A stretch of 64,000 nt of DNA. It comes from Zymoseptoria tritici IPO323. Its lineage: Eukaryota > Ascomycota > Dothideomycetes > Mycosphaerellales > Mycosphaerellaceae. Under the pieces are notes generated by a model. That model was not told where the DNA came from and did not search any database. It worked only from the letters and a program-made list of their open reading frames with translations. The stretch spans positions 4,402,001-4,466,000 of the forward strand of contig NC_018218.1 in NCBI RefSeq assembly GCF_000219625.1. Direction: 5' to 3'. Below, piece by piece: positions 1 to 64,000 of this stretch. The position numbers were made by a program, and so were the translations under genes. Position 1 is the first letter of the stretch; each line of letters starts with the position of its first letter.

Positions 1-1521
1 ACGTACCCACAACAACCACCGACCGCATTCTTCCGCACACCTCTCTTCCACCCGAACGTCGAACCTCGAACAGGCGGAGTCTGCGTGGAGACCTTGAAGC
101 GAGATTGGGACAGCAAGCTCACATTGAAGGACGTGCTGGTCACGATATCATGTCTGCTGATCCAGCCGAATCCGGACTCGGCGTTGAATGCGGATGCAGG
201 ACACTTGATCCAGCAGAACTATGAGAGTTTTGCGAATATGGCGAAGATGATGACGGGGATCCATGCGGTGGTGCCGAAGGATTTGGTGGAGCATGTGAAA
301 GAGGCGCAGATGAGAGGGCAGGAGGAGAATGTGCAAGTGGAGGAGGAGAGTAGACCGAGGCAGCAATCGAGGATGGAGTCTTCACAGCAGGTGCCTGCGC
401 GGAGAAGACGGACGATTGCGCGGGTCAGGAGTACAATGGCCGCTACGAAGAGGTCGGACGGATCGCCTACTGGACCGCCTGCGAGAAGAACACAGCCTCG
501 ACCGCAGTCTGTGTCTGAGGAACAGGACCGGCCCTTTGTCTTTCAGTCCGGAAGAGACGATGTGTTCGGCGGAATCACGACTCCTCCGCCTCGACCGACA
601 GAAACACTCGGCCCAGTGTCCGGAGACGACTCGAACATTGACGATCCGGAACAAGAGAACGACGCGACTCGTTCTCCGGCCAAGCCACCGACATCTCCTG
701 TTCCACACGCGCGAACGCCTCGCAGACCTCAAGGCGCAGCTGTGCCTCTAGGAGAGCTGTCCCTAGACACAGAACCAGAAGAGGAAGGGGACACTTCCGA
801 GGATGTCGATATGGAGCCAGAGTACCCGCCCAGTCCTCGCAAGTCGTCACCTCGCAAGAATGGAGCTGCGGCGAGGAGACAACAAATGGGTCGGACGAAT
901 GGTAGCCCTGGAGCAAGTGATGGAGGACAGGAGAGCAGCAATCAGCATGCTTTATTCCGCGCACCCCCACCTCGCATGAATCCCCCAGGTCGACCAGCAA
1001 GTGGATGGCAGAGTGAGGGTGATACCGAAATAGACGAGGACGACTCAGCCATGATGGACGTCACGTTTGAAGAGCCAAACTCGGCATCCCGCGTACTTAG
1101 GCGCGGGGGTGGTGGAAGTGGAGAAGGAGGTGTTGGACTAGGACTCTTCAACACGCCTCCCAAACGCCGCGCGGGCAAAGCAGCTCTCAATTTGGAAGTT
1201 GGACCACCTCCCTCCCTCCAACGCCGACCTAGCACGCCTTCCCCGCCCACCACTCCGACCGCGGAAACGCCGTTCGCCTTTGCAACCGCTGGCACTGGCA
1301 ACCGAAAGGCAAAGCTGAAAGCCAACGCACCAGTGAGCGCCAAGGCTCTTGCGAAAGTCGTCAAGTTGATGAATTCAGCGGAGAAGAAGGCGGTGGAATT
1401 GCAGAGGAGGAAGGAGTTGGACGAGAGATTATGGATTGCTTGTGGAAGGGATGTGGGAAGGTGGAATCGGGGAGATTTTGATGGGGATTTGACAGTTGTG
1501 AGGAGAGGGGCGAGGTGGTAG
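1..1521 (+). CDS. UBE2S-like ubiquitin-conjugating enzyme E2, 3' part
   Basis: The gene enters from the left edge, so its start is missing; the frame is open from base 1 to the TAG at 1519-1521 (506 codons). It begins inside the E2 (UBC) fold: the HPN motif is at 49-57, and the catalytic cysteine of GGVCVETLKRDW is TGC at 82-84. The following stretch with CLLIQPNPDSALN and a late NYESFA helix is closest to the UBE2S family, which in animals extends K11-linked ubiquitin chains with the anaphase-promoting complex. After about residue 105 comes a 400-residue low-complexity tail rich in Pro, Ser, Arg and acidic runs, much longer than the short tail of animal UBE2S. It ends with a basic helix-like segment and RRGARW. 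The E2 call is strong; assignment to UBE2S is family inference. Confidence 0.88.
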   Translation, partial: TYPQQPPTAFFRTPLFHPNVEPRTGGVCVETLKRDWDSKLTLKDVLVTISCLLIQPNPDSALNADAGHLIQQNYESFANMAKMMTGIHAVVPKDLVEHVKEAQMRGQEENVQVEEESRPRQQSRMESSQQVPARRRRTIARVRSTMAATKRSDGSPTGPPARRTQPRPQSVSEEQDRPFVFQSGRDDVFGGITTPPPRPTETLGPVSGDDSNIDDPEQENDATRSPAKPPTSPVPHARTPRRPQGAAVPLGELSLDTEPEEEGDTSEDVDMEPEYPPSPRKSSPRKNGAAARRQQMGRTNGSPGASDGGQESSNQHALFRAPPPRMNPPGRPASGWQSEGDTEIDEDDSAMMDVTFEEPNSASRVLRRGGGGSGEGGVGLGLFNTPPKRRAGKAALNLEVGPPPSLQRRPSTPSPPTTPTAETPFAFATAGTGNRKAKLKANAPVSAKALAKVVKLMNSAEKKAVELQRRKELDERLWIACGRDVGRWNRGDFDGDLTVVRRGARW

Positions 1522-3101
1522 AGGACGTGCGCTTGGAGATGGGCAATGTTGGACACGAGTGGTGGATAAGGGATGTTGGATCGAGGCGAAATGGCGGCGA
1601 TTGGAGAGATGAGCGATCATTACCTTGGGAGTCAACATGCGCTTGAAGCAGGTTTTACACCGAGACACGGAGTCGTGGTGCTGTGATGGCTAAGGTCACA
1701 GTCGAGCAGTTGGGTAGTAGAGGAACACCACGAGCTCGTAGAGGAAGTCGTCCCCGGATCTCCAACTCCAGCCCTTGCTCATCTCTCTGTGCCATCCCAG
1801 CTGCCAGCATCACCCCGTCGTTCTGCGCCAGTCCTCTCTTTCTTCATACACTTCCCACATCTGCGTCCAAAGTCTTCATCAGGGTCAGTCATTTGATCGT
1901 GCATCATGCCCTCTCTCTCCATCGCCCCATCTTGACTCTCGTGGGGTCCGAATTGAAGGCCATGGCTATCACGCCATACGGGCCTGGCGGGCCCTGCCTG
2001 GCTCGATCGATGGGGGTTTGCACCTCACTCATACCGTCGCACGGGCTCTCCGCCACCACGGAGATAGGTACCCGAATTGCTCCCGTTCTGTCCCACTCGT
2101 CGTGTATCTTGGGCCTTTGTGAATGTCCTTTTGCCGCGGGATCATCATGAACACCCATTGTTTTTGATGGACAGCTGCGGCCTTGAACTCTCATGACCAT
2201 GGCGGTATTGCTTTGCACGATACGATAAGACGGCAGGGCTACTTTCGCGTCGTGTCGTACGCGTAATGTCAACCGTGCTCACCGTTCGGTTTTCTCGTCG
2301 GATGCTCGGACGACTCCGTCTCCATATATTCGAGACGATCCCACGGGTGTCATCGCTGCGTCGACCGTGGGCCAACGACTCGTTACCTACCGAGAGGAGG
2401 AGACGTGCAAAGCCCGCTCAAAGTCATGACCAGGCCGTGAACAGTCGGGAAAAATATCGTTCGCTGGATCGCTAGGCATGGACATGCCGTGACTGACCCG
2501 TCACGTTCGTCGTCTCTGCCTTCCTTCCCTGCCATCATGCCCCCTTGTCGCCATCTCCTTTCATTGATGATTTCGTCTTGGCCGTAGCTCGTGTCTCGTC
2601 ACACTTCCTATTTGTCTCAATAGCTTCATCCAGCTCTCGATCTCTCAATGTCACACGTGCCGCGAATCGCCTGGCGAGATTTTCCGGCCTGCTCCATGAA
2701 GGACCTGCTCATCCTCTTCTCTTGATCCTCTGCTTTGCTCACATAGTCGGTTCCGGGTTTGCACCTCTGTGCTGAGAACGCGACAATGGTCTCGATGTGC
2801 TCCGGCTCACAGATACCGACCCTGTTCGGGGTGCTCCTGCTTTCAATCGCATTGGGGACCTCAGTGTATCGTCATGCCTCCAATATATGCCGTGATATTC
2901 GTTGCGGCCCGACATCCTTGATGTCTCAGACTGGGTTACGTTGTTGATGATCCAGAGTAGCCACCACTCTCATCCGAGCTCGTGAGAGATCCTTTCAGTA
3001 GCGAGAGAGTCTTGGAATCTCGATCTACCACGCGACCTTGTTTCATTGACGAAGTCACCTCCATGGGCGTGGCGCTCACTGACACCGTTGACTGGTCCAG
3101 A
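1522..3101. other. Intergenic, no convincing gene
   Basis: Short open frames occur on both strands but none has recognisable motifs or splice-linked partners. The right part, from about 2936, includes the possible out-of-frame C-terminal tail of the minus-strand rhodopsin-domain gene described next. Confidence 0.5.
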
Positions 3102-4288
3102 TCATGCGTTGGCCCTCGCGTTCCATTGGAGTAGTAAAGCCGTTGCACCTGATTCGAAAAATCGGGTCCCCATGATCAAGCGGTAGACGACTCGCAGTGA
3201 TGGCAGACAAGCGCAAATGATGGCCAGCTGAATCTCTACAGTCGCCCAGATTATGGTTCGCATCAGGTTCGGGGAAAGTCTGCCCACGTAGACCACTGTG
3301 ATGGGTTCCTGTCAGTCGAAGCCGTCTAAAGCATTGTCGATGAAAGCCTTACAGTATAGATAGTACTAGAACGGGGTGGAAGGGTCAGCAATGGCTCGGA
3401 CGCAAAAGGAATCTTGACCGGACTGAGACCTGCTGGCATAGCTCGAGAGACGGTCTCAGACCGCTGCAGGCCTTCTGCCCTTCGACTGTCTTACCGTCCG
3501 TAGACAACTGGCGACTGTGACAATCAATCCAAGCATGAACACGAAGTTCAGCGCGAATGTCTGCCTTTTGTTCAGTCCAAAAGACCGACTGATTGCCCAC
3601 GGGATTGCAATAGTATAAAGATCGCTAATAACGGCGATAACGCCAGCTAGGAGCCCAGTCGCGGCCTTGTCGATGCAGTAGTACTCGTGGTCGGCGGCAT
3701 AGGCCAGGTTGAAGAATCTCCAGAAACCTTGCAAAGGGTGGCAGGCTGCGCACGCAATAACGAGCATTACTAGCGAGTGTCAAGCGGTGAGAATGGCCGC
3801 ACCATATATGGCGTATCGGATCCGAGTATAGGTTGTGTCTTTTACGAAGCGGTTCACGATCGCTAGAATCGCCAATTTGATACAGCCCTGGCTGATGACG
3901 AAGGTGAATTCGATGAACCACATCATTAGGGCGATAAATTCGAATTTGCTAGGCTGGACAGGAACTCGATAGTCTATATCAAGCCGTACATTGTTGGTCA
4001 ATATCGTTGGAAAGGAAGACTGTCGATGCAGCGACGATGCTAGACTCACCAAGCGAGTCGACCGCCAAGGTGCACTCCACGAAAAAGCCCGTGGCAGCGA
4101 TCCATGCGCAGAGAATGAGTGCCTATTGTGTGTCAGTTGCGATGAGCTCAGGGTGTTGTCAGCCAGAAGGCGGCATGATGGACCGTGTTTGTCGGACTCT
4201 CTCCATAACGGGGCTAACTCAAACAGCCATTCTGCAGCAGAGCGTATAGACGCACCATGGTTTGGTAGTGTGGAGGTCGACGTTCCAT
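3102..4288 (-). pseudogene. Rhodopsin-domain (PTH11-like) integral membrane protein, damaged
   Basis: Exons on the minus strand: 4288-4256, 4122-4050, 3973-3495, 3365-3353 (13 nt) and 3295-3102. They join in phase with GT-AG introns of 133, 76, 129 and 57 nt. The product has the fungal rhodopsin-domain signature of this SAT4/PTH11-like family: several hydrophobic segments, a late CLRTYYLYLVYVG segment and IICACLPSLR at the end of the last helix. An in-frame TGA lies at 3780-3782, in the middle of a predicted membrane helix (AAILTA stop HSLVMLVI). Near the C terminus the plausible tail, rich in Ser/Thr and ending at 2936, is in another frame, which suggests a second lesion or a missed 40-nt intron. 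The N terminus is short and lacks the usual first helix, so exon 1 is uncertain. The role is unknown; relatives are surface sensors or orphan receptors. Confidence 0.62.
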
Positions 4289-5540
4289 ACGTTTGGATAC
4301 CTCATCTTCGACCAGATGATTGCATGTCGATGGCGATGTTCGGCTCAAATTCAATGTAGAGCTGCGTGGCTGATGTCGTGTTGTACGTATTGCCCGAGCG
4401 GCATATAATGATTCACCCGCCCCGCGTCTTTACCCTCATCCGTCATCTCATCCCTTCTAGCCACGCGCTCTCCACGATGAAAAGAATGGCGCGCAGGTGC
4501 ACTACAGAGCGCCTCCGCTACTTGTAGCAGAGAATGCCACGTGCCGGTGCGTCGACAGTGTCTTCGATTCGCACCATCCAGCAGATCATAAGACTAGCCA
4601 ACGTAATCGAGCTTACGCTCGTAACCTGCCTTCGATGACTACAAGTGCGGTAGGGGATGGATCATGGCTGTAATGCTGAAGCGTAGTCGTAGCTCTGGCG
4701 CTCAACTACGCATATCTGTCTTGCTCTTATCGAGCGCAATCGTCTGCACGGCGAGGGTAGACGCCAGGACCTCTCGGATGAGTCGCAATCAACGCCCCCA
4801 TTGACGATATCCGGAGAACGCATCCCTCCGACTCGGCGGGAGAGCTAACCGCTACATCTCCCCGATCCGTGTCCCGTACCATAGCGGAGACGTGCGATGG
4901 AGTTGCACTTTGCGGGGCAGTTTCGAGCGAGCTTCGGTACTCTGCTAGTGTCAAAAACAACCAGACTTGTATAGCTCCGGTACTGCACACTTTCAAAGCG
5001 AGCCGGGGGCCGCGGATTGAGCAGTCCTGCCGGTCACTCTGGCTGTGCAAGACGCAAGACTCGATGCTTTTCCTTGCGCCTACTTGTGAGGATCGGGAAC
5101 GTCATTCGCAGCTGGACATTTTCTTGTTTGCAGCTCTTCCCATACTCTTCTTGGCCGCTCTACCGATCCTCGGGCCCCCTCTCGCGGCCTGGAGTGGGAG
5201 CCCGCTTGCCTACACTCCCCATCTCAACACTGGAGGATTTCCGTGGCGGCCCCCACCGTCGTTTGGACAGTATTGGGATGACTATGGTGTCATTGTGACG
5301 CAAAGCCGCGACCGCGGAGAGAATGGGGGAGCAAGGCTGCGCAACTTCCCGAAAGGCTTCAAATCCGGAAAAGTCGAGCTCGAAAAGACACCCGGGCTTG
5401 GGAGGTTGAACCTCATGGAGCGCCGGCGTAGAGAATGTCCAGTCAGACTCAGCGTGCGACGAGGTTCCAGCACGAGCACGAGCACTGCCCTGAAGCCTTG
5501 TCATGTTCCAATATTTCCCACATTCTGCTCCAGTCACTGC
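4289..5540. other. Intergenic, no convincing gene
   Basis: A long plus-strand open frame (4869-5771) runs into the antisense of VPS37 and is Ser/Pro/Leu-rich without motifs, so I treat it as chance. A pyrimidine-rich stretch at 5500-5700 is the antisense of the VPS37 3' end. The region would hold the VPS37 3' UTR and the promoter of the rhodopsin-domain gene. Confidence 0.4.
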
Positions 5541-6335
5541 TCATCTCCATCCGCCAACCCTGCCCTCGTCCCAGCGACCCTTTCTCTCCCTCCTCAAGAA
5601 AGCCACTTTCCTACCTTCCTTGACCCGTCTCACAAATTCTCCCACCTCCCGTTCGCTCGCCAAACCCTCTTCTTCCAGCCAACTCTCCTCCAGCCCTCTA
5701 TTGAGTGCCTCTTGCTCTTGCCCACTCGCCGAGAGTCTCTGGTACAATGCCATTGGACTGAACTCTTGTAATGCGGTTTCGGTTTCTGAAATCTTTGTGC
5801 GGTGGTTCTGTTCGAGAGCTCGTAGGGAGAGCAGGCGGGTTTGAGTATGCTGACGGAGGTGAGAGAGCTGACGTTCAAGGTCGAGGAGCGTGGAGGTCAA
5901 GTGAAGGTTGGTATTTATGAGTGGTTGGAGCGGAGCGACGGATTGTTGTATGGACGGGTGAGCTGTTGAGGGATTCGTGAGGAGGGCGGACTGCAAGGAG
6001 GGTGTAGAGAGAATGCGATGGAGGTCGGACGTGCTGGGCGATATGTTAGTTGCATCTACAGGTAGTTGAGACTGAGGGCTGTACGATTTATCTCTGAGTG
6101 TTTCTGGCAGCCATCCTGGTTCAATTGGTGAGATCCGAGGTTGCTGAGTATGGTAATTCTGTCCGCCGTCTAGTTCGGAGGATTGATGCTGTTGTCCTGG
6201 GGTTGGTGGGAGTGGTGGTCCACGGGACGAGGGCGTCGAGGTCTTCGGTGGGGGTGGAGGCGGCGTGGAGTGATAGCTGGGAAGTGGAGGTGCTGGACTC
6301 GCCGACGAGTAGGCGTTGCTGGGATTGTACGACAT
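5541..6335 (-). CDS. VPS37: VPS37-like ESCRT-I subunit (Mod(r) domain)
   Basis: Single exon, 264 aa. The N-terminal ~90 residues are Pro/Ser/Gln-rich and probably disordered. From about residue 100 comes a helical Mod(r)-type domain: an LHRILSTPSLQSALLTNPS-like start, a long coiled region around LLDLERQLSHLRQHTQ, and a Glu/Arg-rich end (EFVRRVKEGRKVAFLRRERK). This order, short helix then coiled headpiece then charged C terminus, is that of VPS37. VPS37 joins VPS23 and VPS28 in ESCRT-I and sorts ubiquitinated membrane proteins into multivesicular bodies. The start ATG (6333-6335) is the first in frame and gives the Tyr/Pro-rich leader usual in fungi. It diverges from the TMF-like gene over a shared 304-bp promoter. 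Family assignment is fairly secure; strain-level orthology was not checked. Confidence 0.8.
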   Translation of the reverse strand: MSYNPSNAYSSASPAPPLPSYHSTPPPPPPKTSTPSSRGPPLPPTPGQQHQSSELDGGQNYHTQQPRISPIEPGWLPETLRDKSYSPQSQLPVDATNISPSTSDLHRILSTPSLQSALLTNPSTAHPSIQQSVAPLQPLINTNLHLTSTLLDLERQLSHLRQHTQTRLLSLRALEQNHRTKISETETALQEFSPMALYQRLSASGQEQEALNRGLEESWLEEEGLASEREVGEFVRRVKEGRKVAFLRRERKGRWDEGRVGGWR

Positions 6336-6639
6336 GTTGTTGCAGATCTGCCTCTACATGATCACATGTGAAGGTCAATGTTGTTGTCGCGAAAGTGAAG
6401 TGGTTTCCGATTCGTGAAAGTTGAAGCTCGACCCCCGCTGACGACGAACGTTCTCGATAGACGTGCATCAATGCCAGCTTGCGCGACCTACACAATCTTC
6501 TACAGAAGAACTGTACGACATGAATGCACCACTACTGCGGTGACCAGGACTTGAAATGTCGCGACGCAAAGAAGTCCAACCCGACGATCCTTGAAGAACA
6601 CGAGATCGAACACAGCCCTCCACATCCATCGTTCCAACG
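6336..6639. promoter_or_regulatory. Shared divergent promoter of VPS37 and the TMF-like gene
   Basis: 304 bp between two opposed start codons. No TATA box or clear factor site stands out. Both genes act in membrane traffic, so co-expression from this interval is plausible but only inferred. Confidence 0.4.
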
Positions 6640-9186
6640 ATGAGCAGCCCGGCGAAGAAGACTGGCGGAGGCGGAGGAGGATGGGGCTCTCTGTTTACCG
6701 GCGCCATCACCAACCTCGAATCACGCCTGGACACTATCCTCGCCGACGACCCAAATGCATCAGCAGCCGATAAGACGAAGACCAATCTGACGCGTGCCAA
6801 CTCCGGCCGACTCGCAGCTCCGAAAGCTGCGTCCTCCACGCAGGGCTCTAGAGATGCCTCAAGGTCGAGAGTAAATGACCGACTGGCGGAACGACTGGCT
6901 AAAGCGACGCAGAAGCCGCCGTCCAGGGTCTCGACTCCAACGAACGATGGTGGCAGTGGGAGGACGAGCGCGGACACCAGGCGGTCCGTGGAAATTCCTA
7001 AGTCAGCGCCGGATCTTGAGGCGGATCAGCTACCGAAGCAAGAGAAGGCTGCTGGCGAGAAGGATGCAGCTGTAGAAGGCAAGCAGCCTGCACAGGAGGA
7101 GCGTGGCTCATTGGCAACATCAACATTACCTATAAATCCGGCGCGAGTGTCACTAGACAGCGCAGTACCTTCAGCGGGCGTGGTATCTGGCGAGACCTCT
7201 GCGCGACCATCGATCGATGTGCCCAATGGTCTTGAGACACCTCCGAAGAGCGCTGCGGAGCTCCAAGCAGCCATGAATCAGATGCAAGCGGACTACACCC
7301 AAGCTGAAGCTCAACGACAAGAAGAGATGCACGCATATCTCGAACGAATTGATGCTCTTCAGGCCAAGCTCACATACCTCGCGAACGAGACCGTGGCCGC
7401 AGCTAAAGAAGCCAATGCTGCTACAGGAGTAAACACTCTAGAAAGGCAGCTCGCGGAGAAGGATCAGCAGATCGCACTACTCATGCAAGAGGGAGAGAAG
7501 CTCAGCAAGACGGAGATGAAGCACTTGCAGACTATCAAGAAGCTGCGGACAAAAGGAGTCGAGGACGACAAAGTTACGGCAGAGCTAAAGAAGAGACTAG
7601 AACGGGCGGAGCGAAGCGAGGCAGATCTCAAAGCAAAGATTCGGAAGACAGACGTCACGGAACGACAAGCGAATGAGAAGACGAAGCAGATTGCGGCGAT
7701 TGAGAAGCAGGTGGAGGAATTGAAGGTGGATCGTGAGAATGCTTCGGAGTTGGTGAGGAGTTTGACAACACAATTGAAGGAGGCCAAGGAAAAGGCGGCG
7801 AAGGCGGAGAATCGTAGCAAGTCTTTGGAGGTTGACAAGAATAGAATTGCAGATTTGGAGAATGAGTTGGAAGATGCGCAGATTGAGAAGAAGCTTGCCG
7901 AGGATAGGGCGGATACCGAGATCAAGAAGGCCAAGGAGGAAGTCGAACGGCAGAGAGAGGGCTTCAGTGTCAAGGAGTTGGAGTGGAAGAATGAGATCTC
8001 AGGACTGGAGTCGAGGCTCGAAGCGATGAGAGCCCGAGCGGAGGAAGCGAGCGCGACGGATGGCGGGAGTGCGGAGGGCGAGAGCAGTGTCAAATTGATG
8101 CGGCAGGTTGAGACTCTACAACAGCAGTACGCGCTTGCGAAGGGCAACTGGGAGACGATCGAAGGGTCGTTGAATGCGAGGGTCGCGGCGTTGGAAAACG
8201 AGAGGGACGAGATGAGTAAGAGGGAGAGTGAGATTAGGAAGAAGGCGAGAGAGGTGGGTGTCAAGGCGAGGAAGGTCGAAGATGAGAAGGAGAGTGCATT
8301 GGATAGAGTGAAGAGCTTGGAGGAGGACCTGTCCGCTTGCAAGGCTCAGTTGGCGGCATTGCAGTCTCGTCTGCAACAAGCGGAGGCCTCTCATGCTGAG
8401 ACCAAAGCCGATGTTGACCGCCAGCGCAAGCAATGGGAGGCTGAGATGTCCCAACGTCTTGAGGAAGAGAGATCCAAGTCTCGCCGCGAAATCCTCAGTC
8501 CTGCCTCTCGAACAGAATCACCCAATTACTTCAGCCGGAAAGGCTCCTCCGTCGATGTCCGGCAACCCAAATCCCGCCTGACCTCCCACGACCTCGCGGC
8601 TCTGCACACCGAACAGCGATCGACCAGTCGGCGCAGTTCGAACATTGCCTCAGCCTCCGCAAGCCGGCAAGAGTCATTCAGTCCATCGCTTAGTCGGCAG
8701 GATTCATATGATGCTTCGAGTCCTCAAGCCGTACACCCTACACCGTCGATTGAGATTGGCATCAGTGAAGCTGGTGATTTTGAAGAAAGCTCACCGCAGC
8801 GCACAATCGCCGATCTGATGAGTACATCCACGGCGGGACCGGGAGTAGGACCGAGTGTCCAACTCGTCGAGCGAATGAGTGCGCTGGTCCGCAAGCTGGA
8901 GAGCGAAAAGGCAAGTTTCCGAGACGAGCTGGCTCGATTGGGTGCGCAAAGAGATGCGGCGAGGGCGGAGGTGGTGGATCTCATGAGGGAGATGGAGGGG
9001 AAGAAGAAAGTGGAGGAGGCGGAAAAGGCCATGGAGGGACTGCAGGGACGGTATGAGGCGAGCTTGGAAATGTTGGGCGAGAAGGAAGAAGAGGTCGCTG
9101 AGTTGAGGGCGGATGTCGTGGAGTTGAAGAGAATATATAGGGAGCTGGTCGAGGTGAAGGTTGGAGGTGGGAATGCAAGTCTGTAG
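6640..9186 (+). CDS. TMF/SGM1-like Golgi coiled-coil protein
   Basis: Single exon, 848 aa. A Gly-rich start (KKTGGGGGGWGSLF) is followed by a disordered Ser/Pro/Ala segment to about residue 200. A long coiled coil then runs to about 620, with LLMQEGEKLSKTEMKHLQTI, a motif characteristic of the TMF1 DNA-binding-type domain. A Ser-rich spacer follows at about 630-730, and a C-terminal coiled coil holds VQLVERMSALVRKLESEK and LKRIYRELVE, typical of the TATA-binding-type (Rab6-binding) domain of TMF1/yeast Sgm1. In animals TMF1 is a golgin that binds Rab6 and tethers retrograde vesicles; the same role here is inferred. The ATG at 6640 precedes the Gly-rich motif. The coding strand is very purine-rich in the coiled coil. 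Confidence 0.82.
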   Translation: MSSPAKKTGGGGGGWGSLFTGAITNLESRLDTILADDPNASAADKTKTNLTRANSGRLAAPKAASSTQGSRDASRSRVNDRLAERLAKATQKPPSRVSTPTNDGGSGRTSADTRRSVEIPKSAPDLEADQLPKQEKAAGEKDAAVEGKQPAQEERGSLATSTLPINPARVSLDSAVPSAGVVSGETSARPSIDVPNGLETPPKSAAELQAAMNQMQADYTQAEAQRQEEMHAYLERIDALQAKLTYLANETVAAAKEANAATGVNTLERQLAEKDQQIALLMQEGEKLSKTEMKHLQTIKKLRTKGVEDDKVTAELKKRLERAERSEADLKAKIRKTDVTERQANEKTKQIAAIEKQVEELKVDRENASELVRSLTTQLKEAKEKAAKAENRSKSLEVDKNRIADLENELEDAQIEKKLAEDRADTEIKKAKEEVERQREGFSVKELEWKNEISGLESRLEAMRARAEEASATDGGSAEGESSVKLMRQVETLQQQYALAKGNWETIEGSLNARVAALENERDEMSKRESEIRKKAREVGVKARKVEDEKESALDRVKSLEEDLSACKAQLAALQSRLQQAEASHAETKADVDRQRKQWEAEMSQRLEEERSKSRREILSPASRTESPNYFSRKGSSVDVRQPKSRLTSHDLAALHTEQRSTSRRSSNIASASASRQESFSPSLSRQDSYDASSPQAVHPTPSIEIGISEAGDFEESSPQRTIADLMSTSTAGPGVGPSVQLVERMSALVRKLESEKASFRDELARLGAQRDAARAEVVDLMREMEGKKKVEEAEKAMEGLQGRYEASLEMLGEKEEEVAELRADVVELKRIYRELVEVKVGGGNASL

Positions 9187-9920
9187 CATGGCGGCTTGAT
9201 CGAGGGTGATCTGTATAGCTATATTGGTATGAGATCGAAGCTATTGCCATCATTGACGACTTCGAATGTCAAAGCAGTCTGCCATTGTAGCTGGAAGTTG
9301 TTTTTGCTATTGCCCATACCCGCTATCTTCTTAGCGTGAAATGAGGGAATCGACGCATACGGCCAACACAAGCGTCAAGCACTTCTGTTGTCAGCACCGC
9401 TGCAAGAGCTATGATTCTTCACGTTTTCTGCGATTGTCGTGACCGTGTCGTTGGCGTGGTAACATTTGGTCAGTTCAAGACCAAACTCGACCCAAGAATG
9501 CCAACCCCGTGCCAACAACATGCAGAGAAGGCCATTGCCCGATCTTGTGCTCGTGCGGATATGGTGAATAAGGTGCGATCAATCTCATCGTCATACAATG
9601 TAGGATTTGCAGTGTCGGAAGACGCGCAGTTGCTTGGTAATGCTCGACACAGCGGGAAAAAAGCCCGGGCCCCTTGATTGTGCACAGCTTTTCCAATTCT
9701 TGACTGATTTGGACGATTGATAGCTCAGGAGAGGCGCAAAAAGAGCATGACGTCGAGCCTTGCCCAGGTTAGTGTGAGTAGCGCGTGGCTATCCAACCAA
9801 AAAGCGATCATGTGCCAACACGCCATATGACCAAAAAATCGCGAAAAATAAAGGCTGTCGGAGTAGACGACTGAGGAGATGTTAGGTCAAGCTCGTATAT
9901 AGCCAGATGTGAAGCGGACT
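9187..9920. other. Intergenic between the TMF-like gene and tRNA-Ser
   Basis: No gene seen. On the minus strand, T-runs (A-runs at about 9833-9839 and 9844-9848 on the plus strand) lie about 70-90 nt past the 3' end of the tRNA-Ser and could serve as its RNA polymerase III terminator. Confidence 0.4.
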
Positions 9921-10078
9921 AACCGTTGGCAGGACTCGAACCTACGCTTTGAGGTTGTTAGCGATGCATTGAAACAAGGCTTTGTGGATCAGACTCACCC
10001 CCCGAAGGGAATTGATAGCAATTAATCAATGAATTGATTGGTTCTAGTCAATCGCAGTAACCACTTTGCTACAACGCC
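9921..10078 (-). tRNA. tRNA-Ser(AGA) with a canonical intron and a second mRNA-like insert
   Basis: Read on the minus strand from 10078. Acceptor GGCGTTG (10078-10072) pairs with CAACGGT (9928-9922) with one G-G mismatch and one G-T. The D arm is GCA/TGC. Anticodon stem ATTGA/TCAAT (10052-10048 and 10015-10011) is perfect; the loop is CTAGAA plus A with anticodon AGA at 10045-10043. A 25-nt intron (10041-10017) sits at the normal 37/38 site. The variable arm is CCC-TTC-GGG, T-stem GTAGG/CCTGC and T-loop TTCGAGT. Between variable arm and T-stem lies a 52-nt segment (9998-9947) starting GTGAGT and ending AG. Without both inserts the molecule is 81 nt with a normal serine tRNA shape. A and B boxes look intact. 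The acceptor mismatch leaves open that it is a pseudogene. Confidence 0.72.
9947..9998 (-). other. mRNA-type intron inside the tRNA-Ser gene (putative)
   Basis: 52 nt, minus strand. It starts GTGAGT, has GCTAAC about 14 nt before the end, and ends CAAAG. Removing it restores the serine-tRNA run from the variable arm into CGTAGGTTCGAG. Size and signals equal those of protein-gene introns in this window. Confidence 0.6.
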
Positions 10079-11261
10079 TGTTGTATTGATGAAGGGGACG
10101 ACGGTGGTAACGTATAAGACGACTAAACACGAGGAATGATGAGTTTTGACCAATAGGGGCTGATTTTGGGTGTTCTAGCGGGACTTAGGACGCCAAGGGT
10201 GGAGTCGGCACGCCAGCAGCGAGCGGCAGATGCGGGGCAACATCATGGTAGGGCGCTCGGGACTGTACACAACGTTGTTCGGTCGACAGAACGGATTCTT
10301 TCGCTATAGGGGCTAGAACTGGGGAGACCGCTACGAAGGACGTTGTCATGCCTCTGGCATACTGTTTACGCTTCGTACACATGCACTGCGAGGCTTGAAA
10401 GCCATAGGGTTCGCCCAGTGCGAATTTCAAGAAGCAAGGTTCAGATTTTCGCTTCCCCGCTGGCTGCGTGCCCGACCCAGCTTTCGGCGGTATCGGTACC
10501 AAATATCGTTCCAACAACGCTACAGACGCTGTCTATAACACATATGTAAGACGATAGAGTCACTGTGCTAAGTGCATGTTGTGTTCTCGTTTTGTTGCGT
10601 TGGTTCGTCGTCGGAAGTGGTCGGAAATGGCAAGCTGAGGTCGGCGCCAAGCCTTGCTAAAATTAGAGTTACTTCCACGTGAATGCAATGGGCCTGCGAG
10701 AGCTCCAGACTTCTTCAACTTCATCAATGTCGCCCATGGCTCCATCAAGGAGGCCTCTCTCTTTCACAATTCGGCGTCATCTGCGCGGCACCTCATCATC
10801 AGTTTCCTTCTCCGACCTGAATACGGAATGTTTCACGGCCCAGAAATGACACAGTCATGACTCTGATCGATCAAAAGGTCGGAAGATTGCAGCAATTGGG
10901 ACCACTTCACCGACCTTAGATATGTCAGAACTCTCAAGGTAGGGCTTATTGGTGATCTACACAAGCTGTGTTGATGGCACGACCGCCTTTGTGTCGCTTC
11001 ATTTGATGATTGAAGGTGAAGTACTTGAATGCCGATTCCCCGCGGCACGTCTGCATCGGCAATGATCGGACCTCGAGCTTGTCCGATAAGCCAAGTCACT
11101 TGTTCTTCCTCACACATGGTGTCCATTGACAACCGCAGCCATCCTCGCCGCACTCTCCAACCAGCAAATCGGAGTGCGGCCACTTGCCTGATAGAGATTC
11201 TCCAGTGCTTTCGACCCGGCGACACTTCTTCGAGCTTGGTTGCTCTGTGATCAGGCCTAAC
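10079..11261. other. Intergenic between tRNA-Ser and the dihydroorotate dehydrogenase gene
   Basis: No protein gene or structured RNA that I can support; short frames on both strands lack motifs. It includes the promoter and leader of the dihydroorotate dehydrogenase gene. Confidence 0.4.
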
Positions 11262-12266
11262 ATGCCACTTCCTCGGATAAGTCCACCACTCGTCAATTCA
11301 GCGAACCCATGGTGCACGACACGAGAACATCTCCAAAATCTATTCGACTCGACGAACACGGGAGCAATCACAACCCGCACAAGTCTACTCAATGCCTTCA
11401 AGCATGATCCGCGCATCCATCAATTCGCCTTCTTCGATGGCGGCGACCACACATCAATGCTTGATGATTATGAAGAAGCTGAAATTCCGGCCTCCCACGG
11501 CGGCAGCTTGAACACTCTTGGCTATAGTCCAATTTCGCTCACAGCATACCTTGACATGATTGAGATTGTCATCGCGGACTCTAAACTGCCCGACCACATT
11601 CGCAAAAATAAACCAGTCATCATATCGGTGACCGGTAGCTCGGATGCTGTGGTGAAGTGCTACCGCATGATTCAGGACGCTCAGCAGAAGTTATCGAACC
11701 CGCTCTGCATGGAGATCAACCTGTCTTGCCCAAACATACCGGACAAGCCGCCTCCAGCATATTCCAAGCTGGCCCTGATTGAATATTTGCAAGCCGTTGC
11801 AAATGTCCCAAATCCAACAAGCTCCATGAGGGTGGCAATCGGCATCAAGACTCCGCCCTACACCTATCATGACCAATTCCAGATCTTGATCGACGCCTTG
11901 AAGGAGTCAAGCAGCCCAACATGTCCCATCGACTTCATCACGGCAACCAACACTCTGGGCTCGAGTCTACTACTGGGAGACATCGACGGCACTCCAGTAT
12001 TGAGTTCTGCGTCTGGTGCAGGAATTGGAGGCATGGCAGGAACACCTCTTCATCCTCTGGCTTTGGGCAACGTCAGAACAATTCGCACAATGCTTGATCA
12101 ACACGAGGAGCTGAGGACGATAGATGTTATTGGTGTCGGCGGTGTTGGGGACCTAGCTGGGTACATGAGAATGCGCTCAGTCGGCGCAGCCGTTGTCGCG
12201 GTCGGAACTGCTCTTGGGCGAGAAGGTGTGGCAGTGTTTGGGAAAATATTGCAGGCTTCGACATAA
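11262..12266 (+). CDS. Dihydroorotate dehydrogenase, class 1A-like
   Basis: Single exon, 334 aa from ATG 11262; an in-frame ATG at 11184 would add 26 residues that look like leader. The protein is an FMN TIM barrel. NSANPW and the TGAITTRTSL region match the N-terminal FMN/substrate loop. EINLSCPNIPDKPP carries the Cys used as catalytic base in soluble class 1A enzymes, where class 2 has Ser. IGVGGV and VAVGTALGREG form the C-terminal phosphate-binding loops. It has no mitochondrial presequence or membrane helix, unlike class 2. Class 1A enzymes oxidise dihydroorotate to orotate with fumarate in the cytosol. Most filamentous ascomycetes also have a class 2 enzyme for pyrimidine synthesis, so this may be an accessory enzyme or act on a related substrate (inference). 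Confidence 0.85.
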   Translation: MPLPRISPPLVNSANPWCTTREHLQNLFDSTNTGAITTRTSLLNAFKHDPRIHQFAFFDGGDHTSMLDDYEEAEIPASHGGSLNTLGYSPISLTAYLDMIEIVIADSKLPDHIRKNKPVIISVTGSSDAVVKCYRMIQDAQQKLSNPLCMEINLSCPNIPDKPPPAYSKLALIEYLQAVANVPNPTSSMRVAIGIKTPPYTYHDQFQILIDALKESSSPTCPIDFITATNTLGSSLLLGDIDGTPVLSSASGAGIGGMAGTPLHPLALGNVRTIRTMLDQHEELRTIDVIGVGGVGDLAGYMRMRSVGAAVVAVGTALGREGVAVFGKILQAST

Positions 12267-12396
12267 GACGACCATCAACTGATGTACGATTTTGGGGATG
12301 GTCACCAGGGCAATATTCTCTGTTGGCTTTCGTCAATGCTGAATACCCGACAATGCCAGACGAGATTGACATTTCTTTCATCATTCGCAATCACCC

Positions 12397-12412
12397 AACC
12401 CTAACCCTAACC
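12397..12412. repeat. Short interstitial telomere-like repeat
   Basis: AACCCTAACCCTAACC, about 2.7 units of the fungal telomere repeat (TTAGGG)n, between the convergent dihydroorotate dehydrogenase and NIT2 genes. Confidence 0.7.
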
Positions 12413-12495
12413 ATGGTCTAGGGAGGTGTACGCCTACACCACGACGTTCGAGCGGGAAGCAACGAATAGAACAACCCAGAGAGCCTCTTCAGGAC

Positions 12496-13538
12496 TCAGA
12501 CCTCAGGGTAAACATCACTACTCTGTGTCAGCTCAAGCCTCAAGGATCACCATCTCTTGCTGATGACTTACGTTCGCCTCAACAGAGGCATCTGAGTCCT
12601 GACTCGCTTCAATAGCTCAAGGTCGATTTCTGCGAATATGACCTCCGGCTCTTCCTTCTTTTCACCACCGAGCTCAGCAACAACCTCTCCCCAAGGATCA
12701 ATGACGATGCTATGCCCATAGCTTGTTCGCTTCTCGGTGTGCGCACCGACCTGAGCAGCAGCAATAACGTACGACTCGCACTCGATTGCTCGTGCTCGGA
12801 GGAGTGGAAGCCAGTGAGCTTTGCCCGTTGGTACGGTGAATGCCGAAGGATAGAGAAGAACGTCGGCCTTCTGCCTTTTGAGAGCAAGCGCTATCTCTGG
12901 GAAGCGCAGATCAAAGCAGATCATAGAGCCGATCTTCCCCACGGCCGAGTTGAAAGGCGGTAAGATCTTATTGCCCGGCTCGGTCACGTTGCTCTCCTTC
13001 ATGATCGGACCTCCCTCGATTTCCAAGTCAAAGAGGTGCACTTTCTGGTATCGGTGGGCGATTTGACCCTTCTCATCGATCCACAGAAGGGTGTTCTTGA
13101 TTCGCTTGCTGTTTGGGTCCTCACTCGGCTCATGAACTCCGACAGATATTGGCAACGAGTGCTTCTTTGCCTCTTCTTGCAAGCCGAGAAGGAAAGGCGA
13201 AGAGCTCGCAGGTTTACACAATGACAATGTCTCGTCTGGTGAGCCACCGATGTAGTCACTTGCTTCGGGGAGGAAGAGTGCCTACATGAGGTAGATCAGC
13301 AATGGAATTTGCACTCGACGGCGTGCGCTTACCTTTGCCCCACCGGCGATTGCCCTTTTTATCACCACGCGGCACTGGGCAAGATTGTGGACCATAGACG
13401 GAGTGGAACTGTCGGACATCAGTGTGAAAACCTACGAGTGAACACGGACTTGAGCGGCACCATATTTGACCGACAGCCTACAAGAGTCAGGTCTGAATAC
13501 ATGATGCTTCATGGGACACTTATTACCGCAACGGCCAT
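12496..13538 (-). CDS. NIT2: NIT2-like deaminated glutathione amidase (nitrilase family)
   Basis: Five exons: 13538-13527 (12 nt), 13477-13461 (17 nt), 13408-13333, 13281-12572 and 12517-12496 (22 nt), giving 278 aa. Splicing restores AVGQICSTPSMVHNLAQC and a C-terminal RRTDVYPEV, both typical of the family. The nitrilase triad is visible: Glu in ALFLPEASDYIGG, Lys in YQKVHLFDLE and Cys in MICFDLRFPE. GHSIVIDPWGEVVAE is the conserved C-terminal strand. Closest to yeast Nit2/animal NIT1, which hydrolyse deaminated glutathione, a side product of transaminases. It is probably cytosolic or mitochondrial, with no clear presequence. It ends tail to tail with the dihydroorotate dehydrogenase gene. 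The first intron's donor (GTAATA) is weak, but phase and homology support it. Confidence 0.88.
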
Positions 13539-13751
13539 CTTATCTCGCTGCGGAAGAAAGACGCAATTACGCTGCTAAATATCCACCACGATCAAGCTTG
13601 TGATCTCACCGCAAATCGCAAGGTGCCTCCCACAAGTGCAAGCTACCTGGGATTGGATGTTCTTGTCGGTCAATGCAAGCTAATCTTGGAAAATCGAAGC
13701 TGAAACGACTCGCTGACATGAAGCCTATTTTGCCGAGCGGTGCTTAAAGAG

Positions 13752-14293
13752 TTAGCCCGAAGGGCTAAGTCGCATTCGGCATAGCACCGGCTCCGGCCGA
13801 AAGTTTAGGGTCGATGTAACGATGCTTAGCGTTTGACTTTATTTACTTTACTATTGTTCTTATTATAGTAGCCTTTCTTTTCTATAGTAAGCGTACTAGT
13901 TAGTAACGGAAGTCGTAGCCCTACTATTGTAGAAGAATACCTAGAGGTACATAGCTTAAGCTGCGTCGATATAAGAAGGGTCTATAGCCCGCCCGGCCTC
14001 TTTTGTTCGATTCTTTTTCTAAAGTAGCGCGCCCGGTGCAATTGTTTTGTAAGGTAGTAGTAGCCCTTTAGATAACAATTCGACTAGGCAGAATAAGGTA
14101 GAGCAGATTTCAGATAGAGGTAGAGCGAAATTTAGATAGAGGAGCAAATTTCAGATAGAGGTAGAGCGAAATTTAGATAGAGGATCACGTAGGGTGCGGC
14201 ACGTAACGGACCTTTTCAACTTTGGCTGTGAGCTAATTAAACCTTATTCGTTTTTTCAAAAGCAGTCGACTATTATAGGCCCTTCGGGCTAAT
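13752..14293. mobile_element. MITE-like element with short terminal inverted repeats
   Basis: The 13-bp TTAGCCCGAAGGG at 13752-13764 recurs inverted at 14281-14293. The interior is TA-rich with stop-laden TAG/TAC runs, like the RIP-mutated elements elsewhere in the window. It has no coding remnant. Near its right half are two 41-bp tandem copies (next entry). No clear target duplication was found, so the ends are tentative. Confidence 0.45.
14103..14184. repeat. Two tandem 41-bp direct repeats
   Basis: Copies at 14103-14143 and 14144-14184 differ at one base (GCAG versus GCAA at the start). Each holds two related half-units around AGATAGAGG. They lie inside the MITE-like element. Confidence 0.8.
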
Positions 14294-14976
14294 AAGCACA
14301 ACTCAGTCTGATCTCGAGACGGGAAGGTCGCTCTCTACGACACAACTCACATCATCTCACCACCAAATCGCGGTGGAAGAGATCGCAAGTCATCAGCTTT
14401 TATCCTCCTCCCGCCACAATCGCGAATGGTCAGCATGTCTTGGGCCTTGACCAGCGATCTCGACACCGATATGCCGGAACGGATCTCTTTCAAGGATCAC
14501 CATGCATCATTAAGCTCCGATCTACCATGTTCGTTGCGAGCGGTGCCCATGCTCATTCGGTCTGATGATCATCCTTGTGGCGTTCCCGATTGGCATCGTG
14601 TGCTGTTCTGCGGGATCACTGAGCTGGTACCTTATTATTCACTCTTCTATTCGCCGATCTGATGGCAGACGACCTCACCGCCTTCTCTCGCTCGCTCACG
14701 AGCAACTCTGACCGGATGCGAACACTCCAATATCATCGCAAATGCTTCCGAAGCTCAAGTCTCTTCGATCCCGGTCCTTGTCAAGTCTTGCCAATCACGT
14801 TACTTGCCGAAAGCGAGCCTCACTTTTCCTAGGATGGTCGCACCATCTGATCGAAGCTCACTGTTCGTCACCCGCGCACGAGGATGCCGGAAGGCTCATA
14901 CGTCCGAGTACATAGTTAACATCGCAGACGCTGCTGATCGGCCGACTTTCGTGACACTCTCGTCAATCCGCTCAAG
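14294..14976. other. Upstream region of the ferric reductase gene
   Basis: No gene seen. A 78-codon frame at 14426 lacks motifs. TGATCATCC- and GATC-rich stretches occur, but no iron-regulatory GATA-pair (SreA-type ATCWGATAA) was recognised. Confidence 0.35.
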
Positions 14977-17364
14977 ATGGCACGCTGGACAGTCTCATCC
15001 TTAGCATTGGGTCTTAACATTCTGTTGGTGTTCTTCACATCAAATGTCACCGCCGCAAGCTACCCTGTGCAGCAATACAAATGGTACAGAAACTACTATC
15101 CGCTACCGGAACAATACTGCATCTACGGTACACTACGCCCCAGCTGCCTGATTGTCACTGACACCGAGCTAATCGTTTCACGGCAGGCTGTCAAGGCACA
15201 CTCAACTACGTCAAGTTCAACTTCACGCCCATCAGCACCGACATCAACGGCTACCTGCTGAACAGGTGCTCCAACAAACTCCTGCTCAACTCAATATTGT
15301 ACTGCGGCCAGAAGTACTGCACTCCTCGGGAAGTTCGCGAGGGGCGCAAGGCCCTCGCACGAGATTGTGATCAGATCGGACTGCCATACCCTACTATCGA
15401 GGACGCCCGACTGTCGGACGAAGCACTGAACAACATCCTCGTATTGAACTATACTGCCGGACTGGCCACTGCGAACGCTCCGCTCGGTCCAGGAGTTGCG
15501 GCAATCCCAGACTTAGACTGGCACACACGATCGGAAAGGACCGTGGACGCGCAGTACTTCAACTATGACCTCAGCTTCGACTTCAGTTTTGCCTTGATCG
15601 GTTTCTGGGGCCTCGTGATTGTCGTTGGCATGGTCTATCGCATTCTGGTGTACATGGGCAAACCGGTCGACGGGTGTTCATCGTCGAGCTGGTGGCTGTG
15701 GGTTCGCAGGACGCTCATATTACCGGCAACTTTCGGTCAGAAGCAAGCAGAAGCGGTCGCTCATGCTTTTACCATTCCACCGAGACTCGAAACTCTCCTG
15801 CTGACCCTCTACCTTGTCATAAATATCGTCATGTGCTTTCCTAGCTATGACATCTTCACTGGTAACTTATAGTGAGTCCTTGCAGCCGGTGGTTGACAGC
15901 GTCTATGTACTGACCTATTCGCAGCTATCCAGAAAAGCGAGTTCAGCTCGCTCGCTACATTGGTGACCGCACAGGCTTTTTGTCATTTGCTCAGCTACCC
16001 ATGGTCTGGGTCTTTTCGGCGCGCAATGAGCCTTTCATGTGGCTGACAGGCTGGTCAGTGCGACCATATCGCTACATCTTAACACGGTACACTGACAAAT
16101 CTCCAGGTCGTATGCGACATTCAACCGTTTCCACCGATGGATCGCCCGCATATCGGTACTGCACGCCGTCGTCCATTCGATTGCTTACTCCTTCTATGCG
16201 GCCTGGACGAGCACTTATGTATCCTCGTGGAAGGAAGTGTACTGGTGGGCCGGCGGCATTGCCACGATCGTCATGTGTCTGATGCTCCCGGCTTCCTCCT
16301 ATGTTTTCCGGCAACGCTGCTACGAACTCTTTCTCGCTGTTCACATCTTGGCGGCGTTGTTGTCTCTCATCACGCTCTGGTACCACGTGCGCATCTTCAA
16401 TGGCCAGTTCAATTACTTCCTGTACCCATGCATCGGCATCTGGGCGCTGGATCGCTTACTGCGAATCGTTCGAACGACAGCCCTCTCGGTCATGCCACGC
16501 TTCGCGAAGGGAGCCAAGGCCACGGTTACATACAACCACAGCACCGATCTGATTCGAATGGACATCAGCGAATTTCTCCCAAAGACAGACATTGTCCCTG
16601 GACGCTACTACTACTTGTATATCCCGGGAAACATTCGCGGGTGGGAGAGCCATCCCTTCACATTGTGTTCCTGGCGACGGCCGGCCTCTTCACCATCGGC
16701 ATCACCGCGCACATCGGCCGCTGACAAGCAAATACACGCTTCAGTGCGAAAGTCTCCCGACGACTACCACTATTGTAGCACGGCTCATACTCTCCTCATT
16801 CGCCCTCACCAAGGCATGACCCGCCGACTTGAACGGAAGCTTTCTCTTGCACCTGAGAACATCGTCTCAAGCCGCGAGACAGTCTTCCTCGAAGGCCCGT
16901 ATGGCGTACCTGTCGACCTCTCGACCTACTCCGACATACTCATCCTGTGCGGAGGCTCTGGCATTGCTGCCGCAATCTCTCACACCCACCACATCATCAC
17001 TGCGAATTCCACCTCCCGCATCCACATCGCTTGGGCTAGTCCTCGGCGTGATCTGCCCGATGACGTGTGCGCCAACGAGCTGGCGGAGGTCATACACACT
17101 GATCGAGTGCACATGACAGTCTATCTGACTGCTTCCGCGGTAGCAGACAAGGACGAGGATCAGCAACTTCCATACGAGACTCTCCATGGACGACCGAACT
17201 TCGAAGCGATCATTAGGCACAGAAGGAGCCTCGCGACGAGTAGTTTGGCCGTGGTCAGCTGTGGCAAGGCACAAATGAGTGATGATTGTCGGGCGGCAGT
17301 CGCCAAGGTGCTGGGCAGTAAAGGGAGCCCGGTTGGGTACTACAACGCGACGATGATATGGTGA
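14977..17364 (+). CDS. Ferric reductase-type transmembrane oxidoreductase (FRE family)
   Basis: Exons 14977-15127, 15187-15871, 15925-16053 and 16107-17364 give 740 aa; introns are 59, 53 and 53 nt. A signal peptide (ALGLNILLVFFTSNVTA) leads a Cys-containing extracellular N domain (YCIYGCQGTLNY, LYCGQKYCTP). The ferric-reductase membrane core follows, with haem-ligand His candidates in SVLHAVVHSIAY and ELFLAVHILAAL. Next come the FAD-binding HPFTLCSW and an NADPH-type half with LILCGGSGIAA and a late SCGKAQMSDDCR. FRE proteins pass electrons from cytosolic NADPH across the plasma membrane to Fe(III) or Cu(II). The C terminus YYNATMIW is not the usual aromatic FxESF-W end but is in the right place. 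The third intron uses a GTCAGT donor. Confidence 0.9.
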
Positions 17365-19648
17365 GCTCCTAGATATCTCAATGCGAGTCGCGACTCACTC
17401 CAAGCTCGAAGTCGGGATGTGTTCAGTGATTCAATCTCTCATAAACCCCTGTAACAAAGCCGCCAAGATGTCCAGCTTACATAACCCGCGCTAAGCAATT
17501 CGGATCTCTCGCAGAAATCTTCAACCTTCGTCTTTCGCGATATCACAACTCTATCACCACACCCACCCACTCACTCGAATATGATCTTTCGCCATCGCCA
17601 TACGGAGTGCAGACCGTAACAATAATGGTCACTGTCTTCAGGACTCTGGAACACGTCAACGGTTGATCTCGCGTCCGGGACGCCCATTGAGCTTCATTCG
17701 CAGCCAGGTAGGCTTCCACCAGTTCCTCCTCTTCATCCACCAATGATGTTACAACACGAACAATCCAAAGCCTATAACGTCATGAAGGATTCAAATAACT
17801 CTAGAATTACACTGAGACTCGACCGCCCAATGCCTACATTGAAAGGAACTCCAACATCTGGTCAAGCGCTGACTTTCGATCACAGACCAAGCATGTAGTC
17901 CATCGCTGCTGGCTGCTCGCATGGCCGACGTTCTTCAATGGACGGTCGGCACACATCGAAAAGGTATGCTATTTACATTCCACTTCACCAACCTCACTCC
18001 CCGCGTTGATGATTATACACCATGATCAAAGGATGGCATTCCTCGATCGGAAGATACAAATGTCGACAACCACATATTCAAGTTTCAGCCTTATATGAAA
18101 CGCACTGCTCTCATCAATCCGTCATCCACGAACAAGATGAAGCGCGAACTTTGCTGACAGTTCCAAATCAGGTACATCACACGTCCACCCTACCTCCATT
18201 CGTCCAAAGATGAGACCTACAACGCAACGGGCGGACAGACTCTCCAAGCTTGGTTTCCACCAAAATCAGGGCGTACAAACCCTGCGGATTCTTTGGCGAG
18301 GAGATGAATGTTGAGAAAGCGTCAACTGATTCCAACAATCGCATTCTACCTTGAAGCCAAACCACATTTGCAATCTGGCGTTAAACTGACTGATTGTCTC
18401 TCCAGGTACACATCTCTCAATCCACTTCACTTCCACAATGATGATCAATATTCACACTGTTTGAGCGGTCCATTGCCTAATGTGCATGTGTCCGCATTGA
18501 AACACAAAACACTGAAAATGTGAGCATGTGTCGTATACTCCATTATGCTTGCTCATGCTAATTGATCAACAGTCTGAGATCCGAAACAACAGACACACGC
18601 CACTACACATAAATCCATGCGAATCCGCAGCTGACTTGTTCACAGGTAAGCATCATCGCACCATCACGCCTCTGAATGATGATCACCTTTGCCTTGAATG
18701 GTCCATGTGTAACGAACATGACACCTCGATGATGGCTTAAAATGATTTAATGAGCCTGACTTGCACTCTCGACAACCCGATACCACCTCTTGCATACCAG
18801 CGGAATGTTCACTGACCAGCTCTGTTGGTTCAGGTAATTCTCTGTTATCCAAAGCAGCAATGCTACGCGCTCTTGTATGTTGTCTTCCTTCTTTGAGGTG
18901 CGCGATGCCGAATGAGCAAAATTTCACTGGCAGATTTCTATGAGCCTTTATTAAATCAAAATCTTTGACGGAAACCAAAACACCTTCCTCTTTTCAATCC
19001 TGAGCACTTTTGGCATGTACTGATTCGCGGCTCAGTACACAAGAAGAAAAGTCCGGTATTGGCACCAATTTGCGGCATTACAATCACATCGCTCGCATCA
19101 CGCCAGCGTCTGCAACGCGCAATGCGTTGTACCGGAGTCCACAATATATAGCAAACGCAATAGTCAAGTCTGCCACCATTTTTCGTCTACACAATCAGTC
19201 GCTCTAGCTGCAACCAACGCTCACGGATGTTGGTGAAACTGCCTCAACGCTGATCTTAGATTAGCACGAGCTACACCACTACAACATCACTCGATAAGAT
19301 AGCAGCAGGCAAGAGGCAAGACGACGATAAAAAGACGGCTGGAGAGCCAGGAGGCCTGGAAAGTCCCTCAGACGACCCCACGTGCTCCCAGTCGCATGTC
19401 CCCATTCACGTCCATGATTGGCCAGAACCTTGAACATCCCCAAGTCGCTCGTGCCTTTGCGGCGAATGGAGCACGCGACCATGGAAACGTGCGTACTTCT
19501 GCCACCGCAAAGGTAGTTGTGCTCTTCAAGATGCTGCTGTTATCAAATGTCGTCGATACCACGTCGTGGGGAATCTCCCCTCGCTCCCTACGCCGAGCAG
19601 CTCTTCTACGCCCGTCGCCCATTACCTGATATCAGCGGAAGAGCAGTC
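17365..19648. other. Long intergenic region upstream of the bHLH gene
   Basis: 2.3 kb without a supported gene. It is pyrimidine/AC-rich with only short frames. Such a long upstream region is common for fungal transcription factors and may hold a long leader with introns or upstream ORFs, but I see no decisive signal. Confidence 0.4.
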
Positions 19649-20959
19649 ATGCCTCGTCCCAATCCTCCACCCACTCCGGGCTCTTCTAGCGATATTCGCG
19701 GCAAAGAGGGCGCTCACACAGCACCTGTCTTCACCCTTCCGCCTACGGCCTTTCAAGAGCCTGACCGTGCGAGCACCAGCTCCGCAGCATCTTCAAACAA
19801 TGGTTCGGATTCGTCGTATCGCCCAGTCTCTCCAACCTCGACCGAACTACAACGCAAGAGGCCGTCAACTTCGGTGATCACCAAAGATGACTTTGCATTA
19901 CCTCCTCCGCCGACGAGGTCTCGAAAGATCATTCAGATGAAGCCGAAAGAGAGTGAGCCAACCAACAGCTCGTCAAATCAATCCGCCGCGGGCAAGAGTC
20001 AGACTACAACAAGTCAAGCTGCCGGGAAGAAGAAGCAGAACAATGCCGGGTCTACGGCTGCAGGAAGGAAAATTGCACGGAAGACGGCACACAGCTTGAT
20101 CGAACGGAGGAGAAGGTCGAAGATGAACGAGGAGTTTGGTGTGCTGAAAGATATGATTCCAGCTTGCAAGGGCCAGGAAATGCACAAGCTGGCGATATTG
20201 CAGGTAAGGAAGACATACATCAAACTTGTGACAAAGTGTGGGATACTGACGACAACACAGGCAAGTATCGAATACCTTCGATACCTAGAACAATGCGTAG
20301 CCGACCTCCAAGCACAAACCTCTCCTCGCATGCAACCTCAACGCTCGGAGTTCCGCCGAACAGAACGCCAGGAAGAGGAAGACAATGACGAAGAAATGGA
20401 AGACGACAACCAAGACGCTGCCACACCTGGAAGCTCCACTCCTGTCACCGCCACCCTCGGCGGCAACCACTCTCATTCCAACTCCATCATCTCCCTACCT
20501 TCCCTCTCGCAAATCACCACCGCCTCCACCAGCTCTCCTTCCATCTTCTCTGCCGGAGCAGGAGGCCGTCACTACTCCGTCTCGTCCGCCGCCAGTCAAG
20601 CCAGCTACTCGCCTTTCTTCCACTCCAACCAAGCATCGCCCGCCTTTGGTCCGCAACTGCATCACGTCTCGACTGCCCCACCCTTCGGCAGCGCCGCTGC
20701 GTTCGGATTAGGAAGTCCGGCATTAAAACCGTTGGATTCATCAATACAGTCGCATCAGCTGCGAAACATTGCGGAGAACGCTACGGAGCTGACGCAAAGT
20801 TTGCCGCAGACGAAGGTTGCTAGGACGGAGCGGGAGTTGGATCATGAGGCCACTGCGGCGTTGTTGATGTTGAACCACGATCGGAGAAGTTGGCGGGATG
20901 GAGAGACTGGACGGAGTGCAAGCACGGGAATGAGCGTGAAGGATCTATTGAGTGGTTGA
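19649..20959 (+). CDS. bHLH transcription factor
   Basis: Exons 19649-20203 and 20261-20959 give 417 aa. The bHLH domain is at about residues 145-205: basic region and helix 1 in KTAHSLIERRRRSKMNEEF, loop IPACKGQEMHKL, and helix 2 AILQASIEYLRYLEQCV after splicing. The His-Glu-Arg arrangement of HxLIERRRR predicts E-box (CANNTG) binding as a dimer. Flanks are Ser/Pro/Gln-rich, and an acidic run EEEDNDEEMEDDN follows the domain. The 57-nt intron (20204-20260) splits helix 2 and is a multiple of three without stop codons, so unspliced mRNA would add 19 residues there. An in-frame ATG at 19517 could extend the N terminus. It resembles fungal regulators of the S. pombe Esc1 type; targets are unknown. 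Confidence 0.85.
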   Translation: MPRPNPPPTPGSSSDIRGKEGAHTAPVFTLPPTAFQEPDRASTSSAASSNNGSDSSYRPVSPTSTELQRKRPSTSVITKDDFALPPPPTRSRKIIQMKPKESEPTNSSSNQSAAGKSQTTTSQAAGKKKQNNAGSTAAGRKIARKTAHSLIERRRRSKMNEEFGVLKDMIPACKGQEMHKLAILQVRKTYIKLVTKCGILTTTQASIEYLRYLEQCVADLQAQTSPRMQPQRSEFRRTERQEEEDNDEEMEDDNQDAATPGSSTPVTATLGGNHSHSNSIISLPSLSQITTASTSSPSIFSAGAGGRHYSVSSAASQASYSPFFHSNQASPAFGPQLHHVSTAPPFGSAAAFGLGSPALKPLDSSIQSHQLRNIAENATELTQSLPQTKVARTERELDHEATAALLMLNHDRRSWRDGETGRSASTGMSVKDLLSG

Positions 20960-21566
20960 TGGGCTCGAAGTACGCGGAAGAGAATTGGTAGTACGTGGGC
21001 TGGACCGATGCCCGGTCATGAAGGATTATAATGCGTTATGCTTGACTTGCCGACTAGAGACTGCAGTGGATATAGAACGGCACAAAAGTGACCCCTCGCC
21101 AGTTGCCCTCTGTTGTTCCTTCAATCTTAGTTGTCACTTCAAAGTGGACGATTTTGTTCTTGCATTACCGCAAGCCGATCCGTGGCTGGCAGACACGAAC
21201 GAATGGCGCAACGAATGCGAGCACCGCATCAAGACCCGGTGACGTCCTCAAACACGGTTCGTGTTTCGGCTCGATTCGCACAGTGGTTTCTCGAAGCTCA
21301 TGGCCGCTTGCCTGCATTTTCCCGACTGAATCTGTCAACGCAGAATGGCTTCAGCGGAGCTTCAACGTCAGACCGCGAAGTGCGATCAGGGGCGAATAGT
21401 TGGAGAGATCATTGGCAGCAGTGATGATTCCCGTCACACGACCGCCAAACGTTCACCTCATTCAAGATTTTGAGCGGCTTGACGGCGGGGCCTTCATGCT
21501 AGGCATTCGCGGTCGGGTATTCCACAGTGACCTTGAGTTGGTATTCGGAACAGTGGTCCCTTACCC
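20960..21566. other. Convergent intergenic region between the bHLH and SUZ-domain genes
   Basis: About 600 bp between two 3' ends, holding their 3' UTRs. No gene or structured element recognised. Confidence 0.4.
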
Positions 21567-22349
21567 TCAAGATGCAGTCGAACCACCACGACCAGCAAAC
21601 CCGAATCCACCTCGGCCACTTTCAGGGCCTCGAGGTTGTCGCACTGGCATGTCTTCTCTCGGCGTTGAGCTTGCTTCGCGCTTCGTCATCAATCTCCTGC
21701 CCATATCGTCCGGATCAAACAGCTGCTGAGAGCTGGAAGTGGCTGAGGACGAAGGCTCAGCAGGAGAATCCGGCTGACTGCGCCTAGCTCCAGCTTTGTT
21801 TCCTCCTCGCTGTCGTTGGTTGTTGCGACCTTGAGAGCTGTCCCTCGAATTTGAAGCCTGTGCAGGACTCGAAGTTCCCATTATTCGCTCCCGTGCTTCA
21901 GCATAACGCTTTTGCTTCTCCTTGCGCTCCAACTCTGCTTTCCTCTGGCGTTCCTCCATGGATGCCTCCCGCTTCTTACGCGCCTCTTCCTCGCTGTCCT
22001 CGTCGTCTTCCCTCTTCGCGATAGTTGGCGGCTTGCGACTCAGTAAAGTGACAGGAGCTGCGAACTCCTGTTTCAGAGGCACAACACCTTGTGTCTCTAG
22101 CCAGTGGAATCGGCCTGGATTCTCGGCAGTGTCCCATAACTGCTTCTGTTGCTCCGCATGCTGTGCTCTGCGCTCGGCTTTGCTCAGCTTCGCAGCTATA
22201 CTATCTTGAGAAGATTGCTGGGTATCAGGCTTCTGTTGCACGAATCAGCATCACATACAGGGAGCTGGGGACTGCAGAGAAGTGCGCACATCTGCAGCCT
22301 TCACCCAATCGTCGTCCCAGGCATCGGGAATGGCTGCTTTTTTGCTCAT
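21567..22349 (-). CDS. SUZ-domain RNA-associated protein
   Basis: Exons 22349-22290 and 22232-21567 (intron 57 nt) give 241 aa. The N terminus (MSKKAAIPDAWDDDWVKAAD) is the WDDDW start common to small fungal SUZ-domain proteins. A Lys/Glu/Arg-rich helix (SMEERQRKAELERKEKQKRY) leads into ARERIMGT, the core of the SUZ motif. The C terminus PVRQPRGPESGRGGFGF matches a SUZ-C-like end. SUZ motifs bind RNA and are found in translation and mRNA-decay proteins; the precise role here is unknown. Much of the chain is predicted to be disordered. Confidence 0.75.
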
Positions 22350-22525
22350 GCTCGAGAGAAGGCAATTTCGAGACTCAGCTCACACGGACCAGTACGCTGG
22401 CATGTACCGGGCAAGCACATCTGTAGAATGACTCGTGGTATGGACCTTGATGTCCGCTCTTGAAATGTCCGGTCACCGACTTCGAAGCAGTTCCGCATCG
22501 GCTCGGCTGGTGCCGTCATAGAATA

Positions 22526-22563
22526 CAGGCCCAAGCTGTGCACGGTCCACGCTGTGCACGCTC
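22526..22563 (+). repeat. Left terminal inverted repeat of the pogo/Fot1 element
   Basis: Pairs with 24668-24705. It contains an internal direct repeat of GCTGTGCACG, possibly a transposase-binding subrepeat. Confidence 0.9.
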
Positions 22564-24667
22564 TACCGAGAGTTTAGCTTTATTTCTTACACTACTTCTA
22601 TAGCTAATAACCTTATAACTAGTAGTTACAATAAGGTGTTTAATAGCTTAAATTTATCGCATTAATTATATCTATTAGCTCTAAGCAGCTTGTAACTTCT
22701 GTCTTAATATTATGCGTGTTAGTAGCTAAGAGGATTTAGCTACTTATACACCCCTCCTCTATAGTAAGGGCACCTTTAATACTACAATTAATACCGGTTT
22801 ATCTACTACTACCTTCCTTCTATAGCGCTTAGCTAGCGAGGCTGTACAAGTAGAGGCTCTAAGGTCGGTATTTAGCTATAAATTAGCCTTCTTCGTCTTT
22901 AGTAATAAAGCCTTCTTAGCCTTCTTCTGCGCCCTGTCGGCTATAGCTTGTATCTTCTGTTTAGCTCTAAGTTATTTATCTACCTTCCTTACTATAGCGT
23001 CTTCTTCCTTCTTCTTCTTATTAGCTACCTTCTTAGCCTCCTTAGTAGCTATTAGCTCCTTGCTAGCTTGTAGTTTAGCCGGTAAATAGAACTGTGCAGC
23101 TTAATCCTAAGGGATTAAGAGCAATAGCTTGCTACGTTGTCGTTTCTTCTACTTATTCTTAAAGGAGTCTCGTAGACCGGTGCACTCGCTCTTAAGCAGC
23201 TAATTCTACGTCTGCGTATGTATAAAGGTGTTAGTAAGCTTCTAAATCGCCTTACGTTCCTTCTTATTCTCGGGCTTCTTTAACACGCTCTTTATAAGGG
23301 CACGAGTCTTACGCTAGTTGTTAGAGATAATAGAGGTGTCTATGCCGGCTATAGTTAGTCTGCCGGTGCTTAGTCGTAAGTCGTTTGCGGTGCCTAGCTA
23401 AGAGCTATCGCTAAAGTGTACGTGTTTAGTCTTCTTAATTGCCGGCTCCTTAACCTTCTTTAGAACGACCGCTAGATCGAGTAGATATAAGCTAGTCTTA
23501 CGGAAGCTAGAAGCGATATTAGCTAGTATAAACGCCTTCTTATAGGCTAGCTAAAAGAGCCGGAAGAAGTTACGCTTAGTTACTACTAACAGCCCTTTAG
23601 TCTGTTAAATAAAGCGTAATAATTTAGAACTATAGAGGCTAGCTAACGGACTAAAGAGACTAATATCGAGAGGTTGTAAGCGGTATGTTAAATAAGGTAG
23701 ATAAACTGCTACGAAGATGCGATAGGCTATATAATACTCTAGGAATGCTATATTTACGTGCGAGCTATAGCTATTAATAACTAACAACCTATAGCCTCTA
23801 TTAGCCTTCTGCTTCGTTATAGGCTCGAATACCTTCTATAGCTAGTAGAGCCTAAGGTTGTAGTTAGTCTAGCTATTTAGTAACGAAGTAAAGAAGGCAC
23901 AATAGTTAGTATTGTCCGGATCGAAGTCCTATAGCTATAAAGACTAAATGTTACTAGTTACGGCCTTATATATTAATGCCGGAGGTAGATAGGTACTATT
24001 AGCGCAGATTGTAGCTATTAAAGTAATCTATTTACGACTGCCGTCTTGCATGTTACTAATAAGCCGCTCTAAGAGGTAGTGCTTCTTCGTAAAGATCCGG
24101 CGTGTCTTTTAAAGTATACTAATAAGGAAGCCCTTCTCGTCTATGTTGTAGGTATTATAAGGCTTAATATTATACTACTCTATCTTCCTCGTAAGTAGGT
24201 CGTAATACGCCTTAAATTGCCTTATAGAGTCTGCCTTCTTCCTATGTTTATCTAGTAGTTTAAGGTACCTCGAATCGATATCCTTCCTATACCTCTTAAC
24301 GAACCGTAGTACCTATTTACGATCTAGAAGGACCTTTATAATATCGTAAACAAAGGTTAGAACTATTGCTAGTATCGGTAGAATGCCTCTACGTATAAGG
24401 GTGTCGATATAGGCTATAAGAGTGCGCTCTTGCTAGTATAATAATATTAAGTTATTCTTATCGCGTCGGGCGCGTAAATCGGTTAGCTTACGCTATCGTC
24501 TCGATAAAGTGCTACGGTGCACCTTATGCTTCGTCGCGATTTCCTAAATATTCTTTACCTTCGCATCTGTTAGCTCCTTTAATGCATCGTCGATCGGTGC
24601 TATAGTTGTAGTGCATTAATTCGTAGAAGTTTGGTCAAAATTATCGTTTTTAACGTTCTCGAAATTC

Positions 24668-24705
24668 GAGCGTGTACAGCGTAGCCCGTGCACAGCTTGG
24701 GCCTG
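24668..24705 (-). repeat. Right terminal inverted repeat of the pogo/Fot1 element
   Basis: Inverted copy of 22526-22563 with three differences; followed by the TA target duplication at 24706-24707. Confidence 0.9.
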
Positions 24706-24707
24706 TA

Positions 24708-26008
24708 GTCTACGGCACCCCCCTCATCACGACAAAGACGTCCATCACACTATATGAGAGATTCATTGTATGTCTGCCATCACAGACAAAAGGCTGGCCT
24801 GGATCGACAGCATTGCACGAAGACGCCCATCTATGAGAACTGACGATGCCAAAAACCCGGACGATGATGCCAGAGATCTAATATAAGACCTCAATAACAG
24901 TCATCGGCAGCACGCTATGTCTATGATAACGAAAGATTTGGAATGGCTCGGAGCGCATAAGCGACTACCTTTGTGGTCTCAATTACAATCGGACGATCAC
25001 CGGATGCCATCATTCCATCAATGCTACACGGTCTACGATGGCCGCGTAGCCGTTGCGTGCGTTGTCTTGGAGATTTGCTCGACCTGCAGTGATGAGCACG
25101 AAATCGCTCTTCGAAAGGCGCGAGCGCACATCACTCCAGGCGGAAGCACTGGGCCCGAAACTCTTGTACCGAAAGTGCGATTTGGAATGTCACCAGAGCA
25201 TGACTTTCGATCATCTCCACGTTACCTCCTTGTCGCGGACTGCTCTCCAGCAACAATTGACACGATAGCTTGCTGCTTTCACTTCACTCCTCGCAACTCC
25301 ATGGCTCCGATGCTGCAGTCAGCGGATTGTGCTACATGTCATGCTGGAAATCGTACTTTTAGGCAAAAGACCACTTCGCGGGCCGGATCTGAACGTCATG
25401 GGTTTCAATGCTCTCAAAACACCTGCTACTCAAGCCCAACACACGGAGACTTTCGTGACATCAGTACCTGAGCTAAACACAAACCAAATGGCGTCCGCGC
25501 GATCCTTTCCCCACAGACCAGCTCAGCTGCGGGTCTAACTCCGGATGTAGGAGGTAGCTCCCAGACTCTTCGTCACATAAAGGTAACTCGAACATGCTTG
25601 AAGCTCGCGGCACTCGAAGCTGACATGCGCCGGACAATGCAGCTCGCCCGCCACGAAGACAACGACCGAGTCGACCTGCGGCAGTGTGCCCTTAGCCAAA
25701 ATGTACGATTCAATCAGTTTGCACGACGCGGAACGTGTGGAAAGTTCATTGGACGGCCTCTGAGAGACTTTCGACTAAACTTGTCCATGATTTCCGGAAT
25801 AAGGTTGCGTCTATTGACGAAATGAGGCTCCATTGTAGGTTCGCCTAACGTCATGCAGGTCTCCAGCTCCAAGGTACCGAATGGCACAAGCTCGTCGTTG
25901 GAGGCCGAGATTCTACTCCGTATATGAACGGAGGAGCCGCCGAGCCGTTGTTGACCGTTCGTCTCACCTCATACCTCCTCAGGCTTCTTCTCGTATTTCT
26001 CCCGCAGT
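24708..26008. other. Intergenic region downstream of the transposon
   Basis: A 184-codon plus-strand frame (24917-25471) has several Cys and His but no recognisable domain or family pattern; not called. The right part is the promoter of the hydrolase gene. Confidence 0.4.
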
Positions 26009-27227
26009 ATGAAGTCCTTCGCCGCCGCAGCAGTTGCTGCCTCTATCGTAGGCGTTGCGTCTGCAAGACAATGTCAGAACCTCACCGTTCCTGTCGTGAT
26101 CACTGCCAGGAACGCCGTGTTCGACAAGGAGGCGTTGACTCCGAAGAACAACATCGATGTCACCAACATCATCTTGACGGGCACCCAACAAGGCCACAAC
26201 GCGACGGCCGAAGCCCTCAAGGGTTACGCTGATGTCTCGGGAACGTATCACATTGCCGCGACCTACTGCGAGCCAGATTCAGGCACGCCCACGACGATTC
26301 AGATCTTGACCCACGGCATTGGCTTCGACCGCAGCTACTGGGATTTCTCGTACAGTAAGTCCAACACTGTCTTTGAACGATGTGTTCCGCACTGACGCCG
26401 ACTCAGACAACTACAACTACTCTTACAACGCTCGCGCTGTCGATGAGCATGGCTACGCGACCTTTGCCTACGATCGCCTCGGAATCGGGCAGTCTTCCAT
26501 CGGCGAGCCTGTCAACGAGATCCAAGTGCAGCTCGAGATCGCCGCCCTCAAGTCTCTGACTGAGGACATCCGCAGCGGCTGCATCGAGGGCGTCCCTGCC
26601 TTTCACAAGGTCCTGCACGCTGGCCACTCCTTCGGCTCCGTTCAGACCTACGCCCTGACCGCCATGTACCCGGACATCTCGGACGGCATCGTCCTTACAG
26701 GCTTCTCCCAGAACGGCACCTTCCTCCCCTTCTTCCAGCTCGGCGGCAATTTCGTCCAAGCCAACCTTAACTCCGCTCTGTCCAAGTACCCTGACGGCTA
26801 CCTCGCGGCAGGCTCGCCATCCGGCGTGCAGACCAATTTCTTCTCTCCCGGGGACTTCGACCCCCTGCTTCTCCCAGTGGCATTCAAGACCGGCCAACCT
26901 GTAACGGTCGGCGAGCTGCTCACCATCGGAGGTGCCGCTGGAGCAGTCAACCAATTCAAGGGACCCGTCCTCATCATCACCGGCGAGCGCGACGTGCCGT
27001 TCTGCGGTGGCGACTGCTACAAGCCCCCAACGGGCTTCAAGTCCATCCCAGAGACCTCCAAGGCCATGTTCCCGGCCACCAGCAAGTTCGAAGTTCAAAT
27101 CGTGCCAGGCGCTGGGCACGGACTGAACCTCGAGTACACCGCTCCGATGACATACTCTACCATCGCGACCTTTTTGGCGCAGAACGGTCTGGCTCCCAGC
27201 TCGTCGATGAGGACTCGTCGTGCTTAG
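26009..27227 (+). CDS. Secreted alpha/beta-hydrolase
   Basis: Exons 26009-26354 and 26407-27227 (intron 52 nt) give 388 aa. The signal peptide (SFAAAAVAASIVGVASA) predicts secretion. The alpha/beta-hydrolase fold is marked by an oxyanion-strand ILTHGIGFDRSYW, nucleophile elbow AGHSFGSVQ with Ser, acidic residue in ITGERDVPFCGG, and His in GAGHGLNLEY. Cys pairs around the Asp loop (FCGGDCY) suggest disulfides. Length and layout resemble fungal AB hydrolase-1 proteins of unknown substrate; esterase or lipase-like activity is inferred. It is convergent with the SDR gene. Confidence 0.85.
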
Positions 27228-27438
27228 ATCGGAGACCTAACAGACTACCTAAGCAGCAAGAGATGGAGACGGTTGAGAAGTAAAGTACCCTCCTCTCTGA
27301 CGATGGATGACTCGTTGTATGTATGCCAACACATACTGGCAATGATAATGTAATGAATTTGTCACACATCTACCCACTTGCACTTCGCCTACAATCAACC
27401 ACACCTCGAGCCGAATACTAATTCAATCTCATTCACCG

Positions 27439-28506
27439 CTAAATCGCGGTATACCCTCCATCAACCGGCAAATTAACGCCCGTAACCCATCTCACATCCT
27501 CACTCGCCAAAAACAGCGCCACCCTCGCCACATCCTCCGGATCACCCATGCCACCCAGCGGATGCGCTCCGTCGATCTCCGCTTGCTTCACGGGGTCGTT
27601 CTGCAAGTTTTGCGTCATGGCTGTGCGGAGGAATCCTGGACAGAGGGAGTTGACGTGGATTCTGTATGGAGCGTAGTCGAGGGCGAGTTGTTTTGTGAGT
27701 TGGGTTATGGCGCCTTTGGAGGCGGTGTAGCTTGCTGTTTCACAAGTCGTTAGAAGCGCTGGTCGGAGAGAGGAGTGGCGGGGATTGGACAACGTACGAG
27801 TGTTAAAGTACGCCACCAGGCCCTGGATGCTCGCGGTGTTCACTATCCAGCCCCTTTCCTTGGAGTCGGGTGGAGGATCTTGCTTCAGCATTTGGATCAG
27901 AGCATATTTGCAGCAGAGAAAGACGGCTTTGGTGTTGATGGCGAAGGTCTTGTCCCAGTCGGATTCCGAAGTGAGGTGCAGGGGAAGGGGACTCGGATGC
28001 GTTGACTCGACCGATATACCGGCGTTGTTCATCACTGATGGTAGGGTGTGAGGAGAGTCAGTTGGCTGGGGGGAGAAGTGGATGAATCAATGGATCGATG
28101 GATGAATGTGGTACGTACTGATGTCAAGTCTTCCGAATACTTCTACGCCTGCACGAGGGTCTTAGTCCAACTCCCAAAGTTGGGTTCGCAAAGGATACTC
28201 ACACCGTCCCACTGCTGCGTCCACCTCCCCAGCAACAGTGATATCCGCTCTCACGAAAACTGCTCTACCGTCTCCCAGCTCATTCTCGACTTCCTCCACG
28301 ACACTCGTCCCGCCCTCAACACGATTGTTGAAGTCGTCTGCTTTGCCCGTGTGAGGGTTGGTCGCGTTGCGGGGCCGATCGTACAGGTCAACGATACAAA
28401 TTCGGGCACCGGAGCGTGCAAAGAGGAGAGCTATTGCACGACCAAGACCGGAGGAGCCGCCCGTTATAAGGGCTACTCTATTGTTGAGTCGGGGAGGGTA
28501 GGACAT
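27439..28506 (-). CDS. Short-chain dehydrogenase/reductase (SDR)
   Basis: Exons 28506-28203, 28148-28119 (30 nt), 28034-27798 and 27734-27439 give 288 aa. Classical SDR motifs are in order: NAD(P)-binding TGGSSGLG near residue 16, NNAG after the short exon, catalytic Ser in VNTASIQG, YTASK, and the C-terminal VDGGY. The Asp at the end of strand 2 (ICIVDLYDR) favours NAD over NADP. The last intron (27797-27735, 63 nt) is a multiple of three and stop-free, but splicing restores the compact FNTPSYTASKG expected of the family. The substrate is not predictable. It lies 350 bp from BLOC1S1 on the same strand. Confidence 0.88.
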
Positions 28507-28860
28507 CGTGGGAGGATGAGAGTAGGGAGAGTCAGGGATCGAAAAGTCGTGAAGAAAGTTTGGTGAGAAGTTTTGTACGGAAGGACGCAGGACTCGTGGT
28601 GAGCAAAACAGATGTGATGGAAGACCTGCCTGCCTGGGACGAACTGAGGCAACGAAAGGACAGAACGTGAGGTGAGGTAGCTCGAGTAGCTCTTACGAAG
28701 CTCTGCGGGCAACCTTTGGAGCTGCATGGAAGCTCCGCGAGTTCCGTGAACCCAGCGTTGGAGCGCCGTTTCGCGCATCGTAAGCTTCGACCAGCTTTCT
28801 CAAGTCATGCCAGAACCGCATCCAGCAACGACCGCATTTTGAGATCCTCGTTGCCACAGG
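28507..28860. promoter_or_regulatory. Spacer upstream of the SDR gene
   Basis: 354 bp between the SDR start and the 3' end of the BLOC-1 gene on the same strand. No specific motif recognised. Confidence 0.3.
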
Positions 28861-29280
28861 TCACACCCTCCACTCACTCCCACCGCTTGCGCTCTCCTCC
28901 CTTTCGCCACCCTCCGCCAATCTCAAAGTCTCCTCCAGCACGCAAAATTCGCGCTCTAACATCTCCGCCCAGTTCTGCAAGTCGCCGACCTCCTTCACGC
29001 CCTTGGTCGCCTTGTCCAGTTCCTTCTGCCACTTGTCACTTTCCTTAGCCAGCGCTTTGGAGGACTTGAGGAGTTCGGATTCCTGTTTGGCGATGGCGGA
29101 GCTGTTGGCGTGTAAGTCCGAAGCACGCGTGAGGTATTTGCTGTCGTGGAAGCTGCCGGCTGAGGAGAGAGAGGCGAGAACTGCGGCGCGGGCTTCTTCT
29201 TGAGTGCGGGTCGGCGAGGGTGGGGCGGCGACTGCGGTGGCAGAGGAGGAAGAGACTGTCGTTGAAGATGGAGTTGCCAT
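28861..29280 (-). CDS. BLS1: BLOC-1 subunit 1 (GCN5L1/BLOC1S1-like)
   Basis: Single exon, 139 aa. After a Ser/Thr/Ala/Pro-rich leader, residues about 30-120 form one helical region with AKESDKWQKELDKATKGVKE and VGDLQNWAEMLEREFCVLEE. This matches the GCN5L1 family, where the GDVENWA-like motif is diagnostic. BLOC-1 acts on endosomes and, in fungi, regulates Rab5 and vacuolar traffic. Length is usual for the family. The start ATG at 29278-29280 is the first in frame; the C-terminal GGSEWRV is variable. Confidence 0.8.
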   Translation of the reverse strand: MATPSSTTVSSSSATAVAAPPSPTRTQEEARAAVLASLSSAGSFHDSKYLTRASDLHANSSAIAKQESELLKSSKALAKESDKWQKELDKATKGVKEVGDLQNWAEMLEREFCVLEETLRLAEGGEREESASGGSEWRV

Positions 29281-30316
29281 CGTGCCTCTGTTGATTTGGT
29301 TCGATCGAGGTGTTGGTTGCCGGACTCCGGAATGCCGGCATGTGCTGCCGTTTTGTAGAAAGTGAACTTCGCTCCTACCTATGAGACCCCACCAATACTT
29401 ATGTATAGCTCCGATAGTGGGTGTCTTCCGGGCTCAAGGGAGGGTAGCGCCTGACGTGTCAAGCGCGTACCTGCAGTAGCGGGCTGTGCAAGTGGGCGAG
29501 GAGAAGAGGACGGGAGTTGAAGAAGATTTTGGTCGAACATTCCTTGATCAGGCACGGGAGGGAGAATAGGAGAAGGAGCAGCTCAGAAAGAAACGTGCTC
29601 TGAGATACCTTACTTAGCTCTGGCCTGGTCCGAAGACTGTCACCTTACTGCTTGCCGGGCGGCGCCATGCCATGCTTCGGTCTGTAGCGGTGTAAGCTTG
29701 CGTGGTGACGGGAGCTTCGACGGTAGATTGCTCCTTCCAGAAGATGGCGAGGGCGACGAACTACAGCCCAGGGAAATGCACCGCATATCGAACAAGTCTA
29801 TATAGGGATGAAAGGACGACGTTGACGATGGATGTGGACCGAAGTTCTGCATGGACTCGGGAGGGCCGGGAGATGACTTTCTACCAAGCTGCGGTAAGAA
29901 ACCACCTTACATCACCATCTCAATCGCCAATATTCATGGCAATCCACAGCGAGTGACAGTCCTCACGTCGACTCAGTCCTGCGAAACAAAGAGCGAGCCG
30001 AAGTTGGGCCCGATGCATCTCGTCCACGTGAGGCACAAGCATCTTCCTGTGGAGGACCCCGCCATGTCGGCCATGTGCGATAACATGCGTCTCGATAAGA
30101 CTGCAGGTAATCGAGTCTCCTCTATAGGCCCGACAACATTCATCTTCTACTCCTCCTCGACCCTTGCTTCCTTCATGCATGCACATTGACTCTCCCTGCT
30201 CAGACTGCTCGAACACTTGACGGTACCTCCAGCAAGGTCTTCTCATCGTGTCGCATACCGCCCGCCACATATGAGTTGATCCAGCAGAACGTACCCTATA
30301 TACTACAGGAGACATC
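29281..30316. promoter_or_regulatory. Divergent promoter region of BLOC1S1 and xanthine dehydrogenase
   Basis: About 1 kb. No gene supported. Two GATAA motifs (GATAAC at 30079-30084 and GATAAG at 30094-30099) lie about 220-240 bp before the xanthine dehydrogenase start. They fit HGATAR-type sites of the nitrogen regulator AreA, which is known to control purine catabolism in Aspergillus. A binding site for the purine regulator UaY (TCGG-N6-CCGA) was not recognised. Confidence 0.4.
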
Positions 30317-33300
30317 ATGGCTCCAGGCCTGATCGATCCTCAGCCCGCCGTTGAACCGACTCAGCGAACGGACCTCACATCAGTCACCTCAGAATGGACA
30401 GACGAACTCAGATTCTACCTGAACGGTACTAAAGTCGTCCTCGATACCGCCGACCCCGAGGTCACCCTCCTCGAATACCTCCGTGGAATCGGCTTGACGG
30501 GAACGAAACTAGGCTGTGCAGAAGGAGGATGCGGTGCCTGCACAGTCGTGGTGTCACAGTATAACCCCACCACCAAGAAAATCTACCACGCCTCTGTCAA
30601 CGCATGTCTCGCACCACTGGTCTCAGTCGACGGCAAGCATGTCATCACAGTAGAAGGGATCGGAAATGTCAAGAGGCCACATCCGGCGCAGGAGAGAGTG
30701 GCAATGGGGAATGGCAGTCAGTGTGGATTCTGCACACCAGGGATTGTCATGAGCTTGTATGCTCTGCTGAGGAATACAGATGCTCCGTCAGAGCAGGAGG
30801 TCGAAGAGGCGTTTGATGGGAACCTTTGTCGGTGTACGGGTTATCGACCGATATTAGACGCTGCACAGACGTTCAGCAAAGTGTCAGGGTGTGGGAAGGC
30901 TAAGGCCAACGGAGGTGGTGGGTGTTGCATGGAGAAGAAAGGTACGGATGGAGCGAATGGAGGCGGGTGTTGTAAGAGTGGGGACAAGGACGATGATCAA
31001 CCGATCAAGAAGTTTACACCGCCTGGCTTCATCGAGTACAACCCAGAGACAGAATTGATCTTTCCACCGGCATTGAGGAGGCATGAGTACAAGCCGCTGG
31101 CTTTTGGCAACAAGAAGAAGCGATGGTATCGACCAGTCACAGTGGAGCAGTTATTGGAGATCAAGAGCGTATACCCTTCGGCGAAGATCATTGGAGGCAG
31201 CACGGAGACACAGATCGAAGTCAAGTTCAAGGCAATGCAATATACAGTCTCTGTCTTCGTAGGCGACATTCCAGAGCTCAGGCAATTCACATTCGAGGAT
31301 GACCATGTCGAGGTGGGTGGCAACATCACTCTGACCGATCTGGAGTTCCTCGCACTGGACGCTGCATCACATTACGGCGAGAGACGGGGCCAGCCTTTTA
31401 CTGCCATCAACAAGCAGATCAGATACTTTGCCGGACGCCAAATTCGAAATGTAGGGACGCCAGCTGGAAATCTCGCAACAGCATCTCCCATCTCTGACTT
31501 GAACCCTGTTCTCCTCGCCACCAATGCGACCATTTTGGCAAAGTCTCTAGACAAGGTCACCGAAATCCCCATGTCCGACTTCTTCAAAGCGTATCGAGTC
31601 ACTGCTCTCCCTCCAGACGCCATCATCTCCAGCATTCGCATCCCGGTCTTCCAAGAAAAGGGGGAGTACATGCGCGCATATAAGCAGTCAAAGCGGAAAG
31701 ACGACGACATTGCCATCGTCAATGCAGCTCTGCGCGTCCACTTGAACGAGGAAAATTTCGTCCAAAACTGCAGTCTTGTCTACGGAGGCATGGCGCCGGT
31801 CACAATCGCCGCGAAGAACGCTGTGGCTTATCTCGAAGGCAAGAGGTTCACCGACCCGACCACGCTTGAAGGCGTGATGAACGCTCTCGAGCAGGACTTT
31901 GATCTCCGCTTCGGCGTGCCAGGTGGCATGGCGACCTATCGAAAGTCGCTCGCTCTGGGTTTCTTCTACCGTTTCTACCACGAGATCCTCCGCGAGCTGA
32001 ATCCAGAAGGCGTTGAGATCGACCAGGACTGCGTTGACGAGATCCACCGTGAGATCAGCAAGGGCAAGAAAGACCACGATGCTGGACGAGCGTATGAGAA
32101 GAAGATCATTGGTAAAGAAGCGCCGCACGTCGCTGCATTGAAGCAGACTACTGGTGAAGCACAGTACACGGATGACATTCCTGTGCAGAAGAACGAGTTA
32201 TACGGATGTATGGTGCTGAGCACAAAACCGCACGCGAAGATTCTGAGAGTGGATCCTTCAGCAGCGCTCGACCTCCCAGGTGTCGCCGACTATGTGGATC
32301 ACACCGACCTGCCGACTCCAGAGGCGAACTTCTGGGGTGCACCGAATTGTGATGAGACTTTCTTCGCGGTCGATGAGGTATTTACTGCTGGCCAGCCCAT
32401 CGGCCTGGTATTGGCGACTTCGGCGAAATTGGCGGAGGCAGGTGCGAGAGCTGTCAAAGTCGAGTATGAGGAGCTGCCAGCGATCTTCACAATGGAAGAG
32501 GCGATTGAGGCGAACAGCTTCTTCGACCACTACCACTTCATCAACAATGGGGACGTTGACAAAGCCTTTGCCGAGGCGGATCATGTCTTCACTGGTACTG
32601 CGCGTATGGGTGGACAGGAGCACTTCTACCTCGAAACGAATGCCTGCGTTGCTGTACCTAAGCCTGAAGACGGCGAGATGGAAATTTTCAGCTCAACGCA
32701 GAATCCTAGTGAAACTCAGGCTTACGTTGCGCAAGTCACGGGCGTCGCGGCGAACAAGATTGTCAGCCGAGTAAAGCGACTGGGAGGAGGGTTCGGCGGA
32801 AAGGAGACACGATCGATCCAGCTCGCTGGAATTTGTGCAATCGCTGCGAAGAAGACTGGACGACCCGTACGATGCATGCTCAACCGCGATGAGGACATTC
32901 TCACATCTGGACAACGACATCCATTCCTAGCTCGCTGGAAAGTTGCAGTGAACAAAGATGGCAAGGTCCAAGCTCTGGACGCAGACATCTTCAACAACGG
33001 TGGGTGGTCGCAGGATCTCAGTGCAGCGGTCGTAGATCGCGCAATGAGCCACGTGGATGGAGTATACAATATTCCCAACGTCTTCGTCCGCGGCCGCATC
33101 TGCAAGACCAATACCGTCTCCAATACTGCTTTCCGGGGCTTCGGCGGACCGCAGGGAATGTTCATCGCCGAGACCATGATGGAAGAAGTCGCCGACCATC
33201 TCAAGATACCAGTCGAGACTCTCCGCGAGATGAACATGTACGCTCCAGGTGACAAGACCCACTTCCGACAAGAACTCAAAGACTGGTACGTGCCCCTTAT

Positions 33301-34405
33301 GTGGAATCAAATACGCGAGGAATCCTCGTGGGAAGCCCGCAAAGAGGCGGTCGCCGCCTTCAACGCCAAATCGAAGTGGAAGAAACGCGGCATGGCTCTC
33401 ATACCGACCAAGTTTGGCATCTCCTTCACTGCGCTGTTCCTCAATCAAGCCGGTGCGCTGGTCCACATCTATCACGACGGCTCCGTGCTCGTCGCTCATG
33501 GTGGCACGGAAATGGGTCAGGGATTACATACCAAAATGACCATGATCGCCGCGGAAGCGTTAGGTGTGCCGGTGGAGAACGTCTTCATCTCGGAGACTGC
33601 GACCAATACCGTAGCCAACACTTCATCCACGGCAGCGAGCGCGTCGTCAGACTTGAACGGCTACGCGATCTGGAACGCATGCGACCAGCTGAACGAGCGA
33701 CTGAAGCCTTACCGCGAGAAGCTGGGCAAGGAGGCAACGATGAAGCAGCTCGCGCACGCGGCGTACTTCGACCGCACCAATCTCTCCGCCAATGGCTTCT
33801 ACAAGACTCCCGACATCGGCTACGTCTGGGGTCCCAACACTGGCCAGATGTTCTTCTACTTCACCCAGGGGGTTGCCGCTGCGGAAGTCGAAGTTGACAC
33901 CCTGACTGGCGACTGGACCTGCTTGCGCGCGGATATCAAAATGGACGTCGGTCGCTCGATCAATCCTGCCATTGACTATGGACAAATTGAAGGTGCGTTC
34001 ATTCAAGGGTTGGGCCTGTTCACGATGGAAGAATCACTTTGGCATCGAGCCTCGGGGCAAATTGCGACGAGAGGACCGGGCAATTATAAGATCCCAGGGT
34101 TCAGAGATATTCCGCAGGAGATGAACATCTCATTGCTGAAGGACGTGGAGTGGGAGAATTTGAGGACGATTCAGAGGAGTCGTGGGGTTGGAGAACCACC
34201 GTTGTTCATGGGGAGTGCGGTGTTCTTCGCGATCAGGGATGCTTTGAAGGCGCAGAGGAAGGACTATGGGTTAGAAGACGAGGTTCTGAAGTTGGTCAGT
34301 CCCGCGACAGTCGAGAGGATCAGGGTCAGTTGTGGGGATGATATTGTGAAGAGAGCGATGGTGGAGCCGCAAGAGGGTGAGAAGAGCTTTTTCGTGGCGA
34401 TCTGA
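30317..34405 (+). CDS. Xanthine dehydrogenase (purine hydroxylase I)
   Basis: Single exon, 1,362 aa, full length for the family. Two N-terminal [2Fe-2S] domains hold C67, C72, C75, C97 and C136, C139, C171, C173. A Gly/Cys-rich linker with two CC pairs follows, as in other fungal purine hydroxylases. The FAD domain (about 260-560) contains IIGGSTETQIEVKF and QIRNVGTPAGN. The molybdopterin half has GGFGGKETRS, FRGFGGPQGM with the substrate Arg, EMGQGLHTK, and the catalytic Glu in GVGEPPLFMGS. The enzyme oxidises hypoxanthine to xanthine and uric acid with NAD, feeding purine nitrogen use; it is cytosolic. Upstream GATA motifs fit nitrogen control. Absence of introns across 4 kb is notable but not diagnostic. 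Confidence 0.96.
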   Translation: MAPGLIDPQPAVEPTQRTDLTSVTSEWTDELRFYLNGTKVVLDTADPEVTLLEYLRGIGLTGTKLGCAEGGCGACTVVVSQYNPTTKKIYHASVNACLAPLVSVDGKHVITVEGIGNVKRPHPAQERVAMGNGSQCGFCTPGIVMSLYALLRNTDAPSEQEVEEAFDGNLCRCTGYRPILDAAQTFSKVSGCGKAKANGGGGCCMEKKGTDGANGGGCCKSGDKDDDQPIKKFTPPGFIEYNPETELIFPPALRRHEYKPLAFGNKKKRWYRPVTVEQLLEIKSVYPSAKIIGGSTETQIEVKFKAMQYTVSVFVGDIPELRQFTFEDDHVEVGGNITLTDLEFLALDAASHYGERRGQPFTAINKQIRYFAGRQIRNVGTPAGNLATASPISDLNPVLLATNATILAKSLDKVTEIPMSDFFKAYRVTALPPDAIISSIRIPVFQEKGEYMRAYKQSKRKDDDIAIVNAALRVHLNEENFVQNCSLVYGGMAPVTIAAKNAVAYLEGKRFTDPTTLEGVMNALEQDFDLRFGVPGGMATYRKSLALGFFYRFYHEILRELNPEGVEIDQDCVDEIHREISKGKKDHDAGRAYEKKIIGKEAPHVAALKQTTGEAQYTDDIPVQKNELYGCMVLSTKPHAKILRVDPSAALDLPGVADYVDHTDLPTPEANFWGAPNCDETFFAVDEVFTAGQPIGLVLATSAKLAEAGARAVKVEYEELPAIFTMEEAIEANSFFDHYHFINNGDVDKAFAEADHVFTGTARMGGQEHFYLETNACVAVPKPEDGEMEIFSSTQNPSETQAYVAQVTGVAANKIVSRVKRLGGGFGGKETRSIQLAGICAIAAKKTGRPVRCMLNRDEDILTSGQRHPFLARWKVAVNKDGKVQALDADIFNNGGWSQDLSAAVVDRAMSHVDGVYNIPNVFVRGRICKTNTVSNTAFRGFGGPQGMFIAETMMEEVADHLKIPVETLREMNMYAPGDKTHFRQELKDWYVPLMWNQIREESSWEARKEAVAAFNAKSKWKKRGMALIPTKFGISFTALFLNQAGALVHIYHDGSVLVAHGGTEMGQGLHTKMTMIAAEALGVPVENVFISETATNTVANTSSTAASASSDLNGYAIWNACDQLNERLKPYREKLGKEATMKQLAHAAYFDRTNLSANGFYKTPDIGYVWGPNTGQMFFYFTQGVAAAEVEVDTLTGDWTCLRADIKMDVGRSINPAIDYGQIEGAFIQGLGLFTMEESLWHRASGQIATRGPGNYKIPGFRDIPQEMNISLLKDVEWENLRTIQRSRGVGEPPLFMGSAVFFAIRDALKAQRKDYGLEDEVLKLVSPATVERIRVSCGDDIVKRAMVEPQEGEKSFFVAI

Positions 34406-34973
34406 TTGGAGTGGAGGGAGAGCATTAGGAGGCGCATCATGATGTTCAGAAGGGCATGGCACTTGATGGTGCATTTCAGTAGTTGGACCAGTATGACGGC
34501 GTGGCCAATTCAGTGTGTGTGCTCTGATCTCCCTGTGCAATTGAGAAAGACCTCCTGAATATGCATGCTCGTATTTCTCGTATCCGGAGCGGCACTCCTT
34601 CCGCGGACCGACGTAACTGCCAATGTCGCATTCATTCGCGTACTTGCTACATCCTTACCACTGCTTTACCATTGATCGCGTTGGAGGAGAAGGACGAAAT
34701 TGGGTGGAAATGACAGTCCGGCTCCAAGGATAACCACGAGGATATTTTGCACGCACTGGACTGGACTCGATGGAGCATCCACCAGGACGACGACCCTAAC
34801 GACTTTCGAAGGGCCTGTCAATGATCGACCGAGCAGACGAGCAACCGTATTCAAGTACCTTTTGGGCCCGTGGAGCGCGTGATTACTCAAAAAGTCCACA
34901 ACGAACCACGGTCAATGTCTAGTATCCTCCGGACAACCGTCGACGGCACCTTCCCTGACCTCACGCCAATGCG
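34406..34973. other. Intergenic between xanthine dehydrogenase and RGP1
   Basis: 568 bp, holding the 3' UTR of one gene and the promoter of the next. Nothing else recognised. Confidence 0.4.
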
Positions 34974-37712
34974 ATGCCTCCATTCTCCAGGTCCAGCTCG
35001 AACGCCAACACGAACTCGAATCTCCACACATCCGTCACATTCACATCACCTGCCATCTATGCCGGCGAAGAGATCGAATGCATCATCACTTTCCGGAATG
35101 TCGCGAGACCAAAGGGTGAGAAGACAGAGGGCAGGGAAAGAGGAGCAGGCAACGATGGGCTGAGATCGGGCACTTCGACTCGCACGCACAGTCGAATGCC
35201 GTCTGTGGCTGCGAGTCGGGTCTCCTCAAGAGGAGGGGTTGTAGCAAGAGGTGGGCACAATAAGTCGGCCTCATTGAATGTGGTTGTTTCAGGGAGTTCT
35301 CATGCAGGGACACATTCGCGGACGGCCTCGATCACGCCCATGGGTCCTCCACCTCTTCCAGGCACAAATGCTGCGAGATCAGGTAAACCAGCTGGAGGTC
35401 ACGCACACGGGCGATCCTTGTCCATCATCTCCATGAACAGCGAAGGCCGACTCCCAATCCATACCTCCAAGTCGACGTCTCTGCTCCAGTCTCCGACTCA
35501 ACAACGGCCAGGAAGGTCTCACACCCGGAGTGCCAGTCTGCAATATCCTCCTAGCAGAAGTCCAACAAACCAGGGCCTCCAACCCGCTCCGAGAAATCCT
35601 TCGCCGTTATACGAGGCTACTACCCCTCCTGCGTTGGCCGAGACTTCGCAGCCAATATCGCTGAGGCCGAATAGGAGACGGCCGGGAACGATGTCAGTAG
35701 GAAGCACGCCGCAGATAGGGACAAGGCCAGCAGCGGGTGGGAGGAAAGTGTCCAATGGTGGAGGAGAGGGAATGAACTCGTTCAGATTTCCAGCGGACAG
35801 CACCAACCCTACAGCGATCTCGGAGACTGAGTCGCGGCCGAAGCCCGTACGAACACCGTCTACGATGCATTCGGGTCAGAATCGATCGTACTCTCCTCCA
35901 TGGGCTGGTGGAGTACCTCAAAGCGCGATGAACCCTTTGACGAGAGTCATGTCAGCCAACTCACAAGACGGCACACCGCGTACCAGCAGCGAGTTCTATT
36001 CAATGAGCAACCACAGCGACGAGACTTTGTTCTCGGAGATCGCCACGCCGCAAAACTATCATGGCCAACAGCAGCAGGGAAGACTATTGCCGAAGAACAC
36101 TGCTACACATTCCCAACAACTATCCAGATCGCTCTCCACGAGAAAAACATTCTCCTCTGAACCGCAGACGCTGATGATGGCATATGTCCAGACGATGGGC
36201 CACTTCACGCTCGATGGGAGTCTCGTCAACACCGCACCATTCGAAGAAGTCAAGCGGAAAGGTGTACAAGGTGGCGGGGGCGTTGTAGGTGTCGAACGAT
36301 CAAAACGTAGCTCAGGCCTCTTTGGAGCGCTGAGTTGGGGCAACATTGGCGAGTCGTTGGGAGGACTGCTCGGTGGAGACGAAATGAGCTCCATGGCACA
36401 GATGAAAGCCAGTGTGGGATCCAAGACGATCCCTCTGCTGAGCACGCCGCAGAGCTTGTTATTCGTTGACTTGCGACTCGCTCCTGGTGAGAGCAAGAGC
36501 TTCAGCTATCGATTTGTGTTACCGAGAGGTCTCCCGCCGACGCATAAAGGAAGGGCGATGAAAGTGTCATACTTCTTGTCGTTGGGCGTGCAAAGGCCAG
36601 AAGGACAGCAGGTGAAGACTTTAGAGATCCCATTCAGAATGCTGGGGAGCTACGACTCGCGCGGAGACACATTAGGCCACGATCTGATGTCGCCATATGT
36701 CCTACTCCAAGATGCAGCACGCACACATGTACTCAGTCCAGACGCAGTGACACCCAACGGTCGGCCAACACCAGAAGCCCAGCGCAAACTCAAAGCCGCT
36801 GCAACCAAGAAATCCAGATCACCCCAACAGGGCCTTGAAGACTTCCTTCGCTACACCGAACGACTACTCGACACCCCTTCAGACATTCACGGCGCACTTC
36901 TCTCCCCTACCTCACCATCCTCCAACTCCGGCATACCATCTTCCTTCCCTCTCCTCTCCCGCCAAAACTCTTCCGCAGACGCCACCCCCTCCACAATCCG
37001 CGAGGCAATCGACCTCGCCATCCTCCGCTCCAACTTCGCTACAACCACGTCGTCCCCATCACCATCTTCCTCTCCCTCCTCCCCTTCCGAGCGCCAGCCC
37101 ACCACTCCCGCCGCAGCCGCCAACCGCTTCAACATCTCCCGCAACACACACCCGGTAGCAGTCCTCACGCTGCTCCGGCCCGCCTACCGCCTCGGCGAAT
37201 CCGTGCTCGGAACTCTCGACTTCACCGCCCTGCCGTCCGCCCAAGTTTGCTACGCTGTCAACCTCACCCTCGAGTCGTCGGAGATCATCGACTCCAGTCT
37301 CGCGCTTCGCAGTTCCTCGAGCGTTCTCCGCGCTACGAGGAAGATCCACGCGGCGCAGAGTGTGAATACGTTGTTTTCGCGACGGGTGGCGTTTAGTCTG
37401 GCGGTGCCGGCGGATGTTGCGCCGGGATTCGAGACGAGTGGGGTTGGGGTGAGGTGGAGGGTGAGGGTGGAGTTTGTGGTGGGGAGGGAGAAGGTGAGGG
37501 TTGAGGAGGAAGAAGAGGGTGGAGGAGATGATGAGGAGGATGGAGAGGATCATGGACTGTGGGAGACGGTGGGCAAGGATGAAAGAGGGGTCGTGAGGAT
37601 TGCGAGGGAGAGGCTGGGAGCTGAGGAGTTTGGGATTGAGGTTCCGATCAGGGTGCTGGGTGCTGTGGGCGTTGAAGCAGGCAATGGAGAGGGCGGTGGG
37701 TTTGTGGGATGA
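34974..37712 (+). CDS. RGP1: RGP1-like subunit of the RIC1-RGP1 Golgi exchange factor
   Basis: Single exon, 912 aa. An N-terminal beta domain (VTFTSPAIYAGEEIECIITFRNVA) is the start of the Rgp1 family. It is interrupted by a long Ser/Pro/Thr-rich insertion of about 370 residues. The conserved core resumes with ETLMMAYVQTMGHFTLDGSL, here QTLMMAYVQTMG, then LLFVDLRLAPGESKSFSYRF and LPPTHKGRAMKVSYFLSLG, typical of the family. A C-terminal immunoglobulin-like part (PVAVLTLLRPAYRLGESVLG...) and EFGIEVPIRVLGAV close it. With Ric1, Rgp1 activates the Rab Ypt6/Rab6 at the Golgi. The TMF-like golgin in this window would be a candidate effector of that Rab (inference only). The Asp/Glu-rich EEEEEGGGDDEEDGED run near the end is unusual. 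Confidence 0.85.
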   Translation: MPPFSRSSSNANTNSNLHTSVTFTSPAIYAGEEIECIITFRNVARPKGEKTEGRERGAGNDGLRSGTSTRTHSRMPSVAASRVSSRGGVVARGGHNKSASLNVVVSGSSHAGTHSRTASITPMGPPPLPGTNAARSGKPAGGHAHGRSLSIISMNSEGRLPIHTSKSTSLLQSPTQQRPGRSHTRSASLQYPPSRSPTNQGLQPAPRNPSPLYEATTPPALAETSQPISLRPNRRRPGTMSVGSTPQIGTRPAAGGRKVSNGGGEGMNSFRFPADSTNPTAISETESRPKPVRTPSTMHSGQNRSYSPPWAGGVPQSAMNPLTRVMSANSQDGTPRTSSEFYSMSNHSDETLFSEIATPQNYHGQQQQGRLLPKNTATHSQQLSRSLSTRKTFSSEPQTLMMAYVQTMGHFTLDGSLVNTAPFEEVKRKGVQGGGGVVGVERSKRSSGLFGALSWGNIGESLGGLLGGDEMSSMAQMKASVGSKTIPLLSTPQSLLFVDLRLAPGESKSFSYRFVLPRGLPPTHKGRAMKVSYFLSLGVQRPEGQQVKTLEIPFRMLGSYDSRGDTLGHDLMSPYVLLQDAARTHVLSPDAVTPNGRPTPEAQRKLKAAATKKSRSPQQGLEDFLRYTERLLDTPSDIHGALLSPTSPSSNSGIPSSFPLLSRQNSSADATPSTIREAIDLAILRSNFATTTSSPSPSSSPSSPSERQPTTPAAAANRFNISRNTHPVAVLTLLRPAYRLGESVLGTLDFTALPSAQVCYAVNLTLESSEIIDSSLALRSSSSVLRATRKIHAAQSVNTLFSRRVAFSLAVPADVAPGFETSGVGVRWRVRVEFVVGREKVRVEEEEEGGGDDEEDGEDHGLWETVGKDERGVVRIARERLGAEEFGIEVPIRVLGAVGVEAGNGEGGGFVG

Positions 37713-38704
37713 GTGAACAAGAGGGTGGGAAGACTTACCAAGTCGTGTCTCGGATTCGAATGGACAGGCGAGAGAATTTGGTGAGATTGTATATACAGCA
37801 TCGTCGTCGAAGACACGTGCAAGGACGAACATTTCAAAACATAGGAGCGACTCAAACCTCAGAGAAGACGAGCTTAGCGGCATCAAATAAACGACCGTGG
37901 TTGAGAGGTCATCCACTTCTAGTCGTACAGAATGCTAAGAATGGGTATACCACAGCCGTCGCCTGCCACTCCTCACTCCTTTTTCATCCTCGCTGTATCA
38001 AAATCGAAGCAGGTACTCGACAACATCTCCGATGCGTCCCATCGAACAACCGAAAGACGTACACTGATCCCGAAAGTCGTACAAATGCCGCGCCATATCA
38101 AATGCCCAAATGAAAAAACTCCACGCCGCCGGATTCATCCCATGGAAATGCTCATCATACAAATGCCGTCTATTCCTCGCACACTGCTGAAACGTCTTTT
38201 TCTCCTTTCTGGCAATCATTCTTTTCGCCATCGCGCCTGTGTCTGATGCCAATGCAAGGTCTCTGGCCTTGTGTGTCAGTTTTTCTGCATTTCCCACGTC
38301 TGTTGATCATCGCTCCTTTCTGTTCTCTGTCTGCCGGTCACTTGGAGCCGGGTGCACATCAATTCCACTGTCACTTCTCGACTCTTCTCGCTTCTCCCGA
38401 GAGATGCTGTAACTCTGGATCCGGCATTCAGCTCCCTTGAGCCCGCCACTTCGGTCATCTCCGCTCGTCCTGTTCGAGAGTCGCCGTCTGTTCCAGCTCC
38501 GGATCCTGGTGTCTCCTTCCAACCAACTGCCCTTCGCAGATGAGCGACCCTGGGTACGGCTGATTCTCCAATGCTTCCATGTTCAATCATGCCTGGACTA
38601 CACTCGGCGCGACCTGATCCAACTGGGGTGCTTCGTGACGGCCTCGGTCTGACCCATGACTTTTCCTCATTCTTATCGCCTTTCGTATCTTTCCCAGTCA
38701 TTAC
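37713..38704. other. Convergent intergenic region between RGP1 and the SKN1-like gene
   Basis: About 1 kb. A 99-codon minus-strand frame (37998-38297) has no recognisable family, so not called. It is pyrimidine-rich on the plus strand near 38400-38700. Confidence 0.4.
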
Positions 38705-41198
38705 TCACTCCCACCAATGCCTCGTGGGCGCCTGTCTCGACCTCTTGACGACCGGCATTCTCCTTTCCTCCTCTCGCTTGTTCATCTTCGTGTCCGCCTT
38801 GCAATTATGCATGAACGAATTCTGTGGGAAGTCGAAGCCCGCTTGTTCCCTGCATCAACAACCCATTAGCATACACACGTCCTGTTCGAGACTCATCCTA
38901 GTTGCCAACTCACCAATGCGTCATGTTTTGATTCGCGTACGGAACCGGGTGTTCGGCGATATACTGCGTCGTCGGGTATCCGGCCGGGTCACACGTCAAC
39001 TCTCCATCTTCGTCCTGATAGATGCGAATGTAGTCGATCCTCATGGTCGCCGGCAAAAGGGGCATTAGACCGGTCAAATTCAGCGCCGAGAAAGAGTCAC
39101 TCATTCCAAAATTGGCGATGATGGACATCGGCTCCTGGGAAATTACTCTCTGTCCGATGTTTCCGTTCGGCCCAAGCGCGTTGCCAGTGACTTTCCACGT
39201 TTTGTCGTCGCCTACGTACCAGGTGATATACCCATCTCCACCAGGTTCGTATTCGAAGGCGTATGTCTGATAAGCATTGCCGTTGTACCAATCGTTGTTG
39301 AGAGCCACGAGAGCGGAGACGGCTTCTTGGTAGACACCTCCTTGGTATGCATTGGCTTTGGCGATGGAATGGTCGTAGATTTCCATCCAATCCGCATTGG
39401 GTTGCCAGAAAACGTCGAAGGGAGCGACTTGGAAAGACTGCGAGGCGGAACCGATGGCGTTCTGGAGAGGTGGGGTGAGGTATTCGACTGAGGCTTCGAT
39501 GGCGTCAATCTCAGGAGCAGAACGTGAGTTGCCTGGAGAAGGATGGTCGGCGTTGGAGCAGGTACATGCTGGGAGACGCATGCCCGGGAGGTAAGAGAGG
39601 CCGTCTGGATCGGATTGATTGGGAGTGATGCCCGGGTCGCATTTATCGTGGTAGGAGTAAGGCCACATACCGTCCGTGGTGGCGGCGTAGCCTGGTCGAC
39701 CGAGATTGCCCATAGACCAGAAACCCGGCCAGAAACCGATCGTGTCGCCCCGGCCGGGAAGCGAGATACTGGCTTCGAGATATCCTCCCTTGAAGCACAG
39801 TTTGTTCCAGGATTGTAGCATTCCGGAGCGGTAGTTGAGGTCGTGATTGGCAAAAGCGTCGAATTTGAGGTTCAGGACGCCATCAGAAGTGACGACTGCA
39901 TCAGGATCGTACCATTCGAGGTCTTGACTACATGTTAGTGGTGTTGAGGAATGGGAGAGGGGTTCGCTAGCTTACCCATCTGTTTGAGAAGTCAGCATTT
40001 GCGATTCGTGAGAGCGAGACTGGGATGAAGACTTACCGTTACGCCGTACCAAAAGTCCATGGCCTGGAAGAAAGGGTCATCTCCGTCGTAAAATGTCCTT
40101 CCTGCATCATTGAACTCATCACTGAAGACCAATGTCTGCTTCTTGCCGTTGTCGCCTGTCCGTGATTTGACACTGTCCGGCGTGTCTGGGTCGACCAAAC
40201 CTGTTCGAATATTCTTGAACAACGGAAACTTTTCATTGAGACACATCGGATCGGCTTCACAATTGTAGCCCTCCGGATGTGCGTCCTTGATGGCTTTCTG
40301 GACGAACGTTCTGGGAGTGTGTCAGCTGGACGTTCAATTCCGCCAACTCGCGTGCGCAAACTCACAATATCGGATATCCGATGAACAGCACCAATATTCC
40401 AATCGTGATGAACAGCAATCCTCCCAGGTTCACCATACCTCTCTTACTCCACATTTCCGAACAACTCAATCTGCCATCCTTGTCATTCGGATCAGGGTTA
40501 TGCATGTAATCGTCCTTCTCGACATCTTCCGGGAAGAGCAACAGACCCGCAGATGGCAGGATGTTATACTTCTCGCTCACCGTCTGCGTGTTGACATCCT
40601 CATCACTCCCTGCTCTTGACGGCGCTCGAGAATCATCAAATGGCGACGCAAACGGGCTCTGTAACCGACTGTCACCACTCTCTATTGACCACGAACTCCT
40701 CCTGCTGTCGCTCATCGTGGGAAATGCAGCATTTCGCATGGGACTTCGACTCGGGCTGCGACTCGCACTGGGGCTTGCGGATTCATCGCGAAATCTCCCT
40801 CTGCCGTTGGTCGAAGGTGGAAGGAGACGTTCCGCGGATTCGGTCGGTCCTTGTGATGAGTACACGGCGCTGCGACTGAGTGCGGTCCGTAATGCGGAGG
40901 GTTGTGCGAAGGATCGGGAGGTTTGGCGACTTGAAGGAGCGGGAGGGAGTGGATGTGGATTCGAGGTCGTCGATGGGTGCGAGGTGGGATTCGTGTTGTG
41001 CGACATGTCGAGGATGTCGTCCGTATTGGAGTTGAGTCGGACGTGTGGACGATTGTAGCGATCGGGCGGCGACGCGCCATTTTGATTCATCGCTGGAGTG
41101 TTTGAGCCGTGTTGATATACAGTTAGAGGCCGTTGCTCTGCGTGAAGGGATCCGAGGCGGGTGGTACGGGAATGGCTGTTGTGGTCGTATTGCAGCAA
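38705..41198 (-). CDS. SKN1/KRE6-type beta-1,6-glucan synthesis protein (GH16 family)
   Basis: Exons 41198-40366, 40310-40037, 39979-39976 (4 nt), 39922-38914 and 38849-38705 give 754 aa. A Ser/Pro-rich cytosolic N terminus of about 250 residues leads to one membrane helix (LGGLLFITIGILVLFIGYPIL), a type II anchor. The luminal SKN1 domain follows: VFSDEFNDAGRTFYDGDDPFF, DLEWYDPDAVVTSDGVLNL, GRGDTIGFWPGFWSMGN, and the GH16-like catalytic PEIDAIEASVE. The C terminus WEQAGFDFPQNSFMHNC is a family hallmark, here followed by a basic extension. Kre6/Skn1 act in the ER/Golgi/plasma membrane in cell-wall beta-1,6-glucan formation. The 4-nt exon ATGG, flanked by two canonical introns (57 and 53 nt), is needed to restore the frame. 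It diverges from DPH1. Confidence 0.93.
39976..39979 (-). other. 4-nt microexon of the SKN1-like gene
   Basis: ATGG between an acceptor TCAAACAG and a donor GTAAGC. Joining it to GTAACG upstream and ACCTCG downstream yields YGVTMDLEWYDP in the correct frame; skipping it shifts the frame. Confidence 0.75.
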
Positions 41199-42231
41199 AG
41201 GTCCGGCCTCGCGCTAAATGGTCGGCAGACAGGGCGAGGGGTGGACTGAGATGTCAATGTCTCTCATGAGGAGAATGTCGTCGCGGACGGGAGTGTGTGA
41301 AAGACGAGACGCAAGACAAGACAAGATCAGGCTAGACGAGAAGAACAGTTCTGATAGAACGAGGCATGGGACCATGGGTGTAGGGTTGGTGGTTGGTTCG
41401 CCGTTCATCCAGGAGGGAGTCTAGGGTCCCTCGTCTCTATGCGGCCCTGTGACCGTTCAAGCTTTCACTTCTCGAGATTGAGATATCCACTTGCCGAAGC
41501 GGTGATCACATGCATGTTGATAGACGGCTGCTCCTTGGTCTATACAATTGACGACAGACAGTTCGTGAACTACTAGGCGGCCGAAGGAGTCTTTATACAT
41601 TTCCTCTCAAGCTTCATCGACAAATCACAACAAACCTACAGCAGACAGAGTTAAGCTCGCGCACTGATGTGATCGCCACGAAATCCCTCCCGAGGCGCGT
41701 CGTCCCGCCCGGCTTGCGTAACTTAAGGTACTCCGTATGCTTTCCGCCATTCATTCGGCTCTCGACTCTCCGGTGGGTGCGAGTGGACATTTTTAGAACG
41801 GCCAAGAAAGAGAGAGAAAGTCGCAATTGAAGAACATCGCACATTCCTGCCGTATCTCCAGTAGGCTACTCGCTTGGACAATACATCGAGCCGCATAGCG
41901 CTGTTCCACGACATCTGCGAGTCGAAACTCCAAGGCTTCGAGGACCAGGACCAGGACCAGGGTGCAAAGCCGATAAGCTCATGCTGGCCTTCCACGCAGG
42001 AACCAGGACAGTAAGCACAAGCCGGCCTCTGGCTCGACCCGACACGAAAAGTATCAAAGTCTCTCTGCAACACCACGCCAAAAACTCCAACAGCTTCATC
42101 GTCTCTTCTCATTCTGTCCTAATCCAGTAAAGTATAGCCGCGAACAAAAACAATCAGCCATTCTGCGCCGAGAGGAGTACAAGTCCGGGCATTAGAAAAA
42201 TCTTTGACGCAGCCGGCGCACATCAGTCAGG
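41199..42231. promoter_or_regulatory. Divergent promoter region of the SKN1-like gene and DPH1
   Basis: About 1 kb between two starts; no gene supported. A minus-strand 129-codon frame (41723-42112) has no motif. An imperfect AGGACC tandem (CGAGGACCAGGACCAGGACC) lies near 41939. Confidence 0.4.
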
Positions 42232-43693
42232 ATGGAGGAGGACCGTGCCATTTCCGATCTGGGGCCAGATGTGGTTGTTGATGGAGATGTCGAGGCCGAG
42301 GCCGTTCCGAAAGTTCCCAAACGACGATTCATAGGGAGGAAAGCTGCCGATGCCAAAGCTGCAGCCAGAGCGGAGGCAAATGGCAATAATGCCACGATCG
42401 AGGAGAGTGGTGCCGTGCAGGGTGAGATATCTAACAACTTCACATCTCTCCTCAACATACTAACAACATACAGTCGCCCCTCGAAGACGACCCGCCCGAG
42501 CACTGAACAACGTTCCCGACTCGATCCTCCACGACCCGGAAATCAACCACGCCATCTCCCTCCTCCCCTCCAACTACAACTTTGAAATCCACAAGACAAT
42601 TCACCGTATCCGCACCTCAAATGCCACCAAAATCGCCCTACAAATGCCCGAGGGTCTCCTCCTCTTCGCCACCACCATCTCCGACATCCTCACCACCTTC
42701 TGCCCCAACACCTCCACCCTCATCATGGGCGACGTGACCTACGGCGCCTGCTGCATCGACGACTACACTGCTCGGGCCCTCGGCTGCGACCTCCTTATCC
42801 ACTACGCCCACTCCTGCCTAATTCCAGTCAACGTCACCAAAATTCAAACCCTCTACGTCTTCGTGGACATTCAAATCGACGTACCACATCTCCTTGCCAC
42901 CATCTCCCGCAACTTCCCAACAGGAAAGACCATCGCAATGGTCGGCACCATTCAATTCAACGCCACACTACACGGCACGGCAACCCAACTCCGCTCCGCC
43001 GGCTACAACATCCTCATACCACAGATCACACCTCTGTCTAAAGGCGAAATCCTCGGCTGCACTTCACCCCATCTTTCCAAAGACCAATCCATCGACTGCA
43101 TCCTCTATCTAGGCGATGGACGTTTCCACCTCGAATCTGCCATGATCCACAACCCTCACCTCCCGGCATATCGCTACGATCCTTACTCTCGTCGTCTCAC
43201 TCACGAAACTTACGATCACGACACTCTTCTCCACGACCGCTCTCTTGCTTTGACACAAGCCCGGAAAGCGAAGAAGTGGGGTCTCATTCTTGGCTCACTC
43301 GGGCGGCAGGGAAACCCACATACTATGTCTCTCATCGAATCACATCTGCGGGATAGAGGAATAACATGGGTCAATTTATTACTGAGCGAAATCTTCCCGG
43401 GCAAATTGGCGATGATGAATGATGTCGAGTGCTGGGTGCAAGTCGCGTGTCCGCGGCTGAGTATCGATTGGGGGTATGCATTCCCTAGACCATTGTTGAC
43501 GCCGCATGAGGCGTTGGTTGCGTTGGGAGTGAAGAAGTCATGGGAGGTAGAGAAAACGAAGGTGGGAGAGACGGGAGAGAAGGGCGTGTATCCGATGGAC
43601 TTTTATGGGAGGGAGGGATTGGCGAGGGTGAAGGAGGAGGATGTGCCGAAACGGAGAGAAATAGGCGCGAAGGTGGTGGAGGCCGTTGCGTGA
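42232..43693 (+). CDS. DPH1: Diphthamide biosynthesis protein 1
   Basis: Exons 42232-42421 and 42474-43693 (intron 52 nt) give 469 aa. The spliced junction gives [22 protein letters not shown] and then the conserved [17 protein letters not shown]. The three Cys that bind the [4Fe-4S] cluster of Dph1/Dph2 proteins are visible in [19 protein letters not shown] and [11 protein letters not shown]. With Dph2 the enzyme moves the 3-amino-3-carboxypropyl group of S-adenosylmethionine to a His of elongation factor 2, the first step of diphthamide formation, in the cytosol. The N-terminal 60 residues are Ala/Glu-rich and variable. Length is normal. LSM2 follows 225 bp downstream on the same strand. 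Confidence 0.95.
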
Positions 43694-43918
43694 GAGCACA
43701 CAAGCATCATAAGCTACATATTTACAGGGAGCTTTCACTTCCCATCGTCTGGCACATGCCGAACGCGTTGCACATCTATCTTGCATCCCGTCCACCTCGA
43801 TGTTGCTGACTCATCACGATATATCTTGGCGCAGTCTGTCAAGTGAACGTTACGATGCCATCGCCTTCGCGAATATGACAATGCACTGACGCCTCTTGCT
43901 CCGACACACTGCCTCAAA

Positions 43919-44565
43919 ATGCTGTTCTTCAGCTTCTGTAAGCCTCTACATTTCATTCCCACAAATCCTCCGCTAACTCGACCCTCGCAGTCAAAACGCT
44001 GGTCCGTACCCTCTCCAAACCTCCTCACGAACCTCGCATGCGAACGACGACAGCACGGAACTGATACATGAACTGAACAGGTCAACCACGAAGTCACTGT
44101 CGAGCTGAAAAATGACATCTCCATTCGCGGCACCCTTAAGTCGGTCGATCAATTTTTGAACATCAAGTTGGACAACATTTCGGTGGTGGATGAGGTGAAG
44201 TTTCCGCATTTGGTCAGTCTCGCCGTGTTTCTTGAGAAAAAGAAGTGGAACAAAGCGAAAGAGGAAGGACATGAGTTGGCGCGAGAGGAATATTTTGGGA
44301 AAAGGGTATACAGAGTGCTGACTTGTGGGAATGATGCAGAGCTCGGTCAAGAATGTGTTTATTCGGGGAAGTGTGGTGAGATATGTGCACTTGCCTGCGG
44401 CAGCAGTGGATACACCTTTGTTGGAGGATGCGACGAGGAGAGGTACGTTTGTTCGAAGGCATCCCGTGCTTGGTTGGAAGGCCAAGGAGATGCAGGAAAG
44501 TGAGAGCTGATTGTTTGGTGGTTACAGAGGCATCACAGACTGCGGCGAAGGCAAAGGCGAGCTGA
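43919..44565 (+). CDS. LSM2: LSM2, U6 snRNA-associated Sm-like protein
   Basis: Five exons, 43919-43937, 43991-44001 (11 nt), 44081-44212, 44340-44442 and 44528-44565, give 100 aa. The protein reads MLFFSFFKTLVNHEVTVELK and then Sm1 (DISIRGTLKSVDQFLNIKL) and Sm2 (VKNVFIRGSVVRYVHLP), which is nearly the universal Lsm2 sequence. Lsm2 is part of both the nuclear Lsm2-8 ring on U6 snRNA and the cytosolic Lsm1-7 mRNA-decay ring. The gene is broken into unusually small exons for a 100-residue protein; the 11-nt second exon encodes the end of helix 1. The last intron is 85 nt and the third 127 nt, longer than the local norm. Confidence 0.95.
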
Positions 44566-45516
44566 GTGGGAGACGAGACATGAGAGACCGAAAAGGCTCA
44601 GCACGACACACACACGGGGTGGCCTGGGAGAGTCGAGAGTTCCGCAGCCCGAGCACCAAATGAGGCTGAGCAGCGGACGCTATTACGCCGGAGAGCGACA
44701 AGTATCTCACTCGTGCTGCTTCATGGACCTTGGGCGGCCAGATGCCAGACGGGAAGAGGAGCAGACACAAACACACGCGAAGGCACCGATGTCACAAGAT
44801 GAGACGTGGAGGATTGGTAGCGTTGGTCCGACCTCTGGTCAGAAAAATCAAAGTTCTGGTTTCCTTGATTCCCGTCCTCTCCGCGTGGTGTTGGCGAGAC
44901 GTGTCTCTCGCTGCCTCTCACGATGTCTGTCAGTCCTCGTGGGGCATGACGGATGAACGAGGCACAGGACTGATCGGCTGACACTGTGCTACCTTGATAT
45001 AACCTAGACAGACAAAGAGCCGCCGCTCGAGCCGATGGTACCTACATTTCGCCCGCGGATCACACGAGCTCCTGCAATCTGCGAAACCTTCTCACTGCAA
45101 GGCCATCAAACCCGACGGGCTGGATGTGTTTGCTGCAAGGTACGGCAAGCCCCGTCATGCACCTTGCCGTGCGGCGTGACACCAAAAATTGTCCGGCAAG
45201 CTCATATCTGCAGTATGAAACACACGACTAGGCCACTGAAATTTGCCCTTAGCTGCTCCTGCCTGGATTGAAGGTGACCTCGGTGGGAAAGGCACATGGG
45301 AAATGACCGATCGACGCGTCTGTGTAACGTGGGAAAGCTGTGCATGTGTCACGTTGATGAAAATCTTGGAGAAGGCACCCTCAGGTTGTTGAGTACTTAA
45401 AGGTAGGCACGCCCGCGATATTCTCCAGACTTCCACGTCGACACTCGCTTTCACACCTCCACAACCAACAACATCCAACATCACTCACACTCACTCCATC
45501 AACCGCGACCGCAACC
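44566..45516. other. Intergenic between LSM2 and the BYS1-like gene
   Basis: About 950 bp; no gene seen. The part just before 45517 is CA-rich (ACAACCAACAACATCCAACATCACTC-type), as in many fungal 5' leaders. Confidence 0.4.
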
Positions 45517-46099
45517 ATGCAGCCAACCTCAATGCTCCTCACCCTCCTCGGTCTCAGCACCTACACCTCGGCCTCCTCCCTCCAGATCAACAACTACTGC
45601 ACCGACAGTCTCTGGACGACCCTCACCTCTCCTTCTCAGCCCTTCGCGGAGCCATTCGAGATCCCCTCCGGCGTGGCCAACATCAGCGACATCTCCGGCA
45701 GTGGCAGTACGTACCTCCTGTCATCGTTCACCTCAACTTTGTCACATGTCTTGATCTGAGAGCTGACCGATTCAATTGCGCAGACTCCCTCGGCGTCACC
45801 TTCTCCAAAGACTACTACGCCGAAAACACTCCCAAGCTCGTGCTCGGCTTCACCTCCGTCAACGGTCGTCTCTGGTGGTCGCTCGGAGACATCAGTGGGG
45901 ATCCGTTCAAGGGCAAGGCGTTCAACGTGAGCAAAAGTTTGATGTCCTGTGATAGTGAGCGCATGCTAATGGGTCGCAGGTGACGACTCCAGATCACGAC
46001 GGAAAGGACGTGTGTGGCGATGCGGTGGGCGTGGATGGCGAGAACCACAACTGTGACGAGGGAGACTTCACCTTGACGTTCAACCCTTGCTTTGAGTAA
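45517..46099 (+). CDS. BYS1-type small secreted thaumatin-like antigen
   Basis: Exons 45517-45706, 45784-45926 and 45980-46099 give 150 aa. A signal peptide (MLLTLLGLSTYTSASS) is followed by LQINNYCTDSLWTT, then KLVLGFTSVNGRLWWSLGD and DVCGDAVGV...NCDEGDFTLTFNPC. This beta-rich pattern with conserved Cys is that of fungal BYS1-domain (antigenic thaumatin-like) proteins. These are secreted proteins of unknown biochemical role, often expressed on host or during dimorphic growth. The three exons join in phase; introns are 77 and 53 nt. Strong CA-rich leader. No catalytic residues are expected. Confidence 0.85.
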
Positions 46100-46340
46100 G
46101 AGGCGAACGAGGCAAGACAGAGACGAGTGACACACGAGAGCATGATGCAGAGAAGATACCATGAAGACGTCGGACAGGACTCGGGACAATCTGAGGTTGT
46201 CAATTCTGTAAGCGTTTACTGTTACCGAAGCATGGAGGCCGCTTCTACCTTAGCAGCCTAGTTCTACCGAAAAAGCATTTGCTTGCATTGACTGCAATGC
46301 ACCACCATCAAAAGCATGTCTTCATCTCCTCCCGACTCCC

Positions 46341-49300
46341 TCACTGCTTCTTATCCTGCGCATAGATGAAGTTCGCACCTATCACTCAATTGTCAGTTCA
46401 TCATCTTATTTCTCTGTCAATGGCGAGAAAGCTCACCAACAACACCCAGCCCATTCTCCTCCGCCCATTGCCTCACACCCACTCTCTCCCCTCCATAACC
46501 CCAATGCTTCCTGTCCGCAGGTCTGCTCAAACGCAATTTCTCCATGGTTCCATTGATTGGTGCCAGAGCAACGGCCACATACCGGTGCTTGCCTGTCGAG
46601 GCCGGCGGGCCTGGTGGTTTGTAGGGCATGATTTCTTGCATTTCGATCTCGACGTCTTGGTTGGAGGAGAGGGAGGATGAAAGCTTGGGAGTGCTGGGAA
46701 GGATCAAAGGAACATCTGTCACGATCCAATGGCACATCTCACTCCAATCTGGATCGTCACGGGAGCGGGCGTCGGGGTCGGTGAGGACGAGGGTCAGTTG
46801 AGGGTGGTCCCTTTCATGGTCGCCCCCTGCAACTGCAGATATGGAATTGAACACATCCGGCAAGTCACTCAGCAATTCGATTCGAGGTCGTCGTTGGACG
46901 TATTTTGGTTTCAAGGTATTCCCAAGTTGCGTGCGGTGCTTGTCGTTGGGCTTATCCTTGCGGTAGTGCTTCGGTGGCCATGTCAGGGTTACTGTCAAGA
47001 GAGGGTGGAAAGTGTCCAAGACTGTGGGTATGATTTCGGCTTTGATGAGTCTAGTTGAATCGTCAGTGGAGGCGTCGAGGTGATTGGGATGGGTGAACGT
47101 TTCATTACTCGGATACAGTCCATTGCCACAGCCGCTCGTTACTAACCTCCTTTGGTCGCTGTTGCAAGGGCTCGTTGTCGAATCGATTGGTAGTCATGTT
47201 GTCGCTTGTGAGGGCTGCAAGGGTGTTATAATTAACCGGCATAGTGCTATAGTCGCCGGCATGGTGCTATAGCTCGGTTAAGCGGTTGCAAGGCTCTTAA
47301 ACACTCGGCTAGATATCGGAAGGTCAGTGCGCAGAGCGATAGCATTTACCTTACCTTAGTGTGTAGTAGCTGTTGTATAGCTTAATAGCTTTATGTCGCT
47401 GTTTACTAGCGTATGTAATCTGTTATATAAAGGGCGAATTCGCTACTATTATAGTAGAGCTGTTAGTTTTAATAGCGCTTCTACGGAGATTACGGAGATT
47501 TAGCTCTACTACGCTATCGAGCTAAGGGCGACAGCGTAAGGGCAGCTAGCATATATATAGGGCGAAGAATTAGTGTAGACTAGTGTATCTATCCCTTCTA
47601 TTGTCCTCGTTGTTACTATGCCGTACGTTAATCTAAACCGCTCGTTTTTAAGCTCTAGCAGCTCCGACGCCTTCGCACCGGCCGTCTACCCCCTTCTACT
47701 ACCTCGTCGTGTTATTAGTTACCGTCTAGTGCTTACTAATAGCATAGTCGGTCGTCGTATACTACTATAGCTAGCTCCGGATATAGAGCTAGTAACTCCT
47801 TAGCGTTCGTTCTTCGAGCCGGTAGTAGACGACGACGACGAGCCGCGCGGCCGTAGAATCCTTCCGTACGCTATTCGCACTCGAATTAAGACCCTTAAGC
47901 GCGTTGCCGGCTAGACGTTACATCGCATTACTACCGCTCTTAGTAAGCTATACACTACTATTTAAACTATTGCCGCCGAGGTAGTAACACTAGCTCGTCG
48001 TAGACTATATAGACTACGTTAGTTTAGCACCCCTATAGCTAATAGGATTATCGAATACGTTACTAGCGGCGTAGAAGGACGTCGAGCGACCTACTAATAG
48101 ATTAAAGAGAGGCTTAAGCTAGTATGCTCTATTAACACTATTCGACGACGGCTTAATAAGCGTAGATACTAGAAGCGTATAGCTCGCCGAGCACCGTTCC
48201 TTAACGCTAATAGCCTCGACTTAAGACCTTAGTTTAGCTAGTAGTGCTTAGATTATCTCGATAATAGCCGCACCTTCTTGTTTAGTAATAGAGCCGCCTT
48301 TAGCAAGGGCGGTAGTAGCAAGCTGCTCGTTATTCGTCGTATTAATAAGGCGTTCGATCCGGACTACCTTAGGCTACGATATCGCCGCATTAAGAGCTAG
48401 TTCGTCTTCGGACTAATTAGCGGCACTAAGAAGTTAAGGATCGTTTTCTAGGAGCTAGTATAGGGCAATATTACCGCCGCCGGTATAGCCGAGCACGTGT
48501 TGCTAGAGCTGCATCGTTTCTAGCGTAAGATCGTAGACTCTAAGGCTAAAGAAGCTGTAGCTAGTATACGCAACGACTAGATCGTCGACGAGGGGGCCTT
48601 CTTATTCTTACCGAGACACTTACTAGCTCGTGCTACTACTCCTAGAACTCCTACACCTCGCGACGACGACATTAAGAATGCGCAAGTGCTAGCTACGCTA
48701 TTACTAATACTCTGCCTTAATAGCGCGGCTGTTTACAAAGCTGCTACGTTCCGTAGTTAGCTAGATATCCTTAGAATTCCTTATACTCTTAACGTGTAGC
48801 TAGCGAACTCCCTAGACCTTAATCTAATTAAGAACCTGTAGGCCTTGCTAAAATAGCGCCTTAATTATAACTATCTATTACCGTCGTCGAATGTAGTGCT
48901 TAGATAGCAGATTTAAGAGGTATAGGATGCGGTAACTACGGCTAAGGTTAGTCGAATAACGGGCTCGTTTAGATCGCGTTGCGAGAAGGTAATCGCTCGT
49001 AAGGGTCGCTATACGGGCTATTAATGCCGCTAATTCGAACGGGACCGGTTTCGTAATAGTAGTAATAGTAGCTATAGAGTTGTAAGTGTTCGAAGTTAAG
49101 CTAAATTCTTAGCCGTCTAGTCTTTCCTAAATTTGCTTTGTAATTATAGATAAGGTCAAATAACACGCTCTTATTAGCTCGCTTAATCTCGTACAGCCTC
49201 GTATTGCGGCCCGTGTTAGTAAATAATAGTTAAGGGCCCTTGCACGTAACAGGGGTGGAAGTAGAGAACGAGCGGCTGCAGGAGCCGACTGTATCAAGTC

Positions 49301-49387
49301 GGAGGAAGAGTGGAGCGGTTTTTGCTCATTAGTAGTCAAGGCCTGGGATATGGCTGCGAGGGCTGTGAGAGGGACAGCGAGCTTCAT
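46341..49387 (-). CDS. Secreted PEBP-family protein with a transposon in intron 1
   Basis: Exons 49387-49251, 47050-46437 and 46378-46341 give 262 aa. Exon 1 holds a signal peptide (MKLAVPLTALAAISQA) and SDLIQSAPAAARSLLPP. Exon 2 begins LIKAEIIPTVLDTFHP and carries the PEBP core: TLVLTDPDARSRDDPDW, CHWIV, MPYKPPGPPASTGKHRYV and DRKHWGYGGERVGVRQWA. Exon 3 encodes ANFIYAQDKKQ, the usual end. Relatives include phosphatidylethanolamine-binding proteins and yeast carboxypeptidase Y inhibitor. Intron 1 is 2,200 nt and contains a whole RIP-mutated Tc1/mariner-type element. Its donor (GTTACG) and acceptor (CAACTAG) remain and join in phase (CT plus A). Intron 2 is 58 nt. Whether the long intron is still spliced is unknown. 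A shorter protein starting inside exon 2 is an alternative. Confidence 0.78.
47213..49247 (+). mobile_element. Tc1/mariner-type DNA transposon remnant, RIP-mutated
   Basis: About 2.0 kb, TpA-rich, frame full of TAG stops. On the plus strand the decayed transposase still shows NSxDLNxIxNLxALLKxRLNY near 48800-48870, the conserved (D)DE-superfamily end (SPDLNPIENLW in active Tc1-type elements). Ends are approximate: TGCAAGGG (47216-47223) recurs inverted as CCCTTGCA (49237-49244), but the match does not extend well and no target duplication is clear. It lies inside intron 1 of the PEBP gene in antisense orientation. Confidence 0.75.
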
Positions 49388-49971
49388 TGCTGTCTCGGGT
49401 TCCGGATCTTGCTCGCCTCCGATGTATATCTTCCGTCGATGATGTGCACGAATGTTGTAGGAGAGATCATGTCCCCCTCTTTTGTGGAAGTGATGTGAAT
49501 GCACCTACCCCTCCCGTCGGATGTGCAGCCTGACGTTCTGCCTTCAATCTACCTTATACCTCACATCTTGAATAACCCCCAAGCGAGAATACCGTACCTT
49601 TGACCTCCTTCTCGACGCCGCACAGTGCAGTTCGGGGGGTGTCCGGTCCGCCGAGGGAGGCCTGCCAATCTAGATGGAAGTCACCAAGGTCCAACCTGGC
49701 GAGGTTCTCCGTCGGCCTCCGGAATCACCGAACAACGCACGTCCAGACCCTGCAACTGGAATACGAGGCAATGTTGAGGCTGTGATCCGAGGAAAGGCCA
49801 GTCCGAGAAGTCGTCCATGACGGTGAAAGGTCAGAGCACATGGTGCCAGGGTGCGGTGGGCATATAATCGCAGTCCTTCCGCTTTCCCATCGCGAGATCT
49901 CTGCTTTCACTTTCAAACAGAATCTCCTCATCAAAGTGTCACCTTCCGAACGACACCACAAGACCGCAATT

Positions 49972-50327
49972 ATGCACACCTCCCAGCTGTTGACCATCAT
50001 CTCTCTGGCTTCGAACGCTTTCGCAGCCGATGGCTACGGCGTTAGTCTTCTCCTCTCCAACCCACGTTCTCAGATGCAATCGGTGATTGATTGACAAGCC
50101 AAATGTAGATATGCCATCTTGACAATGGCCCACCCGGAGTCTGTAACTTCGGCGGAGGAGTTGTAATTCCATGCCACAGAGTGTGTCCTGACCGATTCAT
50201 TTCGTCACCTCCGACATGGCTGACTTTTCTATAGACCTATCCTTGCATCAAGCGCAACAACCGTCAATGCAAATCGGGCATCGACTACGACACCCATCTG
50301 CGCATTGCCTACTGCTCTTCCCTCTAA
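49972..50327 (+). CDS. Small secreted cysteine-rich protein
   Basis: Exons 49972-50040, 50109-50180 and 50235-50327 (introns 68 and 54 nt) give 77 aa. Signal peptide is about residues 1-18 (LLTIISLASNAFA). The mature part has exactly six Cys (in ICHL, GVCNF, IPCHR, YPCIK, RQCKS and AYCSS), enough for three disulfides, plus a Gly-rich GPPGVCNFGGGVV loop. All three exons are Cys-bearing and join in phase. I do not recognise a named family. Size, Cys content and location 0.7 kb from a RIP-mutated transposon are the usual features of effector or antimicrobial-like proteins in dothideomycetes, but function is unproven. A shorter single-exon frame ends at 50092 if unspliced. Confidence 0.7.
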
Positions 50328-50522
50328 CATCCTCCTCGCTGGCAATTCATGAAGGAAGGGAGGCTCTGCGTCCTTGAGTGCCAGGCGTGAAATACTCAAC
50401 TTGAGAGAATGCAGATTGTATGAACCGCCAGTTGGATCTGAATGAGAGTGTACGGCCATTATTAGTTTTTGAGGGGTATAATATATGAACAACGACAAAT
50501 GAACTCGACCTTCTCCCACCAC

Positions 50523-53207
50523 TCAGACATCCTTCCTCGCCCAACCCACCAAACATTTCCAGCCAGCTTGTCCTTTTCCACCCTCCTCCAATGCCTTGGA
50601 CACATCGTCCAACACCCTCTTCTCGCTGCGACCCATCTCGCTGTTCAGCTTGAGCATCCACTGCTCCCACATCCTTGCACCGACCAGACCCGTCATGGCA
50701 CGCACATCCTGGGTGCTACCAGTGAGCGGCGGCTGAAATTCTGTCACAGTCCCATCGGTCGCGATCGACAGCTCGACGGGAGCATGTCTGCCACCACCAT
50801 TCTTTCCAGCATCGTTCCACTTGGGCACAACGTCCGCGACAGGGAGGACCATCCACGCACGCTTGATTTCGCAGAAACCAGCACGCTTCAGGCGAGGCAG
50901 AAAACTCTTTCCCGAGCACGGCTCGTAGCCACGAGTCTTCAAGTTGAAGGCAAACTCCACTCCCAGCGCCTGACTAGCAGCATCGGCGTGCACGAGCTCC
51001 GCGTCGAGTAGATCGAACTCGAGGTATCCACCCGGTTTGAGCACGCGGAGACATTCACGAAGAGTGAGATCCCACTCATCAGCGGCGGCGCCCTTGGGCC
51101 AAACAGTCTTGAGATGCGTGTAAAGATTACGAGCGGAGACGACGTCGAAGTGGTTACCTTCGAATGGCAGCTCCCAAAGTTTCGGCGAGGCGACGACGAC
51201 ATGGTTCCCTGGGCCGTCAAGGGAAATCTCGGCAACATGCGCTTCGGCGTCGGAGGACACGGTCGTGTAGACCGTGGCATTGGGATGCTCGTAGGCGACA
51301 GTCCACGCCCAGCTACAGTGTGCTTGGCCGGCGACATCGAGGATGCGGACGTCTTTGCGGTTCTTGAAACTCTGCACGATTGGGCTGGTGAGAAGTTTGC
51401 CGCCGTGCACTTCCTTCTGCGCGGCGACGTGCCAAGACGAGGACTCCATTTGTTGAAGAGCTTGTCGTTCACGTTCGGCCTTGGCCATGATCTCAACTTT
51501 GTCGTCGTCCACGGCGGTAGGAAGGAATGATGAGACAGGTCGTTGTTGGGAGACGCGCTCAGCGTTTGTGATCTCGTATTTGCCTTGCAGCTGCTCGGCG
51601 TGCTGCTTTTGTAGGCTCACACGACGAACTTGCTCGGCTTCTGCACGAGCTTGTCGGTGCTGGAAGACATCCCGAGCACGTTGCGAGCGTTTAGCATGAC
51701 GCCAACCTTCCCAAAAGGTCCCGTCGTGGATGGGAGAGACGCGCTTGGCGACGGTGGAAGCAATCGACATGGCGACCGGCGATGCTGTCTCTTCGGTAGC
51801 GAAGCGGACAGACTTCTTGCTGGGAGAGATGTCGACCACCTGAGGCGTTGGCTGATCCGGAGTGCGTGGGACCGCGTCTTCGATGTCTTGGAAGCTGGCG
51901 GTGACCTCATCGTCCTCGCAAATAGCCTCCATGTAGGAGCTTTGAGCAGACAGCCAAGACTGTGTGCGATCGATGTTGACGGCCGCGGTCTGCTTCAGGG
52001 TATCGACATAGGTCTCATCGATCTCAGCGACCTCGATGACTTCTCTCGGTGAGAAGGCTATCTTGCGTGCCGTGACTGGATCTTGTGTGCTTGCCGGAGA
52101 GGCAAGAGCGACCACATGCTCGACCGGCTCATTCAGTTGCGCTGCCCATGGTGTCTCGTAGAAAGAAGCCGCCGTACTGGTCTGCAGTGCTGATGCAGAT
52201 CGGAACGGTACGCCGTAGAACTCGGTGGCGGTGCCAGTGTTGGGTGCTGCGTCCATGCCGGCCCACGTCTTGCGCGCCATTGTTGAGTCCAAAGACGCAA
52301 AGAAGCCGCCCGGAGATGGTACAGAGAGTGCGGACAACTCGTCATCGGCTTCATTTGGATCTCTCGGAGCGAGACTCTGGGTGTCGATTCTAAAGCGACC
52401 GGTAATTGGCGGCGACTCAAGGACCTCTCGCATTTCGACCACTGCGGTAGGAACCTCAACGACAGTATCCTGTTGTTCAGAATTCTCTTCGCCACTGATT
52501 TGTTGTAGTAGGTTGATCGCGGACCGGTTGAGCTGGAATGGAGCCTCCCACACATGGTCGCCATCAGCTGGTGCGGAGAGGTCCGGAGTCGAAGGGCAGC
52601 TCGACGCGGCGAGCTCTTCAGACGTAAGACTGCCATCGAGGGATGGTGTCGATGAGGTGCTCGGTACGCGGAGATTGCGTTGTTGAAGTTGGCCGAGGAC
52701 CGAAGGAGATAGATTAACCCGGATCGGTGGTGACAGTGCAGACGCTGACCTGAGCTTGTCTATTGTCGGCCACTGTCCAGGCGACGGGATGATGATCGAC
52801 GGGTAACGAGACTTCTGAGTCTTATTTCCCACCCTCTTCTTGACCGAGCTTGATAGCTTGATTGCAACTTCCTCCGACTCGCTCTCGGAGATGTCGTAGA
52901 GCTCATCGAAGCTGTGCGAGCTGCGTTTGCTCCACATCGAACTTTGGTCTGACTCCGAACCAGAGCTGCTCGGGTTGGGACTTCCCTCGATAATTTCGGA
53001 GAGTGCGGACGATGGTATGGCTCGTGGAGTCGGAAAGTCCTCGCTGAACGGAGAAGTGACGAGGTATTGTTCCTTGAGATCCTGAGGTCGAGCTCTTTGG
53101 AGGGAGATCTGAGGTTCGTCTTCGATTAGTGTATTACGGAAGCCTTGTGTGCTGCGGTCCTGCGCAGAAGGCTGGAACGCGATAGCGCGTAGAGTGGTAG
53201 GAGACAT
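50523..53207 (-). CDS. Large fungal SAM-dependent methyltransferase-domain protein
   Basis: Single exon, 894 aa from ATG 53207; an upstream in-frame ATG at 53351 is possible. The N-terminal 500 residues are Ser/Pro-rich and mostly disordered, with a conserved-looking SRYPSIIIPSPGQWPTIDKL block and PSLDGSLTSEELAAS. The class I methyltransferase domain is C-terminal: DVRILDVAGQAHCSWAWTVA (motif I), NHVVVASPKLWELPFEGNHF, VVSARNLYTHL, and RECLRVLKPGGYLEFDLLDA (motif post-II), then SFLPRLKRAGFCEIKRAW. Related proteins are common across filamentous ascomycetes but their substrates are unknown. It is divergent from the epimerase gene over about 1 kb. Confidence 0.8.
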   Translation of the reverse strand: MSPTTLRAIAFQPSAQDRSTQGFRNTLIEDEPQISLQRARPQDLKEQYLVTSPFSEDFPTPRAIPSSALSEIIEGSPNPSSSGSESDQSSMWSKRSSHSFDELYDISESESEEVAIKLSSSVKKRVGNKTQKSRYPSIIIPSPGQWPTIDKLRSASALSPPIRVNLSPSVLGQLQQRNLRVPSTSSTPSLDGSLTSEELAASSCPSTPDLSAPADGDHVWEAPFQLNRSAINLLQQISGEENSEQQDTVVEVPTAVVEMREVLESPPITGRFRIDTQSLAPRDPNEADDELSALSVPSPGGFFASLDSTMARKTWAGMDAAPNTGTATEFYGVPFRSASALQTSTAASFYETPWAAQLNEPVEHVVALASPASTQDPVTARKIAFSPREVIEVAEIDETYVDTLKQTAAVNIDRTQSWLSAQSSYMEAICEDDEVTASFQDIEDAVPRTPDQPTPQVVDISPSKKSVRFATEETASPVAMSIASTVAKRVSPIHDGTFWEGWRHAKRSQRARDVFQHRQARAEAEQVRRVSLQKQHAEQLQGKYEITNAERVSQQRPVSSFLPTAVDDDKVEIMAKAERERQALQQMESSSWHVAAQKEVHGGKLLTSPIVQSFKNRKDVRILDVAGQAHCSWAWTVAYEHPNATVYTTVSSDAEAHVAEISLDGPGNHVVVASPKLWELPFEGNHFDVVSARNLYTHLKTVWPKGAAADEWDLTLRECLRVLKPGGYLEFDLLDAELVHADAASQALGVEFAFNLKTRGYEPCSGKSFLPRLKRAGFCEIKRAWMVLPVADVVPKWNDAGKNGGGRHAPVELSIATDGTVTEFQPPLTGSTQDVRAMTGLVGARMWEQWMLKLNSEMGRSEKRVLDDVSKALEEGGKGQAGWKCLVGWARKDV

Positions 53208-54185
53208 GTCGTAGTCGTAGGTGCTTGAAGATCTCGTCCAAATGATTGTAGGCCGACCTGCGGTGAGAATGTACAGACTTCGGTCAACGAAGAAAGATCG
53301 CCACACGGAATGGAAATGCAAAGGAGAACGAGGAAATTGACAGACACCCAAAGGAACAGAAACGGTGCAGTAGAGCGTGAAGGAAGACTCCGCCTCTCTA
53401 TTGACGGCATCATGGCCTTATACAGACCTGTCACCAGCCTCTACCAACCAGTCGTTGGCGCCTGCCAGCGTTACTCAAAAACAACTTGGCGCTCAGCAAG
53501 GCGGTTACATGGGCAAATGTCTCCTCCCATGCGATCTCAACGTGGTCACTGCTGGCGCTAACTAGGAGCCGCGAGATGGATCGGCGGTCTGGTTGGATTC
53601 CTGCTGAAATGGTTCTCCACGGATGCGTATTTAGGTCGGCCTTGCGGTAGCACAGACGTTCGAGATCTTGATGGCTGAGGTGGGATCGAATTGGCTGGAT
53701 GAGAGGCATCGGTGCGGATTCGTTCAGTTTGTGGGCGCTTAAAACGACAGCCAATGAAGCGGCGGGCATGGGGTCTTGCAGCATCCTGGTCGGCGTTTCG
53801 CTGATATGAGCGGGGCGTCGCAAATCTATTGTATACATCGAGTGCAGGACGGCTTCTTGGAAGGGATGCAATGTTCCGGGTGCGAGATGAGGTGCGGCAG
53901 TGAACGTGAAATTGAAGAAGAAAAGGAGAGGTGGTTGTTCTTCGCTAAACCACGGCGTCTGACGCCGCTCGGATCCGACCCGTTAAGTTGCCGCTGCCAG
54001 AGTGACGTTGTAGGTTGGCAGCTTTTCCGAGTATAACATTCAATGTCGAGGACTTGAGATCCGGCAACCAAAGACTGCTTCTTCGCTGAACTTCCTCGCA
54101 CGGTAGTGGACTGCGCCATTACCTCTCCCGATTCTCGAGTTTCTACTCCAGACTTCGAACACTTCGACCACGACCTCCATCCATC
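53208..54185. promoter_or_regulatory. Divergent promoter region of the methyltransferase and epimerase genes
   Basis: About 980 bp between two starts. No gene or clear motif supported; frames on both strands are short and overlapping. Confidence 0.35.
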
Positions 54186-55045
54186 ATGGCACCGCCAGCG
54201 ATTATCGCGCCCTCCATCCTGAGCGCGGACTTTGGCGCCTTGGGCAAGGCATGCTCGGACACAATAGGACATGGCGCGGATTGGCTACATGTGGATATCA
54301 TGGACGGGCATTTTGTGCCAAACATGACCTTTGGTGCTCCTGTGGTGACAATGGTCCGGCCGCATGTGGACCGACCGAAGGAGGCCTTCGGAAAGGGAAC
54401 CTTCGATTGCCATATGATGATCGCTGAGGTATGCCGAAGTAAGAGTTTGGATTCTGGAACAACTGGCTGACCGCCATGGTAGCCCAAAAAGTGGGTGAAA
54501 GACTTCAAGAAGGCCGGCTGTGATCTATACTGCTTCCACTACGAGGCCGCGATATCGTCGACCGCAGCAGAAACGCCGGAGGGTCATAGCGATGAAAAGA
54601 CCAGTCCCAAGGAGTTGATCAGATACATCCACGATCAAGGACTGAGAGCTGGCATTGCGATCAAGCCCAAGACTCCTGTAGACGTGCTCTACGACATTCT
54701 AGACAACCCGAACAAGGACGAGGTGCCCGATGTAGGTCTTGTTCTTTATTTGCGTTTGGCTGAATCGGCATTGACAGCAGTTCTCAGATGGCCCTTATCA
54801 TGACTGTCGAACCTGGATTTGGCGGGCAGAAGTTCATGCCGGAGATGATGCCCAAGGTGGAGGCACTTCGAAAGCGGTATCCCGATCTGAACATTGAAGT
54901 TGATGGTGGTCTCAGTGAGAAGACTATCGATACTGCTGCTGATGCGGGTGCAAACGTGATTGTGGCTGGAAGTGCCGTCTTTGGCGCCAAAGACCCAGGC
55001 CAAGTCATCGAAGCGCTTCGTCAAGCTGTTGAAAAGCGGCGGTGA
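54186..55045 (+). CDS. RPE1: Ribulose-phosphate 3-epimerase
   Basis: Exons 54186-54428, 54483-54731 and 54788-55045 give 249 aa, the normal length. The TIM barrel reads [35 protein letters not shown] (metal-binding His and catalytic Asp), [37 protein letters not shown], and [32 protein letters not shown]. All active-site segments are complete. The enzyme interconverts ribulose-5-phosphate and xylulose-5-phosphate in the cytosolic pentose phosphate pathway. The two introns (54 and 56 nt) fall between barrel strands. The AEPKKWV and [13 protein letters not shown] junctions confirm splicing. Confidence 0.97.
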
Positions 55046-55494
55046 CTAGATCGTGGAAGGCTGTAAGGAACCAACGAGAAGACAGCATTGGGTCGCATAC
55101 GGTGGGTCGGACGACAGAGGGCATGACACGACAGTTCCATGGAACGTTCTACATAGACATAGAAGCGGTACATGTACTGCGTTGAGATCCTTCAGCCTGG
55201 CCTGCTTTGGGGTGTCAATAGCAAAAGAATGTAAAGGGACTTCGGTGCCGATTCCAACAAAGCTGTAACTCCGGGACCCTGCTGACCTGAGACGCTCGAG
55301 CTCGGAGCGGGAGATGTACACGCCTCGATCTGTAATTACCTCCACGTTTTGTCACTCACCACCGCAGTCAACGACCTCCCAAACGCAGTCATCCGATCTT
55401 TTGCACCGGCGCGACGATCGACTAAACAATCCTCGTCTGAATTATAAAATCAATGTCCAGCTTCACACAGCGCTCGGCATAGCAACAGCCCAAC
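55046..55494. promoter_or_regulatory. Spacer between RPE1 and the dipeptidyl aminopeptidase gene
   Basis: 449 bp on the same strand; 3' UTR of RPE1 and promoter of the peptidase gene. No motif recognised. Confidence 0.35.
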
Positions 55495-58272
55495 ATGGGT
55501 CGGGCGGAGGAGATGAGAGAGCGGGAATCGCAGCCTTTGACAACTTCAGGCGAACCAACAATACCACCCGAGGAGCGGAATGGAAGACCTTCCATGTCCA
55601 GTGCTTCAACCACTTCGTTAATCCTCGAGCACGCTTCCGGTCATTCCGCCACCGAAGCTAAGGAGGCACTCTACACGGACAGTCTCAGCAGAGAAGAGCT
55701 CGAGTTGGAGGACCAAGCAATATGGCAGCGATCGACGAAACCAGCGGATAAAAAGGCGCGGCGAATACTATACATCCTCATTGCGATTGGTGCTGTGGGC
55801 TGGGTCGCAGCGTTGTTTCTATTCTTGGGTCAGGACAGACATATACCTCATGCATCACGACCGCATGACCCTCTTGCGACATCCACGAGTGGGAACGGGA
55901 AGAAGGTTACCCTCGAACAAGTACAGGAAGGGGCATGGAGGTCGACACAACATGCGATCAGCTGGATAGCAGGTCCCAACGGCGAGGATGGCTTATTACT
56001 TGAGAGAGGAGGAAGCGGCGGCCGCGACTACCTCGTGGTGGAAGACGTGCGATACCGAGGCGAAGATGTTGCGACACAAAAGCAGCACAGCACAACCCTC
56101 ATGAAGAAGGGCAGTTTTGAGGTGGGAGGTGGAAGGGACGTCTACGTGGAGGATGCCACGCCAAGTGCAGATCACAAGCATGTGCTGGTGGGAAGTGATA
56201 AGCAGAGCAATTGGCGACACAGCAGTACTGGGACGTACTGGATTTTCAATGTCGAGACGCAGAGTGGCGAGGCACTCGATCCGGCCAAGATAGATGGTAG
56301 GATTCAACTGGCGTCGTGGAGTCCGAAAGGCAATGCTGTGGTGTTTACCAGGGACAACAACATGTTCATACGCCATCTGGACTCTGATGTTGTCAATGCG
56401 ATCACGACGGATGGTGGACCGGATCTCTTCTACGGCATCCCTGACTGGGTCTACGAGGAAGAAGTGCTTGCGACTGGAGGTGCTACTTGGTGGAGTGGTG
56501 ATGGAAAATATGTTGCTTTCTTCAAGACGGATGAGTCCAAGGTCCCGACGTTTCCCGTGCAGTACTTCTTCAGCCGACCGAGTGGTAAGGAACCGAAGCC
56601 TGGCGAAGAGAATTATCCCGAGGTCCGCGAGATCAAGTATCCCAAAGCTGGTGCGCCAATGTCTGTTGTTGAGCTGCTGTTCTATGACGTTGAAAAAGGT
56701 CAAGTTTTCAGCGTTCCGATCGAGAACGATTTTGACGCCGAGGACCGCCTGATTACAGAAGTCATATGGGCAGGCGAGACGGGAAAGGTTATCATTCGAT
56801 CGACCAACAGGGAGAGTGATATCTTGAAGACGATACTGGTCGACGCGAAAGCACGAACTGGCAAGACGGTTCGTGAACGCGATGTGCAAGAGTTGGACGG
56901 TGGATGGTTTGAGGTCTCGCATACGACTCGATTCGTTCCTGCGGATCCGGACAACGGCCGACCGCATGATGGATATGTCGATACCGTCATCGACGAGAAT
57001 TTTGACCATCTGGCTTATTTCACACCTCTGGACAATCCAGAACCGCAGATGCTCACCTCGGGAGACTGGGAAGTGGTCAACGCCCCTTCAAGCATCGATC
57101 TCGAACACAATCTGGTCTACTTCATTGCCACGAAGCATGGCAGCACTCAGCGGCATCTATACACTACTGAGCTTCTCAAAGGCCCCGAGAGTGTCAAAGC
57201 CATCACCGATACCAGCGAGATTGGATATCATCGCACATCTTTCTCCGCCGAGAGCAAATTCATGCTCCTCACTTATGAAGGTCCGGGAATCCCGTGGCAA
57301 AAAGTGCAGTCTACGCCTAGCAACAAAGCCGAAGATCTGGACATTACCATTGAGAAGAACAAACGTCTCAAAGAGCTTGCTCAGAAGACCGAGCTTCCCA
57401 TCGAGATCTACTCTACGATCAATGTCGACGGGTTTGACCTGAATGTGGTCGAGAGAAGACCACCACACTTTGATCCGAAGAAGAAGTATCCTGTACTGTT
57501 CTACCTTTACAATGGTCCAGGATTCCAATTGGTCGACCGCACATTCGAGGTTGACTTCCAATCATACGTTGCGAGCAGCTTGGGCTACATTGTTGTCTCT
57601 GTCGACGGCCGTGGTACCGGATTTTTGGGCCGTGAGCATCGAACCATCATCCGCGGTAACATCGGCTACTGGGAGGCCAAAGATCAAATCGCAGCCGCGA
57701 AAATGTGGAAAGCGAAACAGTACGTCGACGGCGACCGCATGGCTATTTGGGGATGGAGCTATGGCGGCTTCATGGCCCTGAAAGTGCTTGAGACGGATGC
57801 TGGAGAAACGTTCAAGTACGGCATGGCCGTCGCACCCGTCACGGACTGGCGCTTCTACGACTCCATCTATACAGAGCGATACATGCACATGCCGCAGCAC
57901 AACAAGGAAGGGTACGATAATGCCACGATCTCCAACATGACCGGTCTGTCCAGCAACGTGCGTTTCCTCGTCATGCACGGCGTGAGCGACGACAATGTGC
58001 ACTTCCAGAACACGCTCATGTTATTGGACAAGCTGGACCAGGCGAATGTGCGGAACTACGACGTCCACGTTTTCCCGGACAGTGACCATAGCATCTTCTT
58101 CCACAATGCCAACCAGGTGGTCTACGAGAGTGAGTGGACTGATCCACGCGCTGCGCACACATGCTGACAATGATTGATAGAACTTCGCGACTGGCTCATC
58201 AACGCATTCAATGGAGAATGGATGCGAACCGACGACCCTAAGCCTCATCGGAAGTCGGACATTCTCTCTTGA
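55495..58272 (+). CDS. Dipeptidyl aminopeptidase, DPP IV family (Ste13/Dap2-like)
   Basis: Exons 55495-58129 and 58181-58272 (intron 51 nt) give 908 aa. A cytosolic N terminus of about 95 residues precedes one membrane helix ([22 protein letters not shown]), the type II topology of vacuolar Dap2 and Golgi Ste13. The beta-propeller includes the substrate-anchoring [10 protein letters not shown], equivalent to the double-Glu loop of DPP IV. The C-terminal hydrolase holds Ser in [13 protein letters not shown], Asp in GVSDDNVHF and His in DSDHSIFF. The final exon adds [14 protein letters not shown]. It removes X-Pro or X-Ala dipeptides in the secretory pathway or vacuole; which of the two compartments is not decidable from sequence. 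Confidence 0.95.
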
Positions 58273-59124
58273 CGATTGCTTGCTGTTATCGTGGCGATAG
58301 CGTGCTTATATCTTACACAGCGACGGAATATCAACGTGAAGTTGAAGCAAGTGTGAGCGCTTCTGTTTTCCTTTACAGAAGGTTTGTACAGCCAGATCCT
58401 CTTCTTGTACAGAAAGCGACTCTATGCCTCGGAGAACAGCACGATGGCACAGAGCATTATGGTCGTGCTAACGAACAGATTTGTCGTTCGAGTTCGGCTT
58501 CGGCTTGACATTGCAAGAGCAGTCCAATCGGCACCTCAGTCACGCCTTGCTCTTGCCTCTTTGTACACACCTAGTCTGCGCGATTGTTTCGACAGACATG
58601 TGGACGATGAGGAGCATGTTGCCATGAACACATCGACAATGTCCGCCCAAATCGAGGATCAAGGTGTGCAATGGCGACAAGCGTTCAACATGAAGACCCC
58701 AACAACAAACTGGCATCCAGCACATATTTCAATACGCCAGCTCAGATACAACTACGGCAGCGTCGATGCACAGCGCTGCCGCCAATAGCGTTGAGCAGCA
58801 ATCTGGGAAGCAGCCATTTCGATCTACACTCAGTTCAACAAGACCAGTGAACCCATACACTCAAGTCTACGTTCTCAATTACCTTGCCCTCCCGCTGACC
58901 AGCTATCGTCGCCGCCTCGCGCTCAAGACTCCGTATCGCCGGCGCCTTGGCTTGTTTCTCCACCGGCTTCTACATGCCTCCACCCCAGCCTGGCCCATTC
59001 ACCCGCCTACTAGGGCTCTATCGCCCTTCACGAGTGCCATACCGGACGATGCAGAAGGCTTGCAGTTTGTGACGTCATATTTGCTGGAGCTTTATATACG
59101 CATGCACTTTAGTTTTGAGCCATC
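58273..59124. other. Intergenic between the peptidase gene and tRNA-Arg
   Basis: No supported protein gene; short frames only. Immediately upstream of the tRNA are TTTATATAC and AT-rich bases (about 59090-59110). Confidence 0.4.
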
Positions 59125-59249
59125 GGCCGGCTGGCTCAATGGTAGAGTGCTTGACTACGAATCAAGAGGCTGCAGGGTAAGCATTCAACCTATACTTCCT
59201 TCCATGATCAACAACTAATTCTCCCTCAGTTCGAGCCCTGCGTCGGTCA
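59125..59249 (+). tRNA. tRNA-Arg(ACG) interrupted by an mRNA-type intron in the T arm
   Basis: Acceptor GGCCGGC (59125-59131) pairs with GTCGGTC (59242-59248; two G-T). The D arm is GCTC/GAGT, the anticodon stem CTTGA/TCAAG is perfect, and the loop CTACGAA has anticodon ACG at 59157-59159. The T-stem 5' half GCAGG is at 59172-59176. A 53-nt segment (59177-59229) follows, then T-loop TTCGAGC, CCTGC, the acceptor strand and discriminator A. Without the segment the tRNA is 72 nt and perfectly folded. No intron is present at 37/38. A T9 run (59251-59259) follows directly, a strong RNA polymerase III terminator. The insertion splits the B box between GG and TTCGAGCCC, but the insert's final AG rebuilds an AGTTCGAGCCC near-consensus. 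Confidence 0.85.
59177..59229 (+). other. mRNA-type intron inside the tRNA-Arg gene (putative)
   Basis: 53 nt: GTAAGC donor, a pyrimidine-rich body, ACTAAT branch-like site 14-19 nt before the end, then CTCAG. Precise removal restores the T arm. An uninterrupted copy of the joined sequence occurs at 59917-59941. Confidence 0.75.
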
Positions 59250-59383
59250 ATTTTTTTTTCGAGCGGTCCAGGGCCATTTTGCATTGATCACCTTTTTTCT
59301 TTTCCGAGTGCAGCAAATCGCCTACGGCTGCATTGGTCACATTTGTTTCTTGTTCGAGTGTAGTAAAGCACTGCGTTGATCAA
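59230..59383 (+). repeat. Four degenerate tandem copies of the tRNA-Arg 3' end
   Basis: The functional end TTCGAG...TGCGTCGGTCA plus T-run is followed by three decayed repeats with TGCATTGATCA (59280-59290), TGCATTGGTCA (59329-59339) and TGCGTTGATCA (59372-59382). Each is preceded by a TCGAG-like motif, and the first two also by T-rich stretches. Spacing is 41-49 bp. Confidence 0.6.
59251..59259 (+). terminator. RNA polymerase III terminator of tRNA-Arg
   Basis: Nine T residues starting two bases after the discriminator base. Confidence 0.85.
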
Positions 59384-60680
59384 TTCTTCGCTATCGCGCT
59401 GGTCGTGGGTCGAACTGCCTGGATGTGGTGGGCAGCGTCACATGATCTAGGCTACTCCCGCAGCCACTCCCACTTCGCTGCACTTCGTCCTCATCAACAC
59501 GCCGTGACTTCCACCCTACAAACGCGCCATCCACCACGCCCATCGATTTCCATTACTGCGCTTGCACATACACCATTACGCCACATTTGTCGTCTCTCAC
59601 GATCATCACATCCCCACCTGCACAATTCATCCGTCGCTACAACCCACACCTACATCCACCCTAAGATGGTTACCATCACGACTGCATCGGCTCAAGGTGA
59701 CTACGACAACGACGCAAGAACATAACGCGGACGCTGGGTGCGATGTTGATGTGGCGTCGGTCAGATGCCGATGCTAGGAAGGTAGTGACGGTAACGGTAA
59801 CGGTAACGGTGAGGTCCAATGGCAGACAACGCGAGAGGTGATGTGATTAAGCCACACCCTTGACAATGACGTCCAGCGTTCGGCTGCGACCGAACGCAAA
59901 GTTGTTTGAATAGACGGCAGGTTCGAGCCCTGCGTCGGTCACAAAATTATTTTTGCCGTTCTGAGGCCGTGGAGGACGTCTTTTTAATCCTCCATTTCGA
60001 TTAGGAAGGTGCGGAGTGGATGAGTTTGATTTTTGCTTGTATGCCAAGCACTGATCGACAGCCTCTGTCGTGAGGTCAAGAAGACGAGCGGCTTCGAGCT
60101 GTGACTATCGGTACATCTTCGATCTCAAGATTGAGCAGTATTATCTTCAAAACGGACTTTTGGGCTGTCACCAAGCCGGACAAAGGATGACCTACTTGGA
60201 GAACGCCAACCTGTATTTCGAACAGTAGTGCATACGTGCGAAAGCCCGGACATTGACTCTACTACTGCACTGCCGTTGGGAGCCTTCTAACTAACAATAT
60301 GTTTGGAGTGGCCAGATGTGGAAGGTGCGTGGTGAATGAATCTCAAATGCCAAGAAATTCCTGGTTATCGTCGACAACTATTCGCAGCACGCTTTGTGCA
60401 TCTGGATGCAGAGACATACTTGAGGCTCGATGATACGCCTGGAATGCTTTCGAAGACTTGTGTTCGACTTTTCCGGACCAGTCCAATTTGAGACGTGCAG
60501 CACAGGTTCGAGCCCTCCGAAATTTTCGAAATTTCGTTTCTCCAAATTTGTGATTGACAGTGGTTCCAAGGTGCTGTAGCAGTCTTCCGCCATGATGGCC
60601 ATCGAACCTCGTTCTTGCAGAGTAGAGACACATTTGATAATGATCCTCATCGCTCGTATCCGCTTTACTAGTTCTCTCTT
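59384..60680. other. Gene-poor region with tRNA debris
   Basis: Apart from the tRNA fragment at 59917, a B-box-like AGGTTCGAGCCCT occurs at about 60504 without a foldable tRNA. A short GGTAAC tandem lies at about 59789-59811. Overlapping minus-strand frames at 60343-60687 look spurious. Confidence 0.4.
59917..59941 (+). pseudogene. tRNA-Arg 3'-end copy without the intron
   Basis: GCAGG followed directly by TTCGAGCCCTGCGTCGGTCA: 24 identical bases to the spliced form of the interrupted tRNA-Arg. It is followed by a weak T-rich tail. The upstream part is not a full tRNA, though a perfect 8-bp hairpin (GCGTTCGG/CCGAACGC) sits at about 59874-59897. Probably a degenerate tRNA copy. Confidence 0.65.
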
Positions 60681-61929
60681 TCACCAATCCCTTGCCAATC
60701 GCTCCTTCACACCATCAACCTTCCACACACCACCCTTGCCCACAATCCATAGCACGTGATCCTCGAATGCGACATTGACCGGAGCAAACGCTCCGCCACC
60801 GACCCTCACTCTCCCAATGACAGTTCCATCAACAGGTTCAATAACGTCTAGCCCATCTCCACTCGCCGCCCAGACATATCCGTTCCTCGACACCCTGACA
60901 CCATCATAGTACCTCGAAATCGGGTTTGAGAACAGCACCTGATCGTGCAGCTGAGGTCTACCGCCGCGGGTGTCGAACGACCACAGAGCCCGCGACTCGG
61001 TGGGATCAAGAACCTTGGGCCGCCCGCTGGAAATGTCTGTCACGTCGACGTACAGGGTACCGGAGGGACCGTAGGCGATGCCATTGACGTTGCCTTGTGA
61101 TTCGAAGAGCCATTTGGCGGCTCGCGTGGTCATATTGAGGAAGTAGACCGCCGGTGAGGTCGCGGGTGCGAAGTCAGTGAGGGAGTTGCTCTGGAAGAGA
61201 AACGTCAGTATGGTAATTGTAGCCAGGAATGAGTTGACGTACCCATGCGGAGGAAGAGTCCGTCATCCAGATGTTGCCTTGTGGGTCAATGTCGAGATCG
61301 TTAAAACCCCGAAAAGGTTGCTGGTAGAAGTTGTTCAAAATGACTTCCGACTTCCATGTAAGTGGATCGACCTTCACGACTGACGCGTAGGTGCCTCCGC
61401 CACCGTCCGTGGTGATGTACAGAGATCCATTGTACATCTGACACCCATGTGCGTTGATGACCGGAGGATCCGTCGTTATTTGCTTGACTTCGTTCGTCGT
61501 GGCATTGAGAAGGAACTGCCAATCGTGGTTGAAGCCCCAGGACGCAAAGTAGAGCGAGTTCAGCTCAGGAATGAAACATGATGCTTCGTGGATAGTCGTG
61601 TTCGCTGGGTTCCAGACGTGCTCGACTCTCGCTTCAGACCCAATCAAGTTGAAGAATGATGGGTCGAATGCTACAAAGTCGGTTGTGTTGAGGAAGTCAT
61701 TCGCAGCCCGAAGAGATGAGTCCGTTGCATTTGCTTCCCAGGGAGCCTCCAAAGCTGTTCTTTATCAGCAAGACTACGTACAGTATTGACAATTGCTACA
61801 GATCTCACCGGTCCTATTGAAGTCGCCAATGATAGCAGCAGTCTTCCGAGTGCTATATTGAGCCCAGATCGATTGATCGAAGCCAGCGGGCAGCTGGCCC
61901 AAGTACTGACTAGCCAGTGATAAATCCAT
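60681..61929 (-). CDS. SMP-30/gluconolactonase-like protein
   Basis: Exons 61929-61809, 61754-61243 and 61190-60681 (introns 54 and 52 nt) give 380 aa. The six-bladed propeller signature is clear: VEHVWNPANTTIHEASCF, INAHGCQMYNGSLYITTDGGG, RGFNDLDIDPQGNIWMTDSS, and YYDGVRVSRNGYVWAASGDGLDV. The Asn-Asp pair of FNDLDI and the late YDGV are metal-ligand positions in SMP-30 lactonases. Fungal members hydrolyse sugar lactones or lactone-like compounds; the substrate here is unknown. The start is uncertain: ATG 61929 gives MDLSLASQYLGQLPAGF without a signal peptide, but hydrophobic codons upstream suggest an extra 5' exon encoding one. Confidence 0.82.
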
Positions 61930-62332
61930 GGCTTGCTCGCAAATTGATACAGATCGGGAGGTTGACAGCGTGATCCTGTTATAGCATACAGACAGACCGT
62001 CCAACTCGCATGAAATAACAAGCGACATGCCAAGACGACAAGACCCGATAGAGAGGCCTCGGACGCATTCCGCAATCGGCACTCCCACGGCTCATGGAGC
62101 AGGTGTGCATTGATGCCTGTCCATTCGAGGAGCGTACAGCGCGACGAACAAAGCGATGTGGAGACCTGATACGTTCTACCAAGCGGCTGACGGAAATGGG
62201 CAAGTTGTGGCTGCGACTCAAGGTCCGTCGCATTTGTTCGACTCGAGTAGCCGTGGAGTTGTGACGATGAAGATCAGGCCTCATCCAAGGATGCTCAGCA
62301 GAGTTCAGCAAGTCGTACTCGTCTTCCGATCC
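61930..62332. other. Intergenic between the SMP-30-like and coiled-coil genes
   Basis: About 400 bp on the minus strand, promoter of the SMP-30-like gene. A leucine-rich hydrophobic frame near 61980-62080 could be a missed signal-peptide exon. Confidence 0.4.
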
Positions 62333-63397
62333 TCAAATCTCATCAAACAGCCTCTTCAGGTACGGATCCTCACTCTGACTTGGCATCGGCTTCAGCGCAG
62401 AGACCGAAGCCTTCAATTCATTCCCAAGACGGTCCATAACTTCTACCACTCCATGCACGCGGCTTCCCACTGCGCTGCGGTTCCTCGCGATCACATATGC
62501 GACCACCAGAATCACGATCCCGACCAGCACTCCCCAAATCGCTCCCCAACGTTTCCTTCGATTCGCCGCTTTGACCTTCTCCCGCTTCTCGTAGGCTTCT
62601 ACCCGGTTGCGTGCGGCTTCGAGGCGGTTGTTGAGTTCGGCCGTTTGACTCTTTGACGCTTTGAGCTGTGACACAAGATCGTCGATAAGCTTCTCCTGAG
62701 CATTGAAATTGTCGAAGGACTGAAGCAGGCCGCGAGTGTCGTCCTCTAGCTTGCCTGTACGTTCCTGGAATGTAGCATGCATCTCGCGGCTTTCCTCCGC
62801 GAGTTGCTGGAGGTTAGCGACCGTCGATCGCAGTAGCGAGGCTTTGTCCAGGATTGTGTAATATGTATCGTCCAGCTGTCTTGTACTGCTCATGGCGACC
62901 TCTTCGACATTCTGTAGACTTGCGCGAAGTTCCTTTTCTCGCTTCGCATTGTCATCCTGTGCTTTCTTGACATCACCAGGCTTGACCACCACTCGTTGTG
63001 CTTGCTCCGCCGCTCCATCGTAAGTAGCATTGCGTTGTTGAATTGGCGGAGTTCTTTGCTGATTGCTACTTGCATTTCGACTCGAATCGGGAGTCTTCTT
63101 GTCTCGTCGTAGCAGGGAGTCGAAACTGATCGGTGGTCGCAACTCTATCGCTGACTGAACTGTCTCTCTCGCGCTATGCCGGTAATGGTGGTGGTGATGA
63201 TTCGATGCAGGCTTATTTCTCAGACTCTCTGAGCGTAATCGGCGGGCCAGATGGGATTTCTCGTGCTTGTGCGGCGGCGAAGCTGGAGGGTCTGTTCGTG
63301 ATCGGGTGGGAGACAATTCGGCGGGAGGTAGATTATTCGTCTGGACGCTTGGGAGAATCTTGCGGCTGAGTAGAACGTCTGAGGGATTGTGAGGCAT
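62333..63397 (-). CDS. Coiled-coil protein with C-terminal membrane helix
   Basis: Single exon, 354 aa; not a family I can name. The N-terminal 140 residues are basic and Ser/Pro/His-rich (a five-His run in NHHHHHYRHS). A long coiled coil then runs from about 150 to 275 (TRQLDDTYYTILDKASLLRS, then SREMHATFQERTGKLEDD, then KASKSQTAELNNRLEAARN). A basic patch AANRRKRWG leads into one hydrophobic helix (AIWGVLVGIVILVVAYVIA) and a short tail of about 50 residues. The layout, cytosolic coiled coil plus tail anchor, suggests a tethering or nuclear-envelope/ER role, but this is inference. Complete frame with a plausible start at 63395-63397. Confidence 0.7.
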   Translation of the reverse strand: MPHNPSDVLLSRKILPSVQTNNLPPAELSPTRSRTDPPASPPHKHEKSHLARRLRSESLRNKPASNHHHHHYRHSARETVQSAIELRPPISFDSLLRRDKKTPDSSRNASSNQQRTPPIQQRNATYDGAAEQAQRVVVKPGDVKKAQDDNAKREKELRASLQNVEEVAMSSTRQLDDTYYTILDKASLLRSTVANLQQLAEESREMHATFQERTGKLEDDTRGLLQSFDNFNAQEKLIDDLVSQLKASKSQTAELNNRLEAARNRVEAYEKREKVKAANRRKRWGAIWGVLVGIVILVVAYVIARNRSAVGSRVHGVVEVMDRLGNELKASVSALKPMPSQSEDPYLKRLFDEI

Positions 63398-64000
63398 GTT
63401 CGGTCACAGCATTGCAGGCCAGCTGCTTTACTGGACGTGTTCTGCCTTCTACATCCACGCGGAGGTTGAGTCGCAGTTGCATATGGACGTGATGCAGCAT
63501 AGGTATGAAGCTCGAGCACTGTGCGGCCTCAGGCACACCTCAGACGAAGACCATGGGGATGGGCCTTCCGTTACACTCTCACCCAAGACAAGTTGAATAC
63601 CGCCGACTTACGCAGCACGTGGCATACTGCCGTGACCAACTCCCAAAAAGGTACTCTATCTCCGATACAGTCATCATTAGAGGTTGCACACGTTTCTTCA
63701 GCCACGATAATCAGTCTGCAAGGGCCCGACGGGAGCTCTGCGCCTTCGGGATCGCCGAAGGAATGCCTCAACGGGAACGGCATAAGGCGTTGGATGCTTA
63801 CAATCATCGGCGATCGATGTCAGACGAAGCCCATGATCCTGCCATGGACAGCCCATGCGCGAAAAGGCATGCATCAGAGACAGAGATGGTATGCTCTGTT
63901 GACACTTGAAGGTAAGGTAGGGTAGGAGATACGATGTTCGATTATGCCATTCATTCTCCATTCCGACGTTATTCCAACAACGTTCCGATGAAGTTTCTTC
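63398..64000. other. Right-edge region, no gene supported
   Basis: Several overlapping frames of about 130 codons on both strands with no motif; promoter of the coiled-coil gene and sequence continuing beyond the window. Confidence 0.4.

Follow-up and report, generated by a model that had tools for sequence, protein, structure and literature searches.

A nuclear tRNA-Arg(ACG) gene of Zymoseptoria tritici with a putative spliceosomal intron at position 53/54, one of at least four tRNA genes of this kind

The window analysed here is a 64,000-nucleotide stretch of chromosome 1 of Zymoseptoria tritici IPO323 (C1:4402001-4466000), in a genome of 39,686,251 bases and 21 contigs. It carries a tRNA-Arg(ACG) gene on the forward strand that is interrupted between tRNA positions 53 and 54. 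The gene and its surroundings contain the following features.

59091..59098, + strand: TATA-like element TTTATATA, ~33 nt upstream of the tRNA-Arg gene
59125..59176, + strand: exon 1 of tRNA-Arg(ACG), positions 1-53, with the anticodon ACG and without a canonical 37/38 intron
59132-59142, + strand: A box TGGCTCAATGG, inside exon 1
59177..59229, + strand: mRNA-type intron of 53 nt at 53/54, with donor GTAAGC (59177-59182), branch CTAAT (59215-59219) and acceptor CAG (59227-59229)
59229-59237, + strand: B-box core GTTCGAGCC
59230..59249, + strand: exon 2, positions 54-73
59251..59259, + strand: T9 run, an RNA polymerase III-type terminator, one base past the tRNA 3' end

An earlier note on this DNA had described a tRNA-Arg(ACG) that is split at 53/54 by a 53-nt GTAAGC...CTAAT...CAG insert, is followed by T9 and is fully foldable without the insert. 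The coordinates and ARAGORN bear this out, since excision of the insert gives a 72-nt tRNA-Arg(ACG) with a full cloverleaf. Moving the cut by -1 base leaves the product the same, and only the cut listed above obeys the GT-AG rule. The last G of the intron stands in for G53 of the B box, so that the DNA keeps the B-box core GTTCGAGCC whole despite the split in the tRNA. With introns removed, the cloverleaf, identity elements and A and B boxes of a nuclear tRNA gene are all present. On the unspliced window, ARAGORN reports no tRNA, neither this gene nor the tRNA-Ser gene described below. The Rfam tRNA model matches 59125-59249 at 43.6 bits when run on the whole window, and at 32.5 bits, with 59 letters placed in the T loop, when run separately on 601 bases.

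The splice signals of the insert are rare in combination. A GTRNGY donor, a YAG acceptor and, 7-25 nt before the end, a CTRAY branch occur together in 6 of the 127,894 53-mers of the window (both strands), the Arg insert among them, and in none of 200,000 shuffles of the insert. The folding of the precursor is no better than that of shuffles (z 0.14).

A second interrupted tRNA gene, on the reverse strand of the same window, came to light in a list of intron-like stretches. Such stretches are no more frequent overall in the window than in the reversed window (87 vs 109); an excess is seen only for those of 50-59 nt (22 vs 7). The gene is absent from the window's Rfam tRNA matches at gathering score, as it is from the ARAGORN output, and it is laid out as follows.

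10078-9868, - strand: tRNA-Ser(AGA) gene, 81 nt mature, with G73, a variable arm, one canonical and two mRNA-type introns
10042..10078, - strand: first exon, positions 1-37, anticodon AGA
10017..10041, - strand: canonical 25-nt intron at 37/38 (ARAGORN)
9999..10016, - strand: exon with position 38, the 3' side of the anticodon stem and most of the variable arm
9947..9998, - strand: 52-nt mRNA-type intron in the variable arm, GTGAGT...CTAAC (9957-9961)...AAG
9924..9946, - strand: exon with the last variable-arm base, the T arm and acceptor positions 66-70
9871..9923, - strand: 53-nt mRNA-type intron in the acceptor stem at 70/71, GTTAGT...CTAAC (9881-9885)...CAG
9868..9870, - strand: last exon, U71, C72 and discriminator G73

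The AAG acceptor of the variable-arm intron is a weaker one, but use of the TAG five bases further on would worsen the T stem. When the first mRNA-type intron alone is removed, ARAGORN still draws a tRNA-Ser(AGA), of 83 bases and with a mismatched acceptor stem; since a tRNA-Ser is obtained without removing it, the 70/71 intron is the least certain of the mRNA-type introns considered here.

Two further genes of this kind lie outside the window.

C2:400161-400375: tRNA-Ala(CGC) gene, found by a search for A and B boxes too far apart
C1:5763991-5763849, - strand: tRNA-Ile(AAT) gene, with a 13-nt canonical intron and a 56-nt mRNA-type intron that splits the A box at 11/12

Removal of a 52-nt and a 57-nt GT-AG intron, at 26/27 and 45/46, and of a 34-nt canonical intron from the Ala gene gives a 72-nt tRNA-Ala(CGC) with a full acceptor stem, a G3:U70 pair and the loop UUCGCAU. 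G3:U70 is a mark of tRNA-Ala, as G73 is of tRNA-Ser. Given the unspliced Ala gene and allowed introns of 200 nt, ARAGORN draws a tRNA-Val(CAC) whose anticodon stem is faulty and whose intron measures 134 nt. The only Rfam match to the unspliced gene is a weak one, to tmRNA, at the 3' end. At the Ile gene (locus L035), Rfam gives no match at E up to 0.1.

The Ile gene is new from a strict excise-and-fold scan, in which every GT...CTRAY...AG stretch of 40-75 nt was removed, singly or in pairs, before ARAGORN was run. The scan covered 112 sequences (311,269 bases, some overlapping), after 8 duplicate or fragment loci, L097 included, had been omitted. With the real signals, 18 of 8,276 constructs gave a tRNA over every junction; three decoy signal sets gave 0/4,919, 0/2,155 and 0/4,992. 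The hits fall at six listed places, five of them separate: the Arg and Ser genes, known beforehand, the Ile gene (L035 and L066 are this same gene) and two artefacts by the analyst's reading, one adjoining a canonical Leu intron (L093) and one at the edge of a tRNA-like repeat (L011). The Ala gene stands outside this test because it spans L087 and the omitted L097. A relaxed scan gave 129 hits in 881,171 constructs with real signals and 27, 17, 120 and 53 with four decoy sets, and since the decoys give hits too, it was dropped as evidence. One of its hits, Phe-like, at 53560-53730 of the window, is taken as noise: its acceptor stem pairs poorly, and neither an A box nor a B box is visible by eye.

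A survey for A and B boxes separated by a 62-92-nt gap, with three A-box spellings (TAGT left out), gave 46 + 43 + 17 = 106 hits, of which 31 (8 + 20 + 2 + the window) were read with their flanks. These comprise two mRNA-type genes (the window Arg and the Ala gene on C2), four tRNAs whose canonical introns are long (Ala AGC, Leu CAG, Arg CCT and Val CAC, the anticodons by the analyst's reading except for Val), two borderline tRNA-like elements on C11, and 23 hits that the Rfam tRNA model does not match. The remaining 75 were judged by eye for a D stem on their first 80 letters. This by-eye test misses genes, as it initially skipped a likely tRNA-Ser(CGA) at C2:1441734-1441829 (+ strand; canonical intron of ~34 nt; read without its acceptor end). 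A survey with a shorter gap and the TGGC spelling only gave 64 hits (control 24).

Several tRNA-like sequences were seen along the way. Among loci L004-L033 (30 of 58 matches listed), 28 of 30 are AT-rich, dispersed and much alike, 26 of them tRNA-Cys(ACA)-like and two Tyr(ATA)-like, and they look as if they were a tRNA-derived repeat mutated by RIP. Two tRNA-like loci, L088 (from C11:1525290, + strand) and L089 (from C11:1548162, - strand), lie ~23 kb apart and share their ends and differ in their middles; the alignment places 48 and 68 letters in their anticodon arms, and their scores, 30.2 and 28.4 bits, fall on either side of the gathering score of 29. Among the hits of the shorter-gap survey are six copies of a stretch of 53-54 nt whose A and B boxes resemble those of tRNA genes (TGGCC[CT]AGTGGTAAAGCGCCCCACCC...); they lie on C5 (two), C7, C13 and C18 (two) and are probably a tRNA-derived repeat. 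The canonical introns of the Ala(CGC), Ser(TGA), Arg(CCT) and C4 Arg(ACG) genes contain B-box- or T-arm-like letters, GGGTTCGACTCG, GGTTCGAA, GGGACTCGATCCC and, in reverse, TTCGAACC, which may perhaps act as an extra promoter element.

Taken together, six GT-AG introns were found in four tRNA genes, two each in Ser and Ala, and the Ser, Ala and Ile genes additionally keep a canonical 37/38 intron. Their lengths are 53 nt (Arg), 52 nt (Ser, variable arm), 53 nt (Ser, 70/71), 52 nt (Ala, 26/27), 57 nt (Ala, 45/46) and 56 nt (Ile, 11/12), and in the same order the branch A lies 11, 11, 11, 11, 12 and 12 nt from the 3' end. All six have a GT donor, a CTRAY branch at fungal spacing and an AG acceptor, as U2-type introns do. 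The branch is CTAAC in five and CTAAT in one, and the acceptors are CAG in three, TAG in two and AAG in one; one donor is a weak GTACAG. None of the six lies at the canonical 37/38 position. The sites (53/54, 11/12, 26/27, 45/46, variable arm and 70/71, the numbering outside the Arg gene being assigned by the analyst) are all different, so that no tRNA position is preferred.

The host's protein genes provide a yardstick for these introns. Five introns that join long reading frames in the window (at 15872, 26355, 54429, 61242 and 40365), picked, partly for their intron-like look, from the 22 of 141 frame-joining candidates that have a branch, are 52-55 nt long with the branch A at 11-14 nt. The inserts in the tRNA genes match them in layout and, at 52-57 nt, in length. 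The signals, spacing and length of the six inserts are those of spliceosomal introns. Group I and II introns are far longer than 52-57 nt, and no match to their cores was found; at gathering score, tRNA is all that the Rfam scan detects in the window.

The six introns are not significantly alike: in 15 pairwise comparisons, the most similar pair was equalled by 7% of shuffles. Of the six, the Arg intron was sought across the genome, and no further copy of it was found: a search with the Arg locus returns only tRNA exons elsewhere. The absence of detectable relatedness and of a second copy of the Arg intron argues against a single young introner family.

One counterpart of the window gene was found, a tRNA-Arg(ACG) gene with an ordinary 19-nt intron at 37/38.

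C4:919292-919382, - strand: tRNA-Arg(ACG) gene with a canonical intron

Its mature product equals the spliced window product at 72 of 72 positions, and BLAST matches between the two loci end at the gene ends or a few bases beyond or within them. With the C4 gene as query and E up to 10, only C4 and C1 match. A genome-wide Arg(ACG) pattern census gave 6 matches (control 9), of which one, C4, holds an ARAGORN tRNA, and another, at L035, sits within the tRNA-Ile gene. A looser pattern gave 186 matches (control 254), and no second gene was seen by eye among the ~100 matches listed, which reach part of C7. The C4 gene is thus the only other tRNA-Arg(ACG) gene found in the genome. A pattern for other 53/54-type genes, GGTAAG N25-55 AGTTCRANNC, matched at 12 places (reversed control 21) with the donor spelling GGTAAG only, GGTGAG and the like being left out; the window gene alone among them has an A box and a T stem of 5/5 pairs.

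The census bears on the reading of the window gene as a dead copy, in which the insertion would be merely intron-like and never spliced. A review of tRNA genes notes that in eukaryotes short insertions in the D or T arm are mostly regarded as a sign of a pseudogene (PMC4090602), and another tRNA-Arg(ACG) gene, with the canonical intron only, does exist. The earlier note had made the number of such genes a touchstone, and a single other one was found, itself with a canonical intron, rather than several intact ones. However, the exons agree with the C4 product in all 72 bases, a donor, a branch and an acceptor occur together, which seldom happens by chance, and the pattern recurs in three other genes, two of which have two such introns each. 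We therefore consider a dead copy improbable. The earlier note had left the choice between a tRNA that needs the spliceosome to mature and a recently interrupted copy; the exon identity and the recurrence in Ser, Ala and Ile strongly favour the former, in which splicing would restore the tRNA. If both Arg(ACG) genes are expressed, one product would be reached by two different splicing routes.

It could also be argued that RNA polymerase II transcribes the Arg gene as part of a longer spliced RNA, from which the tRNA is cut out or in which it is kept as a tRNA-like element. The spliceosome's normal substrates are polymerase II transcripts, a long open frame on the same strand (55483-58167) ends ~1 kb upstream of the Arg gene, and a TATA-like element lies between. 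On the other hand, the A box, the B box and the T9 run one base past the 3' end fit polymerase III. Introns of this type are also reported for fungal U6 snRNA (PMC5832005), which is made by polymerase III (PMC10484740), so transcripts of this polymerase can carry them. The polymerase II reading is accordingly very improbable.

Polymerase III transcription fits all four genes, with their A and B boxes, T runs near the 3' ends and lack of internal TTTT. The T runs begin within 2 bases of the 3' end in three genes and ~20 nt downstream in Ser. None of the four genes contains TTTT, which is weak support because 70-81% of window segments of the same length lack TTTT too. TATA-like stretches precede the Ser, Ala and Ile genes too, at a distance of ~39 nt, so that such elements are found at 4/4 intron-bearing genes vs 2/11 other loci, several of these with short upstream stretches; the contrast is suggestive only.

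The pairing needed by the tRNA splicing endonuclease was also looked for. A simple pairing test finds a four-pair bulge-helix-bulge core at none of the six sites, the best arrangement having 2 or 3 of 4 pairs (Arg, 2 of 4). In the same test 266 of 2,000 random sites reach 4 pairs, and since the canonical C4 intron scores just 3 of 4, the result is of moderate weight only. It nevertheless makes removal of the six introns by the endonuclease unlikely. That this enzyme cuts the Arg insert at an unusual position, as in archaea, where introns occur at many sites including 53/54, or as in the red alga Cyanidioschyzon, which like nucleomorphs has introns at unusual positions (PMC4090602), is hardly credible, as no bulge-helix-bulge was found in this test and the GT, CTAAY and AG would be left unexplained.

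Based on these observations, the window most probably holds a real nuclear tRNA-Arg(ACG) gene with a U2-type spliceosomal intron at 53/54, one of at least four such tRNA genes whose transcripts would be processed by the spliceosome. RNA polymerase III would most likely transcribe the Arg gene from its A and B boxes, possibly with the TATA-like element, and stop at T9. The spliceosome would then remove the 53 nt and thereby join the T arm, and end trimming and CCA addition would follow as usual, giving a tRNA that would function in translation. The Ser, Ala and Ile precursors would need tRNA endonuclease and ligase as well for their ordinary 37/38 introns. In Arg, Ser and Ile the introns break a stem, the T-stem/loop junction or a promoter box, and splicing should for this reason precede the complete fold; the Ala introns lie between stems.

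The phenomenon may be a broad one. On balance, we favour the view that a substantial share of the nuclear tRNA genes of Z. tritici has been invaded by spliceosomal introns, at many positions. Several decoders would then need the spliceosome to mature, namely Ser(AGA), Ala(CGC), Ile(AAT) and one of the two Arg(ACG) genes found, and three of these would need the tRNA endonuclease in addition. Any such invasion is partial, as nine tRNA genes read have no mRNA-type intron: C4 Arg-ACG, Arg-CCG, Ser-TGA, Ala-AGC, Leu-CAG, Arg-CCT, two Asn-GTT and Val-CAC. These nine were found by patterns that favour uninterrupted genes, and the anticodons of Ser, Ala, Leu, Arg-CCT and one Asn are the analyst's reading. 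If the invasion is widespread, the tRNA supply would depend on how active the spliceosome is, and much of the tRNA set of Z. tritici and its relatives would escape standard tRNA finders.

Pre-tRNA splicing, which is carried out by protein enzymes and guided by structure, is separate from pre-mRNA splicing, which is carried out by the spliceosome and guided by sequence. Genes that depend on both systems, and lose as many as three introns to yield a product of 72 or 81 nt, would show that the separation can be overcome. Uncapped polymerase III transcripts would be spliced around a 23-nt internal exon and around tRNA end pieces of 3 and 11 nt, not counting the trailer or leader, and the intron gain in the Z. 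tritici lineage would extend to tRNA genes. Annotation pipelines miss such genes: ARAGORN detects neither of the two in the window, and Rfam detects one of these two at gathering score and nothing at the Ile gene with E up to 0.1. The paper on tRNAscan-SE 2.0 describes eukaryotic tRNA genes as limited to one intron and its noncanonical intron search as built for archaea (PMC8450103). The main text of the IPO323 genome paper by Goodwin et al. 2011 (PMC3111534) contains no word starting with tRNA or intron. Also, no report of spliceosomal introns in nuclear tRNA genes was found in the titles and abstract openings listed by searches of the open-licence PMC literature.

Among known systems, canonical eukaryotic tRNA introns, cut by TSEN at 37/38, share the host class with the mRNA-type inserts, and three of the four genes carry one; they differ from the inserts in position, length, splice signals and pairing. 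The earlier note's premise that eukaryotic tRNA introns normally sit at 37/38 agrees with the review cited above, which places most of them there and names nucleomorphs and Cyanidioschyzon as exceptions (PMC4090602). In archaea, Cyanidioschyzon merolae and nucleomorphs, introns are found at many tRNA positions, including 53/54, with several per gene, as in the genes described here (PMC4090602, PMC3978253). The archaeal and C. merolae introns differ in that they rest on the bulge-helix-bulge, and those of the Guillardia theta nucleomorph in that they are 3-24 nt long, many without a defined bulge-helix-bulge, with a splicing route given as not known (PMC4090602, PMC3978253). In the sections of these two sources that deal with such introns, none is described as GT-AG with a branch site (PMC4090602, PMC3978253).

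The introner-like elements of Dothideomycetes are likewise recently gained spliceosomal introns, and Z. tritici is known for recent gain (PMC4457414). They occur in many near-identical copies, whereas the genome search with the Arg intron and the comparison of the six introns point to no repeated family here. The closest likeness is to the introns of fungal U6 snRNA and U3 snoRNA genes, which have GT-AG ends and a branch site in small structured non-coding RNA genes (PMC5832005). According to the same paper, frequent interruption by an intron is known for no small structured RNAs other than U6 and U3, and U3 copies within one species can differ in intron presence (PMC5832005). A search of the Z. 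tritici genome for U6 gave no match anywhere, and its controls gave none either. The earlier note had cited U6 of fission yeast as a precedent for an mRNA-type intron in a polymerase III product; the precedent holds, and extends to other fungi (PMC5832005, PMC10484740). What would be new is the host class: spliceosomal introns, known from small non-coding RNA genes, would lie here in tRNA genes, for which no such report was found. The hosts of the U6 and U3 introns are snRNA and snoRNA genes, whereas those in Z. tritici are tRNA genes with internal promoters, two of which carry two such introns together with a canonical one.
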